Assembly: GCA_949288265.1 (NCBI GenBank)
Contig: CASEJM010000009.1
Location: 1-40,463, forward strand
Source of the DNA: an uncultured Pseudomonadota bacterium
Lineage (GTDB): Bacteria > Pseudomonadota > Alphaproteobacteria > Rs-D84
Length of the DNA: 40,463 bases
Reading direction: 5' to 3'
Under the pieces are notes generated by a model that was not told where the DNA came from, made no database searches, and saw only the letters and a program-made list of their open reading frames with translations. Position 1 is the first letter of the stretch; each line of letters starts with the position of its first letter. The translations under genes and the position numbers were made by a program. Positions 1 through 40,463 of the stretch are shown in pieces.

Positions 1-79
1 AATATATCCCACCATTAAATGGGGGGAAAAATTAACGAACGTTTGCGAGTTGAAATAATTCTTCTGTTTTTACTTCTTA

Positions 80-1342
80 TTATTTTGTTTTAACATGTGT
101 TAACATTGCATCCAAAGCCTTGCGCTCAAAAATCATACCACGAAGCATTGCCAACGCATTTTGATTTTTGTTATAAAAATCAAATACCTGTTTGGGGTCT
201 GGGTATCTTGCCGCCTCGGCCCATACAGCTTGTTGTAAATCATCGCGTGTGACTTCTACTTTGTTCTGTGTACCCCATTCTGCAAGAATCAAACCAAGTT
301 TAACGCGGCGTTCTGCTTCTTTGCGTTCTTTCTTTTCGTCCCATTTATGGTCGTTTCCACAGTCACCGTCACAGTGGGCATGTGCGTTATCATGTTCTTG
401 CTTTGCCATGTTTAATTCTTGTTCTACTAAGACTTCTGGCAACTCTAATTTTACTTTATCGGCCAATAAATCTAATAATTCGTTACGCATTTCACGTTTT
501 GCCGCTTCTTCATATTGTTCTTTTAATATGTTGCGGATATGTTCACGTAACTTTTCTACAGATTCATGCCCGACTGCTTTTGCCAATTCATCGTTAAGTT
601 CCGGTAGTTTATGTTTGCGGACTTCGTGAACTTTTACAGCAAAGCGAGCGTCTTTACCAGCTAGATTTTCTGCATGATAGTTTTCAGGAAATTTAACATT
701 AACATCAAATTCGTCGCCCGTCTTATGCCCTATTACCTGTTCTTCAAATCCAGGTATAAAAGAACCCGAACCCAGAATTAAATGATGTTTTTCGGCAGCG
801 CCCCCTTCAAAAGCTTCATTGCCAATAAATCCTTTGAAATCTATTACTGCGGTATCCCCGTTTTCTGCTTTGTAATCAGTATCTTGCTTTTCGGCAATAC
901 TGCGAGATTTGCGGACGTTTTCTAATGATTTTTCAACTTCTGCTTCGTCTAATTTAGTTGTCTTTTTTGTTACTGTAAATTTTTCTAAATCAACCTCTGG
1001 TAACGTGGGCAGAATATCAAAATCTAAGGTGTATTCAGCATCTTTGCCAATTTCCCAATTTGCTAAATCTGCCTTTGGTGAACCGGCCAGACGTAATTTT
1101 TTGTCGGCAATATATTCGTTTAAGTCACGGTTCATAAGTTTATCAATGGCCTCTGATATTGCGGAAGCGTTATATTTTTGACGTAAAATTGATAGCGGAA
1201 TATGACCTGGACGAAACCCCGGCATTTTTGCCTTTTTACCGTATTCGACTAATATTTCATCTGCTGCAGTCTGTAGTTCATTTGCAGTAATGGTGCCGTT
1301 AACGGTATAGTGCAAATCTTTGATTTTTTCTTTTTTAAACAT
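80..1342 (-). CDS. tig: Trigger factor, ribosome-associated chaperone and prolyl isomerase
   Basis: This 420-residue protein is a ribosome-bound chaperone that meets nascent chains at the exit tunnel. The N-terminal ribosome-binding domain has the family motif GFRPGHIP near residue 40 (usual form GFRxGKxP). A central FKBP-type PPIase domain lies at about 150-240 (DFKGFIGNEAFEGG, GSGSFIPGFEEQVIG), followed by a long helical C-terminal domain. A His/Asp/Cys-rich insert (HAHCDGDCGNDHK) near residue 325 is unusual and could bind metal. The reading frame stays open to 1423, but the ATG at 1342 is chosen because AGGGGA lies just upstream and the promoter at 1377-1404 falls inside the longer frame. 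clpP or clpX often lies downstream; the window ends too soon to tell. Confidence 0.96.
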   Translation of the reverse strand: MFKKEKIKDLHYTVNGTITANELQTAADEILVEYGKKAKMPGFRPGHIPLSILRQKYNASAISEAIDKLMNRDLNEYIADKKLRLAGSPKADLANWEIGKDAEYTLDFDILPTLPEVDLEKFTVTKKTTKLDEAEVEKSLENVRKSRSIAEKQDTDYKAENGDTAVIDFKGFIGNEAFEGGAAEKHHLILGSGSFIPGFEEQVIGHKTGDEFDVNVKFPENYHAENLAGKDARFAVKVHEVRKHKLPELNDELAKAVGHESVEKLREHIRNILKEQYEEAAKREMRNELLDLLADKVKLELPEVLVEQELNMAKQEHDNAHAHCDGDCGNDHKWDEKKERKEAERRVKLGLILAEWGTQNKVEVTRDDLQQAVWAEAARYPDPKQVFDFYNKNQNALAMLRGMIFERKALDAMLTHVKTK

Positions 1343-1376
1343 TGTATTTCCCCTAAAAATAATGAATTGCTGAGTG

Positions 1377-1404
1377 ATTATACACAGTTTTTTTATAAAC
1401 GCAA
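1377..1404 (-). promoter_or_regulatory. Promoter of tig
   Basis: On the minus strand, TTGCGT (1399-1404) and a perfect TATAAT (1377-1382) are separated by 16 bases. Predicted transcription starts near 1370, just upstream of the AGGGGA ribosome binding site of tig. Found by eye only. Confidence 0.6.
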
Positions 1405-1440
1405 TAATAAGTTTGTCGGACATGATGTCTTTTTATTTAC

Positions 1441-1469
1441 TTGTGTTTATTTTGTAGTGAGTATATAAT
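1441..1469 (+). promoter_or_regulatory. Promoter of the structured leader RNA
   Basis: TTGTGT (1441-1446), a 17-base spacer and a perfect TATAAT (1464-1469) predict a start near 1476, about 240 bases upstream of the next plus-strand gene. It is divergent from the tig promoter 37 bases away. The first transcribed bases immediately form a hairpin (1478-1484 with 1490-1496). Confidence 0.6.
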
Positions 1470-1475
1470 GTTTGC

Positions 1476-1690
1476 TGTCAACAGGTATTCTGTTGATGGG
1501 GTGTGGAAACCTCGATGATAGCGTCGTGGTGTTAATTATGGCGCGTGGTTGCGCTGTTTTTATTATTACGATGAAACATAAACTCCTGATTTTTGTGTCA
1601 GGAGGGCCGCGAAATATTAAAAATACGCGACACAATTCTATCAATTGTTTCCAACCTCCTGACCACCAAGTGTTTTGGTGGTTTTTTCGT
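1476..1690 (+). ncRNA. Structured 5' leader or small RNA, unknown class
   Basis: Between the promoter and the gene at 1719 lies a run of hairpins: 1478-1484/1490-1496 (7 bp), 1498-1502/1509-1513, 1513-1516/1523-1526, 1541-1544/1551-1554 followed by a T-rich stretch, and 1583-1589/1598-1604 (7 bp). The segment 1598-1605 can alternatively pair with 1655-1662 (8 bp), enclosing two small hairpins (1608-1611/1626-1629 and 1632-1637/1643-1648). A terminator hairpin follows at 1662-1687. No known riboswitch, SRP, 6S or tmRNA signature was recognised. It may be a cis-acting leader of the secreted protein gene or a free small RNA ending at 1687. Confidence 0.45.
1662..1687 (+). terminator. Intrinsic terminator ahead of the secreted protein gene
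   Basis: An 8-bp stem (ACCACCAA 1662-1669 with TTGGTGGT 1675-1682) and a 5-base loop are followed directly by a T run. It lies between the leader and the ribosome binding site at 1706-1710, so it either ends a small RNA or acts as an attenuator. Confidence 0.7.
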
Positions 1691-1718
1691 ACGAAAAATA
1701 AAAACAGGAGATTGAAAT

Positions 1719-2342
1719 ATGATCAGTATAACAAAAATGATTTGCGGGACTGTATTCATTACGGTAGTAACCGCAAATATATGCAATGCCGCGGTTCAGT
1801 GTGGCATGGAAGTTTCAACGCAACCTAGCGGATATACAACGATTTCTCTGAATGTTGCTGATAATTGTTCGTCAACTAATCAGATATATTTCTGTGACCC
1901 AAACAGCAAACGATGTGATTTTGTTACCAGATGTAACACTTGCTCTAATTCAGGATGGACTATAAGTTATGATACTTATATTGATGGCACTGTGTGTACC
2001 GATATACCTATTACACAGTGTTGTAAAACTTACCCGGGACCGTCCGTTGGTACGTGGACAATAAATTCGTCAAATCGTGCATATCAATACAGACGAATCA
2101 AAAATTACAAATGTGATGGGACATATACTACAACAAATGAATATAGATGTGCGGCTGGATATTATGGTGATGCTAAAGGGACATCGCTTACCAATTTGAC
2201 GGGGTGCGTTCAATGTCCATCAGGTGGGACATCGGTGGCTGGTTCAACAGTAATAACATCTTGCTATTTACCATCTTGGACAACAGGCTCTGATTCCACC
2301 GGTAGTTACATATACACATCAGATTGTTATTACAATAATTAA
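1719..2342 (+). CDS. Secreted cysteine-rich protein, unknown function
   Basis: The 207-residue product begins with a signal peptide (hydrophobic residues about 7-24, likely cut after CNAA), so it should be exported by Sec. The mature part is rich in Cys, Thr, Ser and Tyr, with a CAAGYYGD element and a C-terminal region of CxxCPSGG form. These resemble the motifs in the proteins at 20638 and 28251. The many cysteines suggest disulfide-stabilised folding outside the cytoplasm. AGGAG lies 8 bases before the ATG. The gene stands alone between a leader RNA with a terminator and a bidirectional terminator, so it is likely its own transcription unit. Function is not recognised; surface or adhesin-like protein is only inference. 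Confidence 0.75.
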   Translation: MISITKMICGTVFITVVTANICNAAVQCGMEVSTQPSGYTTISLNVADNCSSTNQIYFCDPNSKRCDFVTRCNTCSNSGWTISYDTYIDGTVCTDIPITQCCKTYPGPSVGTWTINSSNRAYQYRRIKNYKCDGTYTTTNEYRCAAGYYGDAKGTSLTNLTGCVQCPSGGTSVAGSTVITSCYLPSWTTGSDSTGSYIYTSDCYYNN

Positions 2343-2345
2343 AAA

Positions 2346-2369
2346 AATCCGCCAATCGGCGGATTTTTT
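2346..2369. terminator. Bidirectional terminator between the secreted protein gene and rpsI
   Basis: A 7-bp stem (ATCCGCC 2347-2353 with GGCGGAT 2358-2364) is flanked by an A run on one side and a T run on the other, so it can end the converging transcripts from both sides. Confidence 0.85.
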
Positions 2370-2380
2370 CCATAAACGTA

Positions 2381-2872
2381 TTAACGTTTGCTGAACTGTG
2401 TAGAACGACGAGCTTTGTGACGACCAAAGTGTTTACGTTCAACAACGCGGCTGTCGCGTGTCAAGAAGCCCGCAGCTTTTAATGTTTTACGTAAATCTGG
2501 TTCCGCTTTTTCAAGTGCTTTGGATATACCATGTTTTACTGCACCTGCTTGACCAGATAATCCGCCACCCATTACAATTGCGTGTACGTCATAGGCTGTT
2601 TCACGTTTTGTGATACCAAAAGGTTGTGCAATTATCATCTGTAATACAGGACGACGGAAATATTCCATCATAGGAATACCGTTAACGATGATTTGCCCCT
2701 TACCTGCAACTAAGTATACGCGGGCAACAGAATCTTTACGCTTACCCGTCGCGTAAGTCGCATTTGATAATTTAACATCTGCAACGGCTTTCTTTGCAGT
2801 TGATTTTGCAGGGGCCGCCTTTTTTGTTGTTTTGGCTGCTGTCTTTTTTACAGTTTTCTTTTCTTCTGTCAT
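2381..2872 (-). CDS. rpsI: 30S ribosomal protein S9
   Basis: The product (163 residues) is small-subunit protein S9, whose C-terminal tail reaches the P-site tRNA. The family core starts near residue 40 ([14 protein letters not shown]) and ends with the diagnostic QFSKR. About 35 N-terminal residues form a Lys/Ala-rich extension absent from the short E. coli protein, plausibly an rRNA-binding tail. Its ATG overlaps the rplM stop as TAATG, so the pair is translationally coupled. A bidirectional hairpin lies directly downstream. Confidence 0.98.
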
Positions 2873-3345
2873 TATTCGCCCCTTTTATTTTTGCGATTTA
2901 ATTCCGCGAAATTAATAACAATTGGGTTTTGTGCCGCATGTTTATGTTCTGATCCAGCATAGATATGCAGTTTCGTTAACCGCTGATTTGCCAACGCAAC
3001 AGCAGTACGACGTCCCATCATACGTTTTACCGCGTTGAAAACCAACTTTTCGGGTTTTTCATTGCGCATCTGTCCCAATGTGCGTTCTTTGGTGCTGCCG
3101 GTCCACAAAGAATGCCAAAAGAATTTCGTCTTTTCTGCTTTCTTACCAGACAAAGCAACCTTGTCCGCGTTAATTATAATGACGTGATCGCCACAATCCA
3201 TGTTCGGCGTCCATGTCGGCTTATTCTTACCACGTAGAATGTTTGCAGTAAAAGCTGCCAAACGTCCAAGCGTGCAATCGGTTGCGTCAATTAGATACCA
3301 TTTGGCTTCTAATTCGCATTTTTTTAACGATTTTGTCGCTGCCAT
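2872..3345 (-). CDS. rplM: 50S ribosomal protein L13
   Basis: The product (157 residues) is large-subunit protein L13, an early assembly protein binding 23S rRNA. Family segments are [29 protein letters not shown] and RMMGRR. The frame is open to 3378, but the ATG at 3345 is preferred: AAGG lies upstream, the protein then starts where L13 normally does, and the -10 of the promoter coincides with the longer frame's start. It is the first gene of the usual rplM-rpsI operon. Confidence 0.97.
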
Positions 3346-3377
3346 GTTTTTTACCTTTTTATTAAATTTGCGGGACA

Positions 3378-3406
3378 ATTATGCCCCGCACTACTAGAAA
3401 AGTCAA
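3378..3406 (-). promoter_or_regulatory. Promoter of rplM-rpsI
   Basis: On the minus strand, TTGACT (3401-3406), a 17-base spacer and CATAAT (3378-3383) give a near-consensus sigma-70 promoter with a start near 3371, leaving a leader of about 25 bases. Confidence 0.75.
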
Positions 3407-3445
3407 GAGTTTTTTGATATGGTATAATAATACCGTACGAAGATA

Positions 3446-5155
3446 TTACATCTCTTCTGGAATTTTTAGCCCCATTAAATCAATCGCTGTCGCTAATGTG
3501 TCACGTGCAATACGTGTAACCGTAAGACGTTGAGCTTTTGTTTCTTCGTTTATGCCTTCGCGTAAAATAGGACAGTTATGATAAAACGTATTTATTAATT
3601 GGCATAAATCATATGCGTAGTTCGCAATAATATCCGTTGCACGATTATCAAAAGCGCTTTGCACGGTTCGTTCAAAATCAAGGATCTCAATCAGAAGATT
3701 TCGTTCTTCTTCAGATAATGAACATAACTTTGATTCTTTTTTTATCCCTGCTTTTTTCAAGACACTGTTTAAACGTACAGCTGTGTATAATATGTATGGT
3801 CCTGTACGTCCCTCAAAACTGGTTACGGATTCAGGATCAAATATATAATCTGATCGCAAGTCATGCATTAAGTCATTAAATTTAAGTGCTGCCAGCGCAA
3901 TTGTATCAATAGTTTCTTTAGGTAAATTTTTCCCGCTTTCTATAACGCGTTTTTTTACCGCTTCGTTTATCATATCTATGATATCATTTAAACCTGCGGC
4001 ATTCCCGTCACGGGTTTTAAAAGGTTTACCGTCTGAACCGTTTATAGTACCATAACCTATGTGTTCTAAATTTTCTGGTGGAAATAAACCTGTTATTTCT
4101 GCAACGCGAAATAATTGTTCAAAGTGAAGTTTTTGCCTTATATCGGTTAAGTATATTATTTTATCGGGATTATCTGTAATTTTTCTATAATATAAAGCCA
4201 TTATATCCGTAGCGTCATAAGGGACGGCACCACGTGAGTTATAAAACATTACTGGTGGCATTGGTGCATTGTCTGTATCTTTCTTTACGATTATTACTTC
4301 TGCCCCATCGCTTTTTACCAATAAATTTTTTTCACGCAGCATTTTTTCAACGGGTTCAATATATAATGCGGCATTTCGTTCACCAAGATTTTTATCAAAA
4401 GGCATTATATTTAGCTTGTTTACTGTTTCAGTCATAGATTTTAAAGATATCGGAAAAAATACGTTATATAATGCATTATAACCTGGGTGTCCTCCCTGTA
4501 ATTTTGCTGTGATTATGCGAGCTTCTTCCATAAATTTTTCATCTGTTTTTGCCAAAGCCACCGCCGCGGGATAGTAAGTATCTAATTCTTCCGGAGACAT
4601 TGCATATTTGCTATAATCTGCATCTGGATTAAAGTCATCCTTGAAAAAAGGCCAATCAGGATGATTCTTCTTTATCCATGCAATTACAAGTCCCATAGAG
4701 CGTCCCCAGTCACCCATATGGTTATAAGATATGGTTTTATGCCCTATGTATTTTGCGATTCTATTTAAAGTGTCACCAACGATGGATGTTCTTAAATGAC
4801 CAATATGTAAAGATTTCGCAACGTTATAAGAACCATAATCCATATCTATTATCAAAGGATTTTGTGTCTTCATATCATGTGGTTTTGCAGCGGCATACCA
4901 TATAAAGTCGTCTCGTAATTTTATGTTTATAAAGCCAGGACCGGCGATAGAGGCTGATTCCACAAAATCTAGTTCTGATAATTTGGGCATAATTTCTGCC
5001 GCAAAATCACGCGGATTTTTCCCTTCTTTTTTGGCCATAACCATCGCCGCGTTTGTCGAAAAGTCACCGAAAGAGCGATTGCGAGGGGTTTCTAAATTAG
5101 CTTTGAATCCGAGCTTTTCATTTATTGCTTCTGATACATATTTATATAAATTCAT
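3446..5155 (-). CDS. argS: Arginyl-tRNA synthetase
   Basis: This class I synthetase (569 residues, close to family length) charges tRNA-Arg. An N-terminal Add-1 domain (about 1-85) is followed by the HIGH motif in SLHIGHLRTS near residue 117. As in most ArgRS proteins no true KMSKS is present; GSDGKPFKTRDG near residue 370 takes its place. A C-terminal DALR-type anticodon-binding domain begins around residue 450 and contains TGPYILYTAVR. It follows the histidine kinase gene by 17 bases on the same strand and is probably cotranscribed with it. No strong terminator is visible downstream; only a weak hairpin lies at about 3417-3436. Confidence 0.97.
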   Translation of the reverse strand: MNLYKYVSEAINEKLGFKANLETPRNRSFGDFSTNAAMVMAKKEGKNPRDFAAEIMPKLSELDFVESASIAGPGFINIKLRDDFIWYAAAKPHDMKTQNPLIIDMDYGSYNVAKSLHIGHLRTSIVGDTLNRIAKYIGHKTISYNHMGDWGRSMGLVIAWIKKNHPDWPFFKDDFNPDADYSKYAMSPEELDTYYPAAVALAKTDEKFMEEARIITAKLQGGHPGYNALYNVFFPISLKSMTETVNKLNIMPFDKNLGERNAALYIEPVEKMLREKNLLVKSDGAEVIIVKKDTDNAPMPPVMFYNSRGAVPYDATDIMALYYRKITDNPDKIIYLTDIRQKLHFEQLFRVAEITGLFPPENLEHIGYGTINGSDGKPFKTRDGNAAGLNDIIDMINEAVKKRVIESGKNLPKETIDTIALAALKFNDLMHDLRSDYIFDPESVTSFEGRTGPYILYTAVRLNSVLKKAGIKKESKLCSLSEEERNLLIEILDFERTVQSAFDNRATDIIANYAYDLCQLINTFYHNCPILREGINEETKAQRLTVTRIARDTLATAIDLMGLKIPEEM

Positions 5156-5172
5156 TTTTAATACTCATAAAG

Positions 5173-6453
5173 TTATATAGGTAAAATTATTCTTACTTTT
5201 AAACCGCCAAGGTCACTGTTTTCTAAAAATAACTGACCACCGTGGTTTTCAATAGCAGTTTGCGCAATGGATAAACCAAGCCCTGTCCCCCCGGTCTTTT
5301 CACTGCGAGATTCGTCCAAACGAACAAACGGTCGTAAAGCATCTTTCTTTTTGTCGTCAGGAATGCCTGGACCATCGTCCTCGATTATGATTTCTACTTG
5401 TTCCGTAGAATCTTTTTCGGTAATGCGAATTTTCTTTTTTGCATATCTTGCCGCGTTTTCAATTATATTACTAAAGGCACGGGCTAACGCCATTGGTCTT
5501 GCATAAAACTGAACGGGTTCTTCAGGAAATTCAGTTATAATTTTTTTATCTGGTGCCGCATCCCTAGCAATTCTTAAAAGCATTGCAGGTAATTCGGTCG
5601 TCTGTTCTATTTCTGGAATTTCTCCGCGGGCAAAAGCTAAATATCCATTTACCATTTCCGTCATGCGGTCAATGTCTTTTAATAAGTCTTTTTTAGATGC
5701 TTCACCAGTTTCAACAGATAAACGCATGCGGGTCAAAGGCGCTTTTAGATCATGACTTACTGCGTTTAACATATCTGTTCTTGTGCGATTGTAACGGTTT
5801 AAACGTTCTTTCATAATAATCATTGCCGTGGCAGCATCGCGTATTTCTTTTGAACCAGTTGGTTGAAATCCTGGTGCATCCAGACCGCGTCCAAACCGGT
5901 TTGCCGCCTTTGAAATTCGACGAATGCTTCGCGTGTGCATTATTATGAATGGGGAAATCAATATTGATACAATTAATATTGAGCCTATCAACCATATAAT
6001 AAATACCTCGGTACTAGTTGAATATATGCGATACAAAGACGTTCCGAACGTCGTGATTTTTCCGTCGTTGTTTGGAATGTCTATGAACACAAGACGTTTA
6101 CCTTTGTCCATATATATTTGAGCCGGTCGTTTCATTTGTTTCGAAAGTTCTTCGGCAAGTAAACCAGCTTCGCGAGAATTATTGTCATTATGGCTTGGTC
6201 GATTTAGTTTCGAATTTATTGAAACGTTTATACCCATATTTCGTGCCATAGTTGTTGCGGCGGCTATTTCTCCATTATCAATGAAATTCATCATTGTAAC
6301 AACTTCAACAGCCAGGCTTCTTGCTAAAGTTGCATGAACCCTTGCCCAGTGATTGCCAAAAAACACATTAGCAATTATTACCTCTGCTATAATCAAAGGT
6401 ATTAAAATCATTAAAATTGTACGCCACAAAAAGCTTCTTGGTATCAGTCTCAT
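5173..6453 (-). CDS. Sensor histidine kinase, EnvZ type
   Basis: This inner-membrane sensor kinase has TM1 at about residues 10-30, a periplasmic domain of about 110 residues, TM2 near 150-170, HAMP, HisKA and HATPase domains. The phosphoacceptor His lies in AVSHDLKAPLTRMRL (residue 234 from this start). The N box (NIIENAARYAKK), G1 (EDDGPGIPDD) and G2 (GGTGLGLSIAQ) motifs are intact. The ATG at 6453 begins one base after the response regulator gene ends; an alternative GTG at 6462 would overlap it by 8 bases. Neither has a clear ribosome binding site, suggesting translational coupling. The regulator just upstream is the obvious partner. The signal is unknown. Confidence 0.92.
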   Translation of the reverse strand: MRLIPRSFLWRTILMILIPLIIAEVIIANVFFGNHWARVHATLARSLAVEVVTMMNFIDNGEIAAATTMARNMGINVSINSKLNRPSHNDNNSREAGLLAEELSKQMKRPAQIYMDKGKRLVFIDIPNNDGKITTFGTSLYRIYSTSTEVFIIWLIGSILIVSILISPFIIMHTRSIRRISKAANRFGRGLDAPGFQPTGSKEIRDAATAMIIMKERLNRYNRTRTDMLNAVSHDLKAPLTRMRLSVETGEASKKDLLKDIDRMTEMVNGYLAFARGEIPEIEQTTELPAMLLRIARDAAPDKKIITEFPEEPVQFYARPMALARAFSNIIENAARYAKKKIRITEKDSTEQVEIIIEDDGPGIPDDKKKDALRPFVRLDESRSEKTGGTGLGLSIAQTAIENHGGQLFLENSDLGGLKVRIILPI

Positions 6454-6454
6454 T

Positions 6455-7117
6455 CTAGTCACCGTCTTTATTTTCGTCAGAGCGAATATGAATTAATTTA
6501 TATCCTCGTCCACGTATTGTAACGATATCTACATCAGATAATACAACATTTAATTTGTTGCGCAAGCGTTTTGCAACCATCGGAGCAGCAGGCGCAATAT
6601 TACCAATAGGCGTTGTCAATTGGCGTAATAACTTCTTTTCTTCACCTGATAAAGGTAAAATTCTTGGCGAAGAAGCTTTATTATTTTGGGGTGTTATGAA
6701 GAATTCTTCATCTGTAAAAATCAATCCCCCAGGTAGCTTAGCGTCAGGGACATAAGTGCTTTTTATGATGTTATTTATTCTTAAAACAAGTTCTTTTAAT
6801 TGAAATGGTTTGGCCAAATAGTCATTTGCGCCACCAGATAAACCGTCAATGGCGTTTTCCGCCCCTGTCATTGCCGTCAACATTATAACAGGAGTATTAT
6901 TACCATCCGCACGAAGGCTTTTTAATAAGGTCAAACCATCCATTCCCCCAAGCATACGATCCAAAACAATTGCATCTAATTTTACACGCTTTAATATTTC
7001 TTGCCCTTGTTCAGCACTGTTCGCCGTTATCACATTAAACATATTGTCGCGCAAACCACGGGCAAGCGTTTTGCGCAACATATCATCATCATCAATAATT
7101 AAAACCGTTTTGTTCAT
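6455..7117 (-). CDS. OmpR-family response regulator with shortened DNA-binding domain
   Basis: The receiver domain (about 1-120) has the acidic pocket IIDDDD, phosphoacceptor Asp53 in VLDRMLGGMDG, Thr81 and Lys103 (LAKPF). The C-terminal part looks like a winged helix: it begins LSGEEKKLLRQL and ends IVTIRGRGYKLI, the typical OmpR wing. Between these ends the domain is about 18-20 residues shorter than in OmpR, losing part of helix 2 and the loop before the recognition helix. It is transcribed ahead of the kinase gene and should be its phosphorylation target. DNA targets are unknown. No clear ribosome binding site precedes the ATG. Confidence 0.9.
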   Translation of the reverse strand: MNKTVLIIDDDDMLRKTLARGLRDNMFNVITANSAEQGQEILKRVKLDAIVLDRMLGGMDGLTLLKSLRADGNNTPVIMLTAMTGAENAIDGLSGGANDYLAKPFQLKELVLRINNIIKSTYVPDAKLPGGLIFTDEEFFITPQNNKASSPRILPLSGEEKKLLRQLTTPIGNIAPAAPMVAKRLRNKLNVVLSDVDIVTIRGRGYKLIHIRSDENKDGD

Positions 7118-7150
7118 ATAAAAACTTTTTTGGAAGCGAAAGCCATAAGA

Positions 7151-8074
7151 TCACTTTTTAAGTGGCTCTACGGCGTATTCACCGGGTTGTATCGTCAACA
7201 TTGCGTTGGCACCAGTAATTCCCTCTTCTTCCGTGATGGCTGCCCGGAATTGCATTCCGCCAGTTGTGAATTCAGTCTTGAACAATGCATATCCAGTTCC
7301 CCCACCCGTTGTTGGTCCTTGCATGCCCAAAGAATAATAACCACCTATAATACCGTAATCTAAGTCTATGTAGTCAATATTAACTAACAATGATACGTTA
7401 CTTAGACCATCACTTGTCATGTTACAAGTGAATTCACGATTAGATAGGGTTGCTTGCGAATTAATTGGAATGACGATATCCATAATCGTCGGTTCACAAA
7501 CGCGGGCGATACCATTTACTAAAAACTCATATGTCATACTAACGGTTGCTTTTGATAAACCTGTTGATAAATTAACCGTTGAAATGGTCGCTTTGGGTAT
7601 TTTGACTAACGCGTTAGCAATACCACTTCGTACAGGAAAGGAAATGCCAGATTGTAAGCAATCGCGAGAAAAAGGATCTGCTTCACATATATAAACCCGT
7701 GAATATTCGTTCATCATAAACATATTAGCTAAGCTATTGAACAGAAATGTACGAGTTATCCTGTCATTCAGACGTGTGCAACCAAAATTACGACATATTA
7801 TCATTGGTCTTTCACCAAAAGCTACCCCTGGGTGCATCATTGATTCTATTTGCCGTGCTTCTTCTATGTTTAAGTCATAGTCTAAGCTGTCAGCCCGGTT
7901 CATAAATTCTGTTTCTGGTACGAAATTAGGATCGTCTGGGTACGCATAATAAGATTGAACCGGAGTCTCTGTATATATTGTTTGAAAGTTGTCATATACG
8001 ATTTCTTCATTTGCAGCTTGGGCGTTGAAAGCGAACAAACCAGCAAAAATCGCCATTAAAATGAATCTAGTCAT
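7151..8074 (-). CDS. Secreted protein of unknown function
   Basis: The 307-residue product has a clean signal peptide (MTRFILMAIFAGLFAFNAQA, cleavage after AQA), so it is periplasmic or outer-membrane associated. The mature part has four to five cysteines, a region with many alternating hydrophobic/Ser/Thr residues (about 150-290), and no family I recognise. AAAGGC lies before the ATG and a near-consensus promoter lies at 8100-8129. Only 33 bases and no strong terminator separate it from the response regulator gene downstream, so it may be cotranscribed with the two-component pair and could be its target or accessory sensor; this is inference from position only. Confidence 0.7.
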   Translation of the reverse strand: MTRFILMAIFAGLFAFNAQAANEEIVYDNFQTIYTETPVQSYYAYPDDPNFVPETEFMNRADSLDYDLNIEEARQIESMMHPGVAFGERPMIICRNFGCTRLNDRITRTFLFNSLANMFMMNEYSRVYICEADPFSRDCLQSGISFPVRSGIANALVKIPKATISTVNLSTGLSKATVSMTYEFLVNGIARVCEPTIMDIVIPINSQATLSNREFTCNMTSDGLSNVSLLVNIDYIDLDYGIIGGYYSLGMQGPTTGGGTGYALFKTEFTTGGMQFRAAITEEEGITGANAMLTIQPGEYAVEPLKK

Positions 8075-8099
8075 GTTTATGCCTTTTTCTCTCTGATAA

Positions 8100-8129
8100 A
8101 TCTTAAAACATTCGCGGCCTATGTGTCAA
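8100..8129 (-). promoter_or_regulatory. Promoter of the minus-strand secreted protein gene
   Basis: On the minus strand a perfect TTGACA (8124-8129), an 18-base spacer and TAAGAT (8100-8105) predict a start near 8093, about 20 bases before the ATG at 8074. Confidence 0.6.
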
Positions 8130-8143
8130 AGCAAAAATTTTTA

Positions 8144-8172
8144 TTGAAAATTGCATTTAGTTTGTTCTATAA
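8144..8172 (+). promoter_or_regulatory. Promoter of the hydrolase-like gene and ruvB/tol run
   Basis: TTGAAA (8144-8149), a 17-base spacer and CTATAA (8167-8172) predict a plus-strand start near 8179, divergent from the minus-strand promoter at 8100-8129. Confidence 0.6.
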
Positions 8173-8212
8173 GTAACGATAGAAAAAGAGATATTAATTA
8201 AAGGCGAAAAAT

Positions 8213-8872
8213 ATGGTTGATATTATGATTGCCGGCGAGGCCGGAAATTTACATGCGGTTTATCATAAGTCAGATACTCCTGCTGCCCCGTTGGCGGTTG
8301 TGCTATCCGGTAATCCACGTCAGAAGTATCATATGAACGATCGTGTTGCTTACGCGATGTTTCGGGCGTTTATGGATATCGGATTTTCTGTTGTTCGTTT
8401 TAATTATAGAGGTGTAAATTATTCTGAAGGTGCAATCGGTACCACAACTGAAAATATGCTGGATATAGCAACGGTTATAGATTGGATTCAGAATAGAAAT
8501 GAAGATAGTGACCGTATCTGGTTGGCGGGTAATCAACTTGGGGCGTGGTACGTTTTACAGGCAATGATGCGACGCCCAGAAGTTTCTGGTTTTGCGCTGG
8601 TATCGCCTGACCCGTCTATTTCAGATTTTGCTTTCCTTTCTCCTCGCCCTAATCGTGGTTTGCTGTTACAGGGGGCAAATGAATCTGATGAAGCAAAAAG
8701 TTTTGCTACGCATTTAACCCAGATTTTGAAAAAACAGGCGCAAATAGATTTAGAAACTATACGCGTTAAAAATGCTGATGAGCATTATTCTCAACCAGCG
8801 GATTTACGTCAGATGTATAATGATTTAAAAGCATATGTTGGACGTGAAAATGCCGATAATAAATTATTGTAA
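8213..8872 (+). CDS. Alpha/beta-hydrolase fold protein lacking the nucleophile serine
   Basis: The 219-residue protein follows the pattern of the short COG2945-type alpha/beta hydrolases of proteobacteria. It has an early LSGNPRQKYHMNDRV segment where relatives carry a PHPxxGGxMxNxVV motif, the typical FNYRGVNYSEG strand-loop, and a C-terminal His191 (DEHYSQ). The nucleophile elbow, normally GxSxG, reads G106-N-Q108-L-G110; the codon at 8534-8536 is CAA, so Ser is replaced by Gln. The enzyme is therefore predicted to lack serine hydrolase chemistry, and may be a pseudoenzyme or binding protein. AAAGGCG precedes the ATG. ruvB follows after 8 bases, so it heads the plus-strand run. Confidence 0.8.
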   Translation: MVDIMIAGEAGNLHAVYHKSDTPAAPLAVVLSGNPRQKYHMNDRVAYAMFRAFMDIGFSVVRFNYRGVNYSEGAIGTTTENMLDIATVIDWIQNRNEDSDRIWLAGNQLGAWYVLQAMMRRPEVSGFALVSPDPSISDFAFLSPRPNRGLLLQGANESDEAKSFATHLTQILKKQAQIDLETIRVKNADEHYSQPADLRQMYNDLKAYVGRENADNKLL

Positions 8873-8880
8873 CATAAAAA

Positions 8881-9873
8881 ATGCAAAATAATACTGAACG
8901 TTTTTTTGATCCAAATATACCAGATGAAATTAGTGCGTCAATCAGACCGCATTCTTTAAGTGACTTCATCGGGCACGATGCATTAAAACAGAATTTGTCC
9001 GTGTTTATATCTGGTGCAAAGTCTCGTGGCGAGGCAATGGATCACGTATTGTTATACGGGCCACCGGGGTTGGGTAAAACCACGTTGGCGCATATTGTGG
9101 CTAATGAGTTAGGTACTAATTTTCGTGCGACTGCTGCACCCATGCTAACAAAACAAGGGGATTTAGCGGCAATATTGACGTCTTTGGAACCGATGGATGT
9201 TTTGTTTATTGATGAAATACATCGTTTGCCAACGGCAATAGAAGAAGTTTTATATTCGGCTATGGAGGACTTTAAACTTGATATTATGTTGGGTGAAGGT
9301 CCTTCTGCCAAAAGCGTTCGTATTGATTTACCTCCCTTTACGCTTGTCGGGGCAACAACAAGAACAGGTTTGTTATCCAATCCGTTACGTGATAGATTTG
9401 GTATTGATTTACGTTTGTCTTTTTATTCTTCTGATGATTTGGCTCGCATAATTATGCGTAGTGCTAAAATATTAGGAACACCAATCGATGAAATTGGTGC
9501 GCATATGTTGGCAAAAAGTGCGCGCGGAACACCACGTATTGCTAATCGGTTATTAAAAAGGGCTCGTGATTTTGCGGCAGCTCTTGGACGTAACGTAATT
9601 TCTGCAGATACGATAAAGACGACTTTGGTACAATTACATATTGACGATAGTGGTTTAGATGAATTAGACCGTGAATATATGATGGCAATAATTCGTAATT
9701 ATGCCGGTGGACCGGTCGGTATAGAAAATCTTGCTGCGGCCCTGTCGGAGCCCGCTGATACCATAGAAGACGTTATTGAACCGTATTTGATGCAGTTAGG
9801 GTTTATTCAACGTACACCGCGTGGGCGCATTGTAACAGATGCGGGGTACGCACATTTAGGTTTAGTAAAATAA
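8881..9873 (+). CDS. ruvB: Holliday junction branch-migration ATPase RuvB
   Basis: RuvB is the hexameric AAA+ motor that, with RuvA, drives branch migration at Holliday junctions. The 330 residues have the Walker A motif GPPGLGKTT (about 60-68), Walker B FIDEIHR, the sensor/arginine-finger region [15 protein letters not shown] and the C-terminal winged helix ending [19 protein letters not shown]. Length and motifs are normal. Only 8 bases separate it from the previous stop and no clear Shine-Dalgarno is visible, suggesting coupling. Usual neighbours ruvC and ruvA are not upstream in this window. Confidence 0.98.
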
Positions 9874-9883
9874 AGGGAAAGTT

Positions 9884-10390
9884 ATGCAAGGTATAGATAG
9901 AGCAAGAATTTTTATTCCTTATTCAATAGATTATAATTTAAAAAATAGATCATATGGAAGAACTCGTTTTTTGGGTGGCGATGAAATAATGTATGAAATG
10001 TATAAATATTTAGGCGCTAATTCCGACGATTACAATAAGTATGAGAATTTTTATAAAATATTATCGTTAACATATAATATGGATTTGTCTAAATTACCGG
10101 CTGTCAGACCATACATAAGTTATGTCGACTATGTAAAAGAATACAAAGGTACGAATATCGAGAAAGACAATTTGGCAATTGAAAATTTAAAACGTAATAA
10201 TGTTTTGATTATAAAAGATTCAGAAGAACGTGAATTTATAGAGCATGTACATTTTAATTTTATTGGGGAAAATCTGGGAGTGCGTAAATTTGAATACAAG
10301 AAACAAATACCGCAAAGATTTTTAACTTTAAAAGATAAAGAAATTGTAAATATCATGCGTCAAATGGCGGTTGTTTCTTATTCTCGTTAA
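9884..10390 (+). CDS. Hypothetical cytoplasmic protein inserted between ruvB and ybgC
   Basis: This 168-residue protein is not recognised. It has no signal peptide or membrane segment, is rich in Tyr, Asn, Lys and Ile, and is visibly more AT-rich than ruvB before it. AAAGGGA lies about 8 bases before the ATG, and spacing (10 bases to ruvB, 13 to ybgC) indicates that it is translated within the operon. In many alphaproteobacteria ybgC follows ruvB directly, so this gene looks like an insertion. A late acquisition or a lineage-specific orphan is the simplest reading. Confidence 0.7.
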   Translation: MQGIDRARIFIPYSIDYNLKNRSYGRTRFLGGDEIMYEMYKYLGANSDDYNKYENFYKILSLTYNMDLSKLPAVRPYISYVDYVKEYKGTNIEKDNLAIENLKRNNVLIIKDSEEREFIEHVHFNFIGENLGVRKFEYKKQIPQRFLTLKDKEIVNIMRQMAVVSYSR

Positions 10391-10403
10391 TATAGGATAA
10401 AAA

Positions 10404-10781
10404 ATGAAAATTCATAAATTCCCGTTCGCTATTGCGTATGCAGATACAGATGCAGGAGGTATCGTCTATCATGGGCGTTATATAGAAATTGCTGAGCGAG
10501 CTCGGATGGATGTCTTGCGTGGTATGAAATTTCCAGATGGTGATGTTGGGTTTGTAGTTCGCGATTTAAAAATTCGTTATGTTCGGCCGTTGTTTCTTGC
10601 AGATATGGTAGAGGTTGAAACTGTTGTAATTAAAATGGGGGCGGCGTCATTGTCTGTTGAACAAAAGTTCGTGAAAGACGGTGAAATTTGTGCTATACTA
10701 TACGCAACTGCGGCATATATAGGGGGAAATTTACAACCTAAGCGTATACCAGAAAGTGTCGCCAAATTATTCAGAGAATAA
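10404..10781 (+). CDS. ybgC: Tol-Pal system-associated acyl-CoA thioesterase
   Basis: This hotdog-fold thioesterase (125 residues) is encoded first in tol-pal operons; the E. coli homologue hydrolyses acyl-CoA or acyl-ACP. The active-site motif YADTDAGGIVYHGRYIEIAE is near the N-terminus, with the catalytic Asp in DTD and the helix entry VYH as in the 4-hydroxybenzoyl-CoA thioesterase family. The length is typical. It lies 13 bases after the unknown gene and 26 before tolQ, in the standard order. Confidence 0.95.
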   Translation: MKIHKFPFAIAYADTDAGGIVYHGRYIEIAERARMDVLRGMKFPDGDVGFVVRDLKIRYVRPLFLADMVEVETVVIKMGAASLSVEQKFVKDGEICAILYATAAYIGGNLQPKRIPESVAKLFRE

Positions 10782-10807
10782 ATTTTATAAAATAAAGGGT
10801 AAAAATT

Positions 10808-11308
10808 ATGACTAATACGTTTTCTTTGTTAACGTTATTTACTGGGGATTTTATGACTTTATTTATATCCTTGGTTTTGGTATTTGGCAGCATTATGTCG
10901 TGGGCGATAATAATAGAAAAAATTCGTCTTTGGCGACTTCAGAAAAAAAATCCTATTCAAATAAAAAGTAGCGATAATTTATCTGTTGTTGCAGATAAAT
11001 TAATACGACCGTTTGATAGAAATTTGTGGTTTTTGTCTATGGTTTCGTATGTTTCTCCTTTCATAGGTTTGTTTGGAACAATTTGGGGTGTTATGGATTC
11101 TTTTGCGTCGATTGGCGTAAATCAGTCTGTTTCTATTGGGGTAATTGCACCTGGATTGGCAACAGCTTTGGGGACAACTGCCTTGGGATTGATTGCGGCC
11201 GTACCTGCGGCAATTGCCTATCAGTATTTCAGCAAAAAATCTGATGATTTGTACGATAATTTAATTGAAACGTGCAAAGAGATGAAAGACACTAGGTCAA
11301 AAAAATAA
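10808..11308 (+). CDS. tolQ: TolQ proton-channel subunit, unusually short
   Basis: TolQ is the inner-membrane subunit that, with TolR, couples proton flow to outer-membrane constriction through TolA. The 166 residues show TM1 (about 12-38), a cytoplasmic loop, TM2 in SPFIGLFGTIWGVMDSF (about 83-105) and TM3 in LGTTALGLIAAVPAAIAYQY. TolQ is usually about 230 residues; here the cytoplasmic loop is about 40 residues instead of roughly 100, while the channel helices are well kept. ExbB or MotA relatives are alternatives, but the ybgC-tolQ-tolR-tolA order favours TolQ. Confidence 0.92.
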   Translation: MTNTFSLLTLFTGDFMTLFISLVLVFGSIMSWAIIIEKIRLWRLQKKNPIQIKSSDNLSVVADKLIRPFDRNLWFLSMVSYVSPFIGLFGTIWGVMDSFASIGVNQSVSIGVIAPGLATALGTTALGLIAAVPAAIAYQYFSKKSDDLYDNLIETCKEMKDTRSKK

Positions 11309-11326
11309 TCAATCGGAGACTTAATA

Positions 11327-11731
11327 ATGTCGCGCAGAAGATTTAGAAATTCAGATGCTAGTATATCTTTGACACCGATGATAGACATTATGACGGTGTT
11401 ACTTGCGGTATTTATGGTAACTACCCCTATGCTAACAACTGGAATTGATTTAAATTTACCAAAGGCAGGAAATTCTGCTTTGACTGGTAATGATCATGCC
11501 GTTCAGATAAGTGTGGATAAAAACGGTCACTACTATGTCGGAAAAACAGAAATGTCGATGAATGACGCCGTCGCAAAGGTTGTTGCAATGCGTGGTGAAA
11601 ATTCAGATTTGACGATAATGATAAATGGTGACGCTGCTGCAGATTATGGCGCCGTTATGTCAATTATGGGTAAGTTAAAAAGTGCAGGTTTTCAAAAAGT
11701 CGGCTTACGTACTCAGTTAGATATTGAATGA
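11327..11731 (+). CDS. tolR: TolR channel/periplasmic subunit
   Basis: The 134-residue protein has a short basic N-terminus (MSRRRF), one transmembrane helix containing the essential proton-carrying Asp in TPMIDIMTVLLAVFMV, and a periplasmic domain typical of ExbD/TolR. It works with TolQ and TolA at the inner membrane. CGGAGA precedes the ATG, and its last codons overlap the tolA start by 4 bases (ATGA), showing translational coupling. Confidence 0.95.
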   Translation: MSRRRFRNSDASISLTPMIDIMTVLLAVFMVTTPMLTTGIDLNLPKAGNSALTGNDHAVQISVDKNGHYYVGKTEMSMNDAVAKVVAMRGENSDLTIMINGDAAADYGAVMSIMGKLKSAGFQKVGLRTQLDIE

Positions 11732-12501
11732 AAATAATGAATTTAGGTAATAGATTTTCATCAGAAAATTTTTTGATGTCTGTATGTGGGCACTTGGTAT
11801 TAGTTGCAATAATGCTAACTTCTTTTTCGTTAGTGGTTGATCGCGCAATGTTAGTCGCACCAGATAGAATAGAAATTTTAGAAATAGATTTAAGTTCCGT
11901 CCGCGTTAGTGGGGATGAAACCATATTACATAACGTGAACGAAGATGCGGAACCTGAACCAGAAATAGAAGCTGAAAAAAAAGCTTCTGTTACACCAGAA
12001 CCTATAGAAGAAGTGTCTGATGAACCCATTGTTGTCCCCAGTTTGGTTGAGAATGTTAAGCCAAAGATCCCTGAACCGGTTGTAAAACCAGTTGAAAATC
12101 AAGACGCGACAGATAAAAAAGAAGAGACGCCAAAAAAGAAAAAGACAGTTGTTCGTGTTAATCGTGAGGTTGTGTCTTTAGATAGAACTTTGACTGTTTC
12201 TGTTGTGGACGCTTTACGTGTAGCGATGACTCGTTGTTGGAATGTAGATACGAAACGCCCAGATATATCAGATATTAGGGCTGTGGCTCATTTGATCATG
12301 CGACGTAACGGCACTGTGCGAGATGTTTGGTTTGAATCGGCGGCGCGTGCAGAAACTGATCCTGCCTTTGCGTATGTTCTGGATACAATACGTACAGCCA
12401 TAGAAGTATGTCAGCCCTTTAAAATGTTGCCCGCCGGGGAATTTGATAAATGGGAAAAAATCCAGTTGACTTTCTATCCGACCCAAGGAAAAGTCATGTA
12501 A
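11728..12501 (+). CDS. tolA: TolA-like envelope-spanning protein
   Basis: The 257-residue product has an N-terminal transmembrane anchor (about 12-35), a Glu/Pro/Lys-rich periplasmic stalk (about 75-145) and a C-terminal globular domain (about 150-257) typical of alphaproteobacterial TolA: a conserved Cys-Trp (MTRCWN) early and a second Cys before PFKMLP, which could form a disulfide. It would link TolQR to the outer membrane. tolB and pal normally follow but are absent here; dnaE comes next after 120 bases. Confidence 0.9.
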   Translation: MKIMNLGNRFSSENFLMSVCGHLVLVAIMLTSFSLVVDRAMLVAPDRIEILEIDLSSVRVSGDETILHNVNEDAEPEPEIEAEKKASVTPEPIEEVSDEPIVVPSLVENVKPKIPEPVVKPVENQDATDKKEETPKKKKTVVRVNREVVSLDRTLTVSVVDALRVAMTRCWNVDTKRPDISDIRAVAHLIMRRNGTVRDVWFESAARAETDPAFAYVLDTIRTAIEVCQPFKMLPAGEFDKWEKIQLTFYPTQGKVM

Positions 12502-12621
12502 AATTCTAAATAAACTTTGGTTTTTCTGTTAAGAAAATTTAATTTTGTCCAGTTAAATAAATATAAATATTTTTTTATTTTGCGGTTGCTCTAGCGACGT
12601 TTTTTTTGCTATCGTGCCGGT
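12502..12621 (+). promoter_or_regulatory. tolA-dnaE intergenic region with possible leaderless promoter
   Basis: This 120-base AT-rich gap has no clear tolA terminator. TTGCTC (12586-12591), a 16-base spacer and GCTATC (12608-12613) form a possible weak promoter whose start would lie near 12620, next to the dnaE ATG at 12622. No Shine-Dalgarno is visible before that ATG, so a leaderless mRNA is possible. Weak evidence. Confidence 0.3.
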
Positions 12622-15600
12622 ATGGAAAATCAATTCGTTCATCTTCGTACGCATTCCAGAATTTCTATTGGTGCAGGAACACTAAAAATTAAGCAAATTC
12701 CGGATTTGTGTGTAAAAAACAATATGACAGCGTGCGCATTGACTGATACGAATATGATGTCTGGTTGTGCAGAATTTTCGGATGTAATGCCAAAAAATAA
12801 GATACAACCAATAATAGGTATAGAAATTACTTTAAATCATCATCATAATGCGGACCCTAAAATATTACGCGCGAATTCGCTTTCTAGGATAGTTTTGTTG
12901 GCGCAGAACCATGATGGTTATTTGAATTTATGCGAACTAAGTCGGGTAATGTATATGCGTCAGGATAATCATCATCTGGGACCATACATAACATTTGATG
13001 AGTTAAGTAAGAATTCTTTGGGATTGATTTGTTTGTCTGGTGCGCAAACGGGGCCTATTGGTATGGCAATATTGAATAATCAGGGAAATCTGGCTTGTCA
13101 ATATGCGCAGCAATTTCTGGATGTTTTCGGTAACCGTTTTTACATAGAAATTCAACGGCATGGTTTGACGGAAGAAATAAAGACAGAGCCAGAATTTTTA
13201 AAAATCGCACTGGAAAAAAACATACCTATAGTTGCAACAAATGATGTGGTTTTTGCTACACCGCACGATTATGAGGCAGAAGATGCTTTAAGTTGCGTTT
13301 TAGGGCAAACAAAGGTTATTGATCCTGATCGCCCGCGTAAATCATCCGAGCAATATTTTAAGACTGCAGATGAAATGGCAGAGCTGTTTTCAGATTTACC
13401 AGAAGCCATAGAAAACACAGTTGCAATTGCCAAAAGATGCGGTTTTATGGTGAATGTTCATGAAAAACCTTTATTGCCTAGGTTTGGTAATGATCTGGAA
13501 CAAGAATGTCAGATGTTACGGGAACATACTATGACTGGTTTGGCAAAGAAACTAAAACAGCACGGTATAAAAGATACTAAGCCGTATTATGAACAGGCTG
13601 AATTTGAACTGGGGGTCATAATTAATATGGGATTCCCAGGGTACTTTCTTATAGTTGCAGATTATATTGATTGGTGTCGGAAAAATGATATTTTGACGGG
13701 GCCCGGACGTGGTTCGGGTGCAGGTTCTATTGTTGCGTGGGCTTTGGGAATTACGCATGTTAATCCGTTGAAATATGGTTTGTTGTTTGAGCGTTTCTTA
13801 AATCCTGATCGTATTTCTATGCCCGATTTTGACGTCGATTTTGAACCAACCGGAATTGAACGAGTTTTGGCTTATATATGTGATAAATATGGCCATGATT
13901 CAGTGTGTCGTATAATTACGTTTGGTAGTTTACAGGCGCGTGGGGCGATTCGTGATATAGGACGAGTTTATGGCATCCCCTACTCTAAATCTGATAGGTT
14001 ATCTAAGCTTATACCCCAAGACGCAAAAACTTTGAAAGATGCTGTTGGCGCGTCACCAGAAATTCAAGAAGTTTTACGTTCTGATGAAGATATGAACAAG
14101 GTTGTTACAATCGCAGAAGAGTTAGAGGGTTCTTTGCGTAATCTTGGGCAACACGCCTGCGGAGTGGTTATTGGTGACAGACCTACAACAAAAATTGCGC
14201 CGGTTTATCGTGACCCTGCAAATGCTTTGCCGTCATGTCAGTTTGATGGGCATTATCTGGAATCTGCAGGTTTGATTAAGTTTGACTTTTTGGGGTTAGA
14301 AACTTTGGCTGTGCTGAAGTATGCAATTAAACTAATTCAGCAGACGCGCGGTATAAATATAGATCTGGACAAAATACCAACAGACGATGAAAAAACTATG
14401 AAGCTGTGGCAATCTGGAATGACAGAAGGAATATTCCAATTTGATGCCCCTTTTGTGCAGCAGACTTTGCGTAAAATGCACCCCACAAATTTTCTAGAAA
14501 TTTCTGCTTTGAATGCACTTAATCGCCCAGGACCAATTGCTTTTATTCCGCAGTTCATTGCCCGTATGCATGGCGAAGAAAAGGTTGAATATGTACACCC
14601 TAAGGCGGAACCTATATTAAAAGAAACTTATGGCATCATTGTTTATCAGGAACAGGTTATGCAGTTAACGCGTGCACTGGCTGGTTTTACTCGTGGGCAA
14701 TCTGATAACGTGCGAAAGGCTATGGGTAAAAAAATTGCCAAGATGTTGGACGAATTAGAAGGCAAATTTTATGAAGGTTGTGAAAAAGAAAAAACATTAA
14801 ATCGCGAAGAAGCAAAAGATTTGTGGGAAAAATTCAAAGAATTTGCTAAATATGCTTTTAATAAATCGCACGCCATTGCTTATTCGATTGTTGCTAATCA
14901 GTGCGCGTATTTAAAGGCTAATTATACCCCAGAATTTTTGGCGGCATCTATGTCAAGTAATTTAAATGATACGGATCAATTGGCATTGTTTGTAGATGAC
15001 GCTAAGTCAAATTTTGGTATACAAATTGTTGCCCCAGATATAAATGAAAGTGAGTCTTTGTTTACCGTACGAAACGGAAAAATAATATACGCGTTAGCGG
15101 CAATTAAAGGTGTTGGAACCGTTGCGACAGATGCCATAGTCGCAGAAAGAAATACGAACGGGAAGTTTAAAAATTTAACCGATTTTGCAAAACGTTGTGC
15201 ACCAATTATAAATAAAAGAATATTGGAAGCGTTCGCAAAAGTTGGGGTTTTGGACTCCTTGGAACCTAATCGTGCGGCAATATTTATGAATGCAGACGCG
15301 ATATTATCTTACGCCTCAAAATCTAAGGACGGTGCTAATTCTTTGTCGTTATTTGCAAATACCATAGAGGATGACGTTACTGAAGATAGGTTGAAAAAGA
15401 ATTTACCACATACATCACCGTGGACATTTGCGCAACGTCTGGAAAATGAATTATCTGCTCTTGGCTTTTATATATCGGCGCATCCCCTTGATCAGTATAA
15501 GCATCTTATTGCTCGTGCTAAATTAGCTACCAGTGCTACTTTGGTAAGTTTAGGAGATAGAAAACAGGTACAAATTGCCGCGACCGTAAGTTCTTTTTCT

Positions 15601-16035
15601 CGTCGTCGTACTAAGGCTGGTAAAGAGATGATAACGATAAATGCATCGGATAGTTATGGTAATATTGATGCGGTCGCTTTTGGGCAGAATTCGTCAGAAT
15701 TTGCACAAATTTTGTCTAATGAGACATTGGTTTTGATTTCAGGTAAGACTTCATGCCGTGATGATAGAGTTTCTATTTTTGTTGATTCCATTATACCGCT
15801 TACGCAATGGGTTGCCAGAATAGCAAAGAAAATTACTTTAGAGATATATAACGGAAACGTTTTACCAGATGTAAAAAAAGCAATTACGGCGTTACCATCA
15901 GGTAAGACGAAAGTTGTATTAAATCTTCATGCGGGTGATAAGGTGGCTTCTATGGTTCTGCCTGGTGGAGTTGAGTTAGGAGAAACAACAGCAAATGATT
16001 TCATTAATTTAGGAATAAGGGTTGAAATAGAATAA
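12622..16035 (+). CDS. dnaE: DNA polymerase III alpha subunit
   Basis: This is the replicative polymerase (1137 residues, slightly under the usual length). An N-terminal PHP domain (HLRTHSRIS; ALTDTNMMSG) is followed by the polymerase core with catalytic Asp402 and Asp404 in PDFDVDFE, a third-Asp region near KFDFLGLETL, the helix-hairpin-helix segment (about 830-870, IKGVGTVATDAIV) and an OB-fold domain near 990. In the PHP domain the position that is metal-binding His in many PHP enzymes is Thr (TDTN), so nuclease activity is unlikely and a separate epsilon subunit is expected. The stop overlaps the rsmH start as TAATG. Confidence 0.97.
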   Translation: MENQFVHLRTHSRISIGAGTLKIKQIPDLCVKNNMTACALTDTNMMSGCAEFSDVMPKNKIQPIIGIEITLNHHHNADPKILRANSLSRIVLLAQNHDGYLNLCELSRVMYMRQDNHHLGPYITFDELSKNSLGLICLSGAQTGPIGMAILNNQGNLACQYAQQFLDVFGNRFYIEIQRHGLTEEIKTEPEFLKIALEKNIPIVATNDVVFATPHDYEAEDALSCVLGQTKVIDPDRPRKSSEQYFKTADEMAELFSDLPEAIENTVAIAKRCGFMVNVHEKPLLPRFGNDLEQECQMLREHTMTGLAKKLKQHGIKDTKPYYEQAEFELGVIINMGFPGYFLIVADYIDWCRKNDILTGPGRGSGAGSIVAWALGITHVNPLKYGLLFERFLNPDRISMPDFDVDFEPTGIERVLAYICDKYGHDSVCRIITFGSLQARGAIRDIGRVYGIPYSKSDRLSKLIPQDAKTLKDAVGASPEIQEVLRSDEDMNKVVTIAEELEGSLRNLGQHACGVVIGDRPTTKIAPVYRDPANALPSCQFDGHYLESAGLIKFDFLGLETLAVLKYAIKLIQQTRGINIDLDKIPTDDEKTMKLWQSGMTEGIFQFDAPFVQQTLRKMHPTNFLEISALNALNRPGPIAFIPQFIARMHGEEKVEYVHPKAEPILKETYGIIVYQEQVMQLTRALAGFTRGQSDNVRKAMGKKIAKMLDELEGKFYEGCEKEKTLNREEAKDLWEKFKEFAKYAFNKSHAIAYSIVANQCAYLKANYTPEFLAASMSSNLNDTDQLALFVDDAKSNFGIQIVAPDINESESLFTVRNGKIIYALAAIKGVGTVATDAIVAERNTNGKFKNLTDFAKRCAPIINKRILEAFAKVGVLDSLEPNRAAIFMNADAILSYASKSKDGANSLSLFANTIEDDVTEDRLKKNLPHTSPWTFAQRLENELSALGFYISAHPLDQYKHLIARAKLATSATLVSLGDRKQVQIAATVSSFSRRRTKAGKEMITINASDSYGNIDAVAFGQNSSEFAQILSNETLVLISGKTSCRDDRVSIFVDSIIPLTQWVARIAKKITLEIYNGNVLPDVKKAITALPSGKTKVVLNLHAGDKVASMVLPGGVELGETTANDFINLGIRVEIE

Positions 16036-16880
16036 TGAAGCATATTCCAGTATTATTAGATTCTGTAATGCAGGCTTTGGGAAATATAAAAGGCAAGAAA
16101 ATTGTTGATGCAACATTTGGTGCCGGTGGATATTCTAGGGCTTTTTTAAATGCGGGGGCCAAAGTAGTCGCTTTTGATCGTGACCCCAATGTTTTTTCTG
16201 ATGCAGAAAAAATGCTTACAGAATTTAAGGGAAATTTTGAATTTATACCTAGTTCTTTTTCTGGTATTGCAGAATTACCGGAGGTATATGATGCAATAGT
16301 ATTTGATTTAGGGATTTCTTCTATGCAAATAGATGTGCCCGAGCGCGGTTTTTCTTTCCGTTGGGATGGACCACTTGATATGCGTATGGCAGGAGTGGGC
16401 ATGTCGGCTTTCGATTTAATTAAAAATTCATCTGTTGAGGATCTTGTAAGTATATTAAAAAATTACGGTGATGTAAAAAAGGCGGGCGTTTTAGCCAAAG
16501 CTATAAAAGCAAAACTTCCAAAAACAACTTTTGAATTAAAAGAATTAATTCATGACCAACGTGATGTTGCACCCGTCTTTCAAGCGCTTCGTATCGCAGT
16601 TAACGATGAAATGGGAGAATTAACAAGGGCTTTAGCGGTTGTACCCGAAAAGTTAAATGTCGGTGGTAAATGTATATGTGTAACCTTTCATTCGATTGAA
16701 GATAGAATTGTAAAAAATACTTTTAGACAATGGACAACTCCGTCAGGAGACCCTAGGTTGCCGGTACTTACAGAGGCTGCTTTTATTAAAATTAAAACGG
16801 CGACCCCGTCAGATGAAGAATTAGAAAAAAATATGCGTGCGCGTAGTGCTCATATGCGAGGTGTGATAAAATCATATTGA
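16035..16880 (+). CDS. rsmH: 16S rRNA (cytosine1402-N4)-methyltransferase
   Basis: RsmH (formerly MraW) uses SAM to methylate C1402 in the ribosomal P site. The 281-residue protein starts with the family HIPVLLDSVMQAL, has the SAM-binding ATFGAGGYSRAFL and VVAFDRDP, then DLGISSMQID and CVTFHSIEDRIVK. It normally opens the division and cell-wall gene cluster, but here it is coupled to dnaE (one-base overlap) and no ftsL or ftsI follows, so that cluster is broken or elsewhere. Confidence 0.97.
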   Translation: MKHIPVLLDSVMQALGNIKGKKIVDATFGAGGYSRAFLNAGAKVVAFDRDPNVFSDAEKMLTEFKGNFEFIPSSFSGIAELPEVYDAIVFDLGISSMQIDVPERGFSFRWDGPLDMRMAGVGMSAFDLIKNSSVEDLVSILKNYGDVKKAGVLAKAIKAKLPKTTFELKELIHDQRDVAPVFQALRIAVNDEMGELTRALAVVPEKLNVGGKCICVTFHSIEDRIVKNTFRQWTTPSGDPRLPVLTEAAFIKIKTATPSDEELEKNMRARSAHMRGVIKSY

Positions 16881-16906
16881 CCTAGTTGTATGATTTTTTG
16901 TACGAT
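16877..16906 (+). promoter_or_regulatory. Promoter of the CPVC membrane protein gene
   Basis: TTGACC (16877-16882, overlapping the rsmH stop), an 18-base spacer and TACGAT (16901-16906) predict a start near 16913, about 25 bases before the ATG at 16938. Confidence 0.5.
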
Positions 16907-16937
16907 AAAAAAAACAAATAAAAACTGGAGTTTGATT

Positions 16938-17450
16938 ATGAAAAAAGTATTGTCAGTGATGTTTTTTTCCGTTTTGGCGACGATAATGATATTACCTGTT
17001 GCCCAGGCAGTGTGCCCTGTTTGTACTGTGGCAGTTGGTGCGGGTTTAGAGGGTATGCGTTTATTGGGCGTTGATGACGTAATAACAGGTATCTGGGCAG
17101 GTGGTTTAACTTTGTCCCTGTTCTTTTGGACCGCGGGCTGGTTAAAGAAGCATAATGTAAAAAGTGCTTTTTGGCAAATTGTCGTACCATTCGTTTTTTA
17201 TTACGGTTTATTGGCGTTAGTTTATGCCCTGCCGGGGGTTCATTTCGGTGCTTCGACTTTATGTGGTGTGGATAAGTTTTTATTGGGTATAATTGTTGGT
17301 ACAATAGCGTTTTATTTAGGGGCCCGTTGGTATGTAAAAATAAAACGTGAAAATGGGGGGCACGCAAAGTTTGCCTTTCAGAAAGTTGTTGTTCCTTTAT
17401 CGTTTTTAATAGTTGCGACGATAATATTCTGGTTTATCACAAAATGTTAA
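16938..17450 (+). CDS. Polytopic membrane protein with N-terminal CPVC motif, unknown function
   Basis: The 170-residue protein has a signal-like N-terminus (about 1-24), then immediately Cys-Pro-Val-Cys (26-29) and four further hydrophobic segments (about 45-65, 75-97, 107-130, 145-166), with additional Cys near 110 and at the C-terminus. The CxxC right after the first helix would face the periplasm and could be redox active or metal-binding, but no thioredoxin fold is present. CTGGAG precedes the ATG at 16938; an in-frame ATG at 16890 has no such signal. I recall similar CPVC membrane proteins in genomes of the Patescibacteria, which needs checking. It is followed at 28 bases by the helical protein gene, likely one operon. 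Confidence 0.75.
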   Translation: MKKVLSVMFFSVLATIMILPVAQAVCPVCTVAVGAGLEGMRLLGVDDVITGIWAGGLTLSLFFWTAGWLKKHNVKSAFWQIVVPFVFYYGLLALVYALPGVHFGASTLCGVDKFLLGIIVGTIAFYLGARWYVKIKRENGGHAKFAFQKVVVPLSFLIVATIIFWFITKC

Positions 17451-17478
17451 GCTTTGTTTATAGAAAGGAAGGTATAAT

Positions 17479-18114
17479 ATGAAAACAAAATCTGTTAAAA
17501 AGTCTGACGTAAAAAAAGCAGACAATAAATCTTCAAAGTCAACAAAAATGTCGTTAGAAGAAATGATTGAAAAGGTTGATGCTGCAAAAAAAGTTAACCC
17601 TTTAGATTTATCTTCTGATCAAGATTTATCCATTGCTTTAATGAATTTGGTTTCTTTAGAAGAACATTTCTTTTTTAGCGGTGCTAAAACTCAGAAAACT
17701 GGTTTTTATGATTTAATAAATACCGTTCGTGATATGCGTAAAGAATTGATGGCGCGCATCGTAAAAAAATCTACATCTGAAAATGGTGAGGTATGGTGTA
17801 TTTCAAAGCATTTGTTGGCAGCGTCGATGCGTTTAATGGAAGTCGGAACGAAAGCTTTAGGGGCTGGAAATAAACGTGACGCATATAATTTATTTAATAA
17901 ATCATATGAATTGTATTCTTTATTCTGGGGTATAAATATGGATTTAATTGATTTAACTGGTGTAAAAAAAATCGCTCCAGAAGTATATGCTTCTTGTGTT
18001 GTTGACGGTAAAAAGACAGAACCTGAGGTTGAAAAAGATATAAAAGAATCAAAATCCGCTGTGCGTCGTCTGGGAGATTGGGTAAAAAATGCAGTAAATT
18101 GTTGCATAGAATAA
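17479..18114 (+). CDS. Conserved helical cytoplasmic protein, unknown function
   Basis: This 211-residue protein has a Lys/Ser-rich disordered N-terminus (about 1-25) and a mainly helical body with no signal peptide or membrane helix. Striking segments are ALMNLVSLEEHFFFSGAKT, EVWCISKHLLAASMR and YELYSLFWGINMDLIDL. GGAAGG lies before the ATG. It sits 28 bases after the CPVC membrane protein gene and is probably cotranscribed. Proteins of this pattern are, as far as I remember, found in Patescibacteria as well, which would make this a two-gene cassette, but I cannot test that here. Confidence 0.75.
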   Translation: MKTKSVKKSDVKKADNKSSKSTKMSLEEMIEKVDAAKKVNPLDLSSDQDLSIALMNLVSLEEHFFFSGAKTQKTGFYDLINTVRDMRKELMARIVKKSTSENGEVWCISKHLLAASMRLMEVGTKALGAGNKRDAYNLFNKSYELYSLFWGINMDLIDLTGVKKIAPEVYASCVVDGKKTEPEVEKDIKESKSAVRRLGDWVKNAVNCCIE

Positions 18115-18123
18115 AAATGCTTG

Positions 18124-18153
18124 TTGATTAAGTCTATGCAAAAATGATAAAAT
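18124..18153 (+). promoter_or_regulatory. Possible promoter of the 813-residue protein gene
   Basis: TTGATT (18124-18129), an 18-base spacer and TAAAAT (18148-18153) preceded by TGA (extended -10 style) would start transcription near 18160. Readthrough from the previous gene is equally possible. Confidence 0.35.
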
Positions 18154-18174
18154 GCAGAAAGAGAGAAGTGAAAT

Positions 18175-20616
18175 TTGACGATACAAATATCGAAATTTTT
18201 TAAAGTTTCTTTTGTTTTAGCGGCTGTTTTATCTATGTTTAGTACAGCATATGGTGAACAGGCTGCTAATCCGCGTGGTGGAAACCTTGCCGGGAATAAT
18301 GCACCAGAAAATAATGTTTCTGAGGTTGCGTCACGTACTACGGTAAATCGTGTTGTTCGTAATACAGATAATGTTGTTGGGAGATCTAATTCTGCAGGTG
18401 TTTCTCGCAGTGCCGTATCTCGTCCAAGTACAACGGTTTCTCGTAGCGCAGTAAACATGTCGTCAAACGTTAATAATTCTGTTACTGGTCGTAGCGGTAC
18501 AGTCATACAAAACGTTGTATCTGCGGGTGGTGGAAGTCGCAATTCATCAACTGCACGTACTGCGTCGTCAAATGTAATTAGTGGGGTAACGCATAATCCT
18601 GCATCGACTGCGCGTGCTGCCGCGTCTAATTCTGTTGTCGGATTATCGCGCGGTGCTTCGACGGCACGAGCAACAGCAGTGTTCTCGGATATTTCTGCGA
18701 TTGGCAGTGGCTATGCCGCTTGCCGTGAAGCATATGCTACGTGTATGGATCAGTTCTGTGCAAACGCAAACGATACATATCGTAGATGTATATGTAGCGC
18801 CCGTTATGACGAATTTCGTAACACTGAAAATGCTATTGATGAGGCGCTGGGTTTGTTGGCGCAATTTGAAGATAATAATTTGGCGGTAGTTGGTCTGTCT
18901 GCCGAAGAAGTTTCTGCAATGTATAGCGCAACAGAAGGTGAATTGGCTATAAAAAAAGATACCAGTGCGGCGGCTAGTATGCTATCAGAAATCAATGATT
19001 TATTGTCTGGTAAAAAGTCTTCATCGTCTAGCGATAAATTAAGTTCTGCATCTCTTGGTTTATTGACAATAGATTTTACATCTGACTTAGATGATATATG
19101 GGGAAGTTCCGGCAGCTCAATATTTGACACGTCAACTGGTGTTGATTTATCTACATTGACAGGTGAAGATTTGTATTCTCAGGCTAACAAGCAATGTTTA
19201 AGTTTAGTTACAGAGTCTTGTGAAAATGACGCCGTTTTAAGAATGGCCAAAAGTGCGTATGGTATAATGATAACACAAGATTGTAATTTGTATGAAAAAA
19301 ATATAAATTCTCAGAAAGAAAGTTTGGAACAAACTGTGCGTACCGCAGAAAAATATTTACGCGAGGCCAGACTAGAAGAATACAAATCTCACAATTCTGC
19401 CGATGTTAACGAGTGTATTGCAAACGTTAAGAATGCCATACAATCAGATGGTGCTTGTGGTGCGAATTATAAACGTTGTTTAGATTATACGGGGGCATAT
19501 ATCAATCAAAGCACTGGTGAACCAATATATTCAACCCGTTTGTTTCAATTGTCTGATTTAATAGTTTTGCCGGGGGTTAATACTAGCGAGGCAAATGATA
19601 TCTTAGGTGTTAATGCGGACTTTAACGCGTTCTTAGAAAGTAGGCGTATGTTTGCAGAAACAGCTTTGGATTCCTGTCGTGATATTTCTGACATTGTTTG
19701 GGAAGAATTTAAGCGGCAAGCTTTGATCGAAATTGCTCAGGCTCAAGACGAGAAAATTGAAGAAGTAAAGATGTCCTGCGTTAGCACCATGGCAGAATGT
19801 TACGACGTTCAAACTGGGGCTTTGCAAGATTTTGATAATACGACGGCGCAATATACAGGGGCGATCAGTGCATATGCCGCGCGTGAGATGTGTAAAGACA
19901 AAGTTTTAGCTTGTGCCACGTTATATGGCAACACAGAGAATTGCGATTTTGATGAAAAAGGTCAATTAATTGTTCCTGAAAGAGGACTGGATGGTGCTAC
20001 GGCAAATGAGGTTTGTGGTTTATCTGCTTTGTTGGCATTCGTTGATACGGTTGATACAGTTCGTGTTTCAGAAGGGTGCGAAACGGCCGTTAATAATTAC
20101 ATAAAAGATTTATGTACACCAACAAGTGGCTCGATGGGATACCCATGGAATTGTCGTAATATGACCGTGGATAATTTTACTAAAAGCGTAAATGATTTTG
20201 CCGAACAGACATGCATTAATCCTGCAAATTCTGCCAGTGGTTTAATTTCTCAGGTCAGTGTTCAAATAAATAGAGCCATTACAGGTATGACTGAAGAAAT
20301 GGATTCTTTGATGATGTATATATGTGAAAATCTTGGTGGATATTGGGTTGCATCAACTGATAATGAAGGAACTTTGTTAAAAGCGTTTTATAACGATGTG
20401 TATGGTGGTGATACCAGCAATACATCTTGGGGAAAATGCGTAGAGAACTCTACTCTTGTACAGTGCTTAAATTATAATGAAACAGACGAAGAGCCCGTTG
20501 CTTCTTATAACTCAATAAAAGACGAGTGTGATTTTACAGATGAATGGTATGATTCTCGTTGTTCTTTATTGGGTAATGGGTATTATGAGAACGGGGTTTG
20601 TTATGTTGCTCAGTAA
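18175..20616 (+). CDS. Large secreted protein with Cys-rich module, unknown function
   Basis: The 813-residue product starts at TTG 18175 (GAGAAG upstream; no ATG is better placed) with a signal peptide of about 28 residues. Residues about 30-165 are a low-complexity Ser/Ala/Thr/Val/Arg region with repeated SRSAV and STAR elements, likely a disordered stalk. A Cys module follows at about 180-215 (YAACREAYATCMDQFC, then CICSARYDEF), then long helical stretches with spaced Cys pairs (CLSLVTESC, CGANYKRC, CVSTMAEC, CKDKVLAC) to the C-terminus. Regular Cys spacing suggests disulfides in a periplasmic or surface protein. No enzymatic family is recognised. The next secreted protein gene starts 21 bases later. 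Confidence 0.8.
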   Translation: MTIQISKFFKVSFVLAAVLSMFSTAYGEQAANPRGGNLAGNNAPENNVSEVASRTTVNRVVRNTDNVVGRSNSAGVSRSAVSRPSTTVSRSAVNMSSNVNNSVTGRSGTVIQNVVSAGGGSRNSSTARTASSNVISGVTHNPASTARAAASNSVVGLSRGASTARATAVFSDISAIGSGYAACREAYATCMDQFCANANDTYRRCICSARYDEFRNTENAIDEALGLLAQFEDNNLAVVGLSAEEVSAMYSATEGELAIKKDTSAAASMLSEINDLLSGKKSSSSSDKLSSASLGLLTIDFTSDLDDIWGSSGSSIFDTSTGVDLSTLTGEDLYSQANKQCLSLVTESCENDAVLRMAKSAYGIMITQDCNLYEKNINSQKESLEQTVRTAEKYLREARLEEYKSHNSADVNECIANVKNAIQSDGACGANYKRCLDYTGAYINQSTGEPIYSTRLFQLSDLIVLPGVNTSEANDILGVNADFNAFLESRRMFAETALDSCRDISDIVWEEFKRQALIEIAQAQDEKIEEVKMSCVSTMAECYDVQTGALQDFDNTTAQYTGAISAYAAREMCKDKVLACATLYGNTENCDFDEKGQLIVPERGLDGATANEVCGLSALLAFVDTVDTVRVSEGCETAVNNYIKDLCTPTSGSMGYPWNCRNMTVDNFTKSVNDFAEQTCINPANSASGLISQVSVQINRAITGMTEEMDSLMMYICENLGGYWVASTDNEGTLLKAFYNDVYGGDTSNTSWGKCVENSTLVQCLNYNETDEEPVASYNSIKDECDFTDEWYDSRCSLLGNGYYENGVCYVAQ

Positions 20617-20637
20617 TGCATAAAGATAGGTTAAAGA

Positions 20638-21897
20638 ATGAAAAAAAATGTTTTACTAATCTTTTTTGCAGTGTTTTTAACTTCTGTACCTGCGTATGCG
20701 ATTAATAATATGCAAGGAATGTGGAGCGCGTGGGGATATGATGGAAGTAAAAATAGTAACGGTTCTGCCGGTGACTTTATTATTGCTGGGGGCATCGGTA
20801 AAGGTGGTCAGCATGGTACGTGGGACGATGAGTGGGCCGTCGTTGGTGTAATCGCAAGTACGATAACTGAACGTGGTGGTTATTTCTGTCCGTATCAGAT
20901 TCAATGCAATAACAAATATAGAAAACGCAATGTAGATACAATATATTATTGGCCAACTGGTTTTGACTATGGAAAATGCGCGTGGCTTTGTGAAAGTGGT
21001 TATAGCGGTCCCAATTGTTTACCACAAGTAAGCTCTCCGACGAGCTGTGATGTTATACCCTATTCCCCCAATAGCGGTGGTAAGTTTCAGGGAATAAGTT
21101 TAAAAACTTCAGGAAAGGGTTCTAATAGTAAAGAAAGTTTGATATACGGTTTTAATAGTTGGAGTGATAGTTTAGAAAAAGAAAGCGATGTCATTCTTGG
21201 GGTTGTTAGGTTCTTAGAACATGGGGTTATAGCGGCGCCAGTAAAAGTTAGCTGTAATCGAGACAATTGGCCCGATAATGAATCTTTTGTTGATTCTGTT
21301 TATGCGGCTGTTGGAACTCAGAAGTTATTATGTGCGTCTGGGTACAAGGCGAATGATGCGGGAAATGACTGTGTACCTATTAATGCGGACATTTGTGAAA
21401 CGCAGAATATGACCTTTTGTAAGAATTTCCAAAGAGAGAAATATAATAGTTCTATACATAGGCTAGAGGAATCAGAAGAAGGTTGTGTAAAATATTTTTG
21501 TTCTGAACCTGATACCGCGTTCCCAAGTGTAAATGATACGTCATGTGTTACTTGTGCCAAAGGGGTAAAAGGCGGGGCAAACACTTCTAATGGCGTTTGT
21601 GTAAAATGTCAAACAGGAGAGTATTTTGATCAGAATATAAATGCGTGTAGAGGTGCTGCGGCCTACTCTAAAACTGATATGCAGTATGGCAAGGGACAAA
21701 CTAAAAATACTGTAGAGTTAAAAGATCAATGTTGGACGATAGTAGATCCTGAAGATTATGCAGATTGTGTAAAAGGTATAAAAAATGATGTGACTGGGTC
21801 CGCTTCTAATAGAAGTCTTATATCAGGTAACGGGCAAAGTATTACAAAGTTACCGGGATTGAATCTTTCATTAACTCCGTCAGTGATTCAGCAATAA
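20638..21897 (+). CDS. Secreted Cys-rich protein with EGF-like segment, unknown function
   Basis: The 419-residue protein has a signal peptide (about 1-21, cleaved after AYA). The mature part opens with a Gly/Trp-rich region (MWSAWGYDG, GGIGKGGQHGTWDD), then an EGF-like patch (CAWLCESGYSGPNC) near residue 120 and several CxxC elements toward the C-terminus (CVTCAKGVKGG, CVKCQTGEYF). The CxxC-GxY style is shared with the proteins at 1719 and 28251. It follows the 813-residue protein gene by 21 bases, so both are likely one operon, ending in a strong terminator directly after the stop codon. Confidence 0.8.
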   Translation: MKKNVLLIFFAVFLTSVPAYAINNMQGMWSAWGYDGSKNSNGSAGDFIIAGGIGKGGQHGTWDDEWAVVGVIASTITERGGYFCPYQIQCNNKYRKRNVDTIYYWPTGFDYGKCAWLCESGYSGPNCLPQVSSPTSCDVIPYSPNSGGKFQGISLKTSGKGSNSKESLIYGFNSWSDSLEKESDVILGVVRFLEHGVIAAPVKVSCNRDNWPDNESFVDSVYAAVGTQKLLCASGYKANDAGNDCVPINADICETQNMTFCKNFQREKYNSSIHRLEESEEGCVKYFCSEPDTAFPSVNDTSCVTCAKGVKGGANTSNGVCVKCQTGEYFDQNINACRGAAAYSKTDMQYGKGQTKNTVELKDQCWTIVDPEDYADCVKGIKNDVTGSASNRSLISGNGQSITKLPGLNLSLTPSVIQQ

Positions 21898-21922
21898 AAA
21901 ATCCGCGTTTCGCGGATTTTTT
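21896..21922. terminator. Bidirectional terminator between secreted protein gene and XRE gene
   Basis: AAAAAATCCGCG pairs with CGCGGATTTTTT across a TTT loop. The plus-strand stop ends at 21897 and the minus-strand stop begins at 21921, so the hairpin overlaps both stop codons. Confidence 0.9.
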
Positions 21923-22337
21923 ATTGCTCAATACCATTTAGTGCTTTCAGCATTTTCATAATAGTTTTGCGTTGCTCGTCGTTTGGCAGTTTCCAATATA
22001 AATTTATTAATTGCAAAGACTCATTTTTTGATAACGGATCATTTGATTTTTGATCTGAAACACGTTGAACGCGACCGCTACGATTAGGTTCTGGCATATA
22101 TCCAGGCAGACCGCTGAAAAAGAAGGAAATCGGTGTTTCTAGTGCCGTGCTTAATTCAAATAAACGTGAAGCAGAAATACGGTTGCCCGCACTTTCATAT
22201 TTTTGAATTTGTTGAAATGTAACACCACAAATCTGAGCCAAATCTTTTTGCGACAAACCCATCATCACGCGACGTAATTGTACGCGTTGTCCGATGTGCT
22301 CGTCAACAGCAGTTGGATGAAATGGTTTCCCGCTCAT
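21921..22337 (-). CDS. XRE-family helix-turn-helix transcriptional regulator
   Basis: The 138-residue protein has a lambda-repressor-like HTH at about residues 14-70 (IGQRVQLRRVMMGLSQKDLAQICGVTFQ, shown here only in part: SQKDLAQICGVTFQQIQKYE) and a short C-terminal helical region, the usual form of small alphaproteobacterial XRE regulators. These bind operator DNA as dimers. It is transcribed divergently from gpmI, with a promoter sharing its -35 hexamer with the gpmI promoter, so self-control or effects on gpmI are plausible. The operator is not identified. Confidence 0.92.
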   Translation of the reverse strand: MSGKPFHPTAVDEHIGQRVQLRRVMMGLSQKDLAQICGVTFQQIQKYESAGNRISASRLFELSTALETPISFFFSGLPGYMPEPNRSGRVQRVSDQKSNDPLSKNESLQLINLYWKLPNDEQRKTIMKMLKALNGIEQ

Positions 22338-22382
22338 ATTATTTGTGTCTCTCTGTTATTATGAAATACTTCCTATATCAGA

Positions 22383-22411
22383 TTTATACAATTTTTCTTT
22401 TTCTTTTGCAA
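22383..22411 (-). promoter_or_regulatory. Promoter of the XRE regulator, sharing its -35 with gpmI
   Basis: On the minus strand TTGCAA (22406-22411), a 17-base spacer and TATAAA (22383-22388) form a near-consensus promoter. TTGCAA is its own reverse complement and also serves the opposite promoter. Confidence 0.55.
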
Positions 22412-22434
22412 TCAAAAAACAGTTATGATAAATT
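22406..22434 (+). promoter_or_regulatory. Promoter of gpmI
   Basis: TTGCAA (22406-22411), a 17-base spacer and TAAATT (22429-22434) preceded by TGA (extended -10) predict a start near 22441, about 24 bases before the ATG at 22465. Confidence 0.55.
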
Positions 22435-22464
22435 TTGGCAGTAAAATATATTTCGGAGAAAAAT

Positions 22465-23940
22465 ATGAAAAAACCAATCGTATTATGTATCATGGATGGC
22501 GTAGGCATTCGAGAAAGTAAAGAACATAATGCTGTCGCGCTTGCAAAAATGCCGTTTTTTAATGAATTGTTACAAAAATATCCGCATTCTAAATTAGATG
22601 CCAGTGGTGTTGCTGTTGGGTTACCAAAGGGCACAATGGGAAATTCTGAAGTCGGTCATATAACTATTGGGGCTGGCCGCGTGGTAAACCAATTTCTTAG
22701 ACGGTTTCAGTTGGAAAATTGGAGTAAAAATATTCCTTTGCAAAATTTTATTAAATCTGTGCGTGATTCAGGCGGAATTGTTCATATGGCGGGGCTAATG
22801 TCGGATGGTCGCGTTCATTCTGATATAAACGATATGATGACGATAGTACGATATATTTTAGATTCGGGTTTGAAAGTATGTATTCATTTTATTGCCGATG
22901 GTCGTGATACGCCGCCACAATCTGCAGGTGTGTATATTAATCTTATAAAGAATCAGTTAAAGAATTATTTTTCTGATGGGCAGGCTTTTTTTGGGACTTT
23001 GTCGGGTCGTTATTATTCTATGGATAGAAATCAAAATTTAGATAGAACAGAGTTAGCGTTTAATGCGATTGCGCAGGCCAAATCAGAATATATCGCTTCG
23101 ACAATAGACGAAGCTTTGTCAGATGCATACGCACGTGGTGAAACTGATGAATTTATAAGACCAACTGTTATATCCGGGGATCCTGTAATTACAGATAAAG
23201 ATGGTTTCCTTTTTGGAAATTATCGTAGTGATCGGGCACGACAGATCGTTAGAGCAATTTTACAAACGGGTGCGAAAGTATTATGTTTTTCTCAATATGG
23301 CGAGGGACTAAACGAATCCTGCCCTGCTTTGTTGACAGATGAAAATATTGAAAATACGTTAGGAGAAGTTTTAGCAAAGAATGGTAAAAGTCAATTGCGT
23401 ATCGCAGAAACTGAAAAGTATAATCATGTTACATATTTCTTTGATGCGGAACGTAATGTCGATTTTAAGGGGGAAGAAAAAATTCTAATTCCATCGCCGG
23501 ATGTCGCCACGTTTGACTTAAAACCAGAAATGTCGGCTCAAGAAATAACAGATACGTTATTACAAAAATTATCTGATTTTGATGTTGTGATTTTAAACTA
23601 TGCGAATGGGGACATGGTTGGGCATACCGGTAAAGAACCAGCTGCTATCAAAGCGATGGAATTTCTTGATAAACAATTGTCTCGTCTGATACCGGCTGTT
23701 CTTGATTTAAACGGAGTAATTTTAATTACTGCGGATCATGGTAATGCAGAAAAAATGTGGGACGATAAAAATGATATACCATGGACGGCCCATACAACCA
23801 ATCCAGTAAATTTTATAGTTGTTTCTGATAAACAATATACGGTTCATGATGGGGGGGTGTCTGATATAGCACCGACCATACTAAAGCTATTAGATATAAA
23901 GCAACCATCTGATATGACAGGAAGCTCATTGATAGATTAA
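22465..23940 (+). CDS. gpmI: Cofactor-independent phosphoglycerate mutase
   Basis: This Mn-dependent enzyme interconverts 3- and 2-phosphoglycerate in glycolysis. The 491-residue protein begins PIVLCIMDGVG with metal-binding Asp11, has the phosphorylated Ser61 in GTMGNSEVGH, the substrate loop HFIADGRDTPPQS, and C-terminal metal sites in NYANGDMVGHTG and ITADHGNAEKM. The ATG at 22465 is chosen because TCGGAG precedes it and the protein then starts as in relatives; the open frame extends only to a TTG at 22435. It forms its own transcription unit with a terminator at the stop. Confidence 0.97.
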   Translation: MKKPIVLCIMDGVGIRESKEHNAVALAKMPFFNELLQKYPHSKLDASGVAVGLPKGTMGNSEVGHITIGAGRVVNQFLRRFQLENWSKNIPLQNFIKSVRDSGGIVHMAGLMSDGRVHSDINDMMTIVRYILDSGLKVCIHFIADGRDTPPQSAGVYINLIKNQLKNYFSDGQAFFGTLSGRYYSMDRNQNLDRTELAFNAIAQAKSEYIASTIDEALSDAYARGETDEFIRPTVISGDPVITDKDGFLFGNYRSDRARQIVRAILQTGAKVLCFSQYGEGLNESCPALLTDENIENTLGEVLAKNGKSQLRIAETEKYNHVTYFFDAERNVDFKGEEKILIPSPDVATFDLKPEMSAQEITDTLLQKLSDFDVVILNYANGDMVGHTGKEPAAIKAMEFLDKQLSRLIPAVLDLNGVILITADHGNAEKMWDDKNDIPWTAHTTNPVNFIVVSDKQYTVHDGGVSDIAPTILKLLDIKQPSDMTGSSLID

Positions 23941-23967
23941 AAAACGGTGCTTTAAGCACCGTTTTTT
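23941..23967. terminator. Bidirectional terminator between gpmI and tadA
   Basis: CGGTGCTT pairs with AAGCACCG around a single T, flanked by an A run and a T run. It starts right after the gpmI stop and contains the last codons and stop (23952-23954) of tadA on the other strand. Confidence 0.88.
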
Positions 23968-24410
23968 ATTTTCCTTCGTTCGGAAAAAAATTCTTTTAAT
24001 AATTCCGAAGATTCTTCAGAAAAATCTGAAACTTTTACGACGTGTGGCTTCCAAAGATGACGGTCTGTATCGTATATTTTTGCATTATGGTTAATTCCGC
24101 CGCCCTTTTCATCATCAGCCGCGTAATAAATATTCTTTATTCTGGCAAAAGAAATTGCTGTTGCACACATAGCGCAGGGCTCAAGTGTTACGTAAATGTC
24201 ACAGTCGTTTAGAAATTTTAAACCTAATTTTTTGCACGCTTTATTAATTGCCACTATTTCTGCATGTAAAATAGGATTTTTCTTTTTTTGAACTTCGTTT
24301 TCACCACGAGCAATTATTTTTCCGTTTCTTACAATAACTGCACCAATTGGCACGTCGTCGTGCGTTTTTGCGTGTCTGGCTAAATTTAGGGCTTGCTTCA
24401 TAAAATTCAT
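23952..24410 (-). CDS. tadA: tRNA-specific adenosine deaminase
   Basis: TadA converts the wobble adenosine of tRNA-Arg(ACG) to inosine. The 152-residue protein carries the zinc deaminase motifs HAE (His49, Glu51) and PCAMC (Cys79, Cys82). The ATG at 24410 (MNFMKQALNLAR) matches the family start; the frame reaches back to a TTG at 24437, which would overlap rsmD. No clear Shine-Dalgarno is present. It is divergent from rsmD with only 17 bases between starts, so its promoter must overlap the rsmD coding region or that gap. Confidence 0.95.
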   Translation of the reverse strand: MNFMKQALNLARHAKTHDDVPIGAVIVRNGKIIARGENEVQKKKNPILHAEIVAINKACKKLGLKFLNDCDIYVTLEPCAMCATAISFARIKNIYYAADDEKGGGINHNAKIYDTDRHLWKPHVVKVSDFSEESSELLKEFFSERRKIKNGA

Positions 24411-24427
24411 AATGTACACTTTATCGT

Positions 24428-24991
24428 ATGGATTCAAAATTGCAAATTATTTCGGGAAAATTTCATGGGCGTAAATTATATTTACCACGTGGGGCCAGAC
24501 CTACGCAAAATCGTGCACGCGAGGCCTTGTTTAACATGATTGCGTCTGGGTTGTTTACCCCAAATGAAAGTTTTACTGTATGGGACGTTTTCGCTGGTAG
24601 TGGGGCTTTTGGAATTGAGTGTTTATCACGTTACCCGAATGCAAAAGTTATATTTACAGACATTTCAACAGAATCCATACAAACTGTACGTAAAAATCTT
24701 GCCTTGCTAAACGTTGGAAATGCCGCAGTTAGCGAACAAGTTGATGCTTTGGGGGCAGTAAAAAAATATGCGCCCACATCAGATTTGGTTTTCGTTGATG
24801 CGCCATATGATGCGGCAGAAGTAGGTTTTTCTTTTGTTAGGTTGCTGACCAAAAGAGCAAAAATTGGAACTTTTTTAATATGGGAACAAGAAAAATCCAA
24901 TAGATTTGAAGCGCCTAAAGGTTGGCAGTTGTTTCGTGATAAGACTTATGGGCGGGCTCGGTTTCTGATTTTGCGTTATATAGGCGAATAA
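24428..24991 (+). CDS. rsmD: 16S rRNA (guanine966-N2)-methyltransferase
   Basis: RsmD methylates G966 of 16S rRNA with SAM. The 187-residue protein has the family start IISGKFHGRKL, RPTQNRAREALFNMI, SAM motif DVFAGSGAFGIE (about 53-64) and motif IV at 124-127. That motif reads DAPY instead of the usual DPP(Y/F), a notable change next to the target base pocket, although the fold looks intact. No clear ribosome binding site precedes the ATG. It is divergent from tadA. Confidence 0.93.
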   Translation: MDSKLQIISGKFHGRKLYLPRGARPTQNRAREALFNMIASGLFTPNESFTVWDVFAGSGAFGIECLSRYPNAKVIFTDISTESIQTVRKNLALLNVGNAAVSEQVDALGAVKKYAPTSDLVFVDAPYDAAEVGFSFVRLLTKRAKIGTFLIWEQEKSNRFEAPKGWQLFRDKTYGRARFLILRYIGE

Positions 24992-24996
24992 AAACC

Positions 24997-25088
24997 TTGA
25001 TTTTTCAATAAGTTTGGTAAATAATATGGGCCGCGTGGCACCCTTGGAGGTCACGTAAAAACATAAAAATTTATAAAGAGGGTAAAAA
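24997..25088 (+). promoter_or_regulatory. Promoter and leader hairpin of rplY
   Basis: TTGATT (24997-25002) with an AATAAT/TAATAT stretch 17-19 bases downstream could start transcription near 25032. The following leader contains a hairpin with CGTG (25033-25036) pairing to CACG about 15 bases on, with inner ACC/GGT pairs. GAGGG precedes the ATG at 25089. The promoter match is loose. Confidence 0.35.
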
Positions 25089-25712
25089 ATGGCAATTAAA
25101 TTAAAGGCAGAAATTCGCAACGCTGCTGGCAAGGGGGCCGCACGTAGCATCCGTAATAATAAAAATATCCCCGCAGTAATTTATGGTGAAAAGAAAGCAC
25201 CTGTCGCGATTGAATTAAATGGTCGCGATTTTGAAATGCTGTTACAGACACCTAGCTTACGTACTAAATTATTTGAAATTGATACTGCAAACGGTCAAGA
25301 AGATGCAATGTTAATGGATATTCAATATCATCCAGTAACAGATAAGGTTATGCATGCAGACTTTAAACGTATTGATGTAAAGAAACCTGTTAACGTAAGC
25401 GTTCCTGTAGAAGTTATTAATGCTGATGTTTCAAAAGGTTTAAAATTAGGCGGTGTTTTGAACTTTGCTGTACGTAAAGTTGCTTTACGTGGTTTGGTTC
25501 ATGATATACCAGAAAAAATCGTTATAGATTTAACCAATTTAACAATTGGTGATACAGTTCATGGTTCAGATTTAGTTTTGCCTGCGGGTGTTGAACTAGG
25601 TTTGCATCAGGCTGAATTGGCTTTCGCAATAATTGGTGGTAAAATGCCGGATGAGGCTGATAATGCAAAAGCAGCTGCGGCAAGTGCAGCGGCATCAGAA
25701 GCCAAAAAATAA
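25089..25712 (+). CDS. rplY: 50S ribosomal protein L25/Ctc
   Basis: The 207-residue protein is the long Ctc/TL5 form of L25, which binds 5S rRNA. The N-terminal L25 domain (about 1-95) opens AIKLKAEIRNAAGKGAARSIR and has the IPAVIYG motif; the beta-rich C-terminal domain (about 96-185) ends in an Ala/Lys-rich tail. In other alphaproteobacteria pth and ychF often follow; here a terminator follows at once and dnaK is next. Confidence 0.96.
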   Translation: MAIKLKAEIRNAAGKGAARSIRNNKNIPAVIYGEKKAPVAIELNGRDFEMLLQTPSLRTKLFEIDTANGQEDAMLMDIQYHPVTDKVMHADFKRIDVKKPVNVSVPVEVINADVSKGLKLGGVLNFAVRKVALRGLVHDIPEKIVIDLTNLTIGDTVHGSDLVLPAGVELGLHQAELAFAIIGGKMPDEADNAKAAAASAAASEAKK

Positions 25713-25729
25713 ATGTTTAGAAAAAACTA

Positions 25730-25756
25730 AAACCGCCCTTTTGTGGGCGGTTTTTT
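25730..25756 (+). terminator. Terminator of rplY
   Basis: AAACCGCCC (25730-25738) pairs with GGGCGGTTT (25745-25753) over a 6-base loop, followed by a T run. Confidence 0.9.
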
Positions 25757-25779
25757 ATTATTATTTTTTTCCTGTGGTC

Positions 25780-25808
25780 TTGAAAAGGCATTTATTGTTC
25801 ACTATATG
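25780..25808 (+). promoter_or_regulatory. dnaK promoter, heat-shock-like
   Basis: CTTGAAA (25779-25785), 17 bases, then TATATG (25803-25808) within CACTATATGG. This fits sigma-70 and also the CTTGAAA and CTATAT halves typical of alphaproteobacterial RpoH promoters. Predicted start is near 25814, giving a leader of about 38 bases. Confidence 0.55.
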
Positions 25809-25851
25809 GTAAATCAGCAATATAAAAGTAAGTTTTGAAGGAGTGAAAAAA

Positions 25852-27753
25852 ATGGGAAAAGTATTAGGTATAGACTTAGGTACAACCAATTCCGCCATGG
25901 CTTTCATGGACGGCAGTGATCCAAAAATTATTGAAAATGCAGAGGGGCAGCGTACAACACCATCTGTTGTTGCAATGACGTCTGGTGGCGAACAATTAGT
26001 TGGTATTACCGCAAAGAATCAGGCTGTAACTAATCCTGAAAATACAATTTATGAAATTAAGCGTTTAATGGGTTTGCGTTATGATAGCCCCGCGGTTAAA
26101 GAAATTGCCGCGCGCGTTCCGTATAAAATTGTTGCCGGTGATAATGGTGATGCTTGGGTTGAAATTGAGGGTAAAAAATATGCCCCGTCTCAGATTTCTG
26201 CTATGATATTAGCAAAATTAAAGAAAGACGCAGAAGCGTACTTGGGTGAAACAGTAAATGACGCGGTTATTACTGTACCTGCCTACTTCAATGATTCTCA
26301 GCGTCAAGCAACTAAAGACGCCGGTCGTATTGCAGGATTAAACGTCCTGCGTATAGTCAATGAACCTACTGCAGCGGCGTTAGCGTATGGTTTGGATAAA
26401 AACAAGAATGGTACAATCGCTGTATATGACCTTGGTGGTGGTACGTTTGATATTTCTATTTTGGAAATCGTTGACGGGGTATTTGAAGTTAAATCTACTA
26501 ATGGTGATACAGCTTTGGGTGGTTCGGATTTTGATGCCCGTGTATTGAAATACTTAATTGATGAATTTAAGGCTCAGACAGGTATAGATTTATCAAGTGA
26601 TAAATTGGCGCTGCAACGTTTAAAAGAAGCGGCAGAGAAAGCAAAAATTGAACTGTCATCAAAAACGTCAACCGATATTAACTTGCCTTTCTTGACAGCA
26701 GATGCAAGTGGGCCTAAACACTTTAATACGACTTTGACACGTGCCAAATTGGAATCGTTAGTTGATGATTTAATCCAGAAAACAATCGAACCATGTCGTA
26801 AGGCATTAAAAGATGCCGGATTAGATAAAAATCAGATAAATGAAGTAATTTTGGTAGGTGGTCAGACACGTATGCCAAAAGTTCAAGAAACGGTTAAAGA
26901 ATTCTTTGGGCGTGAACCGCATAAAGGTGTAAACCCAGACGAAGTTGTTGCTTTGGGTGCAGCAATTCAGGGTGGTGTTTTAAAGGGCGATGTAAAAGAT
27001 GTTTTACTGCTGGATGTTACTCCTTTGTCATTAGGTATCGAGACTTTGGGGGGGGTATTTACGCGTTTAATTGACCGTAATACAACTATACCTACAAAAA
27101 AGTCACAGGTATTTAGTACTGCAGAAGACAATCAATCGGCTGTAACAATTCGCGTATTTCAGGGTGAACGTGATATGGCTGCGGATAATAAATTATTGGG
27201 TCAGTTCAATTTAGAAGGAATTGCCCCTGCTCCGCGTGGTATGCCACAAATTGAAGTATCTTTTGATATTGATGCAAATGGTATAGTTCATGTTTCTGCA
27301 AAGGATAAAGGTACAGGAAAAGAACAGGCGATATCTATTAAATCAGACGGTGGTCTGTCAGAAGAAGAAATTCAGCGTATGGTCGATGAAGCAGCTGCAA
27401 ACGCAGATGCTGATAAGAAAAAACGTGAATTAGCCGAAGCTAAGAATAACGCCGAAACTGCTGTGTTTACGGTTGAAAAAGCGTTAAAAGAACACGGCGA
27501 TAAAATAAGCGCTGATGAAAAGAAAGCTATAGAAGACGCTAAGAAAGAATTAGCGGACGAATTGGCAAAGTCTGATGCGACGGCAGAAAGCTTGAAAACA
27601 AAAACAGACGCGCTGACAGAAAAATCAATGAAACTTGGAGAGGCTGTTTATAAGGCGTCTCAGGAGGCTTCTGCAGCTGGATCATCTGAAAACGGTGAAA
27701 ATAAAACCGGTGAAGATGGCACAAGAGACGCGGATTTTTCTGAAAAGAAATAA
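25852..27753 (+). CDS. dnaK: Chaperone DnaK (Hsp70)
   Basis: DnaK is the ATP-driven Hsp70 chaperone. The 633 residues contain the ATPase signatures [26 protein letters not shown] and [15 protein letters not shown], the linker [18 protein letters not shown], a substrate domain (about 390-500) and a helical lid ending [14 protein letters not shown] at 25838-25843 touches the in-frame GTG at 25843 but sits 8 bases before the ATG at 25852, so the ATG is the start. dnaJ and grpE are not adjacent; RNase P RNA lies downstream on the other strand. Confidence 0.98.
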
Positions 27754-27754
27754 A

Positions 27755-27781
27755 AAAGTCCCCCAGACGGGGGATTTTTTT
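27755..27781. terminator. Bidirectional terminator between dnaK and rnpB
   Basis: TCCCCC (27759-27764) pairs with GGGGGA (27769-27774) over AGAC, with an A run before and a T run after, ending dnaK on one strand and RNase P RNA on the other. Confidence 0.9.
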
Positions 27782-27783
27782 GT

Positions 27784-28112
27784 GACAGATGAATGATAAG
27801 CCGGATTCTGTCCTGCCCCAGTTCAGTTTTATTAACCAATCTGAGGTAGTGAGCATAATCAATCTGCATCAAGTGTTACCACAAGATGTCAAGCCCTCTA
27901 CCCGTCCCCATGCGTGGGACTCGTTTCGGGGACCTATTTGAGGTTGCTGCGCATAGAGATTGCCCGTTTCACCCGATGTTTTTCAATCGATTCGTCACTG
28001 TTGCTCTAATCGTCGGATTGCTCCGCTCGGTCGTTAGCCGATATGCTGTCCCATGCAGTCCGGACTTTCCTCTGTCATATAAATTATGACAGCTATGCTC
28101 TATTCATCTGTT
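27784..28112 (-). ncRNA. rnpB: RNase P RNA, bacterial class A
   Basis: This is the catalytic RNA that matures tRNA 5' ends. On the minus strand the 5' part carries GAGGAAAGTCCGGACTGCA (conserved region I), the middle has AGAGCAACAGTGACG and GGTGAAACGGGCAATCTC, and the 3' part has GACAGAATCCGGCTTAT (conserved region V), which pairs with region I. ACAGATGAAT at the 5' end and ATTCATCTGT at the 3' end (27785-27794 and 28102-28111 on the plus strand) form helix P1 and set the ends at about 28112 and 27784. The protein-like reading frame at 27886-28089 is a shadow of this RNA. Confidence 0.96.
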
Positions 28113-28115
28113 AAA

Positions 28116-28146
28116 AATAGCTTAGCATGGTTTTTGATTTTTTCAA
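28116..28146 (-). promoter_or_regulatory. Possible promoter of rnpB
   Basis: On the minus strand TTGAAA (28141-28146), a 19-base spacer and GCTATT (28116-28121) place a start near 28109, at helix P1. The -10 match is poor. Confidence 0.35.
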
Positions 28147-28176
28147 TTAAAATATAATCGTAAACGGATTTTTTGC

Positions 28177-28206
28177 TTGCAACAGATATCGTATTTTTCA
28201 TAAAAT
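28177..28206 (+). promoter_or_regulatory. Promoter of the 1042-residue protein gene
   Basis: TTGCAA (28177-28182), an 18-base spacer and TAAAAT (28201-28206) predict a start near 28213, about 38 bases before the ATG at 28251. Confidence 0.5.
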
Positions 28207-28250
28207 AGTACATAAAAGAGAAAAAGAAGTAGCAGAAGTAGGAAAGTTCT

Positions 28251-31200
28251 ATGTCTAAAATATTACGATATTTAGCTTGTTTATTTATGTTAATTTTTGT
28301 TGGTAAAGCACTGGCTGCAGGGTACGATTGTCCAGATTATAAGAAATATACTTCTTGTAAGTCTGGATATTACATTTCTGATTGTGGAACCTCTGGTTGG
28401 ACTGGTCAAACAATATCTTCAAGTAGTTTAACAAAAGGAAACTCATGTATAGCTTGTCCAAGTGATTACGAGTGTTCTGGGCAGTTGACTTGCCCAAAGG
28501 GCTCATCAATTACGTGTTCGCCCGGATATTATTTACCGGCAAATTCTACCACTTGTACAGCATGCGGAGATAATAACCATTATTGCCCAGGTGGGGATTT
28601 TTCTCAGTCTAGTAGTAGTCAAGGTAGGTACACTGTAGATTCTGGTTATTATTCTACGGGTGGGTCATCAACAACACGTACGGGGCAAAGTCAATGTACT
28701 GGTTCGACATATTGTTCGTCTGGTGTACAATATAATTGCCCCTCAGAGACAAGCGGTTGGTTGCGTGGAACAGGCACTGGTTGGACAAGTTATACCCAAT
28801 GCTATCAAACAAAAGAGTCTGGTGTTTATTGTATAGATGGTTTGTTAAAACAAACAGCTATAAGTTCTTCGTCTTGGGGAACAGCGACTGTAGATGTTCC
28901 TTTTGTGGCAGATGAAGGTGCGTACGTATCTGGTTCTGGTGCAAATACAACGTGTGAGAAATGTCCAAGTTTAACATATAGTTCTGGGGGAACCGTAACT
29001 TCATGTGAAGATGTGGACGTGGGTTACTATTCTACGGGTTGTAGTTCTAGCGGTGATTATTGTACAGGGCAATCGCAATGTCCATCTGGATATCGTGATA
29101 TCGCAGCAACTTCTCAGAACGAATGCGTCGGAACATTCCAAAAACTTGGTGAACAAATTGTACCTGATATGCAGACGGGATGTGAAAATCGTACGTTAAC
29201 GTCGTGCAATCCTGGAACTTGTGATTATACAAAGAAATATAGCGGTACAATTGTTTCAGACTGTACACCAACAAATTGTACCCAAGGCCAAACGTGTACT
29301 TATGCCAGTGAAGATTATTATCTAGATAGCGGTGTGGCCAAATCATGCAGAAGTTTAAACAGTAGTTATCCTTATTCAGATGGTGGAAATATAGCATATG
29401 GCCGCTGTTATTACTGGAAGACCGTATATGGTGATCAAATACCTTGCGCTACACCTAGTGGGTGTTCTGGGGTAACATGTAATAGTTGTACACCGGGAAG
29501 TTGTCAGTATAAATATCATAGAACTGGGGCTGATGATGTATGTACCCCAAGTGATTGTCAGCAAGAAGGTATACTTACTGTTACCGTTGGTGCTGGATAT
29601 TATGTAAAAGCGAATGCGGCTTCTTGCACAGCGTGTGGCGGTAATAATTATTATTGCCCTGGCGGAACATATGATTTGTCTAGCAGTATACAGGGGCGTA
29701 AAACTGTAAGTTCCGGCTATTATTCAACTGGTGGTACTTCAACAACGCGTACCAATCAGTCTCTGTGTGAAGCTGGGTATTATTGCTCAAGTGGTGTTAG
29801 GAATCCTTGTAGTGGTTCATTAGAATATCAAAATTCAACCGGACAAACTTCATGTAAAACCGTAAGTACTGGGTATTATAAAAACAGTAATTCATCTCAA
29901 TTGCAATGTCCATCTGGATATCGTGATATCGCTGCAACTTCTAAGAACGAATGTCTTGGAACATTCCAAAAGACAGGTACTGAACAAACGCCTGCTATGC
30001 AAACAGGGTGCGAGAATCGTACACTGACGTCGTGTAATCCTGGAACTTGTGATTATACAAAGAAATATAGCGGTACAATTGTTTCAGATTGTACACCAAC
30101 AAACTGTACCAAAGACCAGACATGTACTTATGTTAGTGAAAATTATTATCTGGATGATGGCGTAGCTAAATTGTGTAGCAGTATGGATAGTAATTATCCT
30201 TATTCAGATGGTGGAAATATAGAGTATGGTCGTTGTTATTATTGGAAGACTGTGTATGGGGAGCAAACGCCTTGTTCTGTTCCTAGTGGATGTTATAGTG
30301 CATCATGCGGTACTTGCAATCCTGGAAGTTGCGAGTATAAATATCATAAAACTGGGGCTGATGATGTATGTACTCCAAATGATTGTCAGCAACCTTTAAA
30401 TTCTGTTTCGGCAAAAGCTGGACGCTATGTAAGTGGTAAAACTTGTCCTCTTTGTGACGTTGGGACGTTCCAAGGTACAAATGGTTCAACTGCAACAAGT
30501 TGTCAGGTTTGTTCTGGTAATACATATGCTGCGTCTCAGGGTGCAACAAGTTGTACATCTTGTCCGTCAAGCTATACAATTAGTGGGACAACGGCCGCGG
30601 CACATGATGAGAAGTCTGATTGTGTAATAACTTGTGCGGCGGGTACCCAGGTCGTTACGGCAGATGCAACGTGTACAACACCTGCGGATAGTTGGTATTC
30701 AGCTCAACATACTGTTTCAGCAGGTTCTACTTCTGGTACAAATGTAAAAGATTGTTTAACAAATTATTATACACCAAGTACTACATTAAGTACGGATCAT
30801 GATGCATCATCTGATTGTAAAATTTCTTGTGGTGCGGGTACAAGAATAACATCTGTAAATGCAACCAGTTGTACAACACCATCAGGAAACTGGTATATTG
30901 GTGCGCATTCTGTTTCTCAGGGAAGTATAAGTTCTGTTAACACTTGCTTATCAAATTATACAATAACTGGTACTGCAGCCGGGGATCATGATCAAGCAAG
31001 TGATTGTAAAATATCTTGTGCTGGTGGTTCTTATTTGGCGACGGCAAACAGCACTTCATGTTCTGCTGTTGGTGCGGGGTATTGGGCAGCTGCTTCAGTC
31101 GTTTCACAAGGTAGTGCAGGAGTGCGTAATTCGTGTGATTCCGGACTGACTACCATAGGGTTTGGTGCCGGTGCAGATGAAGCCGGGGACTGTGGGCGTG

Positions 31201-31379
31201 TATTAAATGTTAATGGTGGAAAGATTTATTTACGTAGTGACAAAAAGACGACGCCTTCTTTGAATGTAAGCATTAATGGGACTACGTTCTATGGTAATAT
31301 GGGTGCTTCAACTATAGGTTCGCTAAAGATAAATTCAGGGGGGGTAACATATTCCGTATACGATGAAAGTATGGAATAA
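28251..31379 (+). CDS. Giant secreted Cys-rich repeat protein, unknown function
   Basis: The 1042-residue product has a signal peptide (about 1-23, cut after ALA) and a mature chain very rich in Cys, Ser, Thr, Gly and Tyr, built of GYY...CxxC modules similar in style to eukaryotic GCC2/GCC3 or Giardia surface-protein modules. Two copies of a segment of about 163 residues lie at codons 276-438 and 552-714, nearly identical in stretches such as CENRTLTSCNPGTCDYTKKY. Three repeats of about 63-65 residues follow (Cys at 30633, 30828, 31017). The last about 60 residues form a Cys-free domain (NGGKIYLRSDKKTTPSLNVS) possibly for surface attachment or sorting. AGGAAAG precedes the ATG. Function unknown; an extracellular binding or surface protein is inferred. 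Confidence 0.85.
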   Translation: MSKILRYLACLFMLIFVGKALAAGYDCPDYKKYTSCKSGYYISDCGTSGWTGQTISSSSLTKGNSCIACPSDYECSGQLTCPKGSSITCSPGYYLPANSTTCTACGDNNHYCPGGDFSQSSSSQGRYTVDSGYYSTGGSSTTRTGQSQCTGSTYCSSGVQYNCPSETSGWLRGTGTGWTSYTQCYQTKESGVYCIDGLLKQTAISSSSWGTATVDVPFVADEGAYVSGSGANTTCEKCPSLTYSSGGTVTSCEDVDVGYYSTGCSSSGDYCTGQSQCPSGYRDIAATSQNECVGTFQKLGEQIVPDMQTGCENRTLTSCNPGTCDYTKKYSGTIVSDCTPTNCTQGQTCTYASEDYYLDSGVAKSCRSLNSSYPYSDGGNIAYGRCYYWKTVYGDQIPCATPSGCSGVTCNSCTPGSCQYKYHRTGADDVCTPSDCQQEGILTVTVGAGYYVKANAASCTACGGNNYYCPGGTYDLSSSIQGRKTVSSGYYSTGGTSTTRTNQSLCEAGYYCSSGVRNPCSGSLEYQNSTGQTSCKTVSTGYYKNSNSSQLQCPSGYRDIAATSKNECLGTFQKTGTEQTPAMQTGCENRTLTSCNPGTCDYTKKYSGTIVSDCTPTNCTKDQTCTYVSENYYLDDGVAKLCSSMDSNYPYSDGGNIEYGRCYYWKTVYGEQTPCSVPSGCYSASCGTCNPGSCEYKYHKTGADDVCTPNDCQQPLNSVSAKAGRYVSGKTCPLCDVGTFQGTNGSTATSCQVCSGNTYAASQGATSCTSCPSSYTISGTTAAAHDEKSDCVITCAAGTQVVTADATCTTPADSWYSAQHTVSAGSTSGTNVKDCLTNYYTPSTTLSTDHDASSDCKISCGAGTRITSVNATSCTTPSGNWYIGAHSVSQGSISSVNTCLSNYTITGTAAGDHDQASDCKISCAGGSYLATANSTSCSAVGAGYWAAASVVSQGSAGVRNSCDSGLTTIGFGAGADEAGDCGRVLNVNGGKIYLRSDKKTTPSLNVSINGTTFYGNMGASTIGSLKINSGGVTYSVYDESME
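29076..29564 (+). repeat. Internal repeat, copy 1 (489 bases)
   Basis: This segment begins CAATGTCCATCTGG and ends GATTGTCAGCAA. It recurs at 29904-30392 with a constant offset of 828 bases and no visible length change, so it is a coding duplication of 163 residues with scattered substitutions. Confidence 0.9.
29904..30392 (+). repeat. Internal repeat, copy 2 (489 bases)
   Basis: This is the second copy of the segment at 29076-29564. The upstream GYY/CPGG module is also duplicated (28524 onward and 29595 onward), but with a 1071-base offset, so an 81-residue block is present in the first unit and missing in the second. Confidence 0.9.
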
Positions 31380-31403
31380 TTTAAAAGAATCTTTATTTGA
31401 ATT

Positions 31404-31430
31404 AAAAAACGCGCAATTTGCGCGTTTTTT
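31404..31430. terminator. Bidirectional terminator between the repeat protein and the small ORF
   Basis: AAAAAACGCGCAA pairs with TTGCGCGTTTTTT. The minus-strand stop codon (31429-31431) overlaps its edge. Confidence 0.88.
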
Positions 31431-31647
31431 AATGTTTTTCGCCTTGGTGTCTTGCCGCATTAAGTGCCATACGAAGTGATTGTTCTGCAACTTGTCGAAT
31501 CTTCTGAGAAAAAGTACGTAAATTCAATGTGTCAGCAACGTTATCGGCAAAAATTTGAGATATATATTCAATTTGAGTTGGCGCAATTATAAATACTTCA
31601 CTGGTAATATTTGCTGGATTTAGGCGCCTTGCCGTTGATTCACGCAT
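31429..31647 (-). CDS. Small conserved-looking protein, unknown function
   Basis: The 72-residue protein is not recognised. A perfect AGGAGG sits 8 bases before the ATG, one of the best ribosome binding sites in the window, and a terminator hairpin follows the stop, so it is a real gene. It has no Cys, no signal peptide or membrane helix; residues about 17-66 look helical (EVFIIAPTQIEYISQIFADN, then SQKIRQVAEQSLRMALNAAR) and the ends are basic. A small nucleic-acid-binding or regulatory protein is possible but untested. It is divergent from secA. Confidence 0.75.
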   Translation of the reverse strand: MRESTARRLNPANITSEVFIIAPTQIEYISQIFADNVADTLNLRTFSQKIRQVAEQSLRMALNAARHQGEKH

Positions 31648-31726
31648 TTTTTAACCTCCTAAACTTAATATTTTTTATAATTTAATACTTGTTTGTCTGT
31701 TCATTTGCATTATATCATAAAGTACC

Positions 31727-31755
31727 TTGACCGCAAGGCTCAAAATTGCTATACC
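31727..31755 (+). promoter_or_regulatory. Promoter of secA
   Basis: TTGACC (31727-31732), a 17-base spacer and TATACC (31750-31755) form a near-consensus promoter with a start near 31761, leaving a leader of about 22 bases. Confidence 0.65.
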
Positions 31756-31782
31756 TTTCAAGGAAAAGACAAGGATTTTAGT

Positions 31783-34392
31783 ATGTTAAAAAATGTAATT
31801 GCAAAATTGTTGGGCTCTGCCAATGATAGACTTGTTAAGTCATACGATAAAGTTGTTTCTTTAATTAATGATTTGGAACCTAAATATCATGCAATGTCTG
31901 ATGAAGAACTGCGGGCACAAACGGAAATTTTACGTAAACGTTTGGCAGACGGTGAAAAAGAAAAAAATATCTTACCAGATGCTTTCGCAATTGTTAGAGA
32001 GGCGTCCATTCGTTCAATTGGTTTGCGCCACTTTAATGTTCAGTTGATTGGTGGTATGGTTTTAAATAATGGGCAAATTGCGGAAATGAAAACAGGTGAA
32101 GGAAAAACGCTTGTTGCAACACTTGCTTTGTATTTAAAGGCTTTGCATGGTAAGGGTGCGCATTTAATTACTGTAAATGACTATCTTGCCTCTCGTGATG
32201 CAGAGTGGATGGGACAAGTATATCGTTTCTTGGGCATGTCGGTTGGTATAATTCAACATGACATGACAGATGACGAACGTAGAAATGCGTATGCTTGTGA
32301 TATCACATATGTTACAAATTCAGAGTTGGGATTTGATTATCTGCGTGATAATATGAAATTCTCTAAAGCACAGCAGGTTTTACGCCCACTTTTCTACGCC
32401 ATAGTTGATGAGGTGGATAGTATATTAATTGATGAGGCGCGTACACCGTTGATTATTTCTGGTCCTGCCGAAGATACCAGTGAATTATACGAAAAGGTAG
32501 ACGCGGTCGTCGCAAGGTTGTCGTCAGAAGATTACAAGAAAGATGAAAAAGATCGTCACGTTACTTTGACAGAAAGCGGGGTTGATAGTGCAACACGCAT
32601 GTTAAAAGATGCAGGATTGCTTATCGGAGATAACCTATATGCATCAGAAAATGCAGCGTTGGTTATGCATATTCAGCAATCTTTATTGGCACACCATCTT
32701 TATCAAAAGAATGTAAATTATGTTGTACGAGATGGTGAAATCCTTATTGTGGATGAATTTACCGGACGTGTAATGACCGGACGCAGATTTGGTAAGGGAC
32801 TACATCAAGCAATTGAAGCGAAAGAGCATGTAAAGGTTCAACCAGAAAATCAGACTGTGTCTAGTATTTCTTATCAGAATTTATTCCGTTTATACCCTAC
32901 TTTGTCTGGTATGACAGGTACGGCTATGACTGAAGCAGCAGAATTTGAGGAAATTTACAAATTACGTGTTGTTTCTATTCCGACTAATCGTCCTGTGGCT
33001 CGTATTGATCATCATGACGAAATTTATCGTAATAAAGACGAAAAATATGACGCAATTATAAAGCAGATAGAAGACTGCATGAAACGTAAACAGCCGGTTT
33101 TGGTTGGTACCGTATCAATTGAAAAATCTGAGGAATTGGCAACAATTGTACGTAAAAAATTGGGTATAAATCCGGCGGTTTTAAATGCGAAACATCATGA
33201 ATCAGAGGCGAAAATTGTTGCCCAAGCTGGTGCACCAGGGGCTGTTACAATTGCAACTAATATGGCTGGTCGTGGTACCGACATTAAATTAGGTGGTAAT
33301 GCAGAGGAATTAATTGCAGAACTTGATCCAGAGGATTCTGATTTTGAGTCTAGAAAACAAGAAATTTATAACAGAATAGAAGCTAATAAAAAACAGGTTT
33401 TAGATGCTGGTGGATTGTATGTGATTGGTACAGAAAGACATGAGTCTCGTCGTATTGATAATCAGCTGCGTGGGCGTAGTGGACGTCAGGGTGACCCGGG
33501 GGATTCTAAATTTTTCTTGGCGTTGGATGATGATTTGATGCGTATTTTTGGTGCGGCTCGTTTACAGGGTATGTTAACTACTTTGGGGTTAAAACCAGGT
33601 GAAGCTATTACTCATCCATGGATAACGAAAGCTTTGGAAAAAGCGCAAAAGCGCGTAGAGGCAAGATACTTTGAATCTCGTAAAGAGCTTTTAAAATATG
33701 ACGACGTTATGAATGAACAACGTGGTGTTGTATATAAACAACGTGATGATTTAATGGTGTCAGAGGATTTGACTTCATTGGCACATGAAATGATTGGCGA
33801 CGTTATAGAAATGATTTGCGAAAATAATATTCCAGAAAAATCTCATCAAGCTGATTGGAATATAAAAGGTATTCATGATGCGATGCTTCGTACGTTCGCG
33901 TTAGATATAACGGATATAGAAAAGTGGAAAACTGATGAAACCGTATCAGAACGTAGAGCTTATGAAATTTTGCATAATTTGGCAATGCGTCGTTATCAGA
34001 ATCAGGCTGAAAAGTATGGACCAGAATTAATGCAAATGGCTTCTCGGCAAATGATGTTAGGGGCATTGGATTCTGTATGGAAACGTCATTTGCAGCAAAT
34101 GGATTATTTACAAACCGCCATAGGATTGCGTGGGTACGCTCAAAAAAATCCTTTGTACGAATATAAACGCGAGGCATTAGAATTATTCAGAAATACGATA
34201 AACAATTTTAAAATAATGTCCGTTTCTTACATATGCAGAATGGAATTGACGCGTGAAGATATTGCTGCAACCGAAAAAGAACGTGCACAACATGATGCCG
34301 CGTTGAATGATGCTGGCGAGGCTCGTCGTAATGCCCCCTGCCCGTGCGGTTCTGGGTTAAAGTATAAGCATTGTTGCGGTAAACTGAAATAA
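31783..34392 (+). CDS. secA: Preprotein translocase ATPase SecA
   Basis: SecA drives secretory proteins through SecYEG using ATP. The 869-residue protein has Walker A MKTGEGKTLVA, DEVDSILIDEARTPL, the second nucleotide-binding fold (NMAGRGTDIKLGG; RRIDNQLRGRSGRQGDPG) and the C-terminal zinc site CPCGSGLKYKHCC used to bind SecB or ribosomes. The ATG at 31783 is chosen because AAGGA lies 7 bases before it and the promoter lies inside the longer frame. It would export the cysteine-rich proteins in this window. Confidence 0.98.
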   Translation: MLKNVIAKLLGSANDRLVKSYDKVVSLINDLEPKYHAMSDEELRAQTEILRKRLADGEKEKNILPDAFAIVREASIRSIGLRHFNVQLIGGMVLNNGQIAEMKTGEGKTLVATLALYLKALHGKGAHLITVNDYLASRDAEWMGQVYRFLGMSVGIIQHDMTDDERRNAYACDITYVTNSELGFDYLRDNMKFSKAQQVLRPLFYAIVDEVDSILIDEARTPLIISGPAEDTSELYEKVDAVVARLSSEDYKKDEKDRHVTLTESGVDSATRMLKDAGLLIGDNLYASENAALVMHIQQSLLAHHLYQKNVNYVVRDGEILIVDEFTGRVMTGRRFGKGLHQAIEAKEHVKVQPENQTVSSISYQNLFRLYPTLSGMTGTAMTEAAEFEEIYKLRVVSIPTNRPVARIDHHDEIYRNKDEKYDAIIKQIEDCMKRKQPVLVGTVSIEKSEELATIVRKKLGINPAVLNAKHHESEAKIVAQAGAPGAVTIATNMAGRGTDIKLGGNAEELIAELDPEDSDFESRKQEIYNRIEANKKQVLDAGGLYVIGTERHESRRIDNQLRGRSGRQGDPGDSKFFLALDDDLMRIFGAARLQGMLTTLGLKPGEAITHPWITKALEKAQKRVEARYFESRKELLKYDDVMNEQRGVVYKQRDDLMVSEDLTSLAHEMIGDVIEMICENNIPEKSHQADWNIKGIHDAMLRTFALDITDIEKWKTDETVSERRAYEILHNLAMRRYQNQAEKYGPELMQMASRQMMLGALDSVWKRHLQQMDYLQTAIGLRGYAQKNPLYEYKREALELFRNTINNFKIMSVSYICRMELTREDIAATEKERAQHDAALNDAGEARRNAPCPCGSGLKYKHCCGKLK

Positions 34393-34417
34393 AAAGTCCG
34401 CTTTAAGCGGACTTTTT
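34391..34417. terminator. Bidirectional terminator between secA and pfk
   Basis: AAAAAGTCCGCTT pairs with AAGCGGACTTTTT around one T. It overlaps both the secA stop (ending 34392) and the pfk stop (34416-34418). Confidence 0.9.
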
Positions 34418-35495
34418 ATTTTGTTTCGCCTATATAAATTCCCATGTGTGTTGCAATGTCTAATAGCGGGTTTTCGGGTGAGACATAGGCGTCTGATGTT
34501 TTAACATTCGGTATATTAGGATCTGAAGTGATAGAACCCGATTCAAAAAACTTTTGCAGGCTGACAGTTTTACACTGACAGTCTTTTATTGCTGTCATGA
34601 CATAGGTTTCATTATTTTCTATGGCATGTAAAGCACAGTCTGCCATTCGGGTCGCAAGAATTCTGTCTGATGCAGTAGTGTCGCCAACGCGTTGAGTGTG
34701 TTCCGGATATGCGGTACGATTTACTATTCCAGCCGCAGTTAGTTTCCTTGATATTATATCTGCTGGTCGACCAGAATGTCCCCGTAAAGAAACACCCTCG
34801 GACACAAGAATTATACCATAATCCGTAGGTGATTTTTTTATATGGTTTATAAGAGAATTTATATCAAATTTAATTTCTGGTATTAAAATTGCCGATGCAC
34901 CGATGGCAATGCCAGCGTTTAATGCAAGTTGACCACATTCACGCCCCATAGTTTGTGTTACGAACCATCGATGATGGCTTCGCGCGGTTAACATTAGTTG
35001 GTCGCAAAAAGAAGTTAATTGCTGAACGGCCGTATCAAAGCCAATGGTTTTATCCGTTAAAGGAATATCCATATCTATAGTCTTAGGAATGCAAACAAGC
35101 TGTAAATCAGAGTATATTTCACGATTGCACCATGCTAAGGATATACTGCCATTTCCGCCGATTAAAATCATCGCGTCAAGTTTTAATTCTACAAGCGATT
35201 TCCGCAATTGTTTATTAAATTTATCTAATTTTCCAGTTTTTGCGGCGGTTTCAAAATTTAATGCGTGTACGCGACCGTTGTGTAAAAAACTGCCTGCCAA
35301 ACGAGCCGATTCTATGGGTAAAGTACCATCGTTAAATTCAATTACTTGCGGAGGGTTTTCACACAAACCATCCGTACCATCTAAAATTCCAATTACCTTC
35401 CAACCAAGAAGAGATGCACCTTTATAAAGTCTTTGAATAACGGTGTTTAAACCAGAACAATCACCGCCCGTTGTCATAATACCAATTTTTTTCAT
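34416..35495 (-). CDS. Divergent 6-phosphofructokinase
   Basis: This 359-residue protein phosphorylates fructose 6-phosphate in glycolysis, with ATP or PPi. It has GGDCSG near residue 10, IGGNGS at 112-117, PKTIDMD at 137-143 with catalytic Asp141, and MGRECG for sugar binding. The usual GGDGS motif has Asp changed to Asn115, a residue that helps hold Mg2+ in E. coli PfkA. Gly116 fits ATP use, while Lys138 is found in PPi-dependent and group III enzymes, so the phosphoryl donor cannot be decided. GAGGA precedes the ATG. Divergent from the LysM gene. Confidence 0.88.
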   Translation of the reverse strand: MKKIGIMTTGGDCSGLNTVIQRLYKGASLLGWKVIGILDGTDGLCENPPQVIEFNDGTLPIESARLAGSFLHNGRVHALNFETAAKTGKLDKFNKQLRKSLVELKLDAMILIGGNGSISLAWCNREIYSDLQLVCIPKTIDMDIPLTDKTIGFDTAVQQLTSFCDQLMLTARSHHRWFVTQTMGRECGQLALNAGIAIGASAILIPEIKFDINSLINHIKKSPTDYGIILVSEGVSLRGHSGRPADIISRKLTAAGIVNRTAYPEHTQRVGDTTASDRILATRMADCALHAIENNETYVMTAIKDCQCKTVSLQKFFESGSITSDPNIPNVKTSDAYVSPENPLLDIATHMGIYIGETK

Positions 35496-35517
35496 ATATT
35501 CCTCGTTTATCCAATAA

Positions 35518-35523
35518 ATTATA
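35518..35523 (-). promoter_or_regulatory. Possible -10 element for pfk
   Basis: On the minus strand a perfect TATAAT lies 22 bases before the pfk ATG. No good -35 hexamer stands at the right distance (TTTCTT is the best), so the promoter call is tentative. Confidence 0.4.
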
Positions 35524-35534
35524 TCATAAATAAG

Positions 35535-35562
35535 TTGACAAAGAAATTATTTTTGCGATAAT
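35535..35562 (+). promoter_or_regulatory. Promoter of the LysM protein gene
   Basis: A perfect TTGACA (35535-35540), a 16-base spacer and GATAAT (35557-35562) preceded by TGC (extended -10) predict a start near 35569, inside the longer reading frame, which supports the start at 35611. Confidence 0.65.
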
Positions 35563-35610
35563 TTGTCCAAAGATTATATCGTTTTTAATAAGCAGCAGGA
35601 GAACATAGGC

Positions 35611-36747
35611 ATGGCAAATAATAATATGGGAAAAACCAAACGTTCTACAGATGAATTAATTAATACGGCAATTGCACAACAAAATGACTGGATGGAAAAT
35701 CGTCGTAATTTTGCACGACGTTTCTTAAAGACTTTAAATATTTTTGCTCGTCCTAACCCTAAAAAAGAGACCGAAGAATCAATTAATCCTGTGCTTAATG
35801 ATAATCATAAACGTCGTACAGGTTTGGCGGCTTATTGGTTTCCAATTTTATGTGCAATCGTTGTAGTTCTTATTGCTGTGTGGGTGGCTTTTTTCCATAA
35901 ATCAACACAAACGGTGGTGGTTATTCCTCCTGTTGCGGAACCTAGCATACAAGCTGTTGTAGAGACGCCCATTCCTACTTTTGATATTGTTCGTATAGAA
36001 CCAGAAGGAAATATTGTTGTTGCAGGACGTTGGTTGGCAAACAATAGCATTTCTATTGTTATAAATGGTGAAATCGTGGCAACAGAACGCACAGATAAAA
36101 ATGGTGAATTTGTTTATTCTCCAAATCGTAAATTTAATGCCGGTAATTATACAATTTCTTTGATTGGGGTTGAAGGTAGTGTAAAATCCGAAGAAAACGT
36201 TTTTGTTTATATTTCAGAACATGGGTACAAAAATTCAGTTTCATTATTAATGACAACGGATGGCAGTACTTTATTACAAGCCCCTACTATGCTGGCAGAT
36301 GGTGATTTGGTGGTTTCAAAGATTGATTATCTTGATACAGGACGAATCGTCGTTACAGGTGATTCTTTGCCTCGTTTGCGTGTATCGTTATCTTTAAATG
36401 ATAAGTATTTGGGATTTGCACGTGTATCTGATCATAAGCATTTTGGTTTGGGGGCAGACGTTGGCACATTAGAAACTGGGAAAGATTATAAGCTGACGGT
36501 CAAGTTACATGACGGTGACGGACGTACAATTGCAGAAATAAATCACGAATTTAAAATGCCAGAAATGACCGGCGATGATGATACTTATTATACTGTTAGA
36601 AAAGGTGATTGTTTGTGGATTATAGCACGTAATTTTTTACGTCGCGGGGTTTTGTTTAGTATAATTGCTGAAAGAAATGACATAAAAAATCCGGATTTAA
36701 TATTTCCTAAACAACTTTTACAAATACCTACAGACTCAAGTAAATAA
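35611..36747 (+). CDS. Membrane-anchored LysM peptidoglycan-binding protein
   Basis: The 378-residue protein has a cytoplasmic basic N-terminus (about 1-72), a single transmembrane helix (about 75-97, WFPILCAIVVVLIAVWVAFF), a periplasmic region with beta-rich Ig-like segments (about 120-320) and a C-terminal LysM domain (about 330-374, YTVRKGDCLWIIARNFL to IFPKQLLQIP). It should tie the inner membrane to peptidoglycan. Similar LysM proteins occur in many alphaproteobacteria without an assigned role. AGGAG precedes the ATG at 35611. It forms its own unit with a terminator downstream. Confidence 0.87.
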   Translation: MANNNMGKTKRSTDELINTAIAQQNDWMENRRNFARRFLKTLNIFARPNPKKETEESINPVLNDNHKRRTGLAAYWFPILCAIVVVLIAVWVAFFHKSTQTVVVIPPVAEPSIQAVVETPIPTFDIVRIEPEGNIVVAGRWLANNSISIVINGEIVATERTDKNGEFVYSPNRKFNAGNYTISLIGVEGSVKSEENVFVYISEHGYKNSVSLLMTTDGSTLLQAPTMLADGDLVVSKIDYLDTGRIVVTGDSLPRLRVSLSLNDKYLGFARVSDHKHFGLGADVGTLETGKDYKLTVKLHDGDGRTIAEINHEFKMPEMTGDDDTYYTVRKGDCLWIIARNFLRRGVLFSIIAERNDIKNPDLIFPKQLLQIPTDSSK

Positions 36748-36778
36748 TTAATTTTTGATCTGGTTATCGAGAAACGAA

Positions 36779-36809
36779 AAAACGGGGAAGTTCCCCGTTT
36801 TAATTTTTT
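36779..36809. terminator. Bidirectional terminator between the LysM gene and tRNA-Gly
   Basis: AAAACGGGGAA (36779-36789) pairs with TTCCCCGTTTT (36791-36801), with T-rich tracts on both strands, ending the LysM transcript and the tRNA transcript. Confidence 0.88.
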
Positions 36810-36811
36810 AT

Positions 36812-36885
36812 TGGTGCGGGCGAAGGGAATCGAACCCTCGTCTTCAGCTTGGGAAGCTGACGTGCTACCATTATACCACGCCCGC
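36812..36885 (-). tRNA. tRNA-Gly (anticodon CCC), CCA encoded
   Basis: On the minus strand the 74-base gene begins GCGGGCG and its acceptor stem closes with CGCCCGC, then discriminator A and an encoded CCA. The anticodon stem TCAGC/GCTGA holds the loop TTCCCAA, reading CCC, so it decodes GGG. The T-arm GAGGG-TTCGATT-CCCTT is standard. It reads like E. coli glyU. Confidence 0.96.
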
Positions 36886-36900
36886 AATAGATGGGGTGAT

Positions 36901-36928
36901 TTTATAACCTTAGAAAGAAAAAGTCCAG
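36901..36928 (-). promoter_or_regulatory. Possible promoter of tRNA-Gly
   Basis: On the minus strand CTGGAC (36923-36928), a 16-base spacer and TATAAA (36901-36906) place a start near 36894, some 9 bases before the tRNA 5' end. Confidence 0.45.
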
Positions 36929-37013
36929 CACAAAACATCGTCATTTTTTATGGTTGCTTTTTTGTCTTTTCAGTTATACCGTTGTTTATGCATATATTAA
37001 GGGAGACTAAATT

Positions 37014-38267
37014 ATGGCAAATGAAAATATGAATCCGTTACTTGGTGCCCAACAACGCGTAAAAGTAGCGTGTGATAAGTTAGGACTGGGGGCGGACGTT
37101 TATGAAATTTTGAAAACACCGCAAAGAATATTTGAAGTTTATATTCCTGTAAAAATGGATGATGGTTCCATAAAGGTCTTTACAGGATATCGCGCACAAC
37201 ACAATACTGCGATTGGTCCTTCAAAAGGTGGCGTTCGGTTTCATCCCGCGGTTACCAAAGACGAGGTTGCCGCATTATCTATATGGATGACGTTTAAATG
37301 TGCGGTAACCGGCATTCCTTATGGTGGCGGTAAAGGTGGTATAATCGTTGACCCGAAAACGTTGTCTCAGGGTGAATTGGAACGTTTGTGCCGTGGCTAC
37401 GTAGATGCCATTTACCCCATTCTGGGAGAAAAGAAAGACGTGCCTGCCCCAGACGTTAATACAAACGGTCAGATTATGGCTTGGATGATTGACGAATATA
37501 TCAAATTATCTGGCGAATCTTCGTTCGGTACTTTTACTGGTAAGCCGGTAGAGTTGGCAGGGTCTTTGGGACGTACAAAAGCCACAGGACTTGGTATATC
37601 CATAATCATTTCGGAATCCTTGAAAAGACAAGGTAAAGAAATGAAAGGTGCGCGTATCGCCATCCAAGGTTTTGGTAATGTAGGCAGTTTTACAGCAAAA
37701 TGCAGCAGCGATATGGGCGCAAAAATAATCGCCATCGCAGAATGGAATACCATCTTGTTCAATGAAAACGGTCTGGATATAAATGCTTTGTTGAAGTTCA
37801 AAGAGACTAATAAAGGCAGTATCAAAGGCTTCCCAGGTGCAAAAGAAATATCTGCAGAAGAATTTTGGGGATTGGACGTTGATGTATTGTCACCATGTGC
37901 AATGGAAAACACAATCAACAAAGATACCGCACCTTTAATAAAAACTAATTTAGTCGTAGAAGGTGCTAATGGACCAACAACATTGGAAGGCGAAGAAATC
38001 TTGTTGGCCAAGGGCGTAACGGTTGTGCCGGACATCTTGGCAAACGCAGGTGGTGTAACGGTTTCTTATTTTGAATGGGTTCAAAACCGCTATGGTTATT
38101 ATTGGGAAGAAAGCGAAGTAGAACAAAAAGAAGAAATCGCAATGAAAAACGCATTTGATGCTATATACAAAATCAAAGAAGAATATAATGTATCAATGCG
38201 TGAAGCAGCCTATATGCACTCTATCAAGCGCGTGACGGCCGCCATGAAACTGCGCGGTTGGTGTTAA
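37014..38267 (+). CDS. gdhA: Glutamate dehydrogenase
   Basis: This hexameric-type enzyme (417 residues) interconverts glutamate and 2-oxoglutarate plus ammonia. Substrate-binding segments are GPSKGGVRFHP, PYGGGKGGI (catalytic-region Lys) and PAPDVNTNG; the Rossmann motif is IQGFGNVGS near residue 225; the C-terminal ANAGGVTVSYFEWVQN is conserved. The length fits the 420-residue class found in Firmicutes, archaea and Bacteroidota rather than the large alphaproteobacterial NAD-GDH. GGGAGA precedes the ATG. Its codons use more C-ending Ile, Gly and Ala triplets than neighbours upstream, consistent with high expression or transfer. Whether NAD or NADP is used cannot be told. Confidence 0.95.
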   Translation: MANENMNPLLGAQQRVKVACDKLGLGADVYEILKTPQRIFEVYIPVKMDDGSIKVFTGYRAQHNTAIGPSKGGVRFHPAVTKDEVAALSIWMTFKCAVTGIPYGGGKGGIIVDPKTLSQGELERLCRGYVDAIYPILGEKKDVPAPDVNTNGQIMAWMIDEYIKLSGESSFGTFTGKPVELAGSLGRTKATGLGISIIISESLKRQGKEMKGARIAIQGFGNVGSFTAKCSSDMGAKIIAIAEWNTILFNENGLDINALLKFKETNKGSIKGFPGAKEISAEEFWGLDVDVLSPCAMENTINKDTAPLIKTNLVVEGANGPTTLEGEEILLAKGVTVVPDILANAGGVTVSYFEWVQNRYGYYWEESEVEQKEEIAMKNAFDAIYKIKEEYNVSMREAAYMHSIKRVTAAMKLRGWC

Positions 38268-38271
38268 AAAC

Positions 38272-38298
38272 AAAAACCCCGATTTTTCGGGGTTTTTT
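38272..38298 (+). terminator. Terminator of gdhA
   Basis: AAAAACCCCG (38272-38281) pairs with CGGGGTTTTT (38288-38297) over a T-rich loop, then a T run. Confidence 0.9.
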
Positions 38299-38300
38299 AT

Positions 38301-38329
38301 TTGACTTTTGATGAAAATTGGTTAATAAT
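38301..38329 (+). promoter_or_regulatory. Promoter of rpsP-rimM-trmD
   Basis: TTGACT (38301-38306), a 17-base spacer and AATAAT (38324-38329) predict a start near 38336, leaving a leader of about 140 bases before rpsP. Confidence 0.6.
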
Positions 38330-38335
38330 GCGTTT

Positions 38336-38474
38336 GCAAATCCCAAAGATTGCCATCATAATAAACCCAGTACGCGGTATGCGTGTGGTACATCAACCGG
38401 CGAGTTTCGCTCTTGATGTAATTCTTGTTTTGGTGTGTTTCTTTGGATAAATAACAAGTTTAAGGAGCAAAATT
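38336..38474 (+). promoter_or_regulatory. Structured leader of rpsP
   Basis: The leader contains an 8-bp stem TACATCAA (38389-38396) with TTGATGTA (38413-38420), topped by GCGA/TCGC, and a smaller ACGC/GCGT hairpin just upstream. AAGGAG lies before the rpsP ATG. Long leaders of ribosomal protein operons often hold a binding site for the encoded protein, so autoregulation is possible; no known motif was recognised. Confidence 0.4.
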
Positions 38475-38924
38475 ATGGCAACAGTTATTAGATTGGCACG
38501 TTTTGGTGCAAAAAAACGTCCTTATTATCATGTCGTCGTTACAGATTCTCGTAATGCACGTAATTCCGGTAATGTTTTGGACACAGTTGGTAAATATGAC
38601 CCTATGCAACCCAAAGACAGCGACAAGCGCGTTGTATTAAAACTAGACGCCATCAAGGCGTGGATGGCCAAAGGGGCGAAACCTTCTGACCGTGTTTATA
38701 AGTTCTTGGCGAATGCGGGCTTGGTTGAAAAAAGACCAATTCCTGTTCAAACAAAGAAACATTTGCAATCTGAAAAAACGCAAATGAAAATCAAAGACAA
38801 ACAGGAAAAATTGGCTAAGATAGCCGAAGAAAAAGCCGCAGCAGAAGCCGCTGCCAAGGCAGCCGCAGAGGCACCAGCCGAAGCGCCAGCTGAAGAAACG
38901 CCGGCAGAAACCGTTGCTGAATAA
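38475..38924 (+). CDS. rpsP: 30S ribosomal protein S16
   Basis: The 149-residue protein starts with the S16 signature VIRLARFGAKKRPYYHVVV and continues LDTVGKYDP...DRVYKFLANAGL over the first about 85 residues. The rest is an extension ending in an Ala/Glu/Pro-rich tail, as in other alphaproteobacteria with long S16. It is the first gene of the rpsP-rimM-trmD operon. Confidence 0.97.
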   Translation: MATVIRLARFGAKKRPYYHVVVTDSRNARNSGNVLDTVGKYDPMQPKDSDKRVVLKLDAIKAWMAKGAKPSDRVYKFLANAGLVEKRPIPVQTKKHLQSEKTQMKIKDKQEKLAKIAEEKAAAEAAAKAAAEAPAEAPAEETPAETVAE

Positions 38925-38930
38925 TTTTGC

Positions 38931-38965
38931 TTAATGCCCGGGTTATGTTCTTTCCCGGGCATTAA
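38931..38965 (+). other. Strong hairpin between rpsP and rimM
   Basis: AATGCCCGGG (38933-38942) pairs perfectly with CCCGGGCATT (38954-38963) over an 11-base loop, flanked by further T/A pairs. No T run follows, so it is not a typical terminator; it may stabilise the S16 mRNA end, be a processing site or partly attenuate the downstream genes. Confidence 0.6.
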
Positions 38966-38983
38966 AAATCAAAGCGACTATAT

Positions 38984-39454
38984 ATGACAGAAACAAAAAA
39001 AATCTTGGTCGGTAAAATCGTGGCACCACAAGGAATTCGCGGGGAAGTTCGCGTTCAGACTTATACACAGAATCCAACGGATTTTAAAACATTAAAAGTA
39101 CATAGTGAAAAGTTGAAAGACGGGACTTTTCGTTTTGTACGTCGGCTTAATCCTACCTCTTCGGTTGTTATTGCAAAAATAGACGGCGTGGAAGACAGAA
39201 ACGCAGCGGAACTGTTGCGCGGTATAGAATTGTTTATTAATCGTGACGAATTACCAGAATTAAAAGACGGTGAATATTATCAGGCGGATTTAATAGGTAT
39301 GCGTGTTGTTCGTGGCGACGTGTTCTTAGGCGTGGTTGATAATATTCAAAACTATGGCGCCGGTGACATCTTGGAACTTGATACCGGGGAAATGATGTCT
39401 TTTTCAAATGTTGATGTAAAAGTCATGGAAAATACCATATACGTAAAGGATTAA
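38984..39454 (+). CDS. rimM: Ribosome maturation factor RimM
   Basis: RimM helps assemble the 30S head and binds S19. The 156-residue protein has the N-terminal domain (KILVGKIVAPQGIRGEVRVQ, about 5-85) and the PRC-barrel C-terminal domain (YYQADLIGMRVV, then GAGDILEL). Length is normal. No strong ribosome binding site is visible close to the ATG. It lies between rpsP and trmD as usual, but an extra ORF separates it from trmD. Confidence 0.96.
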   Translation: MTETKKILVGKIVAPQGIRGEVRVQTYTQNPTDFKTLKVHSEKLKDGTFRFVRRLNPTSSVVIAKIDGVEDRNAAELLRGIELFINRDELPELKDGEYYQADLIGMRVVRGDVFLGVVDNIQNYGAGDILELDTGEMMSFSNVDVKVMENTIYVKD

Positions 39455-39456
39455 AA

Positions 39457-39759
39457 ATGTTTTTTTATAGAAAAAAAGCACCAATTAATATTTGTTTTTA
39501 TATGACTGAAAAAATAAAAAAGAATCAGGTAAATGTTAAATGTGTCAATAAATCTTTAAGAAATTGTCTTTCATTAAAATATTTGAAGAGTATAAAATAC
39601 TCGTATAATTATAGCATTACGGATAAAAACGAAAACCATAGTGATAAAGTGATAAAATTGACGAAGGTTCATAAGGACATGAATTCATTTTTTGATGTTT
39701 TTGTTATGGAAATGATAGGCGATATTTGTAGTAAATGTAAAAAATGCAGACAAAAATAA
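39457..39759 (+). CDS. AT-rich hypothetical ORF inserted between rimM and trmD
   Basis: The 100-residue product is not recognised. It is very Lys/Asn/Ser/Tyr-rich, basic, with a C-terminal CSKCKKC cluster, no signal peptide and no membrane helix. AAGGA at the rimM end lies about 9 bases before the ATG at 39457, so translation is plausible; an internal ATG at 39502 is an alternative. The DNA is clearly more AT-rich than rimM or trmD. rimM and trmD are normally adjacent, so it is probably a recent insertion or an orphan gene. It may also be non-functional. Confidence 0.5.
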   Translation: MFFYRKKAPINICFYMTEKIKKNQVNVKCVNKSLRNCLSLKYLKSIKYSYNYSITDKNENHSDKVIKLTKVHKDMNSFFDVFVMEMIGDICSKCKKCRQK

Positions 39760-39779
39760 TTTGCTTAGGTTAATTTGTC

Positions 39780-39807
39780 TTGGAAGTAACGAGTGTGGCG
39801 GTATAGT
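39780..39807 (+). promoter_or_regulatory. Possible internal promoter of trmD
   Basis: TTGGAA (39780-39785), a 16-base spacer and TATAGT (39802-39807) predict a start near 39814, about 20 bases before the trmD ATG. It could serve trmD independently of the inserted ORF. Confidence 0.4.
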
Positions 39808-39833
39808 TTAAATTTAGAATATAAAAGTAAAAA

Positions 39834-40463
39834 ATGCACTTTAATATATTAACAATCTTTCCTGAAATGTTTCCTGGAACGCTTGGCGGCGGGGTTGTTG
39901 GTCGCGCATTAGACAAGGGACTGTGGTCATATAATGCTGTAAACATTCGGGATTTTGCGATAAATAATTATGGCAGTGTTGACGATGAACAATTCGGCGG
40001 CGGCGTTGGCATGGTTATGCGTCCGGACGTTCTTGGTAGCGCTATTGACTCAATAAAAAAGCGCGGGCAAATAATATATTTTTCACCGCGTGGTCCAACG
40101 CTTAACCAGCAAATGGTTCGTGAATTTGCAAATGATAAAGATGCAACTTATACCCTGCTCTGTGGTCGTTACGAAGGAATTGACCAACGTGTCATAGATG
40201 AATATGATATAATGGAATTATCTATTGGCGATTATATACTGTCGGGTGGTGAAGTTGCCGCGCAAGTTTTTGTTGACAGCGTGGTTCGCGTGATGGATAA
40301 TGTCTTGGGCGGTGGCAACGAGGCAACCGCTAATGAAAGTTTTGAAATCGGGGGGTTGGAATGGCCGTTATATACCCGCCCGTCAGTATGGCGTGGACAT
40401 AAAGTCCCAGAAGTCCTGCTGTCCGGTCATCACGGCAATATAGAAAGATGGCGGAAACAACAA
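39834..40463 (+). CDS. trmD: tRNA (guanine37-N1)-methyltransferase, 3' end outside window
   Basis: TrmD methylates G37 next to the anticodon to prevent frameshifting, using SAM bound in a trefoil knot. The 210 codons present open MHFNILTIFPEMFPG and include DDEQFGGGVGMVMRPD, YTLLCGRYEGIDQRVIDE (knot and SAM-binding), SIGDYILSGGE and WPLYTRPSVWRGHKVPEVL, all family hallmarks. No stop occurs before the window edge, so the C-terminal helices are missing only because of the cut. rplS usually follows. Start ATG at 39834; no strong Shine-Dalgarno precedes it. Confidence 0.97.
   Translation, partial: MHFNILTIFPEMFPGTLGGGVVGRALDKGLWSYNAVNIRDFAINNYGSVDDEQFGGGVGMVMRPDVLGSAIDSIKKRGQIIYFSPRGPTLNQQMVREFANDKDATYTLLCGRYEGIDQRVIDEYDIMELSIGDYILSGGEVAAQVFVDSVVRVMDNVLGGGNEATANESFEIGGLEWPLYTRPSVWRGHKVPEVLLSGHHGNIERWRKQQ

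What the first reader, a model, noticed from the sequence alone, without database searches (positions are those of the whole stretch)
1476..1721. Four-segment CTCCTG/CAGGAG switch in the leader of a secreted protein gene
Segments A (CTCCTGA 1583-1589), B (TCAGGAGG 1598-1605), C (CCTCCTGA 1655-1662) and D (CAGGAG 1705-1710, the ribosome binding site of the gene at 1719) are mutually complementary. A:B (7 bp) leaves C free to pair with D (6 bp) and hide the ribosome binding site; B:C (8 bp) frees D. A terminator hairpin (1662-1687) sits inside the C:D loop. This is attenuator-type logic with no known riboswitch class recognised. The signal that would choose between states is unknown.
Basis: partly seen in the sequence, partly recalled or inferred. 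Interest (0 to 1): 0.8.

Follow-up and report, generated by a model that had tools for sequence, protein, structure and literature searches.

The report
Phage-immunity RNA rebuilt as gene switch
In front of a gene for a predicted secreted protein lies a ~210-base RNA element, one of many copies in a genus of uncultured, mostly gut-derived bacteria, whose pairing plan matches the C4 immunity RNA of phage P1 and which likely decides, by forming or breaking a terminator, whether transcription runs on into the gene.

Summary
Segments A, B, C and the terminator are real and conserved. The C:D (ribosome-site) pairing is not supported. Window 1477-1687 is one of 134 full copies compared (of 163 unique matches); DNA searches found the element in one genus only. 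Nearly all copies have a promoter-like site, hairpin P1, hairpin P2 with loop a1, segment b1, hairpin A:B, a three-stem core closed by B:C that carries b' and a', and an intrinsic terminator; most precede signal-peptide, cysteine-rich genes. a1:a' and b1:b' fit their own partner better than swapped ones in 134 of 134; A, B and C change together in variant copies. Order and spacing match phage P1 immI (a1-b1-C4); the core matches Rfam sRNA-Xcc1 weakly, below cut-off. Unlike 30 sRNA-Xcc1 loci, these copies show no copy-specific a2/b2 target at the gene; they have hairpin A and a terminator whose 5' arm overlaps C, so B:C would be an antiterminator. Best reading: a C4-type antisense module turned into a cis transcription attenuator. 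The terminated fold is the predicted ground state; what selects readthrough is unknown and untested.

The parts
1441..1469 (+). promoter-like site: TTGTGT, 17 nt, TATAAT (1464-1469), ending 7 nt before hairpin P1
   Evidence: 128 of 133 copies score 8 of 12 or more at this place (shuffled 36%), -10 to P1 median 6 nt
1477..1497 (+). hairpin P1 at the predicted 5' end of the RNA
   Evidence: 95.7% of cells paired, 7 of 7 pairs with double changes
1498..1513 (+). hairpin P2 (GGGGT/ACCTC) whose loop carries a1 (1504-1510 TGGAAAC)
   Evidence: 86.8% of P2 cells paired, own stem 75 better/37 worse of 134; weak match to c4-a1b1 RF03163 at 1465-1517
1517..1521 (+). b1 (GATAG), partner of b' in the P6 loop
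   Evidence: own better than median swap in 134 of 134 copies; run of 5 or more pairs in 133 of 134
1522..1570 (+). variable hairpin P3; inner hairpin 1538-1557 plus T-run resembles the terminator t1 that follows b1 in phage P1
   Evidence: t1-like in 76 of 133 copies (shuffled 1.8%), 10 of 30 sRNA-Xcc1 loci (shuffled 5.6%), and in P1
1583..1589 (+). segment A (CTCCTGA), pairs with B
1597..1605 (+). segment B (GTCAGGAGG), pairs with A or with C
1608..1629 (+). hairpin P5 with conserved A/U-rich internal loop
1632..1648 (+). hairpin P6, loop 1638-1642 (CTATC) = b'
   Evidence: 95.6% of cells paired
1647..1653 (+). a' (GTTTCCA), partner of a1
   Evidence: own better than median swap in 134 of 134 copies; 97.9% of cells paired
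1655..1663 (+). segment C (CCTCCTGAC), closes the C4-like core with B and overlaps the terminator's 5' arm
1662..1687 (+). intrinsic terminator t2: stem 1662-1669/1675-1682, T-run 1682-1687
   Evidence: terminator after C in 129 of 133 copies versus 1 of 30 sRNA-Xcc1 loci
1705..1710 (+). D (CAGGAG): Shine-Dalgarno site; no copy-specific pairing with C, a' or b'
1719..2342 (+). gene behind the leader: 207-aa cysteine-rich protein with signal-peptide-like start, no Pfam match at E<=1

Best explanation
The element is a leader RNA built on the plan of the phage C4 antisense-RNA system (targets a1 and b1, then a core carrying b' and a') which likely works as a transcription attenuator of the gene behind it. 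SHOWN by sequence and covariation: a1:a', b1:b', A:B, B:C and the terminator stem; A:B and B:C exclude each other; the 3' strand of B:C overlaps the terminator's 5' arm; no copy-specific a2/b2 signal at the gene; copies within a genome almost never share a full a/b code. PREDICTED by folding: the ground state is a1:a' + b1:b' + A:B + terminator, so most transcripts should stop at ~210 nt; forming B:C (the C4 fold) breaks the terminator base and would let RNA polymerase run on. INFERRED: anything that frees a'/b' from a1/b1, most simply a second RNA from the same locus (as short IsrK RNA does on its own readthrough mRNA), would favour B:C and readthrough, giving a private self-activating switch. 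The trigger is not known.
For: Own-versus-swapped pairing, 134 copies: a1:a' 134/134, b1:b' 134/134, P1 134/134, terminator stem 120 better/3 worse. In 17 variant copies with a changed C, own A:B beats both cross-group medians in 15 and own B:C in 17. 57-copy alignment: 390 and 394 double-change cells versus 122 in shuffles; slid controls 34-56% paired versus 91-92%. Folding of 132 of 134 copies: MFE has A:B in 130, terminator in 126, B:C in 1; the C arm overlaps the terminator arm by 3-5 nt in 120; forcing B:C keeps a median 0% of the terminator's pairs. P1 immI record: promoter, a1, b1 (both marked putative there), C4 with gaps of 31/7/66 nt against 34/6/75 in the window; RF01695 and c4-a1b1 match P1 there over cut-off. 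Window 1596-1672 alone folds into the same three-stem shape as P1 C4. Terminator after C 129/133 versus 1/30; hairpin A 129/133 (shuffled 7%) versus 10/30 (shuffled 27%). Gene start under 60 nt after the T-run in 122 of 127, which leaves little room for a second promoter. 1 of 421 within-genome copy pairs shares both a and b. IsrK precedent: PMC4825925 abstract and passages.
Against: No transcript, end-mapping or probing data exist here. B:C costs a median 12 kcal/mol more than the ground state in a nested model, so readthrough would need help that I cannot name; the model cannot score B:C together with a1:a' and b1:b', and slipped terminators were not counted (60% of the stem stays in the window copy). 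The terminator could be a fixed end with constant leak. Pairing tests do not correct for relatedness; two of five measures hardly exceed shuffles (pairs with double change 29 versus 25.6, 24 of 500; pair types 89 versus 84.4, 38 of 500). The Rfam ties are weak: sRNA-Xcc1 appears in 3 of 20 loci scanned at E<=5, c4-a1b1 reaches no cut-off in 35 relatives and at E<=0.1 rings in 6 of 14 control genomes. 20 of 20 sRNA-Xcc1 loci scanned do not match RF01695 at E<=0.1. The 1/421 equals a permutation mean of 1.02, so private codes may be drift. A second, divergent subfamily of the genus keeps a weak downstream signal (a'b' 20 better/7 worse of 27; a':D 38/20 and b':D 38/21 of 59), so loss of the target is shown for the window's type only.
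Confidence: 0.6

Rival explanations
1. The element is mainly a small-RNA gene: the terminated C4-like RNA acts in trans on other mRNAs, the terminator is its fixed end, and the gene behind lives on constant leak.
For: C4 acts on target mRNAs after processing, and the A. baumannii Group 1 RNAs are proposed to (PMC5320573 passages); own promoter-like site and terminator in nearly all copies.
Against: Each copy's a'/b' fits its own a1/b1 and codes are almost never shared within a genome; copies sit just ahead of genes of one kind, 115 of 127 with a signal-peptide-like start versus 67 of 416 control ORFs. Trans targets were not searched genome-wide.
Confidence: 0.18
2. Termination-provoking antisense control of the phage P4 CI type: the released core RNA binds a1/b1 of new transcripts of the same locus in trans and makes them terminate, a negative loop.
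For: Same kind of parts; a CI-like role in termination is raised for the RNA behind IsrK in PMC4825925 (passage), the P4 scheme itself is recalled. a1/b1 is kept in 134 of 134 copies although a2/b2 is not seen.
Against: In the nested model cis pairing of a1/b1 already goes with the terminated state, so a trans partner taking a1/b1 would relieve it (inference).
Confidence: 0.13
3. One reading: C pairs with the ribosome site D when A:B forms.
For: C and D are complementary in the window.
Against: No copy-specific C:D fit: 62 better, 54 worse of 127; several variant copies with C = CCTCCAACC keep AGGAG-type sites all the same (listing); the terminator is predicted to end most transcripts before D.
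Confidence: 0.05
4. A small-molecule riboswitch of unknown class, with the conserved P5 loop as binding site.
For: P5 loop GAAUA...AAUAA is largely conserved in 57 aligned copies; terminator switch.
Against: The same core plan is an antisense RNA in phage P1 and goes with targets at the gene in 30 sRNA-Xcc1 loci; no Rfam riboswitch match.
Confidence: 0.04

Closest known systems
C4 antisense RNA of phages P1/P7 (Rfam RF01695, with targets c4-a1b1 RF03163)
   Same: Order promoter - 5' hairpin - a1 in a hairpin loop - b1 - (t1) - three-stem core with b' in a loop and a' beside the closing stem; near-equal spacing.
   Different: RF01695 does not match; no copy-specific a2/b2 at the gene; extra hairpin A and terminator t2; genes of a predicted secreted kind instead of icd/ant.
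sRNA-Xcc1 (Rfam RF02221)
   Same: The core B...C matches its model below cut-off (window 30.4 bits; L071 42.5 bits, E 1.9e-6), with B:C as its closing stem. It also lies ahead of a gene: symE in Xanthomonas integron cassettes (PMC12444791 passages).
   Different: Cut-off 53 bits not reached; 30 loci over it have a1/b1 and a2/b2 and, but for 1, no terminator right after C.
IsrK of Salmonella prophage Gifsy-1 (RF01394)
   Same: Leader with own terminator, short and readthrough forms, self-pairing (PMC4825925 abstract and passages); the isrK model matches P1's a1-b1-t1 at 35.1 bits, below its cut-off of 50.
   Different: IsrK ends at the terminator before the core; the effect shown is on translation of an antirepressor operon.
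A. baumannii Group 1 C4-like sRNAs
   Same: Many C4-like copies with differing a' in one genome (PMC5320573 passages).
   Different: Proposed there as processed sRNAs acting on phage or bacterial transcripts; the passages seen describe no terminator-coupled gene leader.

Membership tests
C4 antisense RNA (RF01695) | match to the Rfam model at its cut-off | tested here: not met
   No RF01695 match in window 1400-1760 even at E<=10; 0 of 35 relatives over cut-off.
C4 antisense RNA (RF01695) | three-stem core, closing stem formed by its ends, b' in a loop, a' before the 3' strand | tested here: met
   Folds; B:C 99.6%, P6 95.6% of cells paired in 57 copies.
C4 antisense RNA (RF01695) | upstream targets a1/b1 complementary to a'/b' | tested here: met
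   134 of 134 copies for each by the swap test, though in L143 b1 and b' no longer match (run 4); order as in the P1 record.
C4 antisense RNA (RF01695) | downstream targets a2/b2 at the ribosome site of the regulated gene | tested here: not met
   a'b' versus downstream 61 better, 71 worse of 134; the same test finds it in 27 of 30 sRNA-Xcc1 loci.
C4 antisense RNA (RF01695) | 5' end made by RNase P at a GG(W) on the 5' strand of the closing stem | not testable with these tools
   Cleavage cannot be tested. GGTC is present at the start of B in 88 of 134 copies; the window has TGTC. The rule is from PMC5320573 passages.
C4 antisense RNA (RF01695) | phage or prophage antirepressor operon | tested here: not met
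   Window neighbours look like trigger factor, ribosomal-protein and argS genes (names from recall, ORFs); genes behind copies are of secreted kind.
sRNA-Xcc1 (RF02221) | match at its cut-off of 53 bits | tested here: not met
   Window 30.4 bits and not listed in the own-genome search at E<=1; 2 of 96 genus genomes have a match over the cut-off.
Intrinsic transcription attenuator | terminator and a competing antiterminator in the leader | tested here: met
   Overlap of C and terminator arm by 3-5 nt in 120 of 132; forcing B:C removes a median 100% of the terminator's pairs. Met as sequence logic; activity not tested.
Riboswitch | known aptamer class | tested here: not met
   No riboswitch family at cut-off in the window nor at E<=10 in 1400-1760.

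The most novel reading that the evidence does not exclude
A genus of gut bacteria has turned a phage immunity RNA into a bank of privately coded, self-recognising switches: 16 window-type copies plus further divergent ones in one ~1 Mb genome, each gating one surface or secreted protein through its own a/b code, so that single surface genes can be flipped independently by RNA alone.
Probability: 0.35. Interest if true: 0.85.

Novelty: new variant of a known kind. Interest (0 to 1): 0.66.

Why it matters
If true, an RNA made for phage lysogeny became a genome-wide cis-regulatory device in cellular genes, with the antisense target lost and a terminator gained. It offers over a hundred natural variants with matched compensatory changes, so that the pairing code, the A/B/C competition and the terminator can be tested together. 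It also suggests that sRNA-Xcc1, filed as a Xanthomonas sRNA, is a C4-type RNA.

Tried and rejected
C:D, a':D and b':D pairing: tested, no signal in the window's type. Known riboswitch: none. Recalled candidates 6S RNA and permuted tmRNA: no Rfam match. FourU, RyhB, CRISPR-DR7 and similar weak hits: judged chance; none is in the list for 20 other loci. Selection for orthogonal codes: not supported (observed 1, permutation mean 1.02). A pattern search for another such start site in the own genome gave 0 and was too narrow to mean much. Pfam of ten proteins from behind copies: eight without a match, one OmpA-like barrel, one PKD domain. Not done: R-scape, a covariance model of the family, a genome-wide search for trans targets, Pfam scans of the genes behind the sRNA-Xcc1 loci (their antirepressor look is by eye and recall), protein structure prediction.

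Rows dropped: 29 of 163 unique matches (partial or under 60 bits) before the 134; L070 and L073 before the variant test; 2 copies that did not parse and 1 each; for the 57-copy alignment L070 and L143 were barred from the choice of 60 diverse copies and three of the 60 (second copies on L140, L177, L186) were left out. L143 is the one copy whose b1 and b' do not match, so that choice favours b1:b' slightly. My notes hold three slips that this report replaces: promoter coordinates off by one (entry 1), spacings (entry 8), and 'all' for the record titles (entry 5).

Full report
Observation. The leader folds far better than shuffles (-81.1 against -53.95 +/- 4.14 kcal/mol). It is no isolated oddity: a DNA search of the own genome and 58 relatives found copies in 22 of 59 genomes (own included), all among the 35 of the same genus, with 5 in the own genome; in a class-wide draw 3 of 289 genomes matched (own included), again all of that genus. 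An exact core pattern in the GTDB collection gave 69 stretches, 66 of them titled Alphaproteobacteria bacterium (many from guts of deer, sheep and other mammals), and one each titled Prevotella, Rickettsiales and just 'bacterium'. No tool gave the genus a name.

The family. nhmmer on these loci gave 182 matches, 163 unique; 136 are full by model coverage and 134 of those score 60 bits or more. The counts below use these 134 unless said otherwise. Nearly all show, in order: hairpin P1, hairpin P2, segment b1, hairpin P3 of variable length, A, B, hairpin P5, hairpin P6, segment a', C, terminator, Shine-Dalgarno site, gene; exceptions are L070, which lacks most of B, and L177's second copy, whose A is short. 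A promoter-like site ends a median 6 nt before P1 (128 of 133 copies score at least 8 of 12, shuffled 36%).

Covariation. For each pairing I compared the duplex energy of a copy's own partners with that of partners swapped among copies. a1:a', b1:b' and P1 are better than the median swap in 134 of 134; the terminator stem in 120 (3 worse); P2 in 75 (37 worse); P6 in 25 (4 worse, mostly invariant). A:B and B:C are nearly invariant in the main group, so the overall swap test says little there (18 better/20 worse and 19/28 of 133). In 17 variant copies where C has changed, own A:B beats both cross-group medians in 15 and own B:C in 17: the three segments change together. On a 57-copy alignment the structure with A:B pairs 91.0% of cells (shuffled 75.4%) with 390 double-change cells (shuffled 121.5), while the numbers of pairs with a double change (29 against 25.6) and of pair types (89 against 84.4) exceed shuffles only slightly; with B:C it is 91.8%, 394 cells and 30 against 25.2 pairs; sliding the partners drops pairing to 34-56%. 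b1:b' is the least paired of the long-range helices there (83.7%, gappy columns). These tests do not remove shared ancestry.

What it resembles. Two Rfam matches below cut-off lie in the window in this order: c4-a1b1 at 1465-1517 (20.1 of 46.7 bits, E 0.007) and sRNA-Xcc1 at 1597-1671 (30.4 of 53 bits, E 0.0017). Taken alone they are weak: c4-a1b1 at E<=0.1 also rings in 6 of 14 control genomes, and sRNA-Xcc1 appears in 3 of 20 further loci scanned (L071 42.5 bits, L075 40.1, L028 37.4). Each of these covers B to C with B:C as closing stem. The phage P1 record annotates promoter, a1 and b1 (as putative), C4, a2, b2 and icd in one line, and Rfam finds C4 and c4-a1b1 there over cut-off. The gaps -10 to a1, a1 to b1 and b1 to C4 are 31, 7 and 66 nt in P1 and 34, 6 and 75 nt in the window. 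The cores fold alike. Thirty loci over the sRNA-Xcc1 cut-off, one from each of 30 of the 39 such genomes among 398 Pseudomonadota, have the same plan: their a'b' stretch fits its own upstream in 30 of 30 and its own downstream in 27 of 30. Several are followed by genes that look to me like phage antirepressors (recall, not searched). Against a simple equation of the two families, 20 of 20 of these loci scanned do not match RF01695 at E<=0.1. One search for papers holding both names gave one paper, whose passages list them apart.

What is different. In the genus the same test finds the upstream fit in 134 of 134 and no downstream fit (61 better, 71 worse): the a2/b2 targets through which C4 acts are not seen. 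In their place stand a terminator directly after C (129 of 133, shuffled 0.8%; against 1 of 30 sRNA-Xcc1 loci and not in P1) and hairpin A before B (129 of 133, shuffled 7%; against 10 of 30, shuffled 27%). So I do not file the element as a member of RF01695 or RF02221; I call it C4-type by plan.

How it likely works. In the predicted ground state of 132 parsed copies A:B is present in 130, the terminator in 126 and B:C in 1. C's 3' end overlaps the 5' arm of the terminator by 3-5 nt in 120 of 132 (3 in the window by that count), and forcing B:C leaves a median 0% of the terminator's pairs (60% in the window copy, all in 1 copy); slipped stems were not counted. Hence B:C is a predicted antiterminator and A:B the anti-antiterminator. 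The gene begins under 60 nt after the T-run in 122 of 127 copies, so it is most likely read from the leader's promoter. The step from ground state to readthrough is inferred. The one precedent I read (abstract and passages) is IsrK, whose short terminated RNA binds its own readthrough mRNA in trans and turns on its translation (PMC4825925).

What it controls. 127 of 134 copies have an open frame within reach; 115 of 127 begin like signal peptides by a simple hydropathy rule against 67 of 416 other frames of 150 aa or more, and cysteine makes up a mean 6.7% (119 complete proteins) against 2.1%. Of 11 such proteins scanned, 9 have no Pfam match.

A second subfamily. RF02221 at E<=0.01 matches 53 of 96 genus genomes, 2 over cut-off, with 0 of 14 control genomes. 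Of 29 such loci read, 27 after dropping two near-duplicates, 26 have an A:B run of at least 6 and 23 a terminator after C (no shuffled control run), and 27 of 27 fit their own upstream; their sequence differs strongly from the window's type. With 40 more loci (69, less 5 of the window's type and 2 near-duplicates), 59 of 62 have a gene, 43 of 59 signal-peptide-like. Here a weak copy-specific fit to the gene start remains (20 better/7 worse of 27; a':D 38/20, b':D 38/21 of 59). One locus over cut-off, L193, precedes a Rha-like gene (19.7 bits, below Pfam's cut-off). Phage-type and gene-switch types thus seem to coexist in the genus, which fits domestication, though the direction is not shown.

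Verdict. The window holds one copy of a large family of C4-type leader RNAs rebuilt with a terminator. Mechanism and trigger await experiment.

Noticed in passing
L088-L117: Thirty loci over the sRNA-Xcc1 (RF02221) cut-off have the a1/b1 - core - a2/b2 plan of phage P1 immI; sRNA-Xcc1 looks like a C4-type RNA although the 20 of these loci that were scanned do not match RF01695.
   Followed up: partly
L195-L221 and L086: A second, strongly divergent subfamily in the same genus with the same A/B/C/terminator logic, mostly before signal-peptide genes; weak a2-like signal left.
   Followed up: partly
L193: C4-type locus over the RF02221 cut-off before a Rha-like gene, in the same genus.
   Followed up: partly
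L072:1164-1360: A copy in which A runs straight into the terminator: B to C is missing, as if deleted between the repeats A and C.
   Followed up: no
L143: The only one of 134 copies with a b1:b' run under 5 (b1 CTTTGG, b' CGTAAG); it shares its a and b' with L187 of the same genome.
   Followed up: partly
L085 (own genome): Divergent copy with a decayed terminator; no gene of the usual kind was seen right behind it.
   Followed up: no
window 27781-28111 (-): RNase P RNA gene, class A; RNase P is the enzyme that matures phage C4.
   Followed up: no
L157: Partial copy on a contig filed under Prevotella, probably mis-binned.
   Followed up: no
window 1538-1557: Terminator-like hairpin inside P3, at the place of terminator t1 in phage P1.
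   Followed up: partly
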